From Gemmataceae bacterium (GTDB lineage: Bacteria > Planctomycetota > Planctomycetia > Gemmatales > Gemmataceae): 56,382 nt of DNA. The stretch spans positions 1 to 56,382 of the forward strand of contig SHZZ01000020.1 in NCBI GenBank assembly GCA_009692005.1, given 5' to 3'. The notes under the pieces are model-generated. The model was not told where the DNA came from. It made no database searches and saw nothing but the letters and a program-made list of their open reading frames with translations. Of this stretch, positions 1 to 56,382 are shown piece after piece (position 1 is the first letter of the stretch; each line of letters starts with the position of its first letter). The position numbers were made by a program, and so were the translations under genes.

Positions 1-2246
1 TCGGCCAAATCCCGCCGCCACGAGGATTCAATCTGCAAGTAATGCTTCCCTTCTTTAATCGCGTCGAAGGTTGCCTGGTTGGCTAATAAGGTGTTATAGC
101 GGTCCATCTTCCAATCATTGGGATGAAGTTTCCTCAAGGCCCAGGCCACGGCCATGCCTGCGCGCAGCGGCTCGAACAGTTTCCAATCATCGACAAAAAT
201 CTGCACCCCGTTGCACTTCTTCCCGGCCAAAACGCTGGAGACCGGCGTTTGCGAAAAGGGTACGAAACGCAGGCCGGGTAAATTTTCGCTATTCAAAAGT
301 TGCGCCAGCGCCACGCCGTTCATCCAGGGCGCGCCTATCCATTCGAACGGCCGGTCGGTCCCCCGCCCCACGCTCAGGTTCGTCGTTTCCAACAAACCGA
401 TGCCGGGATAGAGCAGCGCCGCAGACAGCGTCCGCAAATTGGGCGAGGGGTAAACCCATTCCAGCCCGGTGGCATCGAAGAGCGCGGCGCGCTTCCAGCC
501 TTCCATGGCCACCACCTCCAACCGGCATTTTTTCGCCGTCTCTCTTTCCTGGTGAAACAGCTTGGCCAATTCGCCAATCGTCAGCGAGTGCCGGACTGGC
601 AAGCGATGGAAAGCGACAAAAGATTCCTTGCCAGGGTCGAGCATCGGCCCATTGAAGGCCAGGCCGCCAATCGGATTGGGCCGGTCGAGCACGATCAAGC
701 GCAGGTTGGCCTCGGCAGCGGCGTCCATGACCAGGCCCAAGGTGCTGATGTAGGTGTAGTATCTGCAGCCGGCGTCTTGAATGTCATAAACCAGCGTGTC
801 GATTCCTTTCAGTTGCTCCGGCGCCGGCTTTCGCCTTTCCCCATAGAGGCTGAAGACCGGCAGGCCGGTTTTTTCATCGATTGAGTCTGCGACCTTGGCA
901 TCGACCGCGCCGCGGATACCATGTTCCGGGCTGAACAGCGCGGCCAGCTTTACCCCGGGGGCCTTGTGCAACAGGTCGATGGCGCTGGCGCCTTGAGAAT
1001 TCCTGCCGGAATGATTGGTGACCAGGCCGACCGTGGCGCCCTTCAAGCGGGCGAATTGCTCGCGCTGAAGAATGTCGATGCCGGTGGCGACGGTTTGACT
1101 GGGCGGTTTTTTCCCTTGCAGCAATTGCCCCGCCACCAGTGTGGCCACTTGCCCGCGCAAGCGGCCGACATCGCCTTTGCCATCGGGGTGAACGCGGTTG
1201 GAAAGGAAGAGTACGGCGGTTCCACTGGCGGGATCAAACCAGATTGAGGTGCCTGTGAAGCCGGTGTGTCCGAAGGAGGTTCGTTTGGGGAAGAGTTCGC
1301 CGCGGTTGGAGCTAAAGGCGGTGTCTGCGTCCCAGCCAAAAGTGCGCCAGCCCCTGGGCACGGGCCGCGGGGTGGTCATGGCGCGCACCGCTGCAGGCGA
1401 TAAGATCCGAATTCCCTTGCGTGCTCCATTTCCCAGGATCATCTCGGCATAGCGGACCAAGTCGGCCTGGGTGGAGAAAAGCCCGGCGTGCCCGGCCACG
1501 CCATCCATCAGGCGGGCTCGCGGGTCGTGCACCACGCCGCGCAGGATCACGCCATCGGTCTTTTGCGTCGGGGCGCAGCGCTGATGCACCCGAGCCGGGG
1601 GGTTGAATCCCGTGTCGTCCATTCCCAGGGGTTTGAAGATTTTTTCCTGGGAATAGTGATCGAGGGGTTTGCCGCTCACTCGTGCCACGATCTCGCCCAA
1701 AACGATGAAGCCAACATCGCTGTAGGTGAAGCGCTCGCCTGGGGGGTTTTGCACCTGGAGCCCGCAGATTTTCTCCAGCGCCTTGCCTTTGCCTTGCTGG
1801 TAATCGGCCAGGGCGTTGTCCGCGATCAGCCCGGAGGTGTGCGTCAGCAGGTGTTCCAGGGTGATGTTTTCTTTGCCGTTCTGGGCGAATTCGGGCCAAT
1901 AGACGGAAACCCGGTCGCCCAGTCGGACCTGGCCTGCATCCACCAGGGTGAACAGGGCGGTGGCGGTGGCAATGGGTTTAGTCAGGGAAGCGAGGTCAAA
2001 AATGGTATCGCTGGTCATCGGTTCAGGCGTGGGCTCAATGGCCCGGTTTCCCAAAGCCTTGAGGTAAACCACCTGGCCCTGATGGAGGACGGAAACGACA
2101 GCGCCAGGGGCTTTTTTTTCAGCGATACCTTTTAGGACAACAGTATCGATTAAAGAGAACCCGGGTTCTTCACCCCTTGCGAATTGGCCTGGCCAGTTAA
2201 CTAATATTAAAAGGGGAAACAGCCCAAGAATTGGCATTTTCATCAT
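1..2246 (-). CDS. Serine hydrolase (beta-lactamase family) fused to DUF1343/NamZ-like domain, 3' end beyond window
   Basis: Reading leftward from ATG at 2246 (GGAG about 9 bases upstream) the frame stays open to the window edge, at least 748 codons. A short hydrophobic N-terminus suggests export. Residues about 30-385 are a class C beta-lactamase/transpeptidase-like serine hydrolase: S87-L-T-K90 gives the SxxK motif, YSDV stands where YxN is usual, and FGHTG supplies the third motif. A linker then leads into a DUF1343 domain (GLVTNHSGR, ALFSPEHGIRG, YDIQDAGCRYYTY, LDRPNPIGG). Characterised DUF1343 proteins (NamZ) are exo-beta-N-acetylmuramidases, so a role in peptidoglycan turnover or muropeptide recycling is likely. 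The fused order is inferred from an uninterrupted frame. Substrate is not shown by the sequence. Confidence 0.88.
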   Translation of the reverse strand, partial: MMKMPILGLFPLLILVNWPGQFARGEEPGFSLIDTVVLKGIAEKKAPGAVVSVLHQGQVVYLKALGNRAIEPTPEPMTSDTIFDLASLTKPIATATALFTLVDAGQVRLGDRVSVYWPEFAQNGKENITLEHLLTHTSGLIADNALADYQQGKGKALEKICGLQVQNPPGERFTYSDVGFIVLGEIVARVSGKPLDHYSQEKIFKPLGMDDTGFNPPARVHQRCAPTQKTDGVILRGVVHDPRARLMDGVAGHAGLFSTQADLVRYAEMILGNGARKGIRILSPAAVRAMTTPRPVPRGWRTFGWDADTAFSSNRGELFPKRTSFGHTGFTGTSIWFDPASGTAVLFLSNRVHPDGKGDVGRLRGQVATLVAGQLLQGKKPPSQTVATGIDILQREQFARLKGATVGLVTNHSGRNSQGASAIDLLHKAPGVKLAALFSPEHGIRGAVDAKVADSIDEKTGLPVFSLYGERRKPAPEQLKGIDTLVYDIQDAGCRYYTYISTLGLVMDAAAEANLRLIVLDRPNPIGGLAFNGPMLDPGKESFVAFHRLPVRHSLTIGELAKLFHQERETAKKCRLEVVAMEGWKRAALFDATGLEWVYPSPNLRTLSAALLYPGIGLLETTNLSVGRGTDRPFEWIGAPWMNGVALAQLLNSENLPGLRFVPFSQTPVSSVLAGKKCNGVQIFVDDWKLFEPLRAGMAVAWALRKLHPNDWKMDRYNTLLANQATFDAIKEGKHYLQIESSWRRDLA

Positions 2247-2531
2247 CGTTTCTCCGTAAGTGCAGGGCAATTCTATGAACCTGTGAATTCCTTTGGGGAA
2301 ACTGGGGCAGAACCGAAGGGTCAAAACCAGGCGCCAGGGCCCTTACGCCTCCTGAAAACACCACCAAAAGATCTCCCATTATCTCATTTCTCCCCACTCC
2401 TGCAGGTTAAAAATCGCAATTGAGAAAATTTTCCCTTGGCAAAACCGATTTCCTTGAGGTAACTTTATCAATGACAAGTCTTTTCCGTCGGGATTTTTCC
2501 ATTTCCGTTTTACCTTTTATTGGAGGTCCGT

Positions 2532-3611
2532 ATGTTCGACCAACGAATCAAAAAGGGTTTTACCCTGATTGAGTTGCTGGTGGTTATTGCCATCATCGCG
2601 ATTCTTATTGGTTTGCTTTTGCCCGCAGTGCAAAAGGTGCGCGAGGCCGCTAGTCGCACCCAGTGCACCAACAATTTCAAACAGTATGGCTTGGCCTTGC
2701 ATGGCCACCATGACCAGCGCGGAGGTTTCCCCGCTGGGGTTACCATTGGCCAAAGCCAGACCAATGGCGCCGGCTGGTGGGGCGGCGGTAAAGCTCCGCT
2801 CACACCCGCTTACAATCCGCCTCCCAATGGTTGGGGCTCAGCCACCACCACCTACCCCGCCGACGGGTATTGGGGCTGGCAGATGCGCATTTCTCCCTTC
2901 ATCGAAATGGGGATGTTGCAAAACGCCATTGCCAATTATGGCACTTGGCCCTGGTGGGCATTTCTACCTAACCGGACCGATCCCGATGGCACCATCGTCG
3001 GGCAGAAATGCAAGATGATGGCCTGTCCGTCGGATAACCGCGGGCTCCTGGCTTGGGTCGAACCTGGCACCGGCAACAAACACGCCCTGTCGAGTTACCT
3101 GGGTGTGGTTGGCCGCGATTGCTGGAAGGAAACCCTCCCGGGGGCGGGCAACCCATCGGCAAGCGGAGCCAAGCTGCCAGGTCAAGACGGGATCCTGTAT
3201 GTCAACGCCAAGGTGCGCTTCAACGACATTAAGGATGGTTCTTCTAACACCTTGATGGTTGGGGAAAGACCCCCCTCGGGCGATTTGGAATACGGCTGGT
3301 CCTGGGTAGCATGGGGATATGACGGCTATGGGTTTGGCGCCGGCGACTGCCTTCTCGGCGTGCGCGAACGCATGGGTGGATTGAGAACCACCCCGGCCCT
3401 TTACAAACCAGGCAACATGGTTACCATGGCAGGCACCGACCACTTCTGGAGCATGCATCCAGGCGGCGCCTTGTGGCTTATGGGCGACGGCTCCGTCCGC
3501 TTTATCGCTTATGGCGCCGGCACCACGGTCATTACCCAGATCAATGGGATTAATGTGACCCTGTTGGAAGGATTGGCTTCCCGTGAAGGGGGCGAAGTCT
3601 TTTCCGATTAA
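2532..3611 (+). CDS. DUF1559 domain protein with type IV pilin-like N-terminus
   Basis: 359 residues. ATG at 2532 is chosen over the in-frame ATG at 2520 because GGAGGT lies at 2522-2527. The N-terminus is a class III prepilin signal: [19 protein letters not shown], with cleavage expected after the G preceding FTLIE, and the hydrophobic helix acting as the assembly or membrane segment. The body is the planctomycete-specific DUF1559 domain, and the C-terminus carries its hallmark H-x9-DG stretch ([12 protein letters not shown]). These proteins occur in dozens of copies per planctomycete genome. Function is unknown, although a pseudopilin-type surface role is commonly supposed. A strong terminator follows, then a small lipoprotein gene. 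Confidence 0.95.
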
Positions 3612-3626
3612 AGGATTTGTTCCCAG

Positions 3627-3661
3627 CCCGGCCCGAGAGTTTCGGACCGGGCCTTTTTTTT
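3627..3661 (+). terminator. Rho-independent terminator after the DUF1559 gene
   Basis: A GC-rich hairpin (GCCCGGCCCGA at 3627-3637 against TCGGACCGGGC at 3643-3653, with one mismatch) is followed by a run of seven T at 3655-3661. It starts 16 bases after the DUF1559 stop codon. Confidence 0.85.
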
Positions 3662-3677
3662 ACCTGGAGTATTCAAC

Positions 3678-3875
3678 ATGAAACCTGTTTTTTTTGGCCT
3701 GTGCGCTTGCGCTTTGTTTGGCTTGGTGGCTGGGACCGGCTGCGATTCCGGCGAGAAGTTGCAAAAAGACAACACCCCCAACCCGGATTTGATGAAGGAT
3801 CAGAAGGAGTTTAAACCTGAAGGGGGTAAGAAGCGCGGGCCTATGAAAGCCCCAGGCGGCGGGGAAGCCAAGTAA
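3678..3875 (+). CDS. Small lipoprotein
   Basis: 65 residues, ATG at 3678 with GGAG upstream. A hydrophobic signal ends in a lipobox (LVAGTGC), so Cys22 is the likely lipidated residue. The mature part is about 44 residues, highly charged, rich in Lys, Gly and Pro, and probably disordered. Very small lipoproteins of this type often follow DUF1559 genes in planctomycetes. The strong terminator between the two means it may have its own promoter or depend on read-through. Function unknown. Confidence 0.72.
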   Translation: MKPVFFGLCACALFGLVAGTGCDSGEKLQKDNTPNPDLMKDQKEFKPEGGKKRGPMKAPGGGEAK

Positions 3876-3899
3876 ATAAAAACGGCGGGCCCGTTGCAA

Positions 3900-3992
3900 C
3901 ATCCGAGCCCGAAGCGTGAGCGACGGGTGGTTTTAAAGAAGAAGAACTCGTTGCTCACGCTTGCACCCGTGAGGGGCCTTCGGGCTCGGATG
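3900..3992. repeat. REP-like inverted repeat pair (family 1)
   Basis: The left arm (3900-3927) reads CATCCGAGCCCGAAGCGTGA and continues into CGACGGGT. The right arm (3953-3992) holds the inverted, slightly diverged copy GCTCACGCTTGCACCCGTG...CGGGCTCGGATG. About 25 AT-rich bases separate them. The same sequence recurs at several other intergenic sites in the window. The right arm contains the stop codon and last codons of the leftward ASCH gene. Confidence 0.8.
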
Positions 3993-4422
3993 CCTTGTCG
4001 GCGCCGTCCTTTTCCTTCCCCCGGACCCCAAAGGTGTCGAAAAGCCCCAAGCGGCCTGGGTAGGGGATCGGCCAGGGTAAAGGCGCTGGATTTTCAAAAA
4101 GCCAAACCCAGCCGCGATCTGGCAAATCCAGCGGCCCGCATTCCTGGGGAAAAGTAAATTCCTCCAGGGGCACGCAATCCGCCAGGCCAACTTCGCCCAC
4201 CAACGCCTGCCTGGGCAAGGTTTCCACCGTGAGGCCATTGTCTTTCAAATTCTGAACCACCCAGGGGTTGGCGCAGACGGGGCGAAGTTGCGCCAGGGTG
4301 GAAAATCCAGCGTGGAGGAAAATCCGGCCGCGCTGGCCAGTCCGCCAAGAGCGGATGTCAAAAGTCCTTATTCCTAAAGCGAGCAATTGCGCCCAGGGCT
4401 GGCGCAGGGACAGGGCTTTCAT
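3955..4422 (-). CDS. ASCH-domain protein
   Basis: 155 residues. ATG at 4422 (GGAG 9 bases upstream) is preferred to the longer start at 4464. The N-terminus MKALSLRQPWAQLLALGI followed by R-S-W is typical of the ASCH/PUA-like fold (KxLSxxxPWA-x-LI-x-GxKxxExR). ASCH proteins are thought to bind RNA or nucleotides, and one characterised member (YqfB) is an N4-acetylcytidine amidohydrolase. It is divergent from the terminase gene and could be cargo of the head-gene region, but no link is shown. The last residues (SEPEGPSRVQA) are encoded by a REP-like repeat, so the native C-terminus was probably altered by repeat insertion. Confidence 0.75.
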   Translation of the reverse strand: MKALSLRQPWAQLLALGIRTFDIRSWRTGQRGRIFLHAGFSTLAQLRPVCANPWVVQNLKDNGLTVETLPRQALVGEVGLADCVPLEEFTFPQECGPLDLPDRGWVWLFENPAPLPWPIPYPGRLGLFDTFGVRGKEKDGADKASEPEGPSRVQA

Positions 4423-4552
4423 GGGCGTTCTCCGGTTTGGGTGAAATCCGGTTAACCAGTTCACTGTAACCTGGGATCAAGAAATCGCCAGCCCGGCAGG
4501 GGACAGCAATTTCCTCTCCCCACAACGCGCCGGGCGACCGCAGACTTGCAAG

Positions 4553-5785
4553 ATGGACCCCAGGCGGATTCTTTGCTGCGCTTTCAACCCGGGCGGCCTT
4601 CTGCGCGCTTCCGGCCTCTTGCCCGATCCCTGGCAGGAGACTTTTCTCCTTTCCCCCGCACGCTTTTCCCTGTTGAACTGCTCGCGCCAGGTGGGGAAAT
4701 CGACGGTGGTGGCGGCGCTGGCTCTGCACACCGCCCTGTTTCGCCCCGGCGCCGTCGTGCTTCTCCTTTCTCCCTCGGCACGGCAGAGCGGCGAAATCTT
4801 TCGCAAAACCCTGGCTCTTTTCCGCCCTTTGCGAAATTCCCTGGCTCCGAAAAGGGAAAACGAACGAATGCTGGAATTGGCCAACGGCTCACGGGTGCTT
4901 TCTCTTCCGGGCAAGGAACAATACCTGCGTTCGTTCGGCGGGGTCGGCCTTTTGGTGCTGGACGAGGCGGCGCGAGTTCCCGATGACCTATACCGGGCCG
5001 TGCGGCCGATGCTGGCGGTGAGCGGCGGTCGGCTGGTGGCGCTGAGCACGCCGTGCGGCAAAAAAGGCTGGTTCCACGATGCCTGGCACTCGCCTGAGGA
5101 GTGGCTGCGCCTGGAGATTCCCTGGCGCATGTGCCCGCGGATTTTGCCCTCATTTATCGAAAGCGAAAGGCGGGCGCTGGGGGACGGCTGGGTGGAGCAG
5201 GAATACGAGTGCCGCTTTACCGCGCGCCAGGGGCTGGTCTACCCGGAATTTCTTTCTTGCGTAGAGGAGTTTGCCCCGGTGGCGGGTCAGCGCCTGGGGG
5301 GTATTGATTTCGGCTGGCGCAATCCCTTTGCCGCCGTTTGGGGCGCGCTCGATTCACGCCAGATTTTGTGGATTGAAGGGGAGCGCCACGGGGTGGAAAC
5401 GCCGTTGCAAGATCACATGAAGCGCCTGCCGGCTGGAGTCCGCTGGTGGGCCGACCCCAGCGGGGCGGCGGAGATGGCGGCGCTGCGTGCCGCCGGTTTT
5501 TCCGTTCGGGCGGGGAAGAATGCCATTGCCCCGGGTATCGCGGCGGTGACGGCGCGCATCCGCCAGGGCCTGCTCAAAGTTTCTCCCCGTTGCGCCCACT
5601 TGATCCGCGAGGCCGGGCTTTACCGCTACCCGGATCGGCCCGGGGAAAAACCTCTGGACGAGGAAAACCACGCCCTGGCGGCGCTGCGCTACCTGGTGGC
5701 CTCGCTGCCGCCTTCACCATCCACCCACGCTTCTTTTCCCCTGCCCAAGGTTTCCCCGGCCGATCTCTGGAGGAGGTTTTTATGA
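4553..5785 (+). CDS. Phage terminase large subunit (TerL)
   Basis: 410 residues. N-terminal packaging ATPase: Walker A variant CSRQVGKST near residue 43, Walker B LLVLDEA near residue 140, and coupling segment VALSTP. The C-terminal RNase H-like nuclease shows acidic motifs GIDFGWRNP, WADPSG and DEENHALAALRY. Large terminases pump DNA into a preformed procapsid and cut it. ATG at 4553 lacks a strong ribosome site. The stop overlaps the portal start (ATGA at 5782-5785). First gene of the head module. Confidence 0.93.
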   Translation: MDPRRILCCAFNPGGLLRASGLLPDPWQETFLLSPARFSLLNCSRQVGKSTVVAALALHTALFRPGAVVLLLSPSARQSGEIFRKTLALFRPLRNSLAPKRENERMLELANGSRVLSLPGKEQYLRSFGGVGLLVLDEAARVPDDLYRAVRPMLAVSGGRLVALSTPCGKKGWFHDAWHSPEEWLRLEIPWRMCPRILPSFIESERRALGDGWVEQEYECRFTARQGLVYPEFLSCVEEFAPVAGQRLGGIDFGWRNPFAAVWGALDSRQILWIEGERHGVETPLQDHMKRLPAGVRWWADPSGAAEMAALRAAGFSVRAGKNAIAPGIAAVTARIRQGLLKVSPRCAHLIREAGLYRYPDRPGEKPLDEENHALAALRYLVASLPPSPSTHASFPLPKVSPADLWRRFL

Positions 5786-6993
5786 AAGAGAAAATCGCCC
5801 GCTGGCTCCGCTCACTGGCGCAAAAGTTTCACGCGCCAGCCATCAAAGCCTGGAACATCCCCATGCCCCATCCCTTATTCCCGCGCTTCGAGCAGCCTTC
5901 CGACAGCGAACTGGCGGGGGAGCTGCGCGACACCGTTTTTACTTGCGCCTCTTTGAATGCCTCAGCGTGCGCCAGCTATCCGCCCCGGCTTTATATGCGA
6001 GAAGCCACGGGGGAGCGCTGGCCTTCTCGGGCGGTGGCGCCCTGGGAAAAATCGGCCCTGCCCGACATTGCGCGAAACGCCCGCGAGGTAGTGCGCCACC
6101 CCTTGCTCGACCTTTTAAAACAGGTCAATCCGGTGCATAACGCTCACGACTTGTGGGAACTCACCGCCTTCGATCAGGAGATCACGGGGTCGGCGTACTG
6201 GCTGGTGGAAGGCAGCCCGCCGGAATTTCTTTGGCCGCTGCCTTCCCTGGGCGTGAAGCCGCGGCGGGGCAAGGGGTCGCGCTTGCCGGTCGATTTTTAT
6301 GAATTGCGCCGGGGAGGAAAAATCGAGCGCCTGCCCCACTCCAAGGTCATTCATTTCCGCCATCCCGATCCGCGCGACCCCTACGGCCCGGGCCTTTCCC
6401 CCCTGCGCGCCTGCTTTGATTCCGTTCGCATGGCTTCCCTCTTTTTGTCGTTGAAGCGGCATTTGTGGGAAAACCGCGCGCTGCCCGGCGTGGTGCTTTC
6501 TCCCCAGGAGCCCATCCACGACGACGAGCGCGCCCGGCTGGAGGAGCGCTGGAACGCCCTCTTCCGCGACGGCGGCAATGGCCGCGTTTTGGTCGCGGAG
6601 ACTGGCATGAAGGTCGATGTGGTGTCGGCGCCAGCGGGAGACCTGGCTTCGCTGGCCGAGGCAGGCGCCACTCGTGACACCATCGCCAACGCCTTTGGCA
6701 TCCCTTTGGCCTTTCTCACCAAGGAGACGAACCTGGCCAACCTTCGCGCCGCGGACCATCAGCATCTGGCCAAGGCCATCCGCCCCAGGCTGAAAAGAAG
6801 GGATGAAAAGTTGAACGAACGGCTGCTGCCGTTGTTCGATACGGCGGGGGAATTATTTCTGGCCACCCCGGACCCGGTGCAAGACGACCGGGATTTCTTG
6901 TTGAAGCAGGAGGAGCTGGATTTGAAGCATGGGGTGCGCAGCGCGCAAGAGATCCGCGCTGCGCGAGGACTCGACCCCATTGGCTCGCCTTAA
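5782..6993 (+). CDS. HK97-family phage portal protein
   Basis: 403 residues from ATG at 5782, with a strong GGAGGAGG site at 5769-5776 inside the terminase gene. Characteristic HK97/SPP1-type portal segments are visible: HPLLDLLKQVNP, an ITGSAYWLVE strand, KVIHFRHPDP...YGPGLSPL, and AFGIPLAFL near residue 310. Portal dodecamers form the DNA entry vertex of the capsid and dock the terminase. Full length for the family, with no frame damage. Its downstream neighbours are a repeat pair and a leftward groES, so the head module is interrupted here. Confidence 0.93.
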   Translation: MKEKIARWLRSLAQKFHAPAIKAWNIPMPHPLFPRFEQPSDSELAGELRDTVFTCASLNASACASYPPRLYMREATGERWPSRAVAPWEKSALPDIARNAREVVRHPLLDLLKQVNPVHNAHDLWELTAFDQEITGSAYWLVEGSPPEFLWPLPSLGVKPRRGKGSRLPVDFYELRRGGKIERLPHSKVIHFRHPDPRDPYGPGLSPLRACFDSVRMASLFLSLKRHLWENRALPGVVLSPQEPIHDDERARLEERWNALFRDGGNGRVLVAETGMKVDVVSAPAGDLASLAEAGATRDTIANAFGIPLAFLTKETNLANLRAADHQHLAKAIRPRLKRRDEKLNERLLPLFDTAGELFLATPDPVQDDRDFLLKQEELDLKHGVRSAQEIRAARGLDPIGSP

Positions 6994-6994
6994 A

Positions 6995-7099
6995 TTTCCG
7001 AGCCCGGAGCATCATCCGAGCCCGGAGCGTGAGCGACGGGTGGTATTTTAAAAAACAGAGGAAGTAAAGAACCTGTCGCTCACGCTCCGGGCTCGGAAA
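6995..7099. repeat. REP-like inverted repeats (family 1), three arms
   Basis: A truncated copy (6995-7010) and a full copy (7014-7041, ATCCGAGCCCGGAGCGTGAG then CGACGGGT) face an inverted copy at 7075-7099 (GTCGCTCACGCTCCGGGC then TCGGAAA). They fill the gap between the convergent portal and groES genes and could form a long hairpin that acts as a bidirectional terminator. Confidence 0.8.
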
Positions 7100-7125
7100 G
7101 AACGCCGCGACTGGCCCAACCGCTC

Positions 7126-7413
7126 CTACCCTACCACGGCCAGGATGTCATCCTCGGTCATGATGAGGTACTCTTCGCCATCGAGGGTAACCTCGCTGCC
7201 GGCGTAAGAGGAAAAGAGAACCTTGTCGCCTTCCTTGACCTGGAAAACGGCGCGTTTGCCGGTCTCCAGCACTTTGCCTTCTCCAAGAGAAAGCACCTTG
7301 CCCTGCTTCGGTTTTTCCCTGGCGCTATCAGGCAGGAAAACGCCGCCGGCGGTTTTGTCTTCCGCTTCCAGCCGCTTGACCACGATTTTGTCATTGAGGG
7401 GTTTCAAAGCCAT
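7126..7413 (-). CDS. groES: GroES (Hsp10) co-chaperonin
   Basis: 95 residues. Start at ATG 7413 (AGGAG ten bases upstream); a GTG at 7422 is too close to that site. The sequence follows the family from end to end: LKPLNDKIVVKR, a mobile loop with KTAGGVFLPD, GKVLSLGEGK, VKEGDKVLFSSYAGSEV, and EEYLIMTEDDILAVV. GroES caps the GroEL chamber during protein folding. No groEL lies nearby, so it is an orphan copy. It sits 32 bases downstream of, and co-directional with, a single-domain response regulator. Both lie inside the head-gene cluster on the opposite strand. Planctomycetes often carry several groES/groEL copies, and some phages encode GroES-like proteins for capsid folding. Confidence 0.95.
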   Translation of the reverse strand: MALKPLNDKIVVKRLEAEDKTAGGVFLPDSAREKPKQGKVLSLGEGKVLETGKRAVFQVKEGDKVLFSSYAGSEVTLDGEEYLIMTEDDILAVVG

Positions 7414-7445
7414 TTCCGTCACGCTCCTAATACAAGAAAGAAAAA

Positions 7446-7853
7446 TCAGTTGCCACCCATCGGGGTTTCATAATACCGGGACATGGCCCGGACCAGAGTG
7501 TAGGCCACCATCCGCCGGTTGATCGGCTTGGGGATGACACTAAACACCGCCGCCTGCTGGGCCTGGCGCAGGATTGCCTCGGTCGGATCCCCGGTCACCA
7601 AAATCGCGGGAATCAAGGCATGGATCTGCCTCAACAAGTGAAGCGTTTCCAAACCGGAGAGGCAAGGCATGTGCATGTCCAGCATGGCCAAATGCACTTT
7701 GGTGAAGCGGATCAAGTCGAGGGCTTCCTCGCCGGAACTCGCCACCAATGCCCGAAACCCCTCCCCTTCAACAATCTCCCTCAGCGTTTCCCTGCACGGG
7801 GAATCGTCGTCGGCGATGAGGATCGAATATTCCTGCTTGGCTGCCAATGCCAT
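7446..7853 (-). CDS. Single-domain response regulator (CheY-like)
   Basis: 135 residues, receiver domain only. Acidic pocket D15-D16-D17 (LIADDD), phospho-acceptor Asp in MLDMHMP, conserved Thr in LVTGD and Lys in PKPI are all present, so phosphorylation competence is expected. No output domain follows. It starts at ATG 7853 with AGGGG upstream and is probably transcribed with groES. The upstream region to 8103 contains an AT-rich stretch with an ATATG...CATAT palindrome (7902-7916), a possible control site. No histidine kinase is in the window. Confidence 0.9.
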   Translation of the reverse strand: MALAAKQEYSILIADDDSPCRETLREIVEGEGFRALVASSGEEALDLIRFTKVHLAMLDMHMPCLSGLETLHLLRQIHALIPAILVTGDPTEAILRQAQQAAVFSVIPKPINRRMVAYTLVRAMSRYYETPMGGN

Positions 7854-8103
7854 GCCCCTAAACCGGGAATCACCCGGGTCTCGCCCCGAGTTACTATTTT
7901 ATATGCAAATCATATACCGGATAAGCCTTCCCGGTGAAGAGGCGCTGTAAACCTTTTAATAATAATGGGTTACAAAAAACAGTCTCTGTCAGAGTTTCCC
8001 CAAATAAACCCTTTTGCTGCCATTGTGGCATTCCTTTGCCAAAAACCCGCCTGCCAAATTAAATGAGGGCAGGAACCAAAAACCCCCCTCCACCCATCCC
8101 GCT

Positions 8104-8685
8104 ATGCACGGTTACCTTGCATCGATGAACCCGCCCCGCATCCGCATTAAAGAACATCGCCGTGTGCGCGCTTGTGAACTCGAACCGCATCCGCAAAACC
8201 CACGCATCCATCCCGAGTTGCAATCCCGCGCACTCGCCGATTTGCTGGCCGAGGTCGGCTTTGCCCGTTCCCTGCTCGCTTATGAAACCACCCAAGGGAA
8301 ACTTCGCCTGATCGATGGGCATCTTCGCCGGGGGCTGCTCGCCGACGCCGAGGTCGTGGTCGAGGTTCTCGATGTCAACGAGGAGGAAGCGCGCGCGCTG
8401 CTCCTGTCGATCGATCCCCTAAGCGCCCTGGCGGTGAACGACGAGCCGGCGCTGGAAGCCTTGCGGCAGCAGGCGGTCACCGCGTCGGCGCTGGTGAGAG
8501 AAATGTGGAATTCCATCGGCAAGGAAGGGGAGAAAACGAAAGAGGCGCTGGCCGATTGCGAAAAGCGTCCGGCCTTGACGGCCAATTACCTGGTGCTGGT
8601 GGATTGCGCAAGCGAACAGGAGCAAGGCCGCCTGCTGGAGGAGTTGCAAGAACGAGGCATGTCATGCAAGGCATTAATTTCCTGA
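8104..8685 (+). CDS. ParB/Srx N-terminal domain protein
   Basis: About 193 residues if ATG 8104 is used. ATG 8125 is also possible, and neither has a clear ribosome site. Residues about 17-110 match the ParB/sulfiredoxin-like fold: a PHPQNPRIHPE segment, then RLIDGHLRRGLLAD, which corresponds to the (D/E)GxxR phosphate/CTP-binding motif of ParB-like proteins. No HTH-rich ParB DNA-binding domain follows; the C-terminus is short. Phage ParB-like proteins of this size are diverse (nucleases, base-modification factors, partition). It lies 11 bases upstream of the ABC ATPase-GNAT gene, so the two probably act together. Confidence 0.75.
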   Translation: MHGYLASMNPPRIRIKEHRRVRACELEPHPQNPRIHPELQSRALADLLAEVGFARSLLAYETTQGKLRLIDGHLRRGLLADAEVVVEVLDVNEEEARALLLSIDPLSALAVNDEPALEALRQQAVTASALVREMWNSIGKEGEKTKEALADCEKRPALTANYLVLVDCASEQEQGRLLEELQERGMSCKALIS

Positions 8686-8696
8686 AAGGAATAAAC

Positions 8697-9809
8697 ATGA
8701 TTGCGCAAGTCGTGTTGGAAACGAAGCTGGAAGAAACGGCGCGCGCCGCCATGGTCCGCGGCATGTTCGATCTGGAAAAACAAACTCATGCCCGCTCGGA
8801 TCTCACGCACTCTTTGCCCCTGGAGAATAAAGAATGGCAAATCGGGTTGATCACCGGGCCCTCGGGGTGCGGGAAAAGCACCCTGGCCCGGGCTTTGTGG
8901 CCCGAATCGTTCAAGCCCCCGGCGCCCTGGCCCGAGGGGAAATCTCTCCTCGATGCCTTCCCTGTTTCCCTGGGCATCAAGGAAATTGTCGAACTCCTTT
9001 CCAGCGTTGGCTTCAGTTCTCCCCCGGCCTGGCTGCGCCCGTTTGAAACTCTTTCCACCGGCCAGCAGTTCCGCGCCACCCTGGCCCGCCTGCTGGCCTC
9101 TGCCCTGGCTGGCGCTGCTCCTACTCCTCTCGTTTGCGATGAGTTCACCTCGGTGGTCGATCGCGTGGTGGCTCGCATCGGGTCGGCGGCGCTGGCCCGC
9201 GTGGTGCGCAAATCCCCCCTGAAATTTGTCGCCTGTTCCTGCCATGCCGATGTCATCGACTGGCTGCAACCCGACTGGGTCTACTATCCTGGGGAGCAGC
9301 GGTTTGACTGGAGGTGTCTTCAGCGACGCCCCGGGATCGAATTGGAAATCCACCGGACTGGGCGCCAGGATTGGACTCTGTTCGCGCCGCATCATTATCT
9401 AAGCCACAGTTTGAATCCCAGCGCCGTCTGTTTCCTGGCCCGCTGGCAGGGCCAGCCGGTGGCTTTTTCCGCCTGGCTGCCTTTCGTTGGCGCCGGGCCG
9501 CTTGCTCGACGAGAACACCGCACCGTTTGCCTGCCGGATTTTCAAGGCGTCGGCATTGGCCAGGCGTTGTCGAATTTCATTGCCTCGCTGTGGAAGGGGC
9601 TCGGCTACCGCGCCCTCAGCACAACAACGCACCCCGGATTGATCGCCTCGAGAAACCGCGCCGGGCCCTGGCGCCTGCGCAGGGCTCCTTCTCTTGCCAG
9701 GGGGAATTCTCCCCTGGGCCATGCCACCACCCGGCTAACTGCCGGTTTTGAATACTTGGGCCCTGCGCTTTCTCCCAGAGAAGCGCGTGAACTCCTCCTC
9801 GCCCGGTGA
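8697..9809 (+). CDS. ABC-type ATPase fused to GNAT-like acyltransferase domain (phage type)
   Basis: 370 residues from ATG 8697 (AAAGGA upstream). The N-terminal half is a soluble ABC ATPase: Walker A GPSGCGKST near residue 58, signature-like LSTGQQFRA and Walker B PLVCDEF. There are no membrane segments, so it is not a transporter. The C-terminal half resembles GNAT-type proteins found fused to such ATPases in phages: FQGVGIGQALSNFIASLW (acyl-CoA pyrophosphate loop position), TTHPGLIASRNR, and a terminal TAGFEYLG. The fusion usually travels with ParB-like genes, as here. A relation to Mom-like DNA modification acyltransferases is a possibility from fold membership, not shown by the sequence. 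Confidence 0.78.
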   Translation: MIAQVVLETKLEETARAAMVRGMFDLEKQTHARSDLTHSLPLENKEWQIGLITGPSGCGKSTLARALWPESFKPPAPWPEGKSLLDAFPVSLGIKEIVELLSSVGFSSPPAWLRPFETLSTGQQFRATLARLLASALAGAAPTPLVCDEFTSVVDRVVARIGSAALARVVRKSPLKFVACSCHADVIDWLQPDWVYYPGEQRFDWRCLQRRPGIELEIHRTGRQDWTLFAPHHYLSHSLNPSAVCFLARWQGQPVAFSAWLPFVGAGPLARREHRTVCLPDFQGVGIGQALSNFIASLWKGLGYRALSTTTHPGLIASRNRAGPWRLRRAPSLARGNSPLGHATTRLTAGFEYLGPALSPREARELLLAR

Positions 9810-9812
9810 ACC

Positions 9813-10292
9813 ATGAAAATGGAAATGCCCGCGGGTGAAACCACGCGTCTGGTTGTGGCTTACCTCCACTCGGGGGGATTCCCGCAAGTGGCGGCGCGGT
9901 CTGCGGGGATTCCCCTGAAGGTTTTTCGCGCCTGGATGAAGGAAGGCCAGCGCGAGAAGGCGCCTGCGCTCCTGCGAGAATTTTACCTTGCCGTCACCCA
10001 GGCTCAGGCGCAAGCGCGCTTGCGAGCGGAGATCACGGCGTTCAACGACAAGCCGTTGGAATGGTTGAAGCATGGGCCGGGGAAAAGCCGCGGGAAGGAA
10101 TGCGGCTGGGGTCCGTCGGCCAAAGGGAAGGGAAAAAAAGAAGTCGAGGCCAGTTCGTTGTTGGAAATACCCGGTCTGGCCAGGGAATTGAAAAAACTTT
10201 TAGAGATGCTGGAGCCTTATCCCGCGGCGCGAAAGGCGCTGAGCGAAGCGCTGGAAAAGGACGCTGCCGGGCTGGAATTTGACGAAAGTTAG
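9813..10292 (+). CDS. Small terminase-like helix-turn-helix protein
   Basis: 159 residues. It starts three bases after the ABC-GNAT stop. Residues 12-45 form a helix-turn-helix (VVAYLHSGGFPQVAARSAGI, then PLKVFRAWMKEG), the pattern of phage small terminases and transposase-like HTHs. A later segment (DKPLEWLKHGPGK) is shared with small proteins that accompany phage terminases. The C-terminus is helical and charged. Small terminase subunits recognise the packaging site and hand DNA to TerL. Position in the head module supports this, but TerL is 4 kb upstream, an unusual separation. Confidence 0.6.
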   Translation: MKMEMPAGETTRLVVAYLHSGGFPQVAARSAGIPLKVFRAWMKEGQREKAPALLREFYLAVTQAQAQARLRAEITAFNDKPLEWLKHGPGKSRGKECGWGPSAKGKGKKEVEASSLLEIPGLARELKKLLEMLEPYPAARKALSEALEKDAAGLEFDES

Positions 10293-10326
10293 AGTAGTGT
10301 ACAAATAACCACCATGAGGCCCTTCC

Positions 10327-10524
10327 ATGAAAACCTGCCTCCACTGCGACTTGTTACCACCAGATTTTCCCTCGCCTCTTTGCCCCAACTGCAAGAGCGT
10401 CAAAGGCATTCCCCGCCTCTATCTCCGCCGCAGGGGTTGGAACCCCGCCTGGGAGCAGCGCCTGTTGCTGCTTACTTTCCGCGCCAAGCAGCGCCTGCCC
10501 CTATTCCCGGAGGGCCAGCCATGA
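10327..10524 (+). CDS. Small zinc-ribbon protein
   Basis: 65 residues. Two CxxC knuckles (CLHC near residue 4, CPNC near residue 19) form a compact zinc ribbon, followed by a basic helix rich in Arg. Its stop overlaps the next gene's start (ATGA). Basic zinc ribbons of this kind may bind nucleic acid. No specific function is recognised. Phage-type context suggests an accessory packaging or regulatory role, which is inference. Confidence 0.55.
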   Translation: MKTCLHCDLLPPDFPSPLCPNCKSVKGIPRLYLRRRGWNPAWEQRLLLLTFRAKQRLPLFPEGQP

Positions 10525-10724
10525 ATCCGCAAGAAACCCCCTGGCTGGATGAGGAGCAGTTCGACCCGTTTTGGAACACCTTGCCTCTGCGCGAGGCCCT
10601 GGAGCAACGCGTGGAAGTCGATTTTCTTACCACGGTGCGCTGTCCGGTCTGCCACCATCCGCTGGTGGCGCGGCAGGGGAAAAAGGGGCCGGGGTTTTTC
10701 TGCGCTTGCCATCCCTTTGCATAA
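10521..10724 (+). CDS. Small zinc-binding protein
   Basis: 67 residues from ATG 10521, overlapping the previous stop. The acidic N-terminal half is followed by a C-terminal cluster of CPVCHH and FFCACH, a plausible zinc-binding knuckle pair. Two adjacent tiny zinc proteins with opposite charge (basic, then acidic) and translational coupling suggest a functional pair. No family recognised. Confidence 0.5.
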   Translation: MNPQETPWLDEEQFDPFWNTLPLREALEQRVEVDFLTTVRCPVCHHPLVARQGKKGPGFFCACHPFA

Positions 10725-10821
10725 GGGTCTTCCGCCCCGCGGGCGCCTTCGCCGGTGAATAGTTCCCGCAATTTTTTATTTTCCCCTGCACACACGCCGC
10801 AGAAGGCATTTAGTATCGCCA

Positions 10822-11529
10822 ATGAGGAACAAAATCATGCCCAGCGCCCATCCCCACGCTTTTTCCCTTTCTCATGGCAACGCCCTTGGCCCCTTCGGCA
10901 TTCCCATGCCGGATGAGGCCGCCTTCGCACTCGAAAGGATTTTGAAATCCCTCGGCTCTTCCCGCCGACCTTCTCCCCGCCGTTGCTCTTTGGCCGCCTC
11001 TGCTCCCCTGCCTTGCCAACGAGCCGATATCTCCTGGATCACCGAGGAGTCGATCGACCGCATGGGAGACATCGTGCTGGCGGGCGGCATGGATGACTCG
11101 CTGTATGGAAAAAACCCGGTGGTGACTTACAACCACCGCTACGATCTGCCGCCGGCGGGGCTATCGGTCTGGCGGGAGCACGCTGACGAGGGAGCCATGC
11201 GCGGGGTGCGGGCGAAAACCATCTACCCATCGCGGCCGGCGACTCTGGCCGCTGCCGAGGGCTGGATGCCCGACCCGGTCTTTGCACTGGTGCAGGCCGG
11301 GCTGCTGGCGGGGAAGTCGATCGGTTTTTTGCCCTTGCAATCCCGCGAGCCCAGTCGCGAGGAACTTCAACGCAATCCGCGCCTAAAAAACGCCAGGCTG
11401 GTCATTGAGCAATGGCTGTTATTGGAATACGCCTGCTGCGCCTTTCCGGCTCAGCCCAACGCTCTGGTGGAGCAGGTCGCTTCACCTGAAGGAAACGAAT
11501 TCCCGGTTCTGTCCCCTTACCCCGATTGA
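10822..11529 (+). CDS. HK97-type prohead protease (peptidase U35/S78 family)
   Basis: 235 residues. The fold signature is visible: DRMGDIVLAGGM near the first strand, catalytic-His region YNHRYDLPPAG, and the Ser motif LLAGKSIGFLPL, followed by EWLLLEYACC (family EWxLxExS, here with Cys). Such proteases cleave the scaffolding or delta domain of the capsid protein and themselves during maturation. It directly precedes the major capsid gene, the canonical order. The stretch of about 55 residues before the domain is longer than usual and rich in Ser, Arg and Pro. Start at ATG 10822 or 10837 is uncertain. Confidence 0.85.
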   Translation: MRNKIMPSAHPHAFSLSHGNALGPFGIPMPDEAAFALERILKSLGSSRRPSPRRCSLAASAPLPCQRADISWITEESIDRMGDIVLAGGMDDSLYGKNPVVTYNHRYDLPPAGLSVWREHADEGAMRGVRAKTIYPSRPATLAAAEGWMPDPVFALVQAGLLAGKSIGFLPLQSREPSREELQRNPRLKNARLVIEQWLLLEYACCAFPAQPNALVEQVASPEGNEFPVLSPYPD

Positions 11530-11540
11530 AAGGAATGCAC

Positions 11541-12704
11541 ATGCGCGAGAATGAACTGAAAACGCCGCCGCTGGAACAGGCGGTTGAAAAAGCGGTGGAC
11601 CAGGCCCTGGGGGAATATGCCCAGGCCAAGAGTTTTTCCCGCAAGCAGGCCGCCGAGGTTCTCTTCGGCTCCGGAGGCGGGGATGTCGAGGGCAAATCCT
11701 TTGGCGACTGGCTTTTATGCGTGAGGCGAAACGACTACCGCGCTTTGGAAAGGAAATACCAGTCGCATCCGGCGGAAGGGAAAGCTCTAGGGGGCCAGGG
11801 TGGAACTCAGGGCGGTTACCTGGTGCCGGGGGAGTTCATCGATCGGCTGCAGTCGAGCGCGGCGGAAAATGCAGTCGTGCGGCCGCGGGCCACCATCATT
11901 CCCATGGAAGGCAAGCAGGCGCAGATCCCCTTGTTGGATTGCCAGGGGGTGGCGGCCAGCGGCGACAGCGCCTTTTTGGGCGGCATCTCCGCCCGCTGGA
12001 CCGAGGAAAACACCGTTGTCAACGAAACCGAACCGGTCTTTCGACAGGTGGAGTTGGTGGCGCACGAACTTTCTGGCTACAGCCGCGTCAGCAATTCTCT
12101 CTTGACCGACAGCGCCATCGGGCTGGAGGAACTGCTGGTGACCCTGTTTGGCCGGGCCATTGCCTGGCACGAGGACTACGCTTTTTTGCGTGGCGACGGG
12201 GCGGGGAAACCGCTTGGGGTTTTGAACAGCCAGGCGGTGATCTCGCTGCCGCGGTCTTCCCCCGGTTCCTTCACCCTGGCCGACGCCGCCTCCATGCTTT
12301 CGCGCCTCTTGCCCGGCTGGTCTTCTTCCTCCACCGTCTGGGCCATCAACCCCTTGGTGGCGGGAAAGCTCTTTCAGATGAACGCGGGGGGGAACGCCAT
12401 TTACCTCGACAACGCCCGGGAGAAGCCTGCCATGGTGCTGTTCGGCATCCCGGTGGTGGTGACGGAAAAGCTGCCGGCCTTGAACACCCCGGGCGATGTG
12501 GCCCTCATGGACCTGCGGCACTACCTGATTGGCGACCGCAGGGAAATCGAGATTGCTTTTTCCGAACATGTGGCCTTTACCAGCAACCAGGGCGCCTGGC
12601 GCTTTGTCGCACGCGTCGATGGACAGCCCTGGTTGCGCAACAGCGTCACCCTGGCCGACGGCGTCACCACCGTTTCCCCTTTCATCACCCTGGCAGCGGG
12701 ATAA
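11541..12704 (+). CDS. HK97-fold major capsid protein
   Basis: 387 residues from ATG 11541 (AAAGGA six bases upstream). Residues 1-95 are helical and Gln/Glu/Lys-rich, like the delta (scaffold) domain removed by the prohead protease. The cut region may be near the Gly-rich GGQGGTQGGYLVP. The rest follows the HK97 capsid family: LVPGEFIDRL, TEENTVVNETEP, ELSGYSRVSNSLL, HEDYAFLRGDGAGKPLGVLN, and a late FGIPVVVTEKLP. It forms icosahedral shells in tailed phages and also encapsulin-type compartments, but neighbouring portal and terminase genes favour a DNA-packaging capsid. No frame damage. Confidence 0.93.
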   Translation: MRENELKTPPLEQAVEKAVDQALGEYAQAKSFSRKQAAEVLFGSGGGDVEGKSFGDWLLCVRRNDYRALERKYQSHPAEGKALGGQGGTQGGYLVPGEFIDRLQSSAAENAVVRPRATIIPMEGKQAQIPLLDCQGVAASGDSAFLGGISARWTEENTVVNETEPVFRQVELVAHELSGYSRVSNSLLTDSAIGLEELLVTLFGRAIAWHEDYAFLRGDGAGKPLGVLNSQAVISLPRSSPGSFTLADAASMLSRLLPGWSSSSTVWAINPLVAGKLFQMNAGGNAIYLDNAREKPAMVLFGIPVVVTEKLPALNTPGDVALMDLRHYLIGDRREIEIAFSEHVAFTSNQGAWRFVARVDGQPWLRNSVTLADGVTTVSPFITLAAG

Positions 12705-12720
12705 CCCGCAAGGAGTTTTC

Positions 12721-13137
12721 ATGACACGCCCGACCGATCTCGCCGCCATTACCGGCGCCATTCCTCCCGCCGACCGCACCGCGGCCTCGACCCAGAGCGA
12801 TGTTATCGACCTGGGGTTGTTCCATCAGGCCATGTTCATCCTGCAGACCGGCTCGACCGATGCCACGGTTGATTTCAAGCTGCAGGAGTCGGCCAGCGCC
12901 GCAGGCTCTTTCAACGACATTCCGGGAAAGGCCATCGCGCCCTTGGGCCCCAGCGACGACAACCGACAGGCCATCATCGAAGTCGATGGCTCGGAGGTCA
13001 AGCGCTTCGTTCGCGCGGTGGTGACAGGGGGGGCAGGCACCGTTTGCCTGGTCAGCCTGCTGGCGATTGGATTGAGCCCGCGCTTTGGTCCAGCCCGCGA
13101 CAACGACGCCATTTCCGTTTCCCAGATCGTTTTCTAA
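12721..13137 (+). CDS. Phage head-associated protein, possible decoration protein
   Basis: 138 residues, ATG 12721 with AAGGAG upstream, directly after the capsid gene. It is predicted beta-rich and soluble (VIDLGLFHQAMFILQTGST, AAGSFNDIP, VKRFVRAVVTGG). Genes in this slot in HK97-type modules often encode capsid decoration or minor head proteins, but the sequence gives no specific match I can name. Function is inferred from position only. Confidence 0.7.
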   Translation: MTRPTDLAAITGAIPPADRTAASTQSDVIDLGLFHQAMFILQTGSTDATVDFKLQESASAAGSFNDIPGKAIAPLGPSDDNRQAIIEVDGSEVKRFVRAVVTGGAGTVCLVSLLAIGLSPRFGPARDNDAISVSQIVF

Positions 13138-13147
13138 GGAGCCCGAC

Positions 13148-13651
13148 ATGGCCAACCTGGTCAGCGCAATTCGGGTTAAAGCGGTCATCGCCCAGGCCGC
13201 TTTCTCCACCGCCGAGGAGGCCCTCGTGGCCTCCTTGTGCGCCGTGGTCAGCTCGTTGGTCCGTTCCTTTACACAGCGCGAACTCGACGCTGGCATTTAT
13301 GAAGAGTGGGTTTCCGGCAGCGGAGGCAAGAGGCTGCTGGTCCGCCATTACCCCATTGTCGCGGTGGCTTCAGTATTTCCGCGCGGCAGCGGCGTCGAAA
13401 TCAGCGGCTATGAAGTCGAGCGCTCTCGCGGCATCTTGTGGCGCAATGCCAACTGGAGCAAAGGAGAGCGAAACTTGCGCGTCACTTACACCGCGGGATT
13501 TGATCCCTTGCCGGAGGACCTGGTGGAAGCCTGCGCGCAATGGGCGGCGGCGCTCTTCTGGCAATCCAAGGACAACCCGGCGGAAACGCCACACCTGCCC
13601 CCGCTGGCCATCCGACAGGCGCTCAGCCCTTACCGCCGCAGGTCCTGGTAA
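13148..13651 (+). CDS. Phage head-tail connector (gp6-like)
   Basis: 167 residues from ATG 13148 (AAGGAG eight bases upstream). The pattern matches the all-helical connector family: an N-terminal helix pair with SLVRSFTQREL, GGKRLLVRHYPIVAV, a beta-hairpin region, YTAGFDPLPEDLVEACAQWA, and a helical C-terminus. Gp6-like proteins form a ring under the portal onto which neck or tail proteins assemble. Its presence indicates that the head module was once, or still is, equipped to close the portal vertex. Confidence 0.75.
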   Translation: MANLVSAIRVKAVIAQAAFSTAEEALVASLCAVVSSLVRSFTQRELDAGIYEEWVSGSGGKRLLVRHYPIVAVASVFPRGSGVEISGYEVERSRGILWRNANWSKGERNLRVTYTAGFDPLPEDLVEACAQWAAALFWQSKDNPAETPHLPPLAIRQALSPYRRRSW

Positions 13652-13668
13652 ACAACCGGAGGTCCTTC

Positions 13669-14001
13669 ATGTTTATCCCCAACACCACTTGCGATTTTTT
13701 TCTCTTCCCCAACGATCCCCTCGTTGCCACACCGGAGGCCAGCGCCATTCCCATTCGCTTGAATGGGGCTTTCTCTTCCGGGTCGAGGGGGGTTTTCCCC
13801 GCTTTCTACACGCACAAGCTGCTCTGCCGCGTGGGCGCGGCCATTGTGGATTCCTTCCCGTCGGCGCAGAGGCACCTGGTGTGCGTGCCGGACTTTAACG
13901 GCACGCGTTTCGAAGTGGTGCTGCTGGAACAAGCCTCGCGAGGAATGCAGCGCGTTTATTTGGAACGCCTGCAGCCGACCTGGCCGACGGAGGAGTTGTA
14001 A
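13669..14001 (+). CDS. Putative head-closure/adaptor protein
   Basis: 110 residues from ATG 13669 (CCGGAGG upstream). Small beta-rich protein in the position where phage modules encode the head-closure (stopper) protein after the connector. Segments such as LVCVPDFNGTRFEVVLLEQA and QRVYLERLQPTW would fit a small beta-barrel. Its stop overlaps the next start (TAATG). Family assignment rests on gene order. Confidence 0.6.
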   Translation: MFIPNTTCDFFLFPNDPLVATPEASAIPIRLNGAFSSGSRGVFPAFYTHKLLCRVGAAIVDSFPSAQRHLVCVPDFNGTRFEVVLLEQASRGMQRVYLERLQPTWPTEEL

Positions 14002-14318
14002 TGCCCCCCTGGGAAAGCCTGTGCGCCATCTGGCATGGGGGCGGGCCGCCCGACCCGCCTGCTGTGGAGGGAATTCCCTGCACCCTGGCCGGGTCGCTGG
14101 TCGGCGGCGTGAGGCAGGGAAAAAGTTTCACCGCTGTTTTGACCGCGCCGCTCGGCTCCGGCCTGCGCGACGGCCACCCGGAGGGAACGCCCGTTACTCT
14201 GCAAGCGCCTTATCCAATGGGGGTCTTGTACCGGGTAGTTTTCCTGGAGCGCGACCGCTCTCGCGGGGCCAGCCATTTTTTCCGCGCTTTTCTTGTGCAA
14301 CTGTCCAAAACCAACTGA
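14001..14318 (+). CDS. Small protein of the head module, unknown function
   Basis: 105 residues, ATG 14001 overlapping the previous TAA. It is Gly/Pro-rich and predicted beta (TLAGSLVGGVRQGKSFTAVL, YRVVFLERDRS). In intact phages the next genes would be tail-completion and tail-tube proteins. This short protein could be a remnant or a capping protein, but no family is recognised. After it the phage-type genes stop. Confidence 0.6.
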   Translation: MPPWESLCAIWHGGGPPDPPAVEGIPCTLAGSLVGGVRQGKSFTAVLTAPLGSGLRDGHPEGTPVTLQAPYPMGVLYRVVFLERDRSRGASHFFRAFLVQLSKTN

Positions 14319-14343
14319 GTCCTTTCACTCAAAGGAGGTCCAT

Positions 14344-15696
14344 ATGTCCTGGCTCATTTTCCTGATCCTGGCTTTCACTCTGGCAGATTCTTCCATCGGT
14401 GGGAAACTCTCCCCGGATGCCAAGGAAGCCCTCACCTGCGACCTGCCCGGCGGGGAGCATATGAAGAACGCCGGCGGCAACGATGGCGCTGGTCTTTGCG
14501 TCTTTACTTCTGTCGACCACGCCGCCCGCTGGCAAAACGAGGAGCGAGCCATCGGCTTTCAACAGCGCATGCGCGCTGAGCCGGGCGGCGGATACCCGGA
14601 AAAGCTCGAGCGCATGATGGAACGCCACTGCTCCGGCGCGCCCTTTTTGCAATACACAGGCAACGATCCAGCGCTTTTAAGGCTGGGGCTGCGCACCGGC
14701 AGAATGCCCGCCGTCACCTACGGCTTCAGCCCGCGCTACGGCGGCAGAGTCGCCCACATGGTCAATCTCGTCCACCTTTCAGACCGCTGGGCCTGCGTGC
14801 TTGACAACAATTATCCGGGCGAGGACCAGTACGAATGGATGACTCCTCCGGAGTTTTTGAAGCGCTGGACGATGGGCGGAGGGGGCTGGGCCGTTTTCCT
14901 CCTGGCGCCTCCACCACCGCCCATTCCCGTGCCCTTGCATTCCGCCTGGCAGCGCTGCAGGCCAGATCGCCCAGGCAGACCTTGCCCCATGCCTTTACCA
15001 GCGCCTTTGCCCTTGGAAAAAGATCCGCCTCCAGCCAACTTCGGCATCGAATGGGAAAAGGTCGGCCGCGCCGAATCCCACAGATTCAATGGCCAGGTGA
15101 TTTCCGCTTTGCAAGCGGAACGGCTGCTCGACCCGGTGGGCAATTTGCCCGACGACCAGTTGGCCAAACGGCTGACCGTGATCGGCACGAAGGAAGAGTG
15201 CGAGCGGGTGCGGGTCGATTTGCAAACGAAGAATGAGTTGTCGGCGTGGAAGGGTGCGGCGCTGTTTCAAGCGTATCGGCCGGAGGCGTGGGCGGTGCGC
15301 GGCTTGGGTTTCGCCACGGGCAAGCCGAGGATTGTTTTCCAGCTGCCGCCCGATGCCGAGGGAAAGGGCGCGGTTTTGCATGCCCAAGCCGACTACGCCG
15401 ACGGACCGGCTGGGCTGGCAGGGGGCTTGCGCAAGGCCGATCCGAATTATGATCCGTTGAAGGACCCGGATAGAAGAAAGGATTTGCCGGGGCCGCTGAC
15501 CGGGGCCTGGGAAAACTGGCTCCTGGCGCTGGTGATTGTCCTGTCTCTGATTGCCGGGCGCTTTTCACTCCCCTTTTTGGGCCTGCTGGCGAAATTCCTG
15601 CGTTCCTTCCTTCCAGCCAGGAAGGAACCGGTCGATCTCGATTCCCTGTTGGACAGTTTGCTGAAACGGCAAGCAGAGCGGGATAAGCCAGAGTAA
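14344..15696 (+). CDS. Membrane-anchored papain-like cysteine peptidase candidate
   Basis: 450 residues from ATG 14344 with the strong site AAAGGAGG. Short hydrophobic N-terminus, then a segment resembling papain-like/C39-type peptidases: NDGAGLCVFTSVDHAARW (Cys nucleophile candidate), YGGRVAHMVNLVHL (His) and CVLDNNYPG (Asn/Asp). A Pro-rich linker near residues 200-235 and a middle alpha/beta region follow, then a transmembrane helix near residue 400 (WLLALVIVLSLIAG) and a basic and acidic tail. It is transcribed with the head genes, only 25 bases away. It might process a partner at the membrane, but this is inference. Confidence 0.6.
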   Translation: MSWLIFLILAFTLADSSIGGKLSPDAKEALTCDLPGGEHMKNAGGNDGAGLCVFTSVDHAARWQNEERAIGFQQRMRAEPGGGYPEKLERMMERHCSGAPFLQYTGNDPALLRLGLRTGRMPAVTYGFSPRYGGRVAHMVNLVHLSDRWACVLDNNYPGEDQYEWMTPPEFLKRWTMGGGGWAVFLLAPPPPPIPVPLHSAWQRCRPDRPGRPCPMPLPAPLPLEKDPPPANFGIEWEKVGRAESHRFNGQVISALQAERLLDPVGNLPDDQLAKRLTVIGTKEECERVRVDLQTKNELSAWKGAALFQAYRPEAWAVRGLGFATGKPRIVFQLPPDAEGKGAVLHAQADYADGPAGLAGGLRKADPNYDPLKDPDRRKDLPGPLTGAWENWLLALVIVLSLIAGRFSLPFLGLLAKFLRSFLPARKEPVDLDSLLDSLLKRQAERDKPE

Positions 15697-15701
15697 AAGT
15701 T

Positions 15702-15748
15702 CCTGGGGCCTTTCCCTGACATCCCCGGGATGTTACAAAGGCCCCAGG
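15702..15748 (+). terminator. Long hairpin ending the head-gene cluster
   Basis: A 12-base perfect stem (CCTGGGGCCTTT at 15702-15713, AAAGGCCCCAGG at 15737-15748) encloses a second palindrome (ACATCC-CCG-GGATGT, 15719-15733). No T-run follows, so efficiency is uncertain. It starts a few bases after the stop codon, which fits an operon end. Confidence 0.6.
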
Positions 15749-15751
15749 GCA

Positions 15752-15843
15752 TTCTTTCCGAGCCCGAAGCGTGAGCGACGGGTTGCATTTTTATAAGAAA
15801 CCCCGAAGCGTTCTTTCCGAGCCCGAAGCGTGAGCGACGGGTT
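15752..15843. repeat. Two direct copies of REP-like repeat (family 1)
   Basis: Identical 33-base copies at 15752-15784 and 15811-15843, each starting TTCTTTCCGAGCCCGAAGCG and ending in the GAGCGACGGGTT part, 59 bases apart. Here the copies are direct rather than inverted. Confidence 0.85.
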
Positions 15844-15868
15844 TTGTAATGGCGACGGGTTTTCTTTT

Positions 15869-15927
15869 GGGCCCCTCACCCCGCCCTCTCCCCCACTGCT
15901 ACGCAGCGTGGAGAGGGGGAAAAAAAA
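15869..15927. repeat. CT/GA-rich palindromic repeat (family 2)
   Basis: GGGCCCCTCACCCCGCCC followed by CTCTCCCCCACTGCTACGC and AGCGTGGAGAGGGGGAAA. CCCTCTCC pairs with GGAGAGGG, and an inner stem forms around the CACTGC/GCAGCGTG part. Near-identical copies lie at 36262-36317, 40597-40652 (inverted) and 51722-51763. If translated, it yields false protein extensions such as PSPRPLPHC. Confidence 0.8.
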
Positions 15928-15971
15928 GACGGTTCGGGCGGCCTCGAAAATACCCACAGGGGACAACCAGC

Positions 15972-17519
15972 ATGACCTCTCCTCCTCTAAACCACCGCAC
16001 CTGGTTGCCAAAAACCGGCTTGCTGATCAGCTTGCTGGCCATCATTGGCAGCTACTTCGTCCCCGCCGATTATCCTCCCTTCGTCGGTGTGGCTGTCATC
16101 ACCGTGGGCGTTTACCTCGCGCTGCTGATCACCGCCGTCTGGTGGCTCTTCTTTTCGCGCTTCCCCTGGGCCCGGCGCATTGTCGTCCTGGCCGCCGTCA
16201 TCGCCCTCCGTTACGCTCTCATTCGCGAAGTCGATTATTCAGGCGATGTGGTCCCGCGCTATATCTTCCGCTGGGAGGCAGATCGCAACGCCCTGGTGGA
16301 GGCAGACCGGGCCAAGCACGAGGAAAGGGGCAAGGAAATTCGCGCTGAAGCAGGGGCGGATGATTATCCCAGCTACAGAAACCGCAATCTGGATGCCGCC
16401 GCAACGGGCCCGGAATTGCAAACCGATTGGACCAAGCCCCCGCGGCTGGTCTGGAAGCAACCCGTTGGCGGCGGCTACGCTGCCTTCGCCGTCGCTGGCG
16501 ACATCGCCGTCACCATTGAACAGCGCCGCGACTCCGAGGTCGTTGCCGCCTACGATTTCTCCACCGGTCAGGAACTCTGGACCCATTCCTGGAAAGCCCG
16601 CCAATTTGATGAAATGGGGGGCGAAGGACCGATGGCCACCCCGGCCATCGACCAAGGACGCGTTTACGCCATGGGCGGCACGGGTAAATTCCTCTGCCTC
16701 GATGTCAAAACTGGCAAACCCTTCTGGGAAAAAGATCTCCTACTCAACAATGCCAACCTGCAGTGGGGCATGAGCGCCTCGCCCCTGATTTATCAAAACC
16801 TGGTCATCGTCAACCCTGGCGAGCAGAAGAAAAAACAACTCGACCGCGCCATCCGGGCCTTTGATAAAATCACCGGCGACCCTGTCTGGTCCACCGGAAA
16901 CTCTCCCGCCGGGTACTGTTCACCCATGGTGGTCAACCTTCTCGGCCAGGAGACACTGGTCATTTTCGATGGGGAGGAAATCGCTGGCTATCAGCCGACC
17001 GATGGCAAAAAACTTTGGCAACTTCCCTGGGGCACCAACCAGGGCGTCAATGTCGCTCAGCCCATCCCTCTTGGCCAGGACAAGCTCTTCCTCTCTTCCA
17101 GCTATGGCAAAGGCTGCGGGCTCATTCAGTTGAAAAAAGAGGGCGAGCATTTCATCGCCAGCGAGGTGTGGCACAACTTCTACCTCCGCTGCAGGTTCAC
17201 CAGCCCCCTTTTGATTGACCAGCACATTTATGGCCTGGATGAAGGGGCGCTGGTTTGCCTCGATCCGGCTACTGGCCGCAGGGCCTGGAAGGGCGACCGC
17301 TACGGCCAGGGGCAGCTTCTGCGCCAGGGAAACTTGTTGCTTATTCAGGCGGAGAATGGCGACCTGGCGCTGGTGGAGGCCAGCCCCGCCGCTTTCAAGC
17401 AGGTGGCCAGATTCAAGGCCCTTTCGGGGAAAAAGACCTGGAACTGCCCCGCTCTGGCCCGCGGCTTCGCCTTCGTGCGCAACCATCATGAAATGGCCTG
17501 CTACGACTTGAGAAAATAA
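15972..17519 (+). CDS. Membrane-anchored PQQ-like beta-propeller repeat protein
   Basis: 515 residues from ATG 15972. Longer in-frame starts lie in the family 2 repeat and are artefacts. Three hydrophobic segments within residues 1-85 (LLISLLAIIGSYFV, VAVITVGVYLALLI, RIVVLAAVIALRYALI) anchor it. The rest is a beta-propeller of PQQ/WD-like blades with the repeated V-Y-x-x-x-x-x-G-x-L-x-C-L-D motif (GRVYAMGGTGKFLCLDVKTG, GALVCLDPATG). Such proteins in planctomycetes are annotated as outer-membrane-assembly-like or quinoprotein-like. No cofactor ligands can be confirmed, so enzyme activity is not claimed. Confidence 0.85.
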   Translation: MTSPPLNHRTWLPKTGLLISLLAIIGSYFVPADYPPFVGVAVITVGVYLALLITAVWWLFFSRFPWARRIVVLAAVIALRYALIREVDYSGDVVPRYIFRWEADRNALVEADRAKHEERGKEIRAEAGADDYPSYRNRNLDAAATGPELQTDWTKPPRLVWKQPVGGGYAAFAVAGDIAVTIEQRRDSEVVAAYDFSTGQELWTHSWKARQFDEMGGEGPMATPAIDQGRVYAMGGTGKFLCLDVKTGKPFWEKDLLLNNANLQWGMSASPLIYQNLVIVNPGEQKKKQLDRAIRAFDKITGDPVWSTGNSPAGYCSPMVVNLLGQETLVIFDGEEIAGYQPTDGKKLWQLPWGTNQGVNVAQPIPLGQDKLFLSSSYGKGCGLIQLKKEGEHFIASEVWHNFYLRCRFTSPLLIDQHIYGLDEGALVCLDPATGRRAWKGDRYGQGQLLRQGNLLLIQAENGDLALVEASPAAFKQVARFKALSGKKTWNCPALARGFAFVRNHHEMACYDLRK

Positions 17520-17544
17520 GTGATGGTTCGGCGGCCTTGGACGG

Positions 17545-18051
17545 TTATTCGGACCCTTCTTTTTCTTCGTACACGGCCATGGGGGCGCCTTGTCCGCGGA
17601 CGGTGTAGTTGATTTTTTCCTTCACCTTTTCCCCCGACCACAAATAAAGTGTGCTGCCATGCTGGGTCCAGCGGTTATCCCTTTTTCCAAAAGCCTCATT
17701 CAACCTTCTGGAAGCCCAGGCTTTGAAATCGTTCATGACCTTTTCCGGGGGGCAAGCGGCGGTGACGACGACATGCAAGTGATTGCTTCGGACATGAGCG
17801 GCGCGGATGCGCCATTCGCGCCGGCTGGCGACTTCTAACATGGTTTTTAAAACCACCTGCCTGCTGGGTTCATCAAGAAGGAAGTCTGGGTTTGCCATTT
17901 TCAGCTTGCTGGCCTCCACTTTAATTGGGTCTGGTTGGAGGAACTGGGCGCCGGGCTGGTTGTGCCGGTCATCGACCCAGCCGGGATCGCGGCCAGGGAG
18001 CCAGGCCCCATAGGTGGTGAAGGTGATGAAATAGGCCAGCGGATGCTCCAT
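17545..18051 (-). CDS. REP-associated tyrosine transposase (RAYT, TnpA_REP / Y1_Tnp family)
   Basis: 168 residues. The N-terminus YFITFTTYGAWLPG and the HUH-type motif RSNHLHVVV (H91, H93) identify the IS200/IS605-like Y1 transposase superfamily. The likely nucleophile is Tyr149 in EKINYTVRG. RAYTs are single-copy, domesticated relatives of TnpA that cut and rejoin REP hairpins. Directly upstream (18104-18229) lies a group of family 1 REP-like repeats, matching the RAYT plus flanking REP layout known from proteobacteria. Reading frame and key residues are intact, so the protein may be active on the repeats scattered in this genome. Confidence 0.88.
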   Translation of the reverse strand: MEHPLAYFITFTTYGAWLPGRDPGWVDDRHNQPGAQFLQPDPIKVEASKLKMANPDFLLDEPSRQVVLKTMLEVASRREWRIRAAHVRSNHLHVVVTAACPPEKVMNDFKAWASRRLNEAFGKRDNRWTQHGSTLYLWSGEKVKEKINYTVRGQGAPMAVYEEKEGSE

Positions 18052-18103
18052 CGCTATAAGGAAACAAAGACGGTGGGTAATGTCAATAAAAAGAAGGAGA
18101 AAT

Positions 18104-18229
18104 CATCCGAGCCCGAACCATCCGAGCCCGAAGCGTAAGCGACGGGTTTCTTATGACAACGGTTGAAAAAGAAGAAGATGCAACCCGTCGGTCACCCTCC
18201 GGGCTCGGATGTAGCGACGGGTTCGGATG
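18104..18229. repeat. Cluster of REP-like repeats beside the RAYT gene
   Basis: Four pieces: truncated copy 18104-18117, full copy 18119-18148 (TCCGAGCCCGAAGCGTAAGC then GACGGGTT), inverted copy 18181-18211 (CAACCCGTCGGTCACCCTCC then GGGCTCGG), and a partial copy 18212-18229. The full and inverted copies can pair across 32 bases. The cluster lies between the RAYT start and the stop of the leftward DUF1501 gene. Confidence 0.85.
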
Positions 18230-18230
18230 G

Positions 18231-19691
18231 TTACGCCAGCAGGTCCTTAATCACGCGCTGTTCCTCCACGCCGGTGAGCCGTTGCTCCAGCCCCTGAAAC
18301 TTAAAAGTAAAGCGCTGATGATCAATCCCCAGGCAATGGAGAATGGTGGCGTTCAAATCGTTGATGTGCACCGGGTTCTTGACAATGTTGTAGCTGAAGT
18401 CGTCGGTTTCGCCGTGTTCAATCCCGCCCTTGATGCCGCCGCCTGCCAGCCAAACAGAGAAGTTTCGCGGATGATGATCGCGGCCGTAGTTGTCGCGAGA
18501 GAGCGCCCCCTGGGAATAGACGGTGCGGCCGAATTCCCCGCCCCAAACCACCAGAGTTTCATCGAGAAGCCCGCGCTGCTTCAAATCCATGAGCAGCGCT
18601 GCGCAAGGCTGGTCGGTGTCGCGGCACTGGTTGCCAAGCTGATAGGGCAGCGAGCCGTGCTGGTCCCAGCCGCGGTGAAAAAGCTGCACCACGCGAACGC
18701 CCCGCTCCACCAGTTTTCTGGCCATCAGGGCGCTGTGAGCAAAAGTCCCGGAGGTGGTGACATCCTTGCCGTAGAGATCGAGAATATGCTTGGGCTCTTT
18801 GGATATATCCACCAGGTCGGGCACGCTGGCCTGCATGCGGAAGGACATTTCATACTGTGCAATGCGAGTTTGAATTTCCGGGTCGCCGAGTTGGCTGAAT
18901 TCCAATTCGTTGAGTTTTCGGAGCGCCTCGAGCATGGCTTTGCGGTCGTAGCGTGAGACGCCGTCGGGGTTGCGGATGTAAAGGACAGGGTCGCCTGTAC
19001 CGCGCAGCGCCACGCCATGGAACCTGGTGGGGAGAAAGCCGCTGCTCCACATGCGGGTGAAGAGGGCCTGGCCGTTGCTGTCGCTTGGGAAGCGTGGTGT
19101 GAGTACGACAAAAGCGGGCAGGTCTTCGCAATCGCTGCCGAGGCCGTAGGCCAGCCACGAGCCGATGCAGGCCTTGCCTGGCACCTCGCTGCCGGTCATG
19201 ACGAAAGTGCAGGCCGGGTCATGGTTGATGGCGTGGGTGAAGGCGGTTTTAACGACGGCAATGTCATCGACCATGCGTGCGGTGTGGGGCAAGAGTTCGC
19301 TGTTGACCCAGCGTCCGCACTTGCCAGAGCGGGTGAATTTGAACTTGCTGGGCGCCACGGGAAAGCGCTGCTGTCCGCTGGTCATGGTGCTGAGGCGCTG
19401 CCCGCCCTGGACCGATGGGGGCAAGTCCTGGTTGAAATACTCCTCGAGCTTCGGCTTGTAATCCCAGGTGTCGATTTGTGAAGGGGCGCCATTCATGTGC
19501 AGGTAGATCAAGGCCTTGGCGGTTGGCTTGTGGTGTGGAAAACCAGGAAGGGGGTGGTGCACCTGGCCCGTGACGGCGGCCTGGGTTTTTGCCCCGAGCA
19601 TTCCCATGGCCAGTGCGCCGAGTTGCAACCCGCCAGCGCCCAGGAAGGCCCGCCTTTCCAGGTGACGCGCTCTTTCCATCAACGGATTCAT
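18231..19691 (-). CDS. DUF1501 domain protein (sulfatase-like fold, planctomycete secreted)
   Basis: 486 residues from ATG 19691 (GGAG seven bases upstream). The N-terminus has [19 protein letters not shown], a Tat-like signal with the R-R pair displaced from consensus. The body is DUF1501: [58 protein letters not shown], and [17 protein letters not shown]. The fold is related to alkaline phosphatase/sulfatase enzymes. It is almost always paired with a DUF1549/DUF1553 protein, as here, with only 18 bases between the genes. Reaction not established. Likely periplasmic. Confidence 0.92.
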
Positions 19692-19709
19692 GCCTCGCTC
19701 CAATTCTTG

Positions 19710-22700
19710 TCAGTTGCGGGTGATGGTTTCATCCAGGTTAAATAGCAAATTGGCCAGCAGCGCGTGCGCGGCCAGCAGCGGTTCGTCTAGCCCCGCTTTG
19801 GTCTTGGCTTCGCCGACGCGAAGAAGCGCGGCTGCTGCGGCCGGGTCGCTCTGGTAGCGTTTCCAATGCCGGGCCAACTGCTCCTGAAATATTTCAAGCT
19901 CGATGGCAGCCGGTTCTCGGGCCAGCGCCAGGCGGAAAGCAAAACGGATTCTCTGCTCTGCGGTCTGGCCCCCTTCCAGGAGCATGCGTTCGGCCAATTT
20001 TTTGGCCGCTTCAAAATGCTGCACATCGTTCAAAAGTTGCAAAGCCTGCAAGGGGGTGTTGCTGCGTTCGCGCTTGGCGCAGAAGGCCTCGCGGTTGGGG
20101 GCGTCGAAGTTGGCCATGAAGGGGGCGGGAGCGGTGCGCTTGATAAAGACATAGACGCTTCGGCGGTAGAGGTTGCCACCTTTGTCTTGCTTGTAGGAGC
20201 TGGTGTTCGAGCCGGTGAAGCCAACCGGTTCCCAAATGTTGGGTGGTTGATAGGGCATGGACCCGCGTCCGCCCATGGTCAAGTCGATCAAGCCGCTGGC
20301 GAAGAGGACATTATCGCGGATCTGCTCGGCATCAAGTCGGAGTCGCGGCCCGCGTGCCAGGAGGCGGTTCTCCGGGTCGGCCTTGAGTCGCTCTGGGGTG
20401 ACGCGGGCGTGGCGTTTAAAAGCCTCGGAGAGGACCATCTTCCTGAGAAGATTACGAACATCCCATTTATCTTCTATAAAGGAACTGGCCAGGTAATCGA
20501 GTAGTTCGGGGTGGCTGGGGAGTTCGCCCTGGGCGCCGAAATCCCCGCTCGATTTCACCAGCCCGGCGCCAAACACCTGCTGCCAGAAGCGGTTGACAAT
20601 GACTCGAGAAGTCAGCGGGTTGGCCGGATCGACGAGCCAGTTGGCCAGGTCGAGGCGGGTGGCGCGGGCCCCGTTTCTTTTCATGGGCGGCAGAAAAGCG
20701 GGCGTGCCAGGCTCCACTTTTTCCCCGGGTTTGCTGTATTCCCCACGCAGCATGACGAAGCTTTGCCGGGGCGAGGGCAAGTCGCGGAAGATGAACGATC
20801 CGGGAGAGGCAGCCTCGGCAGCAAGGCGCGACTTTTCCAAATCCGCCAATTCTTTGCGCTTCACGGAGAACTCTTGCGCTGATTTCTCGCTGACAAAGGC
20901 CAGGTAATAGGCGAGCAGGCGCGGCGAGTCTTTCCCTTCTTTAAGTAAGCGGGCCAGCTCGGGATCGAGGCCGGCAACCTCGCGGCCCAACATTTGCTTG
21001 CGCCAGGCGGTGAACGATTGCTTGGGGTCGCAGGCGGGGCTGCTGTTACCCAGGATGCCTGCCTTGTCCCAGAAGACCACGCCACCATGCTGGGTCAGGG
21101 CGAAGCCGGTAACCTGGTCGCCTGACTTGAGACCGATGGTTTCAGAAGAAACCTCCAGCCTGGCCCACTTGCCTGCCTGGGGAAGCGGCCCCATCTTCAC
21201 GCGCTCGGTCGTCCCGGCGGCGCCCCAGGGAATGATGTCGTAATCGCCCCAGACGGCGCGGTGCTTCCAGTCCCCTTTTAAATACTGCAGCATCAAGGCC
21301 TTCGGCTCTTTGCCCGGCTGGATGAATACATAAGCGAAGAGTTTGCCCCCGGATGGAATCGTCATGGGGGGCATGTTCTCGCAGACATCTTGGGCTAGGC
21401 CGCTGTCATCGCGGCGCAGCGCCTTCTCGCCACTGAACACTTTGCCTTTCTTGGCATCAACATAATTGGTGGGCTGGCCCAACGCAAAGACGCGGCTGCC
21501 TTGGGGAAATGCGTCGTCGAACCAGACATTCTCGGTTTCCTTGGGCAGTGTTCCGGGCGGAGCGCTGGCCGGGTCGGCATAGACCAGGCCAACCCCGGCG
21601 CTTTCCATCTTTTTTCTCAACGCCGATATTTCCACATCGATGGCTGCGACCTTTTTCGCGTACTCGGCCCCTTTCAATTTGATGTTCGGCGCGGTCAGCA
21701 GGGAGTTGCCATCCAGCGCTGGGCCCGCCGACGAATGGAAAAAGGCATACAGCGAGTAGTAGTCCTTCGCGGTTAATGGGTCAAACTTGTGGTCATGGCA
21801 AACGCTGCAGCCGCCCGTCAGGCCGAGCCAGACTTCCATCATCGTTGAGGTGCGATCGACGGCGTTGCGGAATATCCACTCTTCGTTGATCGACCCGCCT
21901 TCGCTCGTGGTCACATTGCAGCGGTTGAAACCGGTGGCCAGCAACTGGCTTTCTTTGGCATTGGGCAGCAAGTCCCCCGCGATTTGTTCAATGGTGAAAC
22001 GGTCGAACGGCAGATTGCCATTGAAGGCCTGAATGACCCAGTCGCGGTAGGCCCACATCTGCCTTTCGTTGTCGAGATGCAGTCCGTGTGTGTCGGCGTA
22101 GCGGGCGGCGTCCAGCCAATGCCGGGCCATCTCTTCACCGTGCCGCGGCGAGCCGAAGTACCTATCCACCATTCGCTCATAGGCGCCCGCTGCCTTGTCG
22201 TTCAAATACTGATCGAGTTCCGGAAGGGTGGGGGGAAGCCCGGTGAGGGTGAAGGCCACCCGCCGAATGAGGGTCTCCGGCGAGGCGGGCGGGTTGGCAG
22301 AAAGGTTTTCTTTTTGCAGCCGGGCATTAATAAAGGAGTCAATGGGATTGCCCAAGGCCGTTGGCCGCGCCACCGTTTCAAACGACCAGTGGTTTTCGTA
22401 CTTGGCGCCGGCGGCGATCCACGCTTCCAAAGTTTTCACTTGCTCCGGGGTAAGAACTTTTTTCACGGAAGCAGGCGGCATGCGCAATTTGGCATCGGGC
22501 GACTTCACCCGCTTCAACATTTCACTTTTGCCTGGGTCGCCTGGGTGAATGGCCTGCAAGCCGGAGGCGGCGGCGGCGGTGGCGCCAGCGAACTGGTCCA
22601 GGCGCAAGTCGCCTTTCTTTTTCCCCTGGCCATGGCAGGAAAAACAGGCGTCGGCCAGGATGGGGCGGATATCGCCATTGAACCGCGGGCCCTTTTCTTC

Positions 22701-22763
22701 CCCCACAGCCGGGGAAAGGAACAAACCCGTTGTCATCAGAGCGGCCAAAACATACCGGAGCAT
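19710..22763 (-). CDS. PSCyt1-DUF1549-DUF1553 planctomycete cytochrome c-like protein
   Basis: 1017 residues from ATG 22763. Signal peptide, then PSCyt1 with a c-type heme motif CFSCH near residue 40 (ILADACFSCHGQGKKKGDLRLD). Next comes DUF1549/PSCyt2 (FINARLQKENL, RRVAFTLTGLPPT, HWLDAARYADTHG and a second candidate heme motif CSVCH in GGCSVCHDHKFDP). The C-terminal half is DUF1553/PSD1 (NRFWQQVFGAGLVKSSGDFG, RLDAEQIRDNVLFASGL, PLQALQLLND). A carbohydrate-binding-like insert is plausible in the middle. These proteins are hallmarks of planctomycetes and are suspected to act on polysaccharides with redox partners. First gene of an operon with the DUF1501 protein. Confidence 0.94.
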   Translation of the reverse strand: MLRYVLAALMTTGLFLSPAVGEEKGPRFNGDIRPILADACFSCHGQGKKKGDLRLDQFAGATAAAASGLQAIHPGDPGKSEMLKRVKSPDAKLRMPPASVKKVLTPEQVKTLEAWIAAGAKYENHWSFETVARPTALGNPIDSFINARLQKENLSANPPASPETLIRRVAFTLTGLPPTLPELDQYLNDKAAGAYERMVDRYFGSPRHGEEMARHWLDAARYADTHGLHLDNERQMWAYRDWVIQAFNGNLPFDRFTIEQIAGDLLPNAKESQLLATGFNRCNVTTSEGGSINEEWIFRNAVDRTSTMMEVWLGLTGGCSVCHDHKFDPLTAKDYYSLYAFFHSSAGPALDGNSLLTAPNIKLKGAEYAKKVAAIDVEISALRKKMESAGVGLVYADPASAPPGTLPKETENVWFDDAFPQGSRVFALGQPTNYVDAKKGKVFSGEKALRRDDSGLAQDVCENMPPMTIPSGGKLFAYVFIQPGKEPKALMLQYLKGDWKHRAVWGDYDIIPWGAAGTTERVKMGPLPQAGKWARLEVSSETIGLKSGDQVTGFALTQHGGVVFWDKAGILGNSSPACDPKQSFTAWRKQMLGREVAGLDPELARLLKEGKDSPRLLAYYLAFVSEKSAQEFSVKRKELADLEKSRLAAEAASPGSFIFRDLPSPRQSFVMLRGEYSKPGEKVEPGTPAFLPPMKRNGARATRLDLANWLVDPANPLTSRVIVNRFWQQVFGAGLVKSSGDFGAQGELPSHPELLDYLASSFIEDKWDVRNLLRKMVLSEAFKRHARVTPERLKADPENRLLARGPRLRLDAEQIRDNVLFASGLIDLTMGGRGSMPYQPPNIWEPVGFTGSNTSSYKQDKGGNLYRRSVYVFIKRTAPAPFMANFDAPNREAFCAKRERSNTPLQALQLLNDVQHFEAAKKLAERMLLEGGQTAEQRIRFAFRLALAREPAAIELEIFQEQLARHWKRYQSDPAAAAALLRVGEAKTKAGLDEPLLAAHALLANLLFNLDETITRN

Positions 22764-22956
22764 AAGAGGATTCCTTTTGCATGTTCCTGGTGGGAGAGTC
22801 ATTTTACCTGAGCCGAGGGGGGAAAAGGAAGGGGTGAGGGGAAAATCTACCCGAAGGTTGGCCCTTGGTTTCATAAAACGCCAGTGGAAGCGGGCTGAAC
22901 TGGCCGCCGCTGGATAGAATAAAGTACTTCTCCGCGCGCCTCCAAGGATTTCAGCC

Positions 22957-24117
22957 ATGACGGTCCCTTTCCAGGGCGGAAAACTCGGTCCGGTGGAAAG
23001 AGAAAAGCTGCAAGCCGTCTACAACCGCTTTCTCGCCAATAGGGAAGTTTACTTCGGCTACCCGGGCAACTCTCTCTTCGATTACCAGGAACTCTACCCC
23101 TTTTTGCAATTCCCGGGTAACAATTGCGGCGACCCCTTCGTCCCTTCCAATTACCAGCTCCAATCCCACGATTTGGAACGCGAAGTCCTGGCTGATTTCA
23201 TGGAGCTTACGCAAACCCGAAACGAGGACTGCTGGGGCTATGTGACCAATGGCGGCACCGAAGGCAACCTGTATGGCCTCTTCCTGGGAAGGGAGGTTTA
23301 CCCCACGGGCATCGTTTACTACTCCGAGGAAGCGCATTATTCCGTGGGGAAAATCCTGCGCCTGTTGCGTTTGCGCAGCGTTGCTGTCCGTTCTTTGCCC
23401 AAAGGGGAGATGGACCTGGAAGACTTGCGCCACACTTTGGAAGTGCACCGCGACACTCCCACCATTTTTCTGGTCAACATTGGCACGACCATGAAGGGCG
23501 CCATCGACAATGTTGCCGGCATCAAGTCACTGGCCAGGGAAATGGGGATCGACAAGCATTACCTTCATGCCGACGCCGCCCTCAGCGGCATGATCCTGCC
23601 CTTTGTGGAAAAGCCGCCGCCGTGGAATTTTTCCGCCGGCATCGACAGTATCGCCATCAGCGGGCACAAATTCATCGGCGCCCCCATTCCCTGCGGCATT
23701 GTCCTGGCAAAAAGAGAATGGATCAGCCGCATGGCCCGCTCGGTGGAATATATCGGCAGCATCGATGACACCATTTCCGGCTCGCGAAACGCTTTTTCCC
23801 CACTCCTTTTGTGGTATGCTTTAAGAAAAGCGGGCAAGGAGGGGTTTCGCCAATGGGTGAGGGAGTGCTTCCGCCTGGCCGACTATGCCATTGATCGCCT
23901 GCGGGGGTTGGGGAAGAATGCCTGGCGCAATGAGCATTCCATCACCGTGGTTTTTGACCGACCCACGGAGGCCATCTGGAAGAAATGGCAGATCGCGGTC
24001 GATCATGACATCGCTCACTTGGTGATTTTGCCCCATGTCGATACCTGCCGCATCGACCGGCTGATGGAGGACCTGGCAAACGATTCGCTCCCTGTTCGCC
24101 AAGGAGAAAAACTATGA
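22957..24117 (+). CDS. hdc: Histidine decarboxylase, PLP-dependent
   Basis: 386 residues. Group II PLP decarboxylase close to the bacterial PLP-type histidine decarboxylases (EC 4.1.1.22): early FGYPGNSLFDYQ, GYVTNGGTEGNLYGL, EEAHYSVGKI (ring-stacking His127), HADAALSG (Asp206 to pyridine N) and ISGHKFIG (Schiff-base Lys238). Length is typical (about 380). It would convert L-histidine to histamine and CO2; serine decarboxylases of this subgroup are an alternative. The gene overlaps by ATGA the start of a two-ACT-domain protein, an arrangement that suggests amino-acid feedback control. TAGAAT at 22914-22919 is a possible -10 element. Confidence 0.88.
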   Translation: MTVPFQGGKLGPVEREKLQAVYNRFLANREVYFGYPGNSLFDYQELYPFLQFPGNNCGDPFVPSNYQLQSHDLEREVLADFMELTQTRNEDCWGYVTNGGTEGNLYGLFLGREVYPTGIVYYSEEAHYSVGKILRLLRLRSVAVRSLPKGEMDLEDLRHTLEVHRDTPTIFLVNIGTTMKGAIDNVAGIKSLAREMGIDKHYLHADAALSGMILPFVEKPPPWNFSAGIDSIAISGHKFIGAPIPCGIVLAKREWISRMARSVEYIGSIDDTISGSRNAFSPLLLWYALRKAGKEGFRQWVRECFRLADYAIDRLRGLGKNAWRNEHSITVVFDRPTEAIWKKWQIAVDHDIAHLVILPHVDTCRIDRLMEDLANDSLPVRQGEKL

Positions 24118-24521
24118 AGCAGATCCTGGTTTATTGCAAGAATCAGTTGGGGTTGGTTCAGCTAATCACGGAGAAACTCGGAGAGGCCGGCGTCAATATC
24201 GAGTTCATGGACGCCGAGTCGGTTGAGGAGTCGGTGGTGGTGGTGATGAAAGTGGATCAGGCGGAGCTGGCGATGTCGGCGCTGAGTACGGTTCCCTGCC
24301 ATGTGCTAACCGAGGAATCGATCGTGGTGAAGCTGGAGGACAAGCCAGGAGAGATGGCGCGGCTGTTGAAACGCTTTAGCGCCGCCGGCATTGACCTGCA
24401 CAGCGTGCGGGTGTTGCAAAAAAGCGGGGGTAAAGTGTTTGTTGCCATCGGCACTCGGCGCACGCCCGAGGTCATCGGCCTGGTGCGCGACCTGCTGGTC
24501 GGGTCGGAAGGGTTTAATTAG
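24114..24521 (+). CDS. Tandem ACT-domain amino-acid-binding protein
   Basis: 135 residues, ATG 24114 inside the hdc stop. Two ACT domains: residues 3-65 (VYCKNQLGLVQLITEKLGEA then GVNIEFMDAE) and 67-132 (VVKLEDKPGEMARLLKRFSA then AGIDLHSVRV). The second holds a conserved ligand-loop pattern (D-K-P-G-E-M). ACT pairs bind amino acids and control enzymes or transcription. No catalytic or DNA-binding domain is attached, so it likely acts on its coupled partner, the decarboxylase, or on a target elsewhere. It is convergent with the next gene, the stop codons lying one base apart. Confidence 0.9.
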   Translation: MKQILVYCKNQLGLVQLITEKLGEAGVNIEFMDAESVEESVVVVMKVDQAELAMSALSTVPCHVLTEESIVVKLEDKPGEMARLLKRFSAAGIDLHSVRVLQKSGGKVFVAIGTRRTPEVIGLVRDLLVGSEGFN

Positions 24522-24522
24522 C

Positions 24523-24933
24523 TCAATCGATTTTAAATAGATCGAAGAAGAAGATGACGGCGGCCCTGCGGGGGTCGACCCCGCGCGCCGACCCGACCAA
24601 GCTGCCGTTCTTGCGCACATCGCCGTCTGATTCGATTTTCCCCACGATGGAACCGTTTTTTCTCACCGTGCCATCCGACCCCACACTCCCCACCAGACTG
24701 CCGTTTATCCGGATCGACCCGCCGCTTTCGATCTTCCCCTTCAGGCTGCCGTTCACGCGGATGGCGCCATCTTTTTCAAACCTCCCCTTGGTGCTGCCGT
24801 TAATACGCACCGTGCCATCGCTTTCCACTTTCCCCACCATGGATCCCATGTAGCGGAGATCGCCAGAGAAAAGAGGGGTGGAATTAAGCAGGAAGAAAAG
24901 GCAAACGACGGCTTGAATAAAAAGGGTTTTCAT
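24523..24933 (-). CDS. Secreted repeat protein (GKIESDGTVRKNGS-type beta repeats)
   Basis: 136 residues. Signal peptide, then five or more imperfect tandem units of about 18 residues with the pattern G-x-[IV]-x-x-[DG]-G-x-[IV]-R-x-N-G-S (for example GKIESDGDVRKNGSLVGS). Regular short beta strands with G-S turns suggest a small beta-solenoid or propeller-like disc, similar to small repeat proteins seen in Bacteroidetes and planctomycetes. The last 17 residues are non-repetitive and hydrophobic. Exported and probably structural or ligand-binding. Function unknown. Confidence 0.75.
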   Translation of the reverse strand: MKTLFIQAVVCLFFLLNSTPLFSGDLRYMGSMVGKVESDGTVRINGSTKGRFEKDGAIRVNGSLKGKIESGGSIRINGSLVGSVGSDGTVRKNGSIVGKIESDGDVRKNGSLVGSARGVDPRRAAVIFFFDLFKID

Positions 24934-24943
24934 GGCTTGGGTC

Positions 24944-25603
24944 TCATTGTTTGTTCAAAATCATCAGGATGCCGAGGTAAAATGGATTATCCTCCGGCGA
25001 GTCTTCCTCCCCGGGCGAAGCGGCTTTCTTTTGCAGCAGGATGAGATGAACCGCCTGCCCTTCTTGCAAGTCGTCGTAGCTGGCTTTGAAGCCGGGCAGG
25101 TTGCCCGGGCCTTTCAGCTCGGCGATTTCACTCTTGCTGTATTTGCGGATGTTTCCCTTATCGTCGAAGCTGCCGCTTTTTGGGAACTGCAACCGCACCC
25201 GGGAATCGGGCTGCAGCGAAACCTCCAGGACCGAGCCTTTTTTAAAAAGGTTGAATTGCTGAAGGGCGAACAGCTCATATTCGGTGCGAACGGTTTCCAA
25301 CTCCTCGAGTTTTTTTTCCCGTAGTGGCGACTTGGACGGCAGGGATTGAAACTGCTTTATCAACTTGAGGTATTCTTGCCTTTTCTTTTCCGTTTCCTTT
25401 TGCAACTTGGGAAGGGGCAGCCTCAAGTCATCGGCCAATTCCAACTTGAACCCTTTCTCACCGGGTTTACCGGAGATTTTTCCCATGACTTTGACCACTT
25501 GCTTGAATTGGTCCTTGGTCGGCGGAGTGTCTTTGCCCTTTTGGTTGGCGAGAAGGGGAAATGCCAGAGCAAACAGAAAAGTCATCGAGAGGATTCGGGT
25601 CAT
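24944..25603 (-). CDS. Secreted protein of unknown function
   Basis: 219 residues from ATG 25603. An N-terminal signal peptide (LSMTFLFALAFPLLA) is followed by a Lys-rich region with a coiled-coil-prone stretch near residues 65-110 (KLQKETEKKRQEYLKLIKQF). The C-terminal part is predicted beta, with GSVLEVSLQPDSRVRLQFP. No family recognised. It lies 10 bases upstream of the repeat protein and probably shares its transcript. Confidence 0.7.
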   Translation of the reverse strand: MTRILSMTFLFALAFPLLANQKGKDTPPTKDQFKQVVKVMGKISGKPGEKGFKLELADDLRLPLPKLQKETEKKRQEYLKLIKQFQSLPSKSPLREKKLEELETVRTEYELFALQQFNLFKKGSVLEVSLQPDSRVRLQFPKSGSFDDKGNIRKYSKSEIAELKGPGNLPGFKASYDDLQEGQAVHLILLQKKAASPGEEDSPEDNPFYLGILMILNKQ

Positions 25604-25980
25604 GGCCGGGTACCTGACGCTGGGCAATTGGCGCTAATCATACCAAGGGAGAAGAAAGATCGGAAGAAATAAAAGGGCGGGATTGATTTGTTGAACGAAG
25701 TTCAAGGTGGAGTCGAATTAGTTAGGACTGCCTTTCCTGGCAGGCGCTGCGGGCCAGGCAGGTTTTAGGGAAGAATGGCTTTTGGCCGCCATGGCCAAAA
25801 AAGGAGAGAATTTTAATCTTTGCAAGAAATTGCCCAATCCCCGGTTTTCCCACTTTTTAACCAAGAGAAACCAACTTCCTGTTGGCTTTTGACTCCCCTT
25901 TCGTCCATAATAACAGGGTTCCTTGGCCGCTCCCTTTTTGGCTGGTTTTGCCTTCCCTGCGGCCATTCCAGGAGGTTCAC
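25604..25980. other. Intergenic region between divergent genes
   Basis: 377 bases without a convincing gene. A hairpin TTTTGGCC-gccat-GGCCAAAA (25780-25800) is the only clear structure. AT content is higher than in the genes, especially at 25620-25720 and 25800-25920, so promoters for both flanking transcription units are expected, but no pair of -35/-10 boxes with normal spacing stands out. A strong ribosome site AGGAGG ends the region before the gene at 25981. Confidence 0.6.
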
Positions 25981-27729
25981 ATGCTGAACCGTGTGCTGTC
26001 CTTGTTATTTGGCTTTGCCTTTTTGGGCATTATTTCTTTGGCCGCCGATGAAGCCAAAACCCCACCCAAGACCGACAACAAGGGTCTGCAAACCGATGTA
26101 ACCGGCAACCAAGAGCGGTTGAAACAGCAGTTCAAAGATTTCACCACCGACCTTTTGCGCCTGGCACAGCGGCTGGAAAGCAGCCCCAAAGCCGAAGATC
26201 GGGAAAAAGCACAGGCTTTGAAGAACGCCTTGAAGATTGCTTCCGACCAGGGAATCGAGGTCAAGTTCACCACCCTCATCCTGGCCTTGAAATCTTCTGA
26301 ATCGTTCAAAAACCTCGATACGCTGCAGTCGGTGCTGACCCAGAACCAGGAAATCCGCGAAGACCTGCGCAAGCTCATCGACATTCTTCTCAAGGATGAT
26401 CGCGCCGCCCAGTTGCGTAAAGAACGCGAGGAAGTGCAAAAACTGCTTGAGAAGCTGAAGCTAATTATTGAGAAACAAGAGCGTGTGCAAGCCAACACGG
26501 AACTCGGCCGCCTGGACAAGAACACCATTGCCAAAGCCCAAGGGAATGTCACGAAGGAAACGAAAGGGTTGATCGGCGCCAAAGAAGGCAAAGAGGGCAA
26601 GGATGGGAAAGGCAAAGACGGAAAAGATGCCAAAGGTGGAGATGGCAAAGGTAAAGACGGGAAAGAGGGAAAAGACGCCAAGGGCGGAGATGGCAAAGAC
26701 GGGAAAGAGGGCAAGGACGGCAAAGGTGGAGATGGCAAAGGAAAAGATGCCAAGGGCGGAGATGGCAAAGGTGGAGATGGCAAGGGCGGAGATGGCAAGG
26801 GCGGGGAAGGGAGCGATTCCAAGCCTCCTCCCCCCAGTGGGCCCACCAATCCCGAAGCCCAGATAGCCAAGAAGCAAATTCAAGAAGGGATTGTGGAGCA
26901 AGAGAACTCCGAGAAGAAGATCGCCAAGGACGACCGTCCGGGCGCCTCGGACGACCAGGGAAAAGCGATTGATAAACTCAAGCAGGCGCAGAAAAAACTC
27001 GAAGAATTATTAAAGCAGTTGCGCGAAGAGGAATTGGAGAAGATCCTGGCTCAGCTGCAAGGCCGCTGCGAAAAACTCCTGGCCATGCAAATTGCCGTCC
27101 GCGATGCCACACAGGCCCTGGATAAAATCATCCTCGGGAACGCCGATAAGAAGCCTTCCCGCGCCGACGACCAGAAATCACTGGAACTCTCCGACCGGGA
27201 AGAGGATATTATCAAGGAGGCCAACAGGACCCTGACGGTGATTGAGGCGGAAGGCTCTGCGGTGGCTTTTGCCGAGATCTTTAAACAGGTGCTCGGCGAC
27301 ATGCACACGGTGGCGGGGCGTTTGCGCCGTGCCGACACCGGTTCCGTCACGGTGACCATTGAGAACGACATCATCGATTCGTTGAGGGAAATGGTCGAGG
27401 CCTTGAAGAAGGCGCGGAAAGACAACCAGCAGCCGCCCATGCCCCCCATGCCGGGGAGCCCCGGACAGCCGCCCGACCAGAGGCTGATCGACATGATCGC
27501 CGAGTTGAAAATGATCCGCTCCATGCAGGTGCGGGTGAACAACCGGACGACGATGTACGGCAAGCAGTTTGACGGGGAACAGGTGCCTCCCCTGGCCATT
27601 GCCAAGGACGACAAGGACAAGGAAAAGGTGGCAACCGCCCGCAAAGAGTTCAAGGATCTATCGGAGCGTCAGCAAAAATTGGGAAAAGTGACCGATGACA
27701 TTGCCAAGGGGCGCAACAAGGGACAATAG
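25981..27729 (+). CDS. Secreted coiled-coil protein with Lys/Asp/Gly (GKDGK) repeat region
   Basis: 582 residues from ATG 25981 with AGGAGG seven bases upstream. Signal peptide (residues 1-21), long helical segments (about 30-190 and 300-360) rich in Lys, Glu and Leu, a low-complexity stretch at about 200-280 made of GKDGK, KGGDGK and AKGGDG units, then a helical C-terminus with MRSMQVRVNNRTT near residue 520. Planctomycete proteins with a similar C-terminal segment are common but uncharacterised. It leads a run of six co-directional genes for exported proteins. The repeat region is encoded by a minisatellite and may vary in length between strains. Confidence 0.8.
   Translation: MLNRVLSLLFGFAFLGIISLAADEAKTPPKTDNKGLQTDVTGNQERLKQQFKDFTTDLLRLAQRLESSPKAEDREKAQALKNALKIASDQGIEVKFTTLILALKSSESFKNLDTLQSVLTQNQEIREDLRKLIDILLKDDRAAQLRKEREEVQKLLEKLKLIIEKQERVQANTELGRLDKNTIAKAQGNVTKETKGLIGAKEGKEGKDGKGKDGKDAKGGDGKGKDGKEGKDAKGGDGKDGKEGKDGKGGDGKGKDAKGGDGKGGDGKGGDGKGGEGSDSKPPPPSGPTNPEAQIAKKQIQEGIVEQENSEKKIAKDDRPGASDDQGKAIDKLKQAQKKLEELLKQLREEELEKILAQLQGRCEKLLAMQIAVRDATQALDKIILGNADKKPSRADDQKSLELSDREEDIIKEANRTLTVIEAEGSAVAFAEIFKQVLGDMHTVAGRLRRADTGSVTVTIENDIIDSLREMVEALKKARKDNQQPPMPPMPGSPGQPPDQRLIDMIAELKMIRSMQVRVNNRTTMYGKQFDGEQVPPLAIAKDDKDKEKVATARKEFKDLSERQQKLGKVTDDIAKGRNKGQ
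26581..26811 (+). repeat. Coding minisatellite (15-18 base units)
   Basis: Tandem imperfect units such as GGCAAAGACGGGAAAGAG and GGCGGAGATGGCAAAGGT repeat about 14 times in frame and encode the GKDGK/GGDGK region of the protein at 25981-27729. Confidence 0.85.
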
Positions 27730-27752
27730 TTCATTTTAAGGAGGACCGGACC

Positions 27753-28553
27753 ATGTTTCGTGGATTAAAGATTATGGCGGGAACCCTTGCCATGGGTGTT
27801 TTCGCATGGGGGGCGGCGCCAGCGGCCAATCCCGGGAAAGACTTGCCAACCTTTGGCGTCTTGAAGACGCCCACCGGCGCCGAGACCAAGGCCCAGGCGG
27901 AAGCCTGGCTGAGTTCTCGCGGCGCCATCAGCGCTGAGGCCCGCAAGGCCTTCAACGCTATCTGGGATTCAACCGACACGCTTTCCGGCAAGCTGGCGCA
28001 GACTTTCGCACTGGGCGATACCGGGGCGGCCAAGATCCTGCAAGAGGCGCGCCATGCCAACCTGGAAGCTCCCATGGAGATTCCCGCCCTCTTCAAGGAC
28101 AACTCCAAATCACTCTTTTACCGCGCCAACCTGGCTGTGGCTTACGCCCGCGTTTTGGGCCAGAACAAAGTCTACGACTTGGGGTTGGAAACCCTGAAGC
28201 TCTTCCGCCCCGAGCAGGTCGCCGACCCGGCCACCTTCCTCTTCCAGCGCGCCGTCGCCGAGTATTCCCTCATGCTCAAAAAAGAAGCCGATGATTCCAT
28301 CACCCGGCTGCTCGACGATGTTTCTGAAGCGCCGGAACGCTATCGCAATGTGGCGGCGCTAATGTCGATCGACATGATGTCCTGGAGGGAAAAAGACCTC
28401 GGCTGGATTTCCCGCAAGATGGGGACGATTCACCGCCGTCTTGACCTGGCCCAGGGAGGCAAGAAAACCCAGAAGATGCAAAAGGAAGTGGTGGCCCGCC
28501 TCGATGAGATGATTAAAGAACTGGAAAACCAGGCGAAAAGCGGCGGCACCTGA
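27753..28553 (+). CDS. Secreted helical-repeat protein, interrupted by in-frame TGA
   Basis: 266 residues to a TGA at 28551-28553. Signal peptide at residues 1-25, then helices resembling TPR-like repeats (SLFYRANLAVAYARVLGQNK, FLFQRAVAEYSLMLKKEADD), suggesting a protein-interaction scaffold. The same frame continues past the TGA to 28835 (93 more codons), so the original protein was probably about 359 residues. The next gene overlaps the distal stop, not this one. Member of the co-directional run ending with the HtrA-like genes. Confidence 0.75.
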   Translation: MFRGLKIMAGTLAMGVFAWGAAPAANPGKDLPTFGVLKTPTGAETKAQAEAWLSSRGAISAEARKAFNAIWDSTDTLSGKLAQTFALGDTGAAKILQEARHANLEAPMEIPALFKDNSKSLFYRANLAVAYARVLGQNKVYDLGLETLKLFRPEQVADPATFLFQRAVAEYSLMLKKEADDSITRLLDDVSEAPERYRNVAALMSIDMMSWREKDLGWISRKMGTIHRRLDLAQGGKKTQKMQKEVVARLDEMIKELENQAKSGGT

Positions 28554-28835
28554 AGTAGCGGCAATTGTCCGGCCGGCGGTCCGCCGAGCCAGGGCAATCC
28601 AGGAAACAATGTTCAAGCTTCAGCCCCGCAGCAGGATAGCATAGGCGGCAACGGCGCGGGTGCCGGGCAGATCGATCCCAAGCGCGTCAAGGAAATCGCC
28701 GAGGTCTGGGGCAAACTTCCTGAAAAGGAACGAGCCAAGGCCATGATCGAGTTGACTCGCGGCATGCCGGCCAAATACCGCGAAGCCATCGAAGCTTACT
28801 TCAAAAAGATTGGGGAGGCGAATTCCACGCCGTGA
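28554..28835 (+). pseudogene. C-terminal extension of the 27753 gene after an in-frame TGA
   Basis: The frame of 27753-28553 stays open for 93 codons: a Gly/Ser/Gln linker followed by a compact domain PKRVKEIAEVWGKLPEKERA and MPAKYREAIEAYFKKIGE, a C-terminal module that recurs in planctomycete secreted proteins. It has no start codon of its own near its beginning. The second stop (TGA at 28833-28835) overlaps the ATG of the following gene, the coupling seen elsewhere in this operon. This indicates that the ancestral gene ended here. Could be a nonsense mutation, a sequencing error or recoding. Confidence 0.65.
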
Positions 28836-30067
28836 TGGGTTTCCTTCGCACTTTCCTGTTCGTATTCCTGGGAATGGGGCTGATCCTTTTGGTTCAGCCC
28901 TGTTCCGTTCTTGGCGCTGGTTTGCGCACCCTCAAAGGCGCCAACCTGCAGGGGAAGGTCGTTTCCTTCTCGGCCAATGAACTGCTTTTTGCCGTCGGCA
29001 GCGAGAACAAGAAAGTTCCCTTCGAGGAAATCCTGCAGATCGATTTCGAGCCCCAATCCGCCTTCCCCCAGGGGCCAATCTCGCTGGTGGAGTTTACCGA
29101 CGGCTCGCTTTTGCATTGTTCCAAAGTAGAAATTCTGGGCCAGACTTTGCGCTTTACCTTGGGGCAGGCCCCCGCCGTGGAAACTCCCCTGGTCAAAGTT
29201 TCCTGGATCCTATTCGATGGGCGGAATGCCAAGGACCGCGCCACCTGGGCCGAACGCGTGTCGAAGAAACGCAAGCGCGATGTCCTGGCTGTACAGATAA
29301 AAGACGCCGACACCGGCGAGGGAGTCCTCAATTTACTGGAAGGCACTTTGGGGGAAGCCTCGGCGGACGGCAAGACGATTGATTTTTCCACCATCGGGGC
29401 GGCCAAGCCCATCGCCGTTCCCTTGGCCAACCTTCATGCCTTGATCTTTCAGCGGGCCATCGACCCGGCCGCGCTACCCGTGATCTGCAAGGTCATCGAC
29501 ACCGGCAAGAGCGAGATTCAAGCAGCTCGGCTCGATTGGCAGCAGGGGCAGCTCCAGGTGATCGCCGCTTCCGGCTTCGCTGTCACACTGCCCGCCTCGG
29601 CGCTGCACCGCCTTGATTTCAGCCGCGGGAAACTGGTTTTTCTCTCCGACATGGAACCGTTCAAAGTTACACTCTCTTCCGACCAGGACAGGATTTCAAT
29701 CTTCAAAAAAGACATGAACCTGGATGGCGGACCCCTGCGGATCAACGGCGTGGTCTTTGCCAAGGGGCTGGCCCTGCTCGCCACCACCGAATTGGAATAC
29801 GATCTCAAGGGCGAGTACAGGGAATTCAGCGCCATCGCTGGCTTCGACGATCAGGTGGGGGGCATCGATGGCACGGTGGTTTTGGAGATCGAGGGAGATG
29901 GCAAAGGATTGGCCAAGATGGAAATCTCCCGCAGCGACAAGAAAAAAGACCATCCCGTTCGTCTTAATATTAAGGATGTGCAGAAGCTGCGCATCGTGGT
30001 GCGCTCGAGCGTGGCCTTGGAATTCGGGCGCCATTTGAACCTGGCCGACGCCCAAGTGGGGAAGTGA
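28835..30067 (+). CDS. Secreted protein with C-terminal NPCBM-like domain
   Basis: 410 residues from ATG 28835 (GTG 28832 also possible). Signal peptide, then an N-terminal region with two similar Sm-like/beta blocks (NLQGKVVSFSANELLFAV and, later, LDWQQGQLQVIA). From about residue 275 it resembles the NPCBM carbohydrate-binding jelly roll: GGPLRINGVVFAKGLALLAT, FSAIAGFDDQVGG, VVLEIEGDGK, and a final strand LRIVVRSS. NPCBM domains usually attach to glycoside hydrolases, but none is present. The protein could bind glycans at the cell surface alongside the HtrA-like proteins that follow. Confidence 0.78.
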   Translation: MGFLRTFLFVFLGMGLILLVQPCSVLGAGLRTLKGANLQGKVVSFSANELLFAVGSENKKVPFEEILQIDFEPQSAFPQGPISLVEFTDGSLLHCSKVEILGQTLRFTLGQAPAVETPLVKVSWILFDGRNAKDRATWAERVSKKRKRDVLAVQIKDADTGEGVLNLLEGTLGEASADGKTIDFSTIGAAKPIAVPLANLHALIFQRAIDPAALPVICKVIDTGKSEIQAARLDWQQGQLQVIAASGFAVTLPASALHRLDFSRGKLVFLSDMEPFKVTLSSDQDRISIFKKDMNLDGGPLRINGVVFAKGLALLATTELEYDLKGEYREFSAIAGFDDQVGGIDGTVVLEIEGDGKGLAKMEISRSDKKKDHPVRLNIKDVQKLRIVVRSSVALEFGRHLNLADAQVGK

Positions 30068-30074
30068 GGAAGAG

Positions 30075-31904
30075 ATGCGACATACTGGGCTCATGGGGTT
30101 AGTGGCGTTGGCAATGGCAATTCCAGCGGCGGCCGCCGACATCGACCCGCTCTTGAAAAAGACCGAAGACCGCAGGGTGGAGGTCATTCGCAAGGTCTAT
30201 CCGGCGGTGGCGGCGGTGGTTACCGGCGGTGGTTCCGGCGTGGTCATTAGCCCGGACGGCTACGCTCTGACCAACTTCCATGTCGTCGCAGGGCAGCCCC
30301 CCACGCTCAAGTGCGGCCTCGCCGATGGCGTCCTCTACGATGCCGTCCTCGTCGGGCTCGACAAGATTGGCGATGTCGCCCTCATCAAGCTTTTACCCAA
30401 GGTCGAAGGCAAGCTTTTTCCCTTCGCCCCACTGGGCGACAGCGACAAGGTGCGGACTGGCGATTACGCCCTGGCCATGGGCAACCCCTTCATGCTTGCC
30501 ACCGACTTCACCCCCACCGTCTCCTTCGGCGTGGTCAGCGGGGTGCGCAGGTATCAGTACCCCGAGCGCGGCATGTTCGAATACACCGACTGCATCCAGA
30601 TCGACACCTCGATCAACCCGGGCAACTCCGGCGGGCCCCTTTTCAACATGAACGGTGAACTGATCGGCATCAATGGACGCGGCTCCTTCGACAAGCGCGC
30701 CCGCATCAACTCCGGCGTGGGCTACGCCATTTCCATCAACCAGATCAAGAATTTCATGGGGCACTTGCGCGCCGGCCTGTTTGTCGATCACGCTTCCCTG
30801 GGGGCGCTGGTTTCCAGCGGCGTTGAGGAAACCGCCCAGGGGCGAGTCAGCGTCACCGCCATGATCGAAAGCGATGCCTCGCGCCGCGGCTTGAAAGTCG
30901 ATGATCAGCTTCTCTATTTCGGCCCCAGGCCTATGACTAGCGTGAACCAGTTCAAGAATGTCCTGGGGCTGTTCCCCAAGGGCTGGCGCGTCCCCCTCAC
31001 TTTCAAAAGGGAACTCGATAACGGCGTGACCGAGAGGAAAGAGATCCTGGTGCGCCTGATGGGATACGAGCGGCTGGATTTGAACAACCCCAACGCCGCG
31101 CCCGTGGAGCCGAAACCGCAACCGGAACGGCCCATGCCCGGCGGACCAGGGCGGCCAACCCCCGGCCCTGCCCCAGAGAAGAAAGGCCCCACTGGCCCCG
31201 GAGCCAAACTGTTCGAAGCCAAGGCTGGCTACGCCAACTATTACTTCAACAAGCTCGAACGAGATAAACTCCTGGCCGCTTTCAAGAAATCCGGCGACTT
31301 CACTTCCTTGAAGGGCGCCTGGCAAATGCAGGCAACGGGAAAACTCGGCGACAAAGGTCGGCAGGCCGTCGTCGTTCTACGAGCCGTGCCCAAGGGGGCC
31401 AAGGATGCCAACAACGATCTTCTGCAGGGGATCTTCGACGGCATCGACTTCAGCGTCGAGCCACTGGCGGTCGAAGTTTCCGGCCAGGCCTTGCGCGATC
31501 CGCCAGGCAGCGGCGGCTTGCTCGTCGCCTTTTTCCAACTCAGGCAGTTGCTGGTCTACGGCGAAAAGGGCTTTGTTGGGAATTTCTCGCACGGTGGCGT
31601 CGAGCCCTATTACCCGCCGCCCACCGAGGGGACCAAGCCCGATTACCTCGCACTCCGGGTCGATGCCCAAATCCTGCGCACCAGCCTCGGCGGGGTCAAC
31701 ACCAAGTGGTTCTTTCACCTCAACGGACAGCTTCTCGGGTTGGAGGTGACTCTTGACCGCGATGAGGATCCCTGCGAGGTGCATTTTTCGGAATACCGCA
31801 AGGATGCCTCGGGGCGGGAGCTGCCAGGGCGCTTGATCGTAAAGTATGGCGACCGGGATTACGCGGCTTTGCGGGTGGATGGCTGGAAACTCGACGACAA
31901 ATAA
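30075..31904 (+). CDS. HtrA-like trypsin-family serine protease with PDZ domain
   Basis: 609 residues. Signal peptide, then a trypsin-fold protease with the full triad: His69 in LTNFHVV, Asp100 in IGDVALIK and Ser185 in NPGNSGGPL. A PDZ-like domain (about 250-320: IESDASRRGLKVDDQLLYFG) and a Pro-rich linker (345-375) follow. The C-terminal 220 residues are a separate beta-rich domain that recurs in planctomycetes without a known role. DegP/DegQ-type enzymes degrade or chaperone misfolded envelope proteins. It is the only catalytically intact member of three consecutive homologues. Confidence 0.93.
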   Translation: MRHTGLMGLVALAMAIPAAAADIDPLLKKTEDRRVEVIRKVYPAVAAVVTGGGSGVVISPDGYALTNFHVVAGQPPTLKCGLADGVLYDAVLVGLDKIGDVALIKLLPKVEGKLFPFAPLGDSDKVRTGDYALAMGNPFMLATDFTPTVSFGVVSGVRRYQYPERGMFEYTDCIQIDTSINPGNSGGPLFNMNGELIGINGRGSFDKRARINSGVGYAISINQIKNFMGHLRAGLFVDHASLGALVSSGVEETAQGRVSVTAMIESDASRRGLKVDDQLLYFGPRPMTSVNQFKNVLGLFPKGWRVPLTFKRELDNGVTERKEILVRLMGYERLDLNNPNAAPVEPKPQPERPMPGGPGRPTPGPAPEKKGPTGPGAKLFEAKAGYANYYFNKLERDKLLAAFKKSGDFTSLKGAWQMQATGKLGDKGRQAVVVLRAVPKGAKDANNDLLQGIFDGIDFSVEPLAVEVSGQALRDPPGSGGLLVAFFQLRQLLVYGEKGFVGNFSHGGVEPYYPPPTEGTKPDYLALRVDAQILRTSLGGVNTKWFFHLNGQLLGLEVTLDRDEDPCEVHFSEYRKDASGRELPGRLIVKYGDRDYAALRVDGWKLDDK

Positions 31905-31921
31905 CCTGTTGTGGAATTAGC

Positions 31922-33040
31922 ATGAAAACGCGCATGGTTTGGCTGGCGGGGGTGTTGCTTTTGGCGGCCGGGTTTAGCCGGGCCGACGAGTCGTTTGCCA
32001 AGGTCGCCGCAGAGGTCAACCCGAAGCTGGTGAAAGTGTACGGCTCGGGCGGCTTCAAGGGACTGCCCTCGTATGGCACCGGCGTGCTGGTCAGCCCGGA
32101 TGGCTACATCCTTACCGTGGCCAGCCACCTTTTGGAAACACCCGACCTGCGCGTGCATCTGCACGATGGCTCGCGCTGGTCGGCGAAACTCATTGCCGTC
32201 GAGCCGGAACTTGACGCTGCCCTGATCAAGATCGGCACGGAAAAGAACAAGGTCGAGGATCTCCCTTTTTTCGACATGGCCGCTGCCAAGGCCCCCTTGG
32301 CCCAGCCGGGCACTGGCATCCTCGCCTTCAGCAATCAGTTCCATATCGCCACCCGCGATGAGCCGATGTCGGTAATGCGCGGCACCATCGCCGCCTACGC
32401 CCGCCTGCACGGCCGCATTGGCATTTTTGAAGCCCCCTACACCGGCATGGTCTATGTTGTCGACGCCATCACCAACAATCCCGGCGCCGCCGGAGGCATC
32501 GTCACCAATCGCAAGGGGGAAATCCTCGGCCTGATTGGCAAGGAACTGCGCAATGAGCAGACCAACACCTGGATCAATTACGCCGTGCCACTTGGCGCTT
32601 CACTCGACATTCGGCTTGCCGATGGCACCACAGCCAAAATTTCTCTTGCCGACCTGGTGGAGAAGAAAGAAAAGTACAAGGCCGTGGCCAAGGTGGGCAA
32701 GGGCGCGGGCGGCGGCGGGTACCTCGGTTTGCTCCTGGTGCCCAATGTGGTCGAGCGCACCCCGCCCTATATTGAATCGGTGGAGCCGGGTTCCCCCGCA
32801 GCCAAGGCCGGGCTGCAGCCCGATGATCTGGTGGTCTATGTCGACGGCTTGCCGGTGGTCAGCATCGACATGCTTTGGGAAATGCTGGGCAAGTACCGGC
32901 CGCAGGATCGGGTGCAGTTGGAAATACGGCGCGGCGACAAACTGCAAACGGTGTCGCTGACCTTTGAAGTTCCGCCCAGGCCAGTGGCGCCTTCCCCCCC
33001 GCCCAGCCCAACAGCCCTGCCGAAAGGAAATCAGCCATGA
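31922..33040 (+). CDS. HtrA-like pseudoprotease with PDZ domain (catalytic Ser replaced by Ala)
   Basis: 372 residues. Signal peptide, protease fold and one PDZ domain (about 275-345: PPYIESVEPGSPAAKAGL then QPDDLVVYVDG). The His (TVASHLL) and Asp (ELDAALIKI) are kept, but the Ser loop reads NPGAAGG: Ala at residue 190 replaces the nucleophile and Ala also replaces the preceding Asn. Peptide hydrolysis by the standard mechanism is therefore excluded, while peptide binding and PDZ functions may remain. Its stop overlaps the start of the next pseudoprotease (ATGA at 33037). Confidence 0.9.
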   Translation: MKTRMVWLAGVLLLAAGFSRADESFAKVAAEVNPKLVKVYGSGGFKGLPSYGTGVLVSPDGYILTVASHLLETPDLRVHLHDGSRWSAKLIAVEPELDAALIKIGTEKNKVEDLPFFDMAAAKAPLAQPGTGILAFSNQFHIATRDEPMSVMRGTIAAYARLHGRIGIFEAPYTGMVYVVDAITNNPGAAGGIVTNRKGEILGLIGKELRNEQTNTWINYAVPLGASLDIRLADGTTAKISLADLVEKKEKYKAVAKVGKGAGGGGYLGLLLVPNVVERTPPYIESVEPGSPAAKAGLQPDDLVVYVDGLPVVSIDMLWEMLGKYRPQDRVQLEIRRGDKLQTVSLTFEVPPRPVAPSPPPSPTALPKGNQP

Positions 33041-35070
33041 ACCCCGCGCTACTATCTCTCCTTTCCATGATCGCTCCCGGCTTTCAGCCCGGCTTCGACG
33101 ACCTGCAAGAAAAAGCGGTGAAGGCCGCCATTCAACTCGTCTCCCCCAGCGTTGTGCAGATTGAAACCTCCGGCGGAACGGAAGTGATCAGCGGGCCCGC
33201 GCGGCCGGGCAGGCCCGGCCCCTCTGCGGGCGGCGGCGTGCGCAAGGGCACTGGGCCAACCACCGGCGTGGTTGTCGCTGCCGACGGGTATGTCGTTTCC
33301 AGCGCTTTCAACTTTGCCAACAAACCGGCCTCCATCATCGTTTCCACCCAGGGAGGCAAGCGCCATGTGGCCCGGGTGGTGGCGACCGACCAGTCGCGCA
33401 TGATTACTCTGTTGAAAATTGACGCTGTGGGCCTGCCCGTGCCGGAAGTTCTGCCGCTGGCGGCCATGCAAATCGGCCAGACAACTCTGGCGCTGGGGCG
33501 AACTCTGGCGGGAACGCCTGACGCCAGCCCGTCCGTAAGCGTGGGAATACTCAGCGCCACGGGGCGGGTTTGGGGCCGGGCCATTCAGACCGATGCCAAG
33601 GTGTCGCCAGTGAATTACGGCGGTCCGCTGATTGATTTGAATGGGCGAGTGTTGGGGATCCTGGTTCCCGCCTCCCCGCAGGCCGACGGCGAAACTGCCG
33701 GCTTCGAATGGTACGACTCGGGAATCGGCTTTGCCATCCCGTTGGAACAAATCTTGTCGATCCTGCCGCGCTTGAAACAGGGGAAGGACCTTCGCCGGGG
33801 GTTGCTGGGCATCACCTTGCAGCCGGGCGATCAGTTCGCCATCGAGCCGGTGGTGTTAAGCGTGGCGCCGAACTCTGCTGCTTCCTCCGCCGGCTTGCGC
33901 CCCGGAGACAAAATCACCGCAATCAATGGCAAGGCGATTTCCAGCCATGCCCATCTGCACCTTCAGCTTGGGCCGCTTTATGAAGGCGATGGCATCAGCC
34001 TGGCGCTGCTGCGTGGCAAAGACGAAGTAAAAATCGACAAGGCGGTGTTGACGGGAAGCGTCAGCACGCCGCCGCCTGCTTTCTTGGGCATTTTGCCCAA
34101 GCGCGACGATAAGGAAAAAGGCGTGGCAGTGCGCCATGTGTTTCCCGAGAGCGCCGCCTCCCGCGCGGGGTTGAAGCCCGGCGACCGAGTGCTGAAGGCG
34201 GGCCTCGCCGCCGATGCCGCCAAGGCTGCCCCAACTGTTCCCATTGCCAACCGCGATGGCCTGGCGCAATTGCTGGTGAACGCCAACATCGGCCAGTTCA
34301 TATCGGTGGAGGTCAAGCGCGCCGATGGCTCCACAGCAACGCTCAAGGGGCCGCTGGGCCCGTACAACCAGACCTTGCCTGAAAAAATTGAAGACAAGGC
34401 CTCGCTGGCCAAGCTCGACAAGGAACCGGAGAAAAAGCCAGAGACCGGGATTTTGAAGAAGCAAACAGCGGCGGGAGACCGCGCCTTTTGGGTTTCCATT
34501 CCTGAAAATTACGACCCGCGGGTGTCGCATGGCGTGCTCATTTGGCTTCACCCCGCCGGTAAGGGTAAAGACCGCGACCTGGAGGATCTGTTTGGCACCT
34601 GGGATCTGATCGCCGGGGAGACCAACCTCATCGTGGTGGCGCCGCGCTGCGATACAGAACTCGGCTGGACGCCAGGCGAGGTTGACCTGATCACGGAGAG
34701 TTTCAAGTTTGTCACCGATGCTTACAATGTCGACCGCCGACGGGTGGTGGCGCATGGCATGGGCATGGGGGGCCAGATGGCCTTCTATCTGGCGTTTCAG
34801 CACCGTGACATGGTGCGCGGCGTGGCCGCCGTTGGCGCCGGCATGGCTGCCAATCCCAAGGAGCGCGTCAATTCCCAGCCCCTCTCGTTCTTCCTCGCCG
34901 TGGGCGACAAGGATCCGTTGCGCGAGTCGGTGGCCGACACGGCCAAGAAACTGGGTGAATTCCATTTCCCTCTGCACTTCAAGGAAATGAAGGACCGCGG
35001 GCATCAGTATTTTGATTCCCAAACCTTCGATCAAATGGCGGTGTGGATCGATCTTCTCGACCGACTGTAA
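33037..35070 (+). CDS. Double pseudoenzyme: degenerate HtrA fold, two PDZ domains, and esterase-like domain without nucleophile
   Basis: 677 residues. The trypsin-like domain lacks all three catalytic residues: the His position is Asn (SSAFNFANK), the Asp position is Met (RMITLLKI), and the Ser position is Tyr194 (SPVNYGGPL). Two PDZ domains follow (about 255-330 and 345-430; APNSAASSAGLRPGDKI and FPESAASRAGLKPGDRV). From about residue 475 a PHB-depolymerase/dienelactone-type alpha/beta hydrolase is recognisable (VLIWLHPAG, VVAPRCD), with Asp (VGDKDPL) and His (RGHQYF). However, the nucleophile elbow GxSxG reads GMGMG, Gly576 replacing Ser. Likely a secreted scaffold or regulator. The N-terminal signal is short. 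Confidence 0.88.
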   Translation: MNPALLSLLSMIAPGFQPGFDDLQEKAVKAAIQLVSPSVVQIETSGGTEVISGPARPGRPGPSAGGGVRKGTGPTTGVVVAADGYVVSSAFNFANKPASIIVSTQGGKRHVARVVATDQSRMITLLKIDAVGLPVPEVLPLAAMQIGQTTLALGRTLAGTPDASPSVSVGILSATGRVWGRAIQTDAKVSPVNYGGPLIDLNGRVLGILVPASPQADGETAGFEWYDSGIGFAIPLEQILSILPRLKQGKDLRRGLLGITLQPGDQFAIEPVVLSVAPNSAASSAGLRPGDKITAINGKAISSHAHLHLQLGPLYEGDGISLALLRGKDEVKIDKAVLTGSVSTPPPAFLGILPKRDDKEKGVAVRHVFPESAASRAGLKPGDRVLKAGLAADAAKAAPTVPIANRDGLAQLLVNANIGQFISVEVKRADGSTATLKGPLGPYNQTLPEKIEDKASLAKLDKEPEKKPETGILKKQTAAGDRAFWVSIPENYDPRVSHGVLIWLHPAGKGKDRDLEDLFGTWDLIAGETNLIVVAPRCDTELGWTPGEVDLITESFKFVTDAYNVDRRRVVAHGMGMGGQMAFYLAFQHRDMVRGVAAVGAGMAANPKERVNSQPLSFFLAVGDKDPLRESVADTAKKLGEFHFPLHFKEMKDRGHQYFDSQTFDQMAVWIDLLDRL

Positions 35071-35071
35071 A

Positions 35072-35101
35072 ACCCGGCGCGCTCTTTTTCCCCCGCCGGG
35101 T
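35072..35101 (+). terminator. Candidate hairpin terminator of the protease operon
   Basis: ACCCGGCG (35072-35079) pairs with CGCCGGGT (35094-35101) two bases after the last stop codon. The T-tract lies in the loop rather than after the stem, so it is not a classical intrinsic terminator. Confidence 0.4.
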
Positions 35102-35166
35102 CCGGGTTGCCTTCCTTCCCCAAAAAAGCATATAGTTACCGCTTATTCCCCCGGGAGGCCTGTCGC

Positions 35167-36240
35167 TTGCTGCGCCTTTTCTTCACTATTTTCAAATACG
35201 CTTTGGCCATTTCCCTTCTGGCCTATGTGGTGCATTCCAACTGGATGCCGGGCAGCGAGACCGGCCTGGAGGCGGTGTGGAAACGCCACGCAGTCGAGGG
35301 CCAGCCTTTGCACTGGGGCTTTTTCCTCGCCTCACTCTTCTTTTACCTCCTGGGTTTGCTGCTCACCCTGGTGCGCTGGCACGCCATGATGCAGTCGCAG
35401 GAATTGGGGATTAGCTTCGGCCAGGCCATCCGCCTGGGATTCATCGGCTTCTTCTTCAATACTTTTCTTCCCGGTTCGGTCGGAGGCGATGTGGTGAAGG
35501 CGGCGGCTGTTTGCCGAAACCAGGCGCGGCGCAGCGTCGCCGTTTCCGTCGTGCTGCTCGACCGGGCCATTGCCCTGTGGGGCCTGATCTTTTTCGCCGG
35601 CGCCAGCGGCGCACTCTTTTGGGCCCTGGGATATTTCTCCGAAGGGGCTGCCGCTCAGGCGGGAAAAATCGTGGTCAAGATGAATCTGGGCTTTTGCCTG
35701 GTCACCGGCTTCGGCTGGTTTATGCTGGCCCGCCTGCCGCTCTGGCGCGTGCAACGCTTTGAAGGACGCCTGCGCCGCTGGGTCGCCGGACCAGCAGCGG
35801 AATTCTGGCTCACCTTTTGGCGCTTCCGGCAAATGCCCGGCGTGGTTTTCAAGTCCTTGCTGATTAGCTGGTGCGGGCACATTTGTCTCTCCCTGGCTTT
35901 TTTCTTTGCTGCCCAGGTCTTTCGCGATGGCCATGCTGTTCCATCGGTCGGGCTGCACTTTCTCATTGTGCCCTTGGGCCTGGTCATCCAGGCCGTGCCG
36001 ATGTTTCCCGGCGGGGCGGGCATTGGCGAACTGGGGTTCGGAGCGCTCTACGCCTGGTTCGGGGCGGAAAAAGCCATGGGCGTTACCGCCTCGCTGGTGC
36101 AGCGCCTGGCCACTTGGTTCATTGCCGTGGGCGGCTACCTCATTTGCGCAGCGTGGAGAGGGGGAAAGAATGGCGGGCCCGTCGAAACAATCCAGCCCGA
36201 AGAACCCTCACGGGTGCAAGGCCCCTGGGGCCAAGGGTGA
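35167..36240 (+). CDS. Lysylphosphatidylglycerol synthetase-like/YbhN (UPF0104) membrane protein
   Basis: About 357 residues if TTG 35167 is the start (GGGAGG seven bases upstream); an in-frame TTG at 35107 would add 20 residues. Some eight hydrophobic helices with family motifs GFFFNTFLPGSVGGDVVKA, VVLLDRAIALWGL and the late FPGGAGIGELGFG. This integral-membrane family (AglD/MprF N-terminal-like) is linked to lipid flipping or glycolipid transfer. The C-terminal residues after ICAAWRGG come from a partial family 2 repeat and a degenerate family 1 repeat, so the natural C-terminus has been replaced by repeat-encoded sequence. Confidence 0.85.
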   Translation: MLRLFFTIFKYALAISLLAYVVHSNWMPGSETGLEAVWKRHAVEGQPLHWGFFLASLFFYLLGLLLTLVRWHAMMQSQELGISFGQAIRLGFIGFFFNTFLPGSVGGDVVKAAAVCRNQARRSVAVSVVLLDRAIALWGLIFFAGASGALFWALGYFSEGAAAQAGKIVVKMNLGFCLVTGFGWFMLARLPLWRVQRFEGRLRRWVAGPAAEFWLTFWRFRQMPGVVFKSLLISWCGHICLSLAFFFAAQVFRDGHAVPSVGLHFLIVPLGLVIQAVPMFPGGAGIGELGFGALYAWFGAEKAMGVTASLVQRLATWFIAVGGYLICAAWRGGKNGGPVETIQPEEPSRVQGPWGQG

Positions 36241-36317
36241 CCGACGGGCTGCCTTTTTGTTTGGCCCCCTCACCCCGCCCTCTCCCCCACTGCTTCGCAG
36301 CGTGGAGAGGGAGAAAA
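36145..36317. repeat. Repeats: partial and full family 2 copies around a degenerate family 1 copy
   Basis: Partial family 2 at 36145-36170 (TGCGCAGCGTGGAGAGGGGG), degenerate family 1 at about 36192-36250 (GCCCGAAGAACC...CCGACGGGC), full family 2 at 36262-36317. The first two are inside the 3' end of the YbhN-like gene. Confidence 0.75.
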
Positions 36318-36449
36318 AATGGGCGCGGTTGCCTTGGATATTTTATTCCCGCGCTGGCCAGGATCCCCATTCAACCTTGAAGCCGCTTCCGTTAGAATAA
36401 CTTGGGTGCTTCGTCAAAAGACCGGACACTGTTTCAGGGAAACTCAAAC

Positions 36450-37577
36450 ATGCGCGCGCTGTTTTTTCTCCTGGGCCTGGCCATGGCCCTCCCCTTCTTT
36501 GCCACACAAAGCAACAGCCAGGAAGCTGACTTAAAAGTCTGGGATCAATCGGTCGACCGCGCCGTTGCCTTCCTGCGGAAAAGCCAGGCTGACGACGGGT
36601 CGTGGAGCGCCAACCTCAGCCCCGGCGTAACTGGCATCATTGTCACCGGGCTCTTGCGCACCGGTAAAGTCACGCCGGAAGACCCCATGGTGGAAAAAGG
36701 GCTGCGCTTCATTGAAGGGTTGATCAATCCGCAAGCTGGCCACATCGCAGGCCGCGACCCGCGCATGCAACTGCAGAACTATGTCACCTCGGTGAATGTC
36801 ATGGCGCTGATGGCCGCCAAGCGAGATTCCTACAAGGCGGTGGTGCGGGATGCCGCCCGTTTCCTCAAGCAGCTTCAATGGGATGAAGGGGAAGGGAAGA
36901 CGGCCAAGGATGATTTTTACGGCGGCGGCGGCTACGACAGCAAGTCGCGCCCCGACCTTTCTAACACCGCCTTCCTCCTTGATGCCCTGATTGCCGCTGG
37001 CGTGGCCAAGGACGACCCGGCTTTCAAAAAAGCCATGGTCTTTGTCAGCCGCTGCCAGAATCGCAAAGGCGAACACAACGATCAGGCCTGGGCCGGAAAA
37101 ATCAACGATGGCAGTTTCATCTACTCAGCCGCTGCGGGCGGCGCCGTCCGTTCCGTGGACACCCCGGCCGCTGACGGCTCCCTGTCCGGGTACGGCAGCA
37201 TGACCTACGCCGGCATCAAGAGCCTCATTTACTGCGGCGTGGCCAAGGACGACCCGCGCATCCTGCACGCCTTTGAATGGGTGCGCAACCACTACACCGT
37301 CGAGGTCAACCCCGGCATGCCGCCCCAACGCGCGCAGTGGGGGCTGTTCTACTATTACAATTCCATGGCCAAGGCTCTGGACGCCCTCGGCGTGGACGAA
37401 GTCACCGACGCCAAGGGTATCAAGCACAACTGGCGGCATGACCTTACATCCGCCATGGCCAAGCGGCAGGGAAAAGATGGTTCCTGGAGCAACCCGCAAG
37501 ATCGCTGGATGGAAGGCGACCCCAACCTGGTGACCGGCTTCGCCCTGATGGCGCTCAGCCATGCCAAACCGAAGTAA
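36450..37577 (+). CDS. Secreted squalene-cyclase-like alpha/alpha-toroid protein
   Basis: 375 residues from ATG 36450 (CAGGGA upstream). Signal peptide, then prenyltransferase/squalene-oxidase-type repeats: AVAFLRKSQADDGSWS (residues 30-45), LSNTAFLLDALIAAG, GSMTYAGIKSLIYCG, and QGKDGSWSNP near the end, with the QW-type G-S-W signature. The DxDD motif of true terpene cyclases is not seen, so triterpene cyclisation is unlikely. These exported toroids are common in planctomycetes, with unknown roles. Its last 17 bases overlap the nickel/cobalt transporter gene. Confidence 0.85.
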   Translation: MRALFFLLGLAMALPFFATQSNSQEADLKVWDQSVDRAVAFLRKSQADDGSWSANLSPGVTGIIVTGLLRTGKVTPEDPMVEKGLRFIEGLINPQAGHIAGRDPRMQLQNYVTSVNVMALMAAKRDSYKAVVRDAARFLKQLQWDEGEGKTAKDDFYGGGGYDSKSRPDLSNTAFLLDALIAAGVAKDDPAFKKAMVFVSRCQNRKGEHNDQAWAGKINDGSFIYSAAAGGAVRSVDTPAADGSLSGYGSMTYAGIKSLIYCGVAKDDPRILHAFEWVRNHYTVEVNPGMPPQRAQWGLFYYYNSMAKALDALGVDEVTDAKGIKHNWRHDLTSAMAKRQGKDGSWSNPQDRWMEGDPNLVTGFALMALSHAKPK

Positions 37578-38961
37578 TCTTCTGGTTCTACTGGCCTTCT
37601 TCTTCTGGGCCTGTGCGGCCCAAAGCCATCCGCTATTATCCGAGAGCCACGACCGCACCATCCGCGTGAGCTTCACTCCCGGCGCGGTTGCTGTCGATTA
37701 TCTTTTGGAAGTGGACGAACTGCGCGCCGCCAGGGACATCTCCTTTTTGCCGGAAACCCAGCGCGCTGGCATTCGCTCCCGCGAGCAGCTTCACCACTTT
37801 TTCCTCGACTTCATGGCCGGCACGCTGGCGGAGAACCTCGTCGCCCGCGTGGGTGGCCAGCCGCTGAAGTTCACCTGCGTGGAAAAGTCGGTGCGCTACG
37901 ACAAGCACCTGGTCTGCCAGTTCCGCTTTGAGGCGAAATTGCCGGCCCAGTTGGCCAGCGGGGAGTTTCATTTCCGCGAGAGCAATTACGAGGACGATGA
38001 TTTCAGCCGTTTAGACCTGGGATTCGCCCCGGAAAGCGCGCCGCGGTTGGAAAACGCCCGCGCCCCGCAAAAGGATTGGATCGATAAACCTGGACTTGAC
38101 CGCGGCCCAGGCGAAACAGAAAGACTTCGCCTGCTGACCGCCAACCTGATTCCCTCCGACAAAGACGACGCAGTCGTGAAGCAAACCAGTGAACCTGCTA
38201 AAAATTCCAGTCACGACGATTCTCTTTTATCCCTCCTTCTCGACGATCACCGCGGCCGCTGGCTCGTCTTCCTGGCCGCAGCCCTTTTTGGCGGCGCCCA
38301 CGCACTCACCCCCGGCCATGGCAAAACCCTGGCCGCAGCCTACCTCATCGGCGAACGCGGCACCCTGGCACACGCCTTCCTTCTCGGGCTCGTCACCACT
38401 CTGTCCCATACCGGCGGGGTCATACTGCTGGCCTTCCTTCTGCCCCGCTTTTTCCCCAAAGCCCACCCCGGGGAAGTGCAAACCGTCCTCGGTTTTATTG
38501 GCGGGTTAATGATTGCAGGCCTGGGAGCCTGGCTCTTATTGCGAAGATTATCCGGCCGGGCGGATCATTATCACGGCCCGGGCGGTGGTCATACTCACCT
38601 GCCCGATGGCACGGTGGTGGTGACGCAACCGGCGGGGTGGAAGGGCATCGTGGTGCTGGGAATCGCCGGCGGCATTGTCCCTTGCTGGGACGCGGTGGCC
38701 ATGCTGCTGTTTGCCCTGGGCGCCAACCTGCTGTCCTGGGCCTTGCCATTGCTGTTGGCCTTTAGCGCCGGGCTGGCAGGGGTGCTGGTGGCGGTGGGGG
38801 TGGCGGTGGTAAAGACCCGCGACTGGCTGGGCGAACGGGGAGTCGGCGCCCGCCTGCTCGAGCGGGTGTCAAGGGTCCTGCCGTTATTCAGCGCCGCCCT
38901 GGTTGCACTGATGGGAATTTGGCTCTGTTATTCCAGTTTACCCACAGCCGGAGGAAAGTAG
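37561..38961 (+). CDS. Nickel/cobalt efflux-type membrane transporter (NicO/RcnA-like)
   Basis: 466 residues. Signal or first helix, an exported N-terminal domain (about 25-200) with scattered His and Asp, then six membrane helices. The family motif ALTPGHGKTLAAAYLIG (HxxxxxH-like) sits at about 240-257, THTGGVILLAFLL-like SHTGG follows, and a His-rich loop DHYHGPGGGHTHLPDG lies between helices. GIVPCWDAVAMLLFALG matches the second family signature. Probable export of Ni2+ or Co2+. It overlaps the preceding gene by 17 bases; the next gene starts three bases after its stop. Confidence 0.88.
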   Translation: MPNRSNLLVLLAFFFWACAAQSHPLLSESHDRTIRVSFTPGAVAVDYLLEVDELRAARDISFLPETQRAGIRSREQLHHFFLDFMAGTLAENLVARVGGQPLKFTCVEKSVRYDKHLVCQFRFEAKLPAQLASGEFHFRESNYEDDDFSRLDLGFAPESAPRLENARAPQKDWIDKPGLDRGPGETERLRLLTANLIPSDKDDAVVKQTSEPAKNSSHDDSLLSLLLDDHRGRWLVFLAAALFGGAHALTPGHGKTLAAAYLIGERGTLAHAFLLGLVTTLSHTGGVILLAFLLPRFFPKAHPGEVQTVLGFIGGLMIAGLGAWLLLRRLSGRADHYHGPGGGHTHLPDGTVVVTQPAGWKGIVVLGIAGGIVPCWDAVAMLLFALGANLLSWALPLLLAFSAGLAGVLVAVGVAVVKTRDWLGERGVGARLLERVSRVLPLFSAALVALMGIWLCYSSLPTAGGK

Positions 38962-38963
38962 AC

Positions 38964-39575
38964 ATGTCGCAAATTGCCGAAGAGGTTAACTTGACCCGGC
39001 CGCCCTTGGGCCTGCCCCAGGGCAGCGTCCGCGCCCTGCTGACCCTGTTGATTCTCGGCGTGGTGATTCATGAAATGGTCATCGGGCGGGAAGTCGATAT
39101 TTTGTGGAACGAAACGCTGCTGATTTCTTTGGCGCACTATTTTTCGCGTCGGCGCTTCATCAACATTCCCGCCAGCGAGGTGCCGCGCTTGCAAAAGGAA
39201 GGGATTCTGCCGCCGGAAACCCGCCCCCTTTACCTCCCCACCGGCTTCATTCGCGCCCTGATCATCCTTTCCTTTGCCGCTTTGGGCGTTTACCTCTACC
39301 GCGAGGGAAGGCTCTTCGAGGCGAAAGTGTTTCCTATCCTTGGGGCGGTGACGGCCTATGTAGTTGGCATGTTTTTCGGCTGGGTGGCCAAGTGGTTCAT
39401 GAAGCCGGGGTCGAAGGCGCTGCTAATCCGCTGGCAGGATTTTCAGGCTTCAATCGTGTTGATCGTGTTGGTAATAACGGCGGCGCTGTTTTTCGTTTAC
39501 GGCTCGGCGGGCGTGCCGCCCTGGTTGAGAAACGCCGCTCTCTTCCTCACCCTGTATTACTTTGGCGCCCGCTGA
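38964..39575 (+). CDS. Membrane protein of unknown function
   Basis: 203 residues from ATG 38964; GGAGG lies in the preceding gene. Four to five hydrophobic helices (ALLTLLILGVVIHEMVIG, ALIILSFAALGVYLY, VFPILGAVTAYVVGMFFG, ASIVLIVLVITAALFFVYG). The start RPPLGLPQGSVRALLTLLI is shared by uncharacterised planctomycete membrane proteins. Possibly a partner of the metal transporter by co-transcription. No function assigned. Confidence 0.8.
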   Translation: MSQIAEEVNLTRPPLGLPQGSVRALLTLLILGVVIHEMVIGREVDILWNETLLISLAHYFSRRRFINIPASEVPRLQKEGILPPETRPLYLPTGFIRALIILSFAALGVYLYREGRLFEAKVFPILGAVTAYVVGMFFGWVAKWFMKPGSKALLIRWQDFQASIVLIVLVITAALFFVYGSAGVPPWLRNAALFLTLYYFGAR

Positions 39576-39594
39576 TTTTTACTTTTCCGTTTGG

Positions 39595-40467
39595 TTATAG
39601 CGCCTCAATTTCCGGCGCGGTGATCAGTTCAATCTTCCCTGGCTCGCCGAACGCGTAGACGAACTTTCCACCTTTGGAACAGGCGCCGCCTACCCGCCCG
39701 CGCTTGTCCATGGCCAGGAACGACACCCGCGCCGGATGCACCCCCCGCCGCGCCGCCAGCCGGTTCACCTTCCTGATCATCGTCTCGCAAGCTTCCTGCG
39801 GGGTTTTCCCCTGCCTCATGAACTCCACCACCAGGCCGGCGCCCCCCGCGCGGATGATCTCCTCGCCCACGCCCGTGGCGCCCGCAGCGCCAGCTTCGTC
39901 ATCCACATACAGCCCGCTGCCGATCAGCGGTGAATCGCCCACTCGCCCCGGCAGTTTGTACGACAACCCCGAGGTGGTGCAGACCCCGCCCAGGGTCCCG
40001 GATTGGTCCCGCGCCAGCACGGTTACTGTGTCGTGACCGGCCGTTTTCCCTTTCTTGGGCCGGTTCTTCTCCCACTCGGCGATGCTTTCAGGCGTCACCA
40101 GCGACTCCAGGGGAAAGCCGTGCTGCAAGGCGAAAGCTTGCGCCCCTTGCCCCACCAGCATGATGTGCGGGGTCTTTTCCATCACCAGCCTGGCCACCGC
40201 CGCCGCGTGCTTGATGTTTTCCAAACAGCCGACCGCGCCGCAGCTTAGCGTCTTGCCGTCCATCACGCAGGCATCGAGTGATACCACGCCGACGCTATTG
40301 GGTATGCCTCCGTAGCCAACCGAGTTGACTTTGGGGTCATCCTCGACGGCCTGAGCCCCGGCCAGGGCGGCGTCGAGCGCCGGTTTGCCTTTTTGCAAAA
40401 GCGGCGCGGCAACCTCCACGGCAATTTTTCCAAAAGACCAGGTGGCGATGATCCGGTAGTCGTTCAT
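39595..40467 (-). CDS. N4-(beta-N-acetylglucosaminyl)-L-asparaginase / isoaspartyl peptidase-like Ntn-hydrolase
   Basis: 290 residues from ATG 40467 (AAGGAG upstream). Starts upstream are repeat-encoded artefacts. Ntn-hydrolase of the glycosylasparaginase branch: LDAALAGAQAVEDDP, VSLDACVMDGKTLSCGAVG, and the autocleavage site GHDTVTVLA, where the Thr becomes the N-terminal nucleophile of the beta subunit. RVGDSPLIGSGLYVDDEAGA and GVGEEIIRAGGA follow. It cleaves the GlcNAc-Asn bond of glycopeptides or isoaspartyl bonds. No signal peptide, so intracellular. Convergent with the membrane-protein gene. Confidence 0.9.
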   Translation of the reverse strand: MNDYRIIATWSFGKIAVEVAAPLLQKGKPALDAALAGAQAVEDDPKVNSVGYGGIPNSVGVVSLDACVMDGKTLSCGAVGCLENIKHAAAVARLVMEKTPHIMLVGQGAQAFALQHGFPLESLVTPESIAEWEKNRPKKGKTAGHDTVTVLARDQSGTLGGVCTTSGLSYKLPGRVGDSPLIGSGLYVDDEAGAAGATGVGEEIIRAGGAGLVVEFMRQGKTPQEACETMIRKVNRLAARRGVHPARVSFLAMDKRGRVGGACSKGGKFVYAFGEPGKIELITAPEIEAL

Positions 40468-40812
40468 TTTTGCTCCTTGAGGAATCCCCACCATGATGAG
40501 CGGGAAAGGAGGTTTTGTCAAACCCTGGGTGGGTAAAAAGTGTCGCGGGGCCAACCCAGCAAAGAACAAATCACGGTTCGGGCTTGGCCCGTTATTTTTC
40601 ACCCGCTCCATGGTGCGAAGCAGTGGGGGAGAGGGCGGAGTGAGGGGGCCGGTAAAAGAAAAACCCGTCGCTGATGCTCGGCCCCTTGGGCCCTCGGACG
40701 GCTCCGGGTGGGCGATGGGTTTTCTCATGCACCGCCGCTACGCGGCGGAATGTGATTGCCCAGGGAACACTCTTTCAAGCTTTCCGACCAAATTGGCGGA
40801 TCTACCCGGGCC
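40468..40812. repeat. Intergenic region with inverted family 2 and degenerate family 1 repeats
   Basis: 345 bases without a gene. The 40597-40652 segment is an inverted family 2 copy (TGGTGCGAAGCAGTGGGGGA then GAGGGCGGAGTGAGGGGGCC). 40662-40720 holds a degenerate family 1 copy (ACCCGTCGCTGATGCTCGG...GGGCGATGGGT). The remainder shows nothing recognisable. The two repeat families lie side by side, as at 15.8, 36.2 and 51.7 kb. Confidence 0.75.
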
Positions 40813-41199
40813 TTAAGGAAGCAACCCTTCCAATACCAACTGTTCATGAATGACTTTTTTCAAGTCATCCAACCCGGTCAAGGCTTTCAAGGAGACAGCA
40901 GGAACCAAGACCATCCACTCGTTTCCCGGTTTGCGAACCAGAATGGCCGGGAGTTCATCGTCGCGGCCAGTTTTCTGCTTGAACCCATCGCGGTGAAGGA
41001 ACTCCAGTGGAAAGCGAAGTTTGCTCAGGAAGTCGCGCCACTCGCGTCTCATGGAAAAGGCGGCATGGGTCAAAGCGCAAAGGTTGCACGGGTAGGTCGA
41101 AGGGGACATGACCTTATGGGTAATGTCAGCAATGAGGTTAAAGAAACCACTGCTGGCGTTGTAGACGAAAACTATTGTCGGCTTGCTGGGGTTTTCCAT
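40813..41199 (-). CDS. Conserved hypothetical protein
   Basis: 128 residues from ATG 41199 (in-frame 41238 start less likely). It begins KPTIVFVYNASSGFFNLIAD and continues with SPSTYPCNLCALTHAAF and MRREWRDFLSKL, a pattern I recall from short uncharacterised proteins found across many bacteria; the CxxC pair (CNLC) could bind metal or be redox-active. It is divergent from the BMC regulator and shares the regulatory region at 41239-41401. No function known. Confidence 0.75.
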   Translation of the reverse strand: MENPSKPTIVFVYNASSGFFNLIADITHKVMSPSTYPCNLCALTHAAFSMRREWRDFLSKLRFPLEFLHRDGFKQKTGRDDELPAILVRKPGNEWMVLVPAVSLKALTGLDDLKKVIHEQLVLEGLLP

Positions 41200-41276
41200 A
41201 GAGATCGGTCCTTTGAAGGTAGCAGGGAAGGTTACCAAGAGGAGGAGTTTTTGGGAAGATTGGGAAGATTTTGAGA

Positions 41277-41370
41277 TTTTGTGGAATTATTCATGTTATT
41301 TACTTCTCTATTTTCTTGACTATCTATTAAATCATGCCATAATTTTCCTAATAAGTGGTAGTTTGTGGAA
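41277..41370 (+). promoter_or_regulatory. Promoter and candidate operator of the microcompartment operon
   Basis: AT-rich island in GC-rich DNA. TTGACT (41316-41321) and CATAAT (41338-41343), spaced 16 bases, form a good sigma-70-type promoter. Direct repeats TTTGTGGAA at 41278-41286 and 41362-41370 flank it symmetrically at about 30 and 18 bases. They are candidate sites for the DeoR-family regulator encoded next. The tandem TTGGGAAGA-TTGGGAAGA lies just upstream (41251-41268). Confidence 0.6.
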
Positions 41371-41401
41371 GATAAATGCCAATATAACCCAGGAGCCTCC
41401 C

Positions 41402-42181
41402 GTGCTGGTGGAAGAACGCCGTCAAAGGGTCCTTGATCTTGTTAGCTCCAAAGGGTTTGCCTCCTTGGCTGACCTCGCTAACCAAATTCAAGTCTCTGAA
41501 TCGACGGTACGGCGGGATCTGGAGTTTTGGCATCAGCAGGGCCAACTGAGGAGAACCCACGGCGGGGCAATTTTCGTGGGGGATGGCGGGTCGTTTCCTT
41601 CCTTCGAAGAACGGACCGATTCTCAACTGAATGAAAAGCAAGCGGTGGCCCGGGCAGCGGCAGGCCGCGTCCGCGATGGGGAAACTATCCTGCTCGATGG
41701 CGGCACCACAACCCTGGAAGTTGCCAGGCTTCTCTTGGGCCGTTCTCTCCAAGTGGTGACCAACAGTCTGCCCATTGCAGTATTGCTCGCCGGCAGCAGG
41801 GAAACCGATCTCGTTCTTTTGGGCGGCTACATCTACCCCAAGACCGGGGTGGCGCTTGGCCCCTTCACCATTCGCATGATGCAAGACCTGCATGTGCACC
41901 AGACGCTGCTGAGCGTCAGCGGGTTGACCGAGCGGGGGCTGTTCAACAGCAACTTATTATTGGTGGAAACAGAACGGCAAATGATGCGCTGCGCCGACGA
42001 GGTGGTGCTGCTGGCGGACCACACGAAGATTGGCAAGCCGGCGCTGGCCTTTCTCTGCGAATGGTCGGAAGTCGATCTTTTGGTCATTGACAAGCACCTG
42101 CCGGAAGCGAAGAAATCGCTCTTGGCGCAAACGGGCGTGCGGACCCTGGTGGCGGGTCAGGAAGAGGAGTTTGACGGATGA
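41402..42181 (+). CDS. DeoR-family transcriptional regulator of the BMC locus
   Basis: 259 residues from GTG 41402 (AGGAG seven bases upstream); a longer frame upstream would translate the promoter. N-terminal HTH_DeoR: EERRQRVLDLVSSKG, SLADLANQIQVSESTVRRDL then HGGA. The C-terminal sugar-phosphate sensor domain (DeoRC) has EKQAVARAAA, ILLDGGTTTLEVARLL, VTNSLPIAVLL and DLVLLGGYIYP. DeoR proteins respond to phosphorylated sugars; a likely effector is L-fuculose/L-rhamnulose phosphate or a pathway intermediate. First gene of the BMC operon. It overlaps pduL by ATGA, so the regulator and locus are probably co-transcribed. Confidence 0.92.
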   Translation: MLVEERRQRVLDLVSSKGFASLADLANQIQVSESTVRRDLEFWHQQGQLRRTHGGAIFVGDGGSFPSFEERTDSQLNEKQAVARAAAGRVRDGETILLDGGTTTLEVARLLLGRSLQVVTNSLPIAVLLAGSRETDLVLLGGYIYPKTGVALGPFTIRMMQDLHVHQTLLSVSGLTERGLFNSNLLLVETERQMMRCADEVVLLADHTKIGKPALAFLCEWSEVDLLVIDKHLPEAKKSLLAQTGVRTLVAGQEEEFDG

Positions 42182-42867
42182 GCGCGACGGTGGCGATACC
42201 CGTGGGATTGGATCGCAGCCTGGTGGAACGGCTGGTGCGGGAAGCCTTGCAAGGTCATTTGGCGCCAGGGCCGGCTTCACTGCCGCCTGGGCAGCCCAAC
42301 CCCTTGGTGGTGAATGTGTCCGCCCGGCACGCGCATGTGACGCAGGAAGACCTGGAGAAACTATTTGGCAAGGGACATCAGTTGAAGGTGTTCAAGTCGC
42401 TGTACCAGGAGGGGTTTTTCGCTGCGGAGGAAACCCTCACCATCGTCGGCCCCAGGCACCGCATGATCACGAATTTGCGCATCCTTGGCCCCTGCCGCGA
42501 CCACAGCCAGGTGGAGCTGGCCTTCACCGACGCGGTTCAACTGGGGCTGGAAATTCCTGTGCGCAAGAGCGGCGACCACCGCGATAGCCCTGGCTGCTAC
42601 CTCATGGGCCCTGCGGGAATGATTCACTTGCCCCGGGGCGTGATCCGCCACGAGAGGCATGTGCACATGAACTCTGCCGACGCGGCGTATTTTTCCGTGA
42701 AGGATGGCGAGCGCGTTCACCTGCGGGTGAAGAGCGATTGCCCGACAGTATTGGAAAGCCTTTTGGTGCGGGTGTCCAATGGCACCCGTTTGGAAGTCCA
42801 CATCGACACCGATGAGGGCAATGCTTGCAACTATCCCCGGGCAACGGGGTTTGAACTGTTTCGCTAA
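42178..42867 (+). CDS. pduL: PduL-type phosphate acyltransferase (BMC core enzyme)
   Basis: 229 residues. An N-terminal amphipathic helix (DRSLVERLVREALQGHL) is a typical encapsulation peptide, followed by a Pro-rich linker. The two PduL halves show zinc ligands HAH in NVSARHAHVTQEDLEKLFG and H-x-H in RHERHVHMNSADA, plus the late HIDTDEGNA. It swaps CoA for phosphate on acyl-CoA; in this locus lactyl-CoA to lactyl-phosphate, regenerating CoA inside the compartment. Corresponds to pvuC of the described planctomycete locus, if my recollection of the naming is right. Confidence 0.93.
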   Translation: MSATVAIPVGLDRSLVERLVREALQGHLAPGPASLPPGQPNPLVVNVSARHAHVTQEDLEKLFGKGHQLKVFKSLYQEGFFAAEETLTIVGPRHRMITNLRILGPCRDHSQVELAFTDAVQLGLEIPVRKSGDHRDSPGCYLMGPAGMIHLPRGVIRHERHVHMNSADAAYFSVKDGERVHLRVKSDCPTVLESLLVRVSNGTRLEVHIDTDEGNACNYPRATGFELFR

Positions 42868-42920
42868 GGCGCGGCCCGCTTGGGGCGGGTGGCGGGCTGG
42901 CGGATTTTGGAGGTTAGACA

Positions 42921-43214
42921 ATGGCAACACAGATGGAAGCCCTGGGCATGATCGAAACCCGCGGGCTGATTCCTTTGATTGAAGCCAGCGACACGATGCT
43001 GAAGGCGGCGAATGTGAAGCTGGTGGGCTGGTCGAAAATCGGCAGCGGTTTGGTGACCGCGCTGATAACCGGCGATGTGGCGGCGGTGAAAGCCGCGGTC
43101 GATGCCGGCGCCGCAGCCGCCGGGCGCGTGGGCGAAGTCGTGGGCGTGCAGGTGATCCCGCGTCCGCACGAAGATGTCGCCACCCTGCTTCCCGAACGCA
43201 AACCCGCAAGCTAA
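42921..43214 (+). CDS. BMC-H shell protein 1
   Basis: 97 residues, single Pf00936 domain: [56 protein letters not shown]. Pore loop is KIGSG. Forms cyclic hexamers that tile the facets of the compartment. 53 bases after pduL, with AGG-rich leader (GGAGG eight to twelve bases before ATG). Paired with a second, differently pored BMC-H. Confidence 0.95.
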
Positions 43215-43252
43215 AACTGGCAAACTTACACCACACTTTGGGAGATTGAACA

Positions 43253-43549
43253 ATGGCGACAGTGACAACGCGGGGGCCGGCGGAGGCCCTCGGCATGGTG
43301 GAAACCAAGGGATATATCGCGGCCATAGCGGCAACCGACGCAATGTGCAAAGCGGCCAATGTCACCCTGGCGGGACAGGTGCAGATCGGCAATGCCTTTG
43401 TCTGCACTTTCGTACGCGGGGATGTCGGCTCGGTGCGCGCAGCGGTTGACGCCGGTTCGCAGGCCGCCACGGCCAATGGCGAACTGGTTTCAGCCCATGT
43501 CATCGCACGGCCCGAGAAAGATGTCCTCGACTTCTTCCTCGGCAAGTAA
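43253..43549 (+). CDS. BMC-H shell protein 2
   Basis: 98 residues, Pf00936 domain with a seven-residue N-terminal extension (TVTTRGP). [61 protein letters not shown]. The pore region QIGNA differs from the KIGSG of its neighbour, and a Cys lies close behind it, so the two hexamers probably pass different metabolites. Planctomycete loci keep exactly two BMC-H and no tandem-domain (BMC-T) proteins, as here. Confidence 0.95.
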
Positions 43550-43561
43550 CGGAGAGAAGGC

Positions 43562-44737
43562 ATGAAGATCCTGGTGGCCAACTTAGGCAGCACCAGCTTC
43601 AAGTACCGTCTCTTTGAAATGAACGGCGAGAAGCTGCTGGCCCGGGGCGGAGTGGAGCGGATCGGCGCGCCGACCTCGCCTTGCTTCGTGCAATTGGGCG
43701 AATGCAAGGAAGAGGCGCAGGTGAAGGCGCCCGACCACGCGGCAGCGGTGCGCCTGTGCCTGGAGCAGCTAACCAGCAGGGGGTGCCTCAAGGATGCCAG
43801 CGAACTGGCGGCGATCGGCTTCAAGGCCGTTCATGCCAAGGGTGTGACCGGGGCCCAGCGGGTGGATGAGCGGGTTCTGGCGGCCATGGAGGCCTACGCC
43901 GATGTGGCGCCCGCGCACAATCCCCCTTACATCAAGACCATGCGTTTGCTGGCGGAGAAACTGCCGAGCATTCCCCTGGTGGCGGCGTTTGAAACTGGCT
44001 TCCATGAGACCATCGCTCCGGCCGAGAAAAATTACGCCATCCCGGTTGAATGGATTGCCCAGCACGGGATCAAGCGCTGGGGCTTTCACGGCGCCAGCCA
44101 TCGCTTTATCGCGGGCAGGACAGCGGAGCTGCTCGGCAACGCCAAGGCCAGGATCATTTCCTGCCACTTGGGCGGGTCGAGTTCGCTTTGTGCCATCCGC
44201 GACGGGAAGTCGGCGGCCAACAGCCTGGGCATGAGCCCGCAATCCGGGCTGCCGCACAACAATCGCGTGGGCGATTTTGATCCTTTCGCCTTGCCGGTGC
44301 TGCTGCGGGAAACTGGCAAGTCGCTGGAACAGCTTCTGGACGACCTGGCCAATCGCTCGGGTCTGCTCGGGCTGTCGGGGAAGAACGACATGCGCGACAT
44401 CGAAGAAGGATCGGCTCGAGGCGACTCCGGCTGTCGGCTGGCCATGGAGGTTTTCACGGCGTCGATCCGCCACTACCTGGGGGCGTACTTGCTGTTATTG
44501 GGGGGTGCGGATGCCATCGTCTTCACCGGTGGGATCGGGGAAAACTCGCGCTCGTTGCGGCGGGAAGTCTGCCAGGGACTGGATTGGTTTGGCATCACTC
44601 TTGATGAGAAGAAAAATGAAACGGCCCAGGGAGAGGTGGCGATTCACGCCCCTTCCAGCCGCGTGCAACTGTGGATCATGCCGACGAACGAAGAAATCGT
44701 AGTGGCCCGGCAGGCGCGTGACCTGCTGGCGGGTTAA
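43562..44737 (+). CDS. ackA: Acetate kinase homologue of the BMC locus (probable acyl/lactyl kinase)
   Basis: 391 residues. ASKHA kinase of the acetate kinase family: NLGSTSFKYRLFE, GFHGASHRF (catalytic His), SCHLGGSSSLCAIR, FTGGIGENS and PTNEE. It differs from housekeeping enzymes at conserved places: the catalytic Asp of FDTAFH is Glu (FETGFH), GTRSGDIDP reads NNRVGDFDP, and CHLGNG reads CHLGGS. It likely converts acyl-phosphate (lactyl- or propionyl-phosphate) and ADP to acid and ATP, the energy-yielding last step, perhaps outside the shell because no encapsulation peptide is visible. Confidence 0.9.
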   Translation: MKILVANLGSTSFKYRLFEMNGEKLLARGGVERIGAPTSPCFVQLGECKEEAQVKAPDHAAAVRLCLEQLTSRGCLKDASELAAIGFKAVHAKGVTGAQRVDERVLAAMEAYADVAPAHNPPYIKTMRLLAEKLPSIPLVAAFETGFHETIAPAEKNYAIPVEWIAQHGIKRWGFHGASHRFIAGRTAELLGNAKARIISCHLGGSSSLCAIRDGKSAANSLGMSPQSGLPHNNRVGDFDPFALPVLLRETGKSLEQLLDDLANRSGLLGLSGKNDMRDIEEGSARGDSGCRLAMEVFTASIRHYLGAYLLLLGGADAIVFTGGIGENSRSLRREVCQGLDWFGITLDEKKNETAQGEVAIHAPSSRVQLWIMPTNEEIVVARQARDLLAG

Positions 44738-44751
44738 CCAAGGAGTTTTTC

Positions 44752-44985
44752 ATGATCGTGAACATCACCTACTGCACCTCTTGAGGGTACAGGAATTTCT
44801 CCGCCAGTTTGGCGGGGGCTATTCAGAAGGCGCATGGCGACAAGGTTACTGTCAACCAGAAGACCGGCTCGGGCGGGGTCTTCGATGTCGAAATCGACGG
44901 GAAGATGGTATTCCGCAAGTGGGACGAGAACCGCTTCCCCGATAACAAAGAGATCCTTAAAGCCATCGCCGGGCAGTTGAAATAA
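44752..44985 (+). CDS. SelW/Rdx-family selenoprotein candidate (CxxU, TGA read as selenocysteine)
   Basis: 77 residues if the TGA at 44782-44784 is translated. ATG 44752 follows AAGGAG. The sequence reads MIVNITYCTS-U-GYRNFSASLAGA, then GVFDVEIDGKMVFRKWDENR and FPDNKEILKAI, which is the SelW/SelT/SelH (Rdx) thioredoxin-like fold from end to end. Cys8 and the TGA codon 11 make the family's CxxU redox motif exactly where CxxC or CxxU is expected. A hairpin with a G in the apical loop lies 22 bases after the TGA. The frame ends at TAA 44983-44985, ten bases before the next shell gene. A thiol redox role inside or next to the compartment is inferred. Conventional translation would give only ten residues. 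Confidence 0.85.
44798..44818 (+). promoter_or_regulatory. Candidate bacterial SECIS hairpin
   Basis: CCGCCA (44801-44806) pairs with TGGCGG (44810-44815) around a GTT loop. The stem extends by T-G, C-G, T-G to nine pairs. The loop G (44807) is 22 bases after the TGA, within the 16-37 base window accepted for bacterial SECIS elements, which need a G in the first two loop positions. It lies inside the coding frame, as bacterial SECIS elements do. Confidence 0.7.
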
Positions 44986-44995
44986 GGAGTTTCCC

Positions 44996-45313
44996 ATGTT
45001 CGTGGCGCGGGTAACGGGAACCGTGGTGTCAACGCAAAAGGTCGCCTCGATGACGGGGCAAAAGCTGCTGATCGTCGAGCCGCTGCGGATCGATCCTACG
45101 GATCGAGAAAAACTGATCGGCACGGGCCGCAGCTTTGTCGTGGTGGATACGGTCGGCGCGGGCCAGGATGAAACCGTGCTCATCGTGCAGGGTTCAAGCG
45201 CGCGGCTGACCCCGCAGACCGAGAAACTTCCGGTCGACGCCACCATCATTGGCATAGTCGACCGGGTGCTGGTCGGGCAGAAAACAGTGTTCAAAGGCGG
45301 CGAGCGGAACTGA
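44996..45313 (+). CDS. BMC-P (EutN/CcmL) pentameric shell protein 1
   Basis: 105 residues, Pf03319 domain: MFVARVTGTVVSTQKVASMT, GQKLLIVEPL, FVVVDTVGAGQDETVLIVQG, PVDATIIGIVDRV. BMC-P pentamers cap the vertices of the shell. Starts ten bases after the SelW-like stop; GGAG upstream. The domain order and the GAG turn are typical. Confidence 0.95.
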   Translation: MFVARVTGTVVSTQKVASMTGQKLLIVEPLRIDPTDREKLIGTGRSFVVVDTVGAGQDETVLIVQGSSARLTPQTEKLPVDATIIGIVDRVLVGQKTVFKGGERN

Positions 45314-45338
45314 AATTTCCTGAGGAAAGGCAAAAGCC

Positions 45339-46760
45339 ATGCAAGTTACGGATGATCTGGTAAGAAGCGTGGTGCAGCAGGTGCTGGCGAAAATCGGCGT
45401 GGGTGGAAGCCCAGTTTCGCAAGCGGGAAAGTGTGGCGCGGACGGCGTGTTTCAGGAAGTGGAAAGCGCCGTGGCCGCCGCCGCTGCCGCCCAAAAACTC
45501 TTCGAGCGCAAAGGGCTGGAAGAGCGGCGCAAGGCCGTCGCTTGCATCCGCAAGATCTGCCTCGAGCGGGCGGAGGAACTCGGGCGGGAGGAGTTCGAGG
45601 AAACCAAAATCGGCCGCCTGGTGCACAAGATTGAAAAGCTCAAGATCATTGCCGACCGCATTCCCGGGGTGGAGTTTCTCAAGACCGAAGCCTTCAGCGG
45701 CGAGAACGGCATCACCCTGCAGGAATACGCTCCCTTCGGCGTGATCGGCGTCATCACTCCGGTCACTCATTCACTGCCGACACTGGCCTGCAACGCCATC
45801 AACATGCTGGCCTCGGGCAACAGCATGGTGGTCAACCCGCATCCGTCCGGGGCGCGCATCGCTTGCAAGGGCGTGCGCCTGTTCAACCTGGCGATCCGCC
45901 AGGCCATTGGCATCGAAAACCTGATCACGATTATTGAGAAGCCGACCTTGGAAAGCGCGCAGGCGATCTTCGATCACAGGGAAGTGCGCATGCTGTGCGT
46001 GACCGGAGGCCCGGCGGTGGGTCGAGCGGCGCTGCGCAGCCCCAAGCGCGCGGTGGTGGCTGGGCCGGGCAACCCGCCGGTAGTCGTCGATGAAACCGCC
46101 GACCTCGACAACGCCGCCAAGAGCATCATCGCCGGCGCAGCCTACGACAATAACCTTCTCTGCATCGGCGAGAAGGAAGTCTTCGCAGTCGATGCCATCT
46201 TCGAAGAACTGCTGCAGGCCATGGGTAGATACAAGGCGGTTCGGCTCAATGCCCAGCAAGTGGAGGCGCTGACCCAGGCGGCCATGAAACCTTCGGAAGA
46301 CAAAAAATATTTCGTGCCTGCCAAAGAGTTGCTGGGACAGGACGCGGCAATTCTTGCCAAAAAGATCGGCCTGCAGGTTCCCGCGGATACCGAGTTGCTG
46401 TTCGGCGAAACCAAAGAAAGCAATCCCTTTGTTCCCACCGAACAGATGATGCCGTTCGTTCCTTTTGTCCGCGTGCCGGATGCCGAAACCGCCATCGCTT
46501 TGGCCAAAAAGCACGAACATGGTTTCAAACACACCAGCATCATCCACTCGCGCAATGTGGAAACGATCACGCGCATGGGCCGCGAGATGGACACCACTCT
46601 TTTCGTGCAGAACGGTCCAAGCACCGCCGGGCTGGGCAGTGGTGGAGAAGGGTATTTGAGTTTCAGCATCGCCACGCCCACGGGCGAAGGCGTCACCACG
46701 CCATTAACCTTTACGCGCCAGCGGCGGTCGACCACGGTCGGCGCCCTGCGTGTGATCTAA
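45339..46760 (+). CDS. CoA-acylating aldehyde dehydrogenase (PduP/EutE-like), BMC signature enzyme
   Basis: 473 residues. N-terminal encapsulation peptide ([18 protein letters not shown]) and linker, then the ALDH fold: [59 protein letters not shown] and the Cys motif [11 protein letters not shown]. It oxidises an aldehyde with NAD+ and CoA to acyl-CoA; in planctomycete loci the substrate is thought to be L-lactaldehyde, giving lactyl-CoA. It corresponds to pvuI. Start at ATG 45339, AGGAAAGG upstream. Confidence 0.94.
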
Positions 46761-46769
46761 GGAGGCGCC

Positions 46770-47027
46770 ATGCTGACTGGAATCATGGTGGGCACCGCGA
46801 CTTCAACCGCCAAGCACGATAGCTTGAACGGCTGGAAGCTGGCCCTGGTGCAAGCGCAAATGCAAGATGGCTCGCCGGATGGTGAACCTGTGCTGGCCAT
46901 CGACAATCTTGGTGCGGCCATGGGCTCGCGGGTGGTGCTGACAAGCGAAGGCGGCGCCGTGCGCGACATGTTGAAGCGGAACGATTCCCCCGTGCGCTGG
47001 ATGGTGATGGGCCTATGCGACTCGTAA
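46770..47027 (+). CDS. BMC-P (EutN/CcmL) pentameric shell protein 2
   Basis: 85 residues, the compact form of Pf03319: MLTGIMVGTATSTAKHDSLN, GWKLALVQAQ, VLAIDNLGAAMGSRVVLTSE, RWMVMGLCDS. GGAGG seven bases upstream. Its 3' end overlaps the start of the RpiB-like gene by 13 bases. Confidence 0.93.
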   Translation: MLTGIMVGTATSTAKHDSLNGWKLALVQAQMQDGSPDGEPVLAIDNLGAAMGSRVVLTSEGGAVRDMLKRNDSPVRWMVMGLCDS

Positions 47028-47620
47028 ACGGCACAGTTGTGGAGTGGCCGGGAGCTGTGCTGGCTCTGGCCGACCTGAAGAAGCTAGCCGCGGGTCTGGC
47101 GGAGGTGGTGGTCGGGCCGAAGGTGGTTCTGACCCCATGCGCCAGGGAAGAGTTGCAGCGTCTGGGAATCGTGCTGGTGCGGCGCGAGTTGAGGATGGAG
47201 GAAGGAAGTTGGGGCCTGGCGCAGGATCGGCGTCACGCGCTGGTGGAAGCGGCGGTGGCGGCGTTGGCGCGGGAAGGGAAAAAAGGACGCCTGCTTGAGG
47301 TGTCGGGAATATTGGGAGGCGTGGCCCTGGGCCGCGCGGTGGGAGAAAAGGTGGCGCAAGGCATGGTCAAGAGTGCGGTATTGTTTTGCCAGGAACCTGA
47401 AGCGGCGGCCTGCGCGGCGAACAAGCTGCCGGGGCTGCGCGCCGCGGCCGTCTGCGGAGTGCCCCAGGCAAAACGGGCCCAGGCCACCCTGGGCGCCAAT
47501 TTCCTGGCGGTGGAGATGCCTGGCAGGACCTACTTTGAAATCCGCGCTGTCCTCGACCTGGCGGCGCTGACGCCATCTTGCCCCAAGGCCGATCTGGAGG
47601 TGACCGATGCGCGTCGCTGA
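47015..47620 (+). CDS. RpiB/LacAB-like protein embedded between shell genes
   Basis: 201 residues, overlapping the BMC-P genes on both sides (13 and 14 bases). The segment LFCQEPEAAACAANKLPGLR aligns with the ribose-5-phosphate isomerase B active-site strand (family CGTGIGMSIAANK-x-GIRAA) with the Cys and AANK in register, and RAQATLGANFLAVEM matches the following helix. The GTGIG phosphate-turn is lost, so ordinary isomerase activity is doubtful. An N-terminal extension of about 95 residues is unrelated and could mediate shell binding. Conserved in this position of planctomycete BMC loci, to my recollection. Role unknown. Confidence 0.65.
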   Translation: MRLVNGTVVEWPGAVLALADLKKLAAGLAEVVVGPKVVLTPCAREELQRLGIVLVRRELRMEEGSWGLAQDRRHALVEAAVAALAREGKKGRLLEVSGILGGVALGRAVGEKVAQGMVKSAVLFCQEPEAAACAANKLPGLRAAAVCGVPQAKRAQATLGANFLAVEMPGRTYFEIRAVLDLAALTPSCPKADLEVTDARR

Positions 47621-47897
47621 GGTAATCGGCACGGTCACGCTGTCCAAGGTTCACCCGTCCTTGATCGGGGCGCGTTGGATAATCGGCGTGCCTTGCAGTT
47701 TGCAGGCGCTGAAAAAGCAAGGCCCGGGCGACGGCGAGGACCTGGTGATTTTTGACGGAGTCGGCGCGGGCCTGGGAGCCCGAGTGGGATTCAGCGAAGG
47801 TGGCGAGGGCGCGGCCCCCTTTTACCCCGAGAAGAAACCGGTCGACGCCTACGCCGCCTTGATTCTCGACAACCTGGAGATCGACCCCCGTTTTTAG
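47607..47897 (+). CDS. BMC-P (EutN/CcmL) pentameric shell protein 3
   Basis: 96 residues, Pf03319: MRVAEVIGTVTLSKVHPSLI, GARWIIGVPCSL, LVIFDGVGAGLGARVGFSEG, VDAYAALILDNLEI. Third pentamer gene, starting within the RpiB-like gene. Three different BMC-P proteins with two BMC-H is the composition described for the planctomycete/verrucomicrobial compartment. Confidence 0.94.
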   Translation: MRVAEVIGTVTLSKVHPSLIGARWIIGVPCSLQALKKQGPGDGEDLVIFDGVGAGLGARVGFSEGGEGAAPFYPEKKPVDAYAALILDNLEIDPRF

Positions 47898-47923
47898 GGG
47901 ATTAAAATAGAAGGAAGCCTTTG

Positions 47924-48781
47924 ATGTACGCTAACGAATACAAATTGAAAGAGTTCATGTGCGAGATCGGGAGGCGGGTTTATAACCGTGGCTTTGCCGC
48001 CGCCAACGATGGCAACATCTCCATCCGCTTAAACGAGCGAGAAATCCTGTGCACGCCGACCATGGTCTCCAAGGGCTACATGAAACCCGAGGACATCTGC
48101 AAGGTGGATTACGAAGGGAAGCAGTTGGCGGGGATGCGCAAGCGATCCAGCGAGATTTTGCTGCACCTGAGCGTTTATAAAGTCCGCGCGGATGTCAACG
48201 GGGTGGTGCATTGCCATCCGCCTCACGCCACCGCTTTCGCTGTCGCCCACGAACCGATTCCCAAGGCGATATTGCCCGAGGTGGAGGTGTTCCTCGGCGA
48301 GGTGCCGACGGCGGTGTATGAAACCCCGGGCGGGCAGAAATTTGCCGACACCGTTCTCCCCTATGTCAAGAATTGCAACACCATCTTGCTGGCCAACCAC
48401 GGCACGCTGACCTTTGGCCCCGATCTGGAGAAGGCTTACTTCAACACCGAGATCATCGACGCTTATTGCCGCATCCTGTTGCTGGCCAGACAGCTCGGGC
48501 GCGTGCACTACTTCAACGACAAGGAAACAGCCGAGTTGCTGGCCTTGAAAAAGAAGCTGGGCTACGATGATGTCCGTTTCCAGGACAAAGCCTGCACGCT
48601 GCGCGGTGAGAATTGTTTCAACGAAGGCTACGGCTCTTTCAACCCGGAGCATACGGCCTTCCCCGTGACTGAGCAGGATGCCTGGGCCAAGAACAGCAAC
48701 AACCCCGGCATCGATGTCGACTCGCTGGTGAAAAAAATTACCGACCAGGTCATGGCAGCTTTGAAAGGCTCAGCCGCTTAA
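47924..48781 (+). CDS. Class II aldolase (L-fuculose/L-rhamnulose-phosphate aldolase-like), encapsulated
   Basis: 285 residues from ATG 47924. Aldolase class II/AraD family: NRGFAAANDGNISIRL, CTPTMVSKGYM, RKRSSEILLHLSVYK, GVVHCHPPHATAFAV (zinc His pair), LPEVEVFLGEVPTAVYETPG, LLANHGTLTFG (third zinc His). The C-terminus adds a linker and an amphipathic encapsulation peptide (IDVDSLVKKITDQVMAALKG). It should split L-fuculose-1-phosphate or L-rhamnulose-1-phosphate into DHAP and L-lactaldehyde, feeding the aldehyde dehydrogenase in the same shell. Corresponds to pvuN, the defining enzyme of this compartment. Confidence 0.92.
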   Translation: MYANEYKLKEFMCEIGRRVYNRGFAAANDGNISIRLNEREILCTPTMVSKGYMKPEDICKVDYEGKQLAGMRKRSSEILLHLSVYKVRADVNGVVHCHPPHATAFAVAHEPIPKAILPEVEVFLGEVPTAVYETPGGQKFADTVLPYVKNCNTILLANHGTLTFGPDLEKAYFNTEIIDAYCRILLLARQLGRVHYFNDKETAELLALKKKLGYDDVRFQDKACTLRGENCFNEGYGSFNPEHTAFPVTEQDAWAKNSNNPGIDVDSLVKKITDQVMAALKGSAA

Positions 48782-48820
48782 TTCAAAACACCGCGCCAAA
48801 CGAACGGATAGGATTTTCCC

Positions 48821-49156
48821 ATGTTCAGTTTTCGCAAGGACAAGACCGGCTTCTTCGCCACGCTATCCCTCATTCTCGTGATATCGGGCATGGTCATTGC
48901 CACGGGGGTGCTTTTAACCGTGGGCATCCTCCAAGGGAATTGGGAATACTACAGCCTGCCCATTCGCATTGTTCTCGGGGCCTCGTGGATGGCTTGCATT
49001 GTCATAGTCCTCGTTCGCATCGGGGTGTTCGGCGTGCAAAGGCAAAGGAAAAAACTTTTGGAACAAGCCGCCGCCCCCCAGCCGGCGCCGCCCGCAGCGG
49101 AACCGCCCGCACAGGCCCCCCAGCCCAGTGATCCCCAGAAGGAAGGTAACGGATGA
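48821..49156 (+). CDS. Small membrane protein in the BMC operon
   Basis: 111 residues. Two hydrophobic helices (LSLILVISGMVIATGVLLTV and LPIRIVLGASWMACIVIVLV), then a basic RQRKK stretch and a Pro/Ala-rich tail. Stop overlaps the next start (ATGA). No family recognised. It might tether the compartment or assist uptake, but this is speculation from position. Confidence 0.75.
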   Translation: MFSFRKDKTGFFATLSLILVISGMVIATGVLLTVGILQGNWEYYSLPIRIVLGASWMACIVIVLVRIGVFGVQRQRKKLLEQAAAPQPAPPAAEPPAQAPQPSDPQKEGNG

Positions 49157-50187
49157 AAGTCAGCATCATCGGCGGTGGCGGCCTGGTCGGCAGCATGGCG
49201 GCTTACGCTTTGCAATTAGGCGGCGTTGCCAGTGAAATCTGCATCATCGACGCCAACAAGGATGTTGCCCAGGGCGTGGCCCTGGACCTGCTTCAAGGAT
49301 CGGCGCTCACCGCCGACCAGCGCATTTACGCCGGCCCCATGGAAGAAGTCGCCTCCAGCAATATCGTCGTCATCACTGCCGGGCTTCGCCGCAAACCCGA
49401 GGAAAGCCGCCTCGACCTGATCAACCGCAATGTGGATCTCTTCCTCGGCCTGCTCGATCAGGCCAAGGCCGCCGGGCTGAAGGATTCGTCCTACATGGTG
49501 GTGGTCAGTAATCCAGTCGATGTATTAACCTACCTGGCCTGCAAGAGGTCGGGCCTCGATTGGAAGCGGGTGATCGGTCTCGGCACCTTGCTCGACACCG
49601 TGCGCTTCCGCAGCCACCTGGCCAAACGATTGCACACGGCGCCCACCCAAGTGCAGGCCCTTCTCTTGGGCGAGCACGGCGACAGCATGGTGCCAATCTG
49701 GTCGAGCGCCACGGTTGCCGGCTTGCCAATCGAACAGTGGCCGGGGTTCAATCCGCAATTGCAGAAGGAGGCGTTTGAAGAGACGAAGACTGCTGGCGCC
49801 ACCATGATCAAATTGAAAGGCGGCTCCGGTTTCGCGGTCGGCATCTCCATCCGCGAGTTGGTGCAGGCCATCATTCTCGACAACCGCAGGATTCTCCCCG
49901 TCAGCGCCTTGCAGCACGGCCTTTATGGTGTTGACGAAGTCTGTTTGTCGGTGCCAACAGAAGTGGGATGCGGCGGGGTCCGCAAGCAGATTGAATTACC
50001 CTTAACGCCGAAGGAACGGATTGGCATCCAGCAATCTGGCCGGGTGCTGCGCGAGATCATCGACCAGGTGGAAGCGAGAATTGGCCAGGGGCCAGCGGGG
50101 GCGGCCAGCGTCGCTTCAGGCCTGGGGGCGCCGCGGGGTAAAGCGCTGCCCCGGACCGCCTGGCAACCGCCAGCAAGGAAGTCATAA
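49153..50187 (+). CDS. Lactate/malate dehydrogenase family enzyme of the BMC operon
   Basis: 344 residues. Rossmann start MKVSIIGGGGLVGSMAAYAL, Asp-containing second strand CIIDANKDVAQG, VVVSNPVDVLTYLA, GLGTLLDTVRFR, LLLGEHGDSMVP (catalytic His). The substrate-specificity loop reads AGLRRKPEESR: Arg stands where lactate dehydrogenases have Gln102, which usually signals malate/oxaloacetate preference. The C-terminal 40 residues are a Gly/Ala/Pro-rich tail absent from housekeeping enzymes. It may recycle NADH from the aldehyde dehydrogenase. ATGA overlap with the preceding gene. Confidence 0.88.
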   Translation: MKVSIIGGGGLVGSMAAYALQLGGVASEICIIDANKDVAQGVALDLLQGSALTADQRIYAGPMEEVASSNIVVITAGLRRKPEESRLDLINRNVDLFLGLLDQAKAAGLKDSSYMVVVSNPVDVLTYLACKRSGLDWKRVIGLGTLLDTVRFRSHLAKRLHTAPTQVQALLLGEHGDSMVPIWSSATVAGLPIEQWPGFNPQLQKEAFEETKTAGATMIKLKGGSGFAVGISIRELVQAIILDNRRILPVSALQHGLYGVDEVCLSVPTEVGCGGVRKQIELPLTPKERIGIQQSGRVLREIIDQVEARIGQGPAGAASVASGLGAPRGKALPRTAWQPPARKS

Positions 50188-50190
50188 GTC

Positions 50191-50442
50191 ATGGATGAAG
50201 CGCGGATAATAGAAGACCTGATTAAGCTGAAGGCGGGGTACACCGTGGCCCTGGGCGGCGGGCTGGAGATTTGCCAGCTCGACCCCGGCCTTTTTTCCGT
50301 GACCTTTCCCGACAGCGCCGACCTCGATGCCACCGTGAAAGAAAAACGCTTCAAGGATGGCGGGAAGGCTGCGGAGTTCTTTGTGCAAAAACGCCATGCT
50401 TACAAGCTCGGCGACGATTACCTGGAAGGTGATTTGCCATGA
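50191..50442 (+). CDS. Small conserved-looking protein coupled to aldolase-like gene
   Basis: 83 residues, starting three bases after the dehydrogenase stop. Acidic N-terminal helix (DEARIIEDLIKLKAGYTVAL), then beta-prone LEICQLDPGLFSVTFPDS and a helix rich in Lys (VKEKRFKDGGKAAEFFVQKR). No signal peptide or membrane segment. ATGA overlap with the next gene suggests that the two products form a complex. No family recognised. Confidence 0.7.
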   Translation: MDEARIIEDLIKLKAGYTVALGGGLEICQLDPGLFSVTFPDSADLDATVKEKRFKDGGKAAEFFVQKRHAYKLGDDYLEGDLP

Positions 50443-51671
50443 TCAAAAAGTCGCTCGATTTGAAACTCGAACGGATTCACGCCGACCCAAAAAAGCTCAA
50501 GGATTTCATCCTGGCCGACGCCAAGGATCCCGACATGGCGCTGGGGATCGGCGCCACGGGCAAGTCGCCCGAATCTCATCAGGGCGAAACCCGATACCGC
50601 TCCCTGTCGGAGTTCCGCGACATTATCCAGCAGATTGTCGAGCAGAAGCTGGTCGACATCATGCTCATGTCGGCTTCCACGGCCGAGGCCATGGCCCTGT
50701 ATAAAAAGATTTTCGACAACAGCCCGGTCACCCCCGCCGCCAGAGCCAACGACACCACCGATATCCACATCCTGCGCGGGGGCAAGTCGCCCACGCAACC
50801 ATCGATGCCTTTCCGCACCGCCTCCATCGACCATATTCAGTGCGGCTCGTGGAATTGCTCCAGCGAGCAAAGGCAGAAGGGGGTTAACCTCGGCCTCTAC
50901 AGCATCACTTTCAATAATGAGGCGGGATTGGACCGCGCGGCGCTGGAAGAGTACAAGAATTTCCGTCTCGAGGCCGAGAAGAAGGGCTTCCGCCATTTTT
51001 TGGAAGTGTTCGATCCCAACCGGCCGGAAGCGGTGCAGCACGATAAGATCCCCGGTTTCATCAATGATGCCATTGCAAGGGCGCTTGGCGGGGTGACGGC
51101 CAAGGGCCGGCCCGTCTTTTTAAAAATCGTCTACCACGGCGCCAAGTCCATGGAAGAGCTTGTCCACTACGATCCGCACCTGGTGGTGGGGATTTTGGGC
51201 GGGTCGGCCGGAACCACTTACGATGCTTTCAAGTTGCTGGCCGAGGCGAAGAAGTATGGCGCCCGCGCCGCCCTGTTCGGCCGCAAAATCAACAATGCCG
51301 AGCACCAGCTTCATTTCATCCGCTACCTGCGATTCCTCGCCGACGGGCAGATGGCGCCCGAAGAAGCCGTGAAGGCCTACCATGGCGATTTGCAGAAAGA
51401 GGGGATTCAGCCGCACCGATCCTTGCAAGACGACATGCAACTTACCTCGGGCGTGATGAATTATTCCGGCTCGGGAGTGACGATGAGTTTCCCCGAAGGG
51501 GCGACTTCCCCGTTGCCCGGGGCCAAGGACGATTGCGCCTGCAAGGGCGGCGCCAAGGCTTGCCCCTGCGATGCCAAGGTAGGGAAGGGGAAGGAAGTGG
51601 ACTTTAGCAAGATGTCCGCAGCGGAGAAGGTGGCCTATCACCGGGCCAGATGGAACCGGATTTTGGGTTAA
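50439..51671 (+). CDS. TIM-barrel aldolase-like protein (DeoC/LacD-type fold), last gene of BMC operon
   Basis: 410 residues. Regularly spaced beta-strand motifs of a TIM barrel are seen: VDIMLMSASTAEAMAL, VNLGLYSITFNNEA, FRHFLEVFDPN, PVFLKIVYHGAKSMEELV, LVVGILGGSAGTTYDAFKLL, ARAALFGRKI. The Lys in VFLKIVYHG is well placed for a Schiff base as in class I DeoC/LacD/FbaB aldolases. The C-terminal 60 residues carry a Cys cluster (DDCACKGGAKACPCDAK), possibly a metal site. Function in the pathway is unknown. It could handle DHAP or a second sugar phosphate. It ends the operon, followed by REP-like repeats. Confidence 0.7.
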   Translation: MIKKSLDLKLERIHADPKKLKDFILADAKDPDMALGIGATGKSPESHQGETRYRSLSEFRDIIQQIVEQKLVDIMLMSASTAEAMALYKKIFDNSPVTPAARANDTTDIHILRGGKSPTQPSMPFRTASIDHIQCGSWNCSSEQRQKGVNLGLYSITFNNEAGLDRAALEEYKNFRLEAEKKGFRHFLEVFDPNRPEAVQHDKIPGFINDAIARALGGVTAKGRPVFLKIVYHGAKSMEELVHYDPHLVVGILGGSAGTTYDAFKLLAEAKKYGARAALFGRKINNAEHQLHFIRYLRFLADGQMAPEEAVKAYHGDLQKEGIQPHRSLQDDMQLTSGVMNYSGSGVTMSFPEGATSPLPGAKDDCACKGGAKACPCDAKVGKGKEVDFSKMSAAEKVAYHRARWNRILG

Positions 51672-51675
51672 CTTG

Positions 51676-51763
51676 GGCCAAGGCCGCAAGGGGCCAAGCG
51701 TGAGCGTCGGGGGTTTTTGCACCCCTCTCCCCCACTGCTTCGCAGCGTGGAGAGGGGGAAAGA
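51676..51763. repeat. Degenerate family 1 plus family 2 repeat after the BMC operon
   Basis: Degenerate family 1 (GCCAAGCGTGAGCGTCGGG, about 51693-51711) followed by family 2 (CCCCTCTCCCCCACTGCTTC then GCAGCGTGGAGAGGGGG, 51722-51763). The family 2 hairpin lies where a terminator for the BMC operon would be expected, between convergent genes. Confidence 0.75.
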
Positions 51764-51783
51764 AAGCCGGGCCCGCATCCCCG

Positions 51784-52641
51784 CTAGTTGATATTCACTT
51801 CCTTCGTTTGCAACAGTTGTTCAATGGCGCGGATCTTGCCTTCCACGCCAATGACATTGGGCAAATCGAAAATGTGGTTCTGCGCGCCGGCGGTGCGGAT
51901 GACCAGGTCGCCAGTGCCGATTCCAAAAAACGACATTCCCAGAATCCAATGGCGGAAAAAATCGCTGCGCTGTTTTTCCAAAGTCATGCCGAAGGCATCG
52001 TAAACTTTTTCGCCATCACCAACCTCCGTCTGCACGCGGATTTGCCCCGGAGTGAAGGTGATGTACACCTGCCTGTCGAAGTAAAAGAAAGCGATCAGCC
52101 AGATAAGCAGCAAGCCGGTGGAAAGGAAAAGGTATCCGCCCAGGTTGATGCGGATGTCGAGCATATGGAAAGTGATGAGGATCCTTTCCCAATACCCTGC
52201 CAGCACGAGAATGGTCACGCCGGTGATGATCAGCACGACCACCAGGACTGACCACATCCCCCGCAAAGGCACATTGGTAATGAAGATAATGAGCAAGATG
52301 GCGATGGTGAAAGTAACGCCGTAGTTCTTGCTGCGTGCGACATAGAGGCGCGGCTGCGCCGGCTGGTTGCCATTGTCGTCGCGGGGGAGAATTTCATTCC
52401 CCGCCTTTTTCAAGACGATAATCCCCTCGCCTTTTTCCCCTCCCGGCCCGGTGACATTGGTGAAAGCTTGCGCGGAAGAAGGCACCACGGCCAGCAAGTG
52501 ATGATCGATCAGGGTGAGAATTGCCAGGATGAAGCCGATGAGCCATACGGGCCACCAGTAGAAGAGGGCGGAATGGCTGTAGACGGTGATTTGCTGCTGA
52601 GCCGGCTTCATCGGGGCCACCGGGGCAATTTCAGAAGCCAT
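51784..52641 (-). CDS. Membrane protein of unknown function
   Basis: 285 residues from ATG 52641 (GGAG nine bases upstream). Four main hydrophobic segments (WPVWLIGFILAILTLIDHHL, VTFTIAILLIIFITNVPL, SVLVVVLIITGVTILVLAGY, GGYLFLSTGLLLIWLIAFFY) then a C-terminal cytoplasmic domain of about 95 residues with PH-like strands (QVYITFTPGQIRVQTEVGDG, DLVIRTAGAQNHIFDLPNVI). Similar proteins occur singly in planctomycetes. Role unknown. It converges on the BMC operon. Confidence 0.8.
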   Translation of the reverse strand: MASEIAPVAPMKPAQQQITVYSHSALFYWWPVWLIGFILAILTLIDHHLLAVVPSSAQAFTNVTGPGGEKGEGIIVLKKAGNEILPRDDNGNQPAQPRLYVARSKNYGVTFTIAILLIIFITNVPLRGMWSVLVVVLIITGVTILVLAGYWERILITFHMLDIRINLGGYLFLSTGLLLIWLIAFFYFDRQVYITFTPGQIRVQTEVGDGEKVYDAFGMTLEKQRSDFFRHWILGMSFFGIGTGDLVIRTAGAQNHIFDLPNVIGVEGKIRAIEQLLQTKEVNIN

Positions 52642-52839
52642 GGGAATTCTCCATTGAAGTGAAAGGGGACCTTGTCGCCAAGCTAAGCCCACCAGTGGGC
52701 AAAGTCAAGAAAGCAAGGGTTCGAAAGGACAAATGTTAATTCGTTGCAGGGAGGAGAAAATTGGGGAAAAACGGGGCGGGGGCCTTCTAAGCGGGGTAGG
52801 ATGGCTTTTATTTCCGCCTTCCCTTGCAGGGGGCATGCC

Positions 52840-55206
52840 ATGCGCGGCCGCTTCTATTTCCTGGTTTTGCTGGGGTGTTTTTATCCCGGGTTGGTTCAAG
52901 CTGCCGGCCAAGGCGCCCAGCCGGTCGCCCAGCATGCCAAAGCCGTGGAAGCCCTCCGCCCCTGGATTGAAAAGGAAGTGAGGGAGAAAAAACTGCCGGC
53001 GCTTTCCATCGCTTTGGTGGACGATCAGAAAATTGTCTGGTCAGCCGGTTTTGGATTTCAGGACCTGGAAAGAAAAATTCCCGCCAGCGCCTCGACAGTT
53101 TATCGGGTGGGTTCAGTGTCCAAGCTCTTTACCGACATCGCCATCATGCAACTGGTGGAAAAGGGGGACCTCGACCTGGATGCCCCTTTAGGTAAATACC
53201 TGCCCGATTTTAAACCGGTCAATCCCTTCGATGCTCAGGCGATTACTTTGCGTCATTTGATGACGCACCGCTCGGGATTGATTCGCGAGCCGCCAGCGGG
53301 AAACTACTTCGATCCCGATTTCCCATCGTTGGAAAAGACGGTGTTGAGTTTGAATGGCATCGACCTGGTCTACCCGCCGGGGAAGCGGACCAAGTATTCC
53401 AATGCGGCCATAGCCGTGGTTGGCCGGGTGTTGGAAAAAACGGCGGGGAGAAAATTCGAGGAGGTCGTCCAGCAGCAGGTGCTTTCGCCGCTGGGGATGA
53501 ATTCCAGCGCCTTTTTCCCCACCCCCGGGGTGAAAAAAAACCTGGCCGAGGCCCTGATGTGGAGCTGGCAGGGGAGGGAGTTCCCTGCACCAACCTTTGA
53601 ATTGGGCATGGTCCCGGCGGGAGCGCTCTATGCCCCGGTGACGGATCTGGCGAGCTTTGCCTCTTGCCTCTTTCGCGAGGGAAAACTGGGAAATGCGGAG
53701 CTGTTGAAAAAGGAAACCCTACTCGCCATGTACAAACCGCAATTCGTTCCCAAAGGCACTCAAGAAGGATTTGGCCTCGGATTCTTCGCCAGCAAGCTGG
53801 ATGGGCATGTCAAGCTTGGGCATGGGGGCGCCATGTACGGTTTCGCCACCGATTTCTCCTTCTTGCCTGATAAGAAACTCGCTGCCATTGTCGTGGCATC
53901 CCGCGATGTGGCCAACGGCACAGCCACCCGCATCGCCAACGAAGCGCTGAGAATGTTGCTGGCATCCCAGGAAGGGAAGCCCTTGCCGATCCTGATGAAC
54001 ACGGATGGGTTGACCGTGGCCGAGGCGCGCGGCCTGGCCGGCCTTTACCGCCACCAGGACCGCTGGTTCACCATCGAGGAATTGAACGGGCGCGCCTGGA
54101 TCCTCCCCGGCCGCGGAGGCCTCCGCATGGAACTGCGCAAGGAAGGGAAGAACCTTCGCTGCGACGACCCCGTGTCCTTCGGGCCCCTGCTGGAAAACGA
54201 CGGGGGAAAATTGAAATTCGAGGGACAGGTTTATGAAAAAGCTGTTCAGGAAAAACCGCCCGCCCCTTGCCCGGAACGCTGGCATGGTTTAATCGGCGAA
54301 TACGGCTGGGACCACAACATCCTTTACATTTTAGAAAGGCAGGGGAAACTGCAGGCCTTGATCGAATGGGTATTTCTTTATCCGCTGGAGGAAGTCTCCC
54401 CGGATGTTTTTGCCTTCCCCGATTTCGGCCTCTACCACGGTGAAAAACTGGTCTTCCAGCGCCATGCCTCGGGAAAAGCAAAGCAAGTGGAAGCGGCCAA
54501 GGTGGTTTTCAAGCGCATCAAACTGGATGGCGAGGACGGAAAGACTTTCACCCTGGCCCCCAGGAAACCGGTGGAACAATTGCGGGAAGCAGCGCTCCGG
54601 GCCAAGCCGCCGTTGGAAAAAGGGCCCTTCAAGCCGGTGGAATTGGCCGACCTGGAAAAAGTGAATCCTTCCTTCCGCTTTGATATCCGCTACGCGGGCA
54701 AGAATAATTTTCTCAGCACGCCGTTTTACACCTCGGCGCGGGCTTTCCTGCAGCGCCCGGCCGCGGATGCCCTCAACCGGGTCCAGGAGCAATTGAAATC
54801 CCAGGGTTTTGGCCTGCTGATCTTCGATGCCTACCGCCCCTGGCATGTGACGAAAATGTTCTGGGAAGCGGCGGAGGAAAAGTACCATGGATTCGTGGCG
54901 GACCCGGAGAAAGGATCGCGTCACAATCGCGGTTGCGCAGTCGACTTGACGCTTTACGATTTGAAGACTGGCAAGCCGGTGGAAATGCCGAGCGGGTATG
55001 ACGAGTTTTCCGACCGGGCCTACCCCCTTTACCCGGGGGGAAAGCAGAGGCAACGGCACCTGCGCGACCTGCTGCGCGCCGCCATGGAAAGCCAGGGCTT
55101 CACCGTTTACGAAGGGGAATGGTGGCACTTCGACTTTCAAGGCTGGAAAGAATACCCGATTCTCAACCAGCGGTTCGAGGATTTAACCGGGTTCGATGGA
55201 AAGTAA
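52840..55206 (+). CDS. Serine hydrolase (beta-lactamase family) fused to VanX-type D-Ala-D-Ala dipeptidase
   Basis: 788 residues from ATG 52840; earlier in-frame codons lack a ribosome site. Signal peptide (about 1-21). Residues 35-370 are a class C beta-lactamase-like serine hydrolase with S92-V-S-K95, the YSN triad near residue 185 and LGHGG later. A middle beta-rich domain follows (about 390-570). The C-terminus (about 600-785) is a Peptidase M15/VanX D-Ala-D-Ala dipeptidase: FDAYRPWHVTKMFW, zinc site SRHNRGCAVDLTL (His and Asp) and GEWWHFDFQ (Glu and His). Exported enzyme that could cleave peptidoglycan stem peptides or D-Ala-D-Ala dipeptides. Confidence 0.92.
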   Translation: MRGRFYFLVLLGCFYPGLVQAAGQGAQPVAQHAKAVEALRPWIEKEVREKKLPALSIALVDDQKIVWSAGFGFQDLERKIPASASTVYRVGSVSKLFTDIAIMQLVEKGDLDLDAPLGKYLPDFKPVNPFDAQAITLRHLMTHRSGLIREPPAGNYFDPDFPSLEKTVLSLNGIDLVYPPGKRTKYSNAAIAVVGRVLEKTAGRKFEEVVQQQVLSPLGMNSSAFFPTPGVKKNLAEALMWSWQGREFPAPTFELGMVPAGALYAPVTDLASFASCLFREGKLGNAELLKKETLLAMYKPQFVPKGTQEGFGLGFFASKLDGHVKLGHGGAMYGFATDFSFLPDKKLAAIVVASRDVANGTATRIANEALRMLLASQEGKPLPILMNTDGLTVAEARGLAGLYRHQDRWFTIEELNGRAWILPGRGGLRMELRKEGKNLRCDDPVSFGPLLENDGGKLKFEGQVYEKAVQEKPPAPCPERWHGLIGEYGWDHNILYILERQGKLQALIEWVFLYPLEEVSPDVFAFPDFGLYHGEKLVFQRHASGKAKQVEAAKVVFKRIKLDGEDGKTFTLAPRKPVEQLREAALRAKPPLEKGPFKPVELADLEKVNPSFRFDIRYAGKNNFLSTPFYTSARAFLQRPAADALNRVQEQLKSQGFGLLIFDAYRPWHVTKMFWEAAEEKYHGFVADPEKGSRHNRGCAVDLTLYDLKTGKPVEMPSGYDEFSDRAYPLYPGGKQRQRHLRDLLRAAMESQGFTVYEGEWWHFDFQGWKEYPILNQRFEDLTGFDGK

Positions 55207-55335
55207 AGAGCCGGATTCCCGAACGGGGAGGCAACGGCGGCAGGGGATAATTGGCCATGCTTAATAAATATTTCCATGCCATTTAGTTTTTAAGAAGACT
55301 ACTTTCTTTTGAGGTCCTTGGTTTGGGGTTCTGCC

Positions 55336-55732
55336 ATGGGTTTGAAAATATTGGTGGTCGACGACGAGCCTGATTTTTGCTGGGCCTTGGGCCTGTTTTT
55401 ATCCACTTTGGGCCACCAATCCACCTTTGCCAATTAGCGTCCAGGACGCGCTGGGTTGCCTTAATAAAGCCAAATTTGACATGGCCTTTATCGATATCAA
55501 ACTGCCCGACATTGATGGTCTGGCGCTGATGGATGAGATTAACAAGTCGTTTCACCATATGCCTTGCTTTATTATTTCCGGTTATTTTCTTTCTCAGGAA
55601 GAGTTGAATAAATTGAAAGAAAGGGCGGGTGGAAAGCCGGTGGGGATAATTCCCAAGCCATTTCAGGGAAAACAAATCGAGGAAGCCATTCGGCAATGTC
55701 AACTTTCCTGGTCAAGATCCGGCCGCCTCTAA
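55336..55732 (+). pseudogene. Single-domain response regulator broken by a one-base frameshift
   Basis: ATG 55336 opens MGLKILVVDDEPDFCWALGL, the start of a CheY-like receiver, but meets TAG at 55435-55437. The next frame carries the rest: SVQDALGCLNKAKFDMAF, FIDIKLPDIDG (phospho-Asp), IISGYFLS and IIPKPFQG (Lys), ending at 55732. Removing one T at 55434-55435 restores a continuous receiver of about 131 codons. No output domain. It is either a decayed gene or a sequencing error. Unlike the intact orphan regulator at 7446-7853, its product would be non-functional as read. Confidence 0.85.
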
Positions 55733-55762
55733 ATCGGAGCGCTGGCGAGAGCATCACCCACA

Positions 55763-56008
55763 TTATCTCCCACGCCTGGAAACCCGCCTAGTACAACCAG
55801 CCTCATTATCTGCAGGTTTCCACTCCCACACTTCAAAGTTCCCCAGGTGTGCGCATGAGTCGTACACACGCGCAGTAATACTCTGGGAGTGGAAGATTCC
55901 AAGGCCACGCCGGATGGCCTCGCTCTTGCCAGCTTCAGTGGCGACTAAATTAGTATTCGGAGATTCACCGGTAATGATGTGATACCGGTCAAGGAAGTAA
56001 GATGCCAT
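55763..56008 (-). CDS. Small hypothetical protein
   Basis: 81 residues from ATG 56008 (AGGAG eight bases upstream), preceded by a strong promoter (56046-56073). Sequence MASYFLDRYHIITGESPNTN then ATEAGKSEAIRRGLGIFHSQ resembles no family I can name. Ends with a basic tail (TRRVSRRGR). The well-formed promoter and ribosome site support a real gene. Confidence 0.6.
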   Translation of the reverse strand: MASYFLDRYHIITGESPNTNLVATEAGKSEAIRRGLGIFHSQSITARVYDSCAHLGNFEVWEWKPADNEAGCTRRVSRRGR

Positions 56009-56045
56009 AGGAAGCACTCCTGGGAAAACTTGATACTCTCTCCGT

Positions 56046-56073
56046 ATTATACCAAATTCAGGTACATCTTCAA
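56046..56073 (-). promoter_or_regulatory. Leftward sigma-70-type promoter
   Basis: Read on the minus strand: -35 TTGAAG (56068-56073), 16-base spacer, perfect -10 TATAAT (56046-56051), 38 bases before the ATG at 56008. AT-rich surroundings. Confidence 0.7.
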
Positions 56074-56099
56074 GCGTGGGTAAATTAAAAAGAATTGAC

Positions 56100-56127
56100 T
56101 GGACATATTTTCATGTAGTAGTATACT
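56100..56127 (+). promoter_or_regulatory. Rightward sigma-70-type promoter, divergent
   Basis: -35 TGGACA (56100-56105), 16-base spacer, -10 TATACT (56122-56127); each box matches consensus in five of six positions. It is divergent from the promoter at 56046-56073, with 26 bases between the two -35 boxes. Confidence 0.6.
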
Positions 56128-56143
56128 CTTAATAGGCTAGTCT

Positions 56144-56201
56144 GCCACCTTCCCCGGTGGCGGGGACTCCCCACACGGGACCGGGCAATATGCCCGGTCC
56201 C
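56144..56201 (+). promoter_or_regulatory. Hairpin-rich leader (possible attenuator or structured RNA)
   Basis: Three consecutive stems: GCCACC/GGTGGC (56144-56161, loop TTCCCC), GGGG-ACT-CCCC (56162-56172) and an 11-base perfect stem GGGACCGGGCA/TGCCCGGTCCC with ATA loop (56177-56201). The CCCC of the first loop can also pair with the following GGGG, giving a possible pseudoknot. It lies between the rightward promoter and the ATG at 56216. No known riboswitch recognised. Confidence 0.5.
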
Positions 56202-56215
56202 TCCAGATAAAAAAT

Positions 56216-56382
56216 ATGCACCAACACGACGACGATGTGATACCTGACCCCTTCTCGCAAACATCACAGGAGAAGGGATACCCATTCCCTGAGGCGGAGA
56301 TGCGGGAGGGGCGTGTTCCGGGTGACGGCGCACAGCCCATACCGCATTACATCTCCTTCTCTCAGGTAGTCAACTGGGCCTC
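56216..56382 (+). CDS. Hypothetical protein, 5' part only (runs off window)
   Basis: ATG 56216 opens a frame that stays open for 55 codons to the window end (starts MHQHDDDVIPDPFSQTSQEK, later PIPHYISFSQVVNWA). It follows a divergent promoter and hairpin leader. No clear ribosome site precedes it and composition gives only modest support. No family recognised. Confidence 0.4.
   Translation, partial: MHQHDDDVIPDPFSQTSQEKGYPFPEAEMREGRVPGDGAQPIPHYISFSQVVNWA

Follow-up and report, generated by a model that had tools for sequence, protein, structure and literature searches.

A predicted SelW-type selenoprotein gene within the PVM-type microcompartment operon of a planctomycete clade

INTRODUCTION

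What is a reading frame interrupted by TGA doing between the acetate kinase gene and the first BMC-P shell protein gene of a bacterial microcompartment (BMC) operon? The question was raised by a sequence-only reading of 56,382 nucleotides of a Gemmataceae genome (order Gemmatales; assembly GCA_009692005.1, contig SHZZ01000020.1), the whole stretch of DNA hereafter called the window. That reading proposed that the frame is a hidden gene for a selenoprotein of the SelW/Rdx family, which serves or protects the compartment. Standard gene calling would truncate this gene, selW, at codon 11.

SelW-like proteins are a known and abundant family of bacterial selenoproteins. In the parts of PMC1794560, PMC1088965, and PMC2398784 that were available to us, the family shares with the product examined here the CxxU motif, the size, and the fold, as well as an in-frame UGA followed by a hairpin with a loop G, but it is not tied there to a microcompartment. 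PMC1088965 describes the function of these proteins as unclear, takes CxxU to suggest redox activity, and mentions an interaction with glutathione. The supposition that no BMC-linked selenoprotein had been described agrees with the open-access text that could be searched, in which we found none; subscription journals (most of their papers) and supplements lay outside the search. Selenium is absent from the main texts of two BMC catalogues (PMC4207490 and PMC8217296), and no open-access text was found in which “metabolosome” and “selenoprotein” occur together. To judge from their titles, the two open-access papers that mention both bacterial microcompartments and selenoproteins do not deal with a BMC-linked selenoprotein. 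Papers on KSB1 and Desulfitobacterium mention both microcompartment and selenocysteine and handle them separately. To judge by the literature open to search, no selenoprotein before SelW has been linked to a BMC, and SelW would provide a testable handle on the role of SelW-like proteins and on thiol/CoA redox upkeep in catabolic microcompartments.

RESULTS AND DISCUSSION

Gene content of the microcompartment operon

The annotated genes of the window described here, as well as the signals in and around selW, lie on the forward strand. The first half of the operon consists of a DeoR-family regulator (41183–42181; PF00455 and PF08220; start codon uncertain), a PduL-type phosphotransacylase (42178–42867; PF06130), two BMC-H shell proteins (42921–43214 and 43253–43549; both PF00936), acetate kinase (43562–44737; PF00871), the SelW-type protein (44752–44985), the first BMC-P shell protein, BMC-P1 (44996–45313; PF03319), and a CoA-acylating aldehyde dehydrogenase of the EutE/PduP type (45339–46760; PF00171; 596 bits against PRK15398, NCBIfam cut-off 403). 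The second half continues with BMC-P2 (46770–47027; PF03319), an RpiB/LacB-like protein with a weak match (47015–47620; PF02502), BMC-P3 (47607–47897; PF03319), a class II aldolase (47921–48781; PF00596), a small open reading frame (ORF), a lactate/malate dehydrogenase (49153–50187; PF00056 and PF02866), a second small ORF, and a 410-aa ORF. This gene order is syntenic with that of the operons of relatives.

The original paper on PVM microcompartments is said to be that of Erbilgin from 2014. The type is characterized in PMC4207490 by a class II aldolase as its signature enzyme, together with a DeoR regulator, acetate kinase, and a lactate/malate dehydrogenase, the proposed NAD+ regenerator of PVM loci; PMC8217296 also describes this fucose/rhamnose BMC type. 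The full PVM gene set (aldolase, CoA aldehyde dehydrogenase, PduL, acetate kinase, BMC-H, and BMC-P) is present in the window, and by its gene content the operon is of the PVM type. It has the same regulator, PduL, shell, dehydrogenase, aldolase, and kinase genes as known PVM loci, but differs from them in an extra selenoprotein gene at the junction of acetate kinase and BMC-P1. Within the limits of the literature search, the selW-bearing operon is a so far undescribed form of the PVM operon.

The selW gene and its predicted product

The selW frame of 77 codons opens with ATG at 44752, contains an in-frame TGA at 44782–44784 (codon 11), and closes with TAA at 44983–44985. It is preceded by the ribosome-binding site AAGGAG at 44740–44745, and the orthologues have a purine-rich site at the same position. 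These landmarks are where the sequence-only reading had placed them. The read-through product, MIVNITYCTSUGYRNFSASLAGAIQKAHGDKVTVNQKTGSGGVFDVEIDGKMVFRKWDENRFPDNKEILKAIAGQLK, matched the Pfam Rdx family (PF10262) over residues 3–72 with an E-value of 1.1e−17 and 64.4 bits (cut-off 22.6), and it also matched the NCBIfam profile TIGR02174 (CXXU_selWTH; 62.6 bits, cut-off 34.2); a narrower profile, NF041051 (SelTWH_Campy), was not met (72 vs 88 bits). As claimed, the TGA falls within the CxxU motif of a full SelW/Rdx protein, with codon 11 as the U of C8-T-S-U11.

In an AlphaFold model of the product (pLDDT 94.2), the elements follow one another as strand-helix-strand-strand-strand-helix, and the CTSU motif is located between strand 1 (residues 2–8) and helix 1 (residues 14–28). 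The model superposed on the SelW-family crystal structures 2obk/2fa8 with a TM score of 0.93 and on mouse SelW (2npb) with a TM score of 0.83. No obvious extra targeting or encapsulation peptide was found on the 77 residues, and no obvious extension beyond the fold.

Orthologues and selection downstream of the TGA

Among 102 genomes of the source order, we found 14 further close SelW homologues (56–81% identity; four other genera), each with one internal TGA. When every locus was re-read, the TGA stood at codon 11 in 15/15 orthologues, always within ITYCTSUGYR; neither a Cys form nor a loss of residue 11 occurred among these 15 BMC-linked sequences. The sequence-only reading had proposed to align homologues at the same locus for Cys or Sec at this codon, and all of them have TGA. 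It had also conceded that resequencing might turn the TGA into TGC or TGT; the presence of the same TGA in 15 separate assemblies excludes an error of sequencing.

The orthologous operons, which represent five genera, carry selW between acetate kinase and BMC-P1; in one of them, the contig ends just upstream of selW, and the acetate kinase side is not visible. The operon-like spacing noticed earlier on both sides of the gene (14 bp upstream and 10 bp downstream in the window) has similar counterparts over the 15 genomes (12–51 bp and 10–59 bp, respectively), with ribosome-binding sites, and in the window the site of BMC-P1 (44984–44989) overlaps the selW stop codon. On the 3′ side of the TGA, dN/dS was about 0.05–0.47 in the pairs for which it was computable; synonymous sites were saturated in two pairs. 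This pattern points to purifying selection downstream of the TGA and rules out a true stop followed by unused sequence.

Conservation of a hairpin downstream of the UGA

A hairpin of the bacterial SECIS type is predicted at 44798–44818, with a conserved core at 44801–44815 and an AGUUU loop at 44806–44810, in which the G at 44807 is separated from the UGA by 22 bases. It fits the architecture given in PMC1088965, where bacterial SECIS elements lie directly downstream of the UGA and have a small apical loop with a G. The RNAfold centroid contained eight pairs, to which a ninth (U-G) can be added, in keeping with the nine-pair hairpin and the distance first proposed. The folding energy of the single sequence was unremarkable (z = −0.31), so the sequence alone is no proof of a hairpin, and an Rfam scan of the selW region gave no match, no Rfam model recognizing the structure.

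More can be learned from the alignment of the 15 sequences. The third bases of the codons at U+6 to U+10 (C, C, T, G, and G) are identical in all 15, and neighboring four-fold codons vary freely; the frozen third positions thus lie exactly over the hairpin. The invariant AGUUU loop is formed by the Ser codon AGT and the Leu codon TTG, which make up only 8.6% of Ser codons and 18% of Leu codons, respectively, in the neighboring operon genes. The stem C-C-R-C-C / G-G-Y-G-G is preserved through an exchange of G-C for A-U (seven vs six sequences), and one change from C-G to U-G also keeps the pairing. Of the hairpin alignment cells, 89.4% were paired, compared with a shuffle mean of 81.3%, and 0/500 shuffles reached as high a value; structures slid along the alignment paired worse than the actual register. 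Because the compared sequences are related, the number of shuffles cannot be read as a probability, and more weight falls on the frozen third positions. By these comparisons, the hairpin that follows the UGA is real and constrained at the RNA level.

Selenocysteine machinery and the reading of the UGA

The selenocysteine machinery, for which a search of the genome had been suggested, is present throughout in the source assembly (4.19 Mb; completeness score 100%). SelA (554 bits) and SelB (360 bits) adjoin each other on contig 84, SelD (351 bits) is on contig 47 and has an in-frame TGA of its own, and tRNA-Sec with the anticodon UCA (tca; 65 bits) is on contig 72. Of the 14 other carriers, 11 also have a SelB that scored above the cut-off; the remaining three genomes are 59–88% complete. 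SelB and tRNA-Sec would decode UGA11 as selenocysteine, guided by the hairpin immediately downstream.

That the TGA is instead a true stop, and the downstream frame a decaying remnant or a chance similarity, is favored by standard annotation, which would end at codon 11, and by the unremarkable energy of the single hairpin; this explanation is refuted by the orthologue comparison, in which all 15 assemblies have the TGA, dN/dS is below 0.5 in every computable pair, and codons are frozen only over the hairpin. The full Sec machinery also speaks against it, and hardly any probability remains to it. Just as negligible is the insertion of an ordinary amino acid through a reassigned code or a suppressor tRNA, which would likewise leave a frame open through the TGA, but TGA ends BMC-P1 (45311–45313) and several selW orthologues, the genome has tRNA-Sec and SelA/B/D, and residue 11 occupies the CxxU site. 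By comparative evidence, then, 44752–44985 is confirmed as a real SelW/Rdx selenoprotein gene; the incorporation of selenocysteine has not been shown by protein data.

A second SelW selenoprotein in the source genome

The source genome encodes another SelW selenoprotein (contig 47, 8578–8799; motif CSKUNYEP, with UGA in CxxU), directly upstream of selD on the minus strand (7588–8799 for the locus as a whole); the in-frame TGA of this selD lies within CAGUAGK. SelD adjoins a SelW locus in five more genomes of the order. The two SelW proteins of the source genome both belong to the Rdx family and both have UGA in CxxU, but they share only ~30% identity and differ in tree branch and gene neighborhood. 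The BMC-linked form has the invariant ITYCTSUGYR and GGVFDV/GGIFDV, whereas the other SelW proteins of the order have GGCFEL/GGCFEV. In a SelW tree, the BMC-linked sequences formed their own clade (local support 0.99), separate from the other SelW of the order; the BMC-linked SelW therefore did not arise simply by recent copying of the selD-adjacent one. Where an Rdx gene is recognizable in this order, it is mostly a TGA-containing selenoprotein and Cys forms are rare; Cys-type copies are rare in the wider phylum too.

Distribution and origin of the selW-bearing operon

The operon PduL was found in 45 of the 102 genomes of the order, and 15 of the 45 have SelW. In 28 of the 30 SelW-less cases, both junction genes are visible and acetate kinase directly abuts BMC-P1, with a gap of −10 to 154 bp, which is too short for selW. 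In the other two, the contig ends within acetate kinase or before it, and the former genome belongs to a genus otherwise carrying SelW. When eight operon proteins were analyzed with IQ-TREE, the operons with SelW were monophyletic (SH-aLRT 99); a FastTree run gave them as paraphyletic, with weak support (0.49 and 0.87). A derived insertion of SelW into the operon fits these data best, and since the SelW-bearing operons form one clade in the IQ-TREE analysis, selW would have been inserted once and then inherited vertically.

Among the PduL and Rdx matches listed for 392 genomes of the phylum, none lay close together except in the window's genome. A GTDB scan of 84,980 species genomes yielded 13 carriers, all of them planctomycete metagenome-assembled genomes. 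Their isolate names, from which the habitat is inferred, refer mostly to lakes and reservoirs and in one case to an estuary. A Gemmata-related freshwater lineage is described in PMC6461901, with rhamnose/fucose uptake reported as favored at the class level, and we infer that the SelW carriers may correspond to this lineage.

As a whole, the observations are best explained by a translated, selenocysteine-containing SelW that has become fixed in the PVM operon of one planctomycete clade, a reading to which we assign a probability of roughly 0.85. Such a protein would link selenium supply to the breakdown of algal methyl-pentoses (fucose and rhamnose) in this clade.

Possible function of SelW

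The product would have the thioredoxin-like SelW fold, with the CTSU redox motif ending strand 1. Its gene is probably transcribed as part of the operon and probably translationally coupled to BMC-P1, so SelW would be made whenever the compartment is made. In the PVM pathway, lactaldehyde would pass to the CoA-acylating dehydrogenase; the putative catalytic residue of this enzyme, Cys275, occurs in 39/41 operons. As the sequence-only reading also reasonably suggested, we infer, with about even odds, that SelW is a thiol/selenol oxidoreductase that keeps this catalytic Cys and CoA in the reduced state during aerobic lactaldehyde metabolism. Its expression, redox partner, substrate, and location, as well as the redox activity, are inferences. 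Most PVM operons of the same order are without selW, and therefore the pathway itself does not require SelW.

A real selenoprotein might also have a general cytosolic redox role and merely be under fucose/rhamnose control, without any role in the compartment. Elsewhere in the phylum, SelW-like proteins occur widely without a link to BMCs, and the lack of an obvious targeting extension would suit such a role; however, the position in the operon is kept in 15/15 operons over five genera, with no loss seen, and the genome already has the SelW selenoprotein next to selD. This possibility remains a serious one, although we consider it weaker than upkeep of the dehydrogenase and CoA. It appears unlikely, though by no means negligible, that SelW is a dedicated component of the shell or the lumen, for example one that recycles a private thiol pool. 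The gene lies amid the core genes for shell proteins and enzymes, with tight spacing to BMC-P1, and CoA-acylating chemistry requires free thiols, but there is no obvious encapsulation peptide, and gene position alone is no proof of encapsulation. Neither encapsulation nor contact with the shell has direct support. It is at present doubtful that SelW is held in or on the shell, where its selenol would keep active either the aldehyde dehydrogenase or a private pool of thiols and CoA; if SelW were a true compartment component, it would be the first BMC selenoprotein, and the organelle would depend on selenium supply.

Cysteine content and unassigned ORFs of the operon

We compared the cysteine content of the window operon (42178–51671) with that of loci L094–L122. 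The idea that extra compartment cysteines accompany SelW was rejected because the trend was the opposite, with fewer cysteines in many proteins of SelW-bearing operons: the mean number of Cys per protein in SelW-bearing vs other operons was 2.9 vs 4.5 for lactate dehydrogenase, 8.6 vs 10.7 for the aldolase, 3.0 vs 7.1 for the RpiB-like protein, and 0.9 vs 2.2 for BMC-P3. Flanking genes showed a similar but smaller drop with SelW-bearing operons, and the carriers form one clade; therefore, no functional meaning is attached to the trend.

Three ORFs in the second half of the operon have no clear family. The small ORF between the aldolase and lactate dehydrogenase genes (48821–49156) has no family match and appears membrane-like, with two apparent hydrophobic segments. 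The 83-aa ORF at 50191–50442 has no Pfam or NCBIfam match, and tblastn matched it only in SelW-bearing operons (12 vs 0), divergent versions elsewhere not being excluded. The 410-aa protein (50439–51671), which is conserved at 60–77% in most of the PVM operons compared, matched no Pfam family; its one NCBIfam match, to an aldolase-type synthase, is marginal, and it carries a C-terminal Cys cluster (CACKGGAKACPCDAK).
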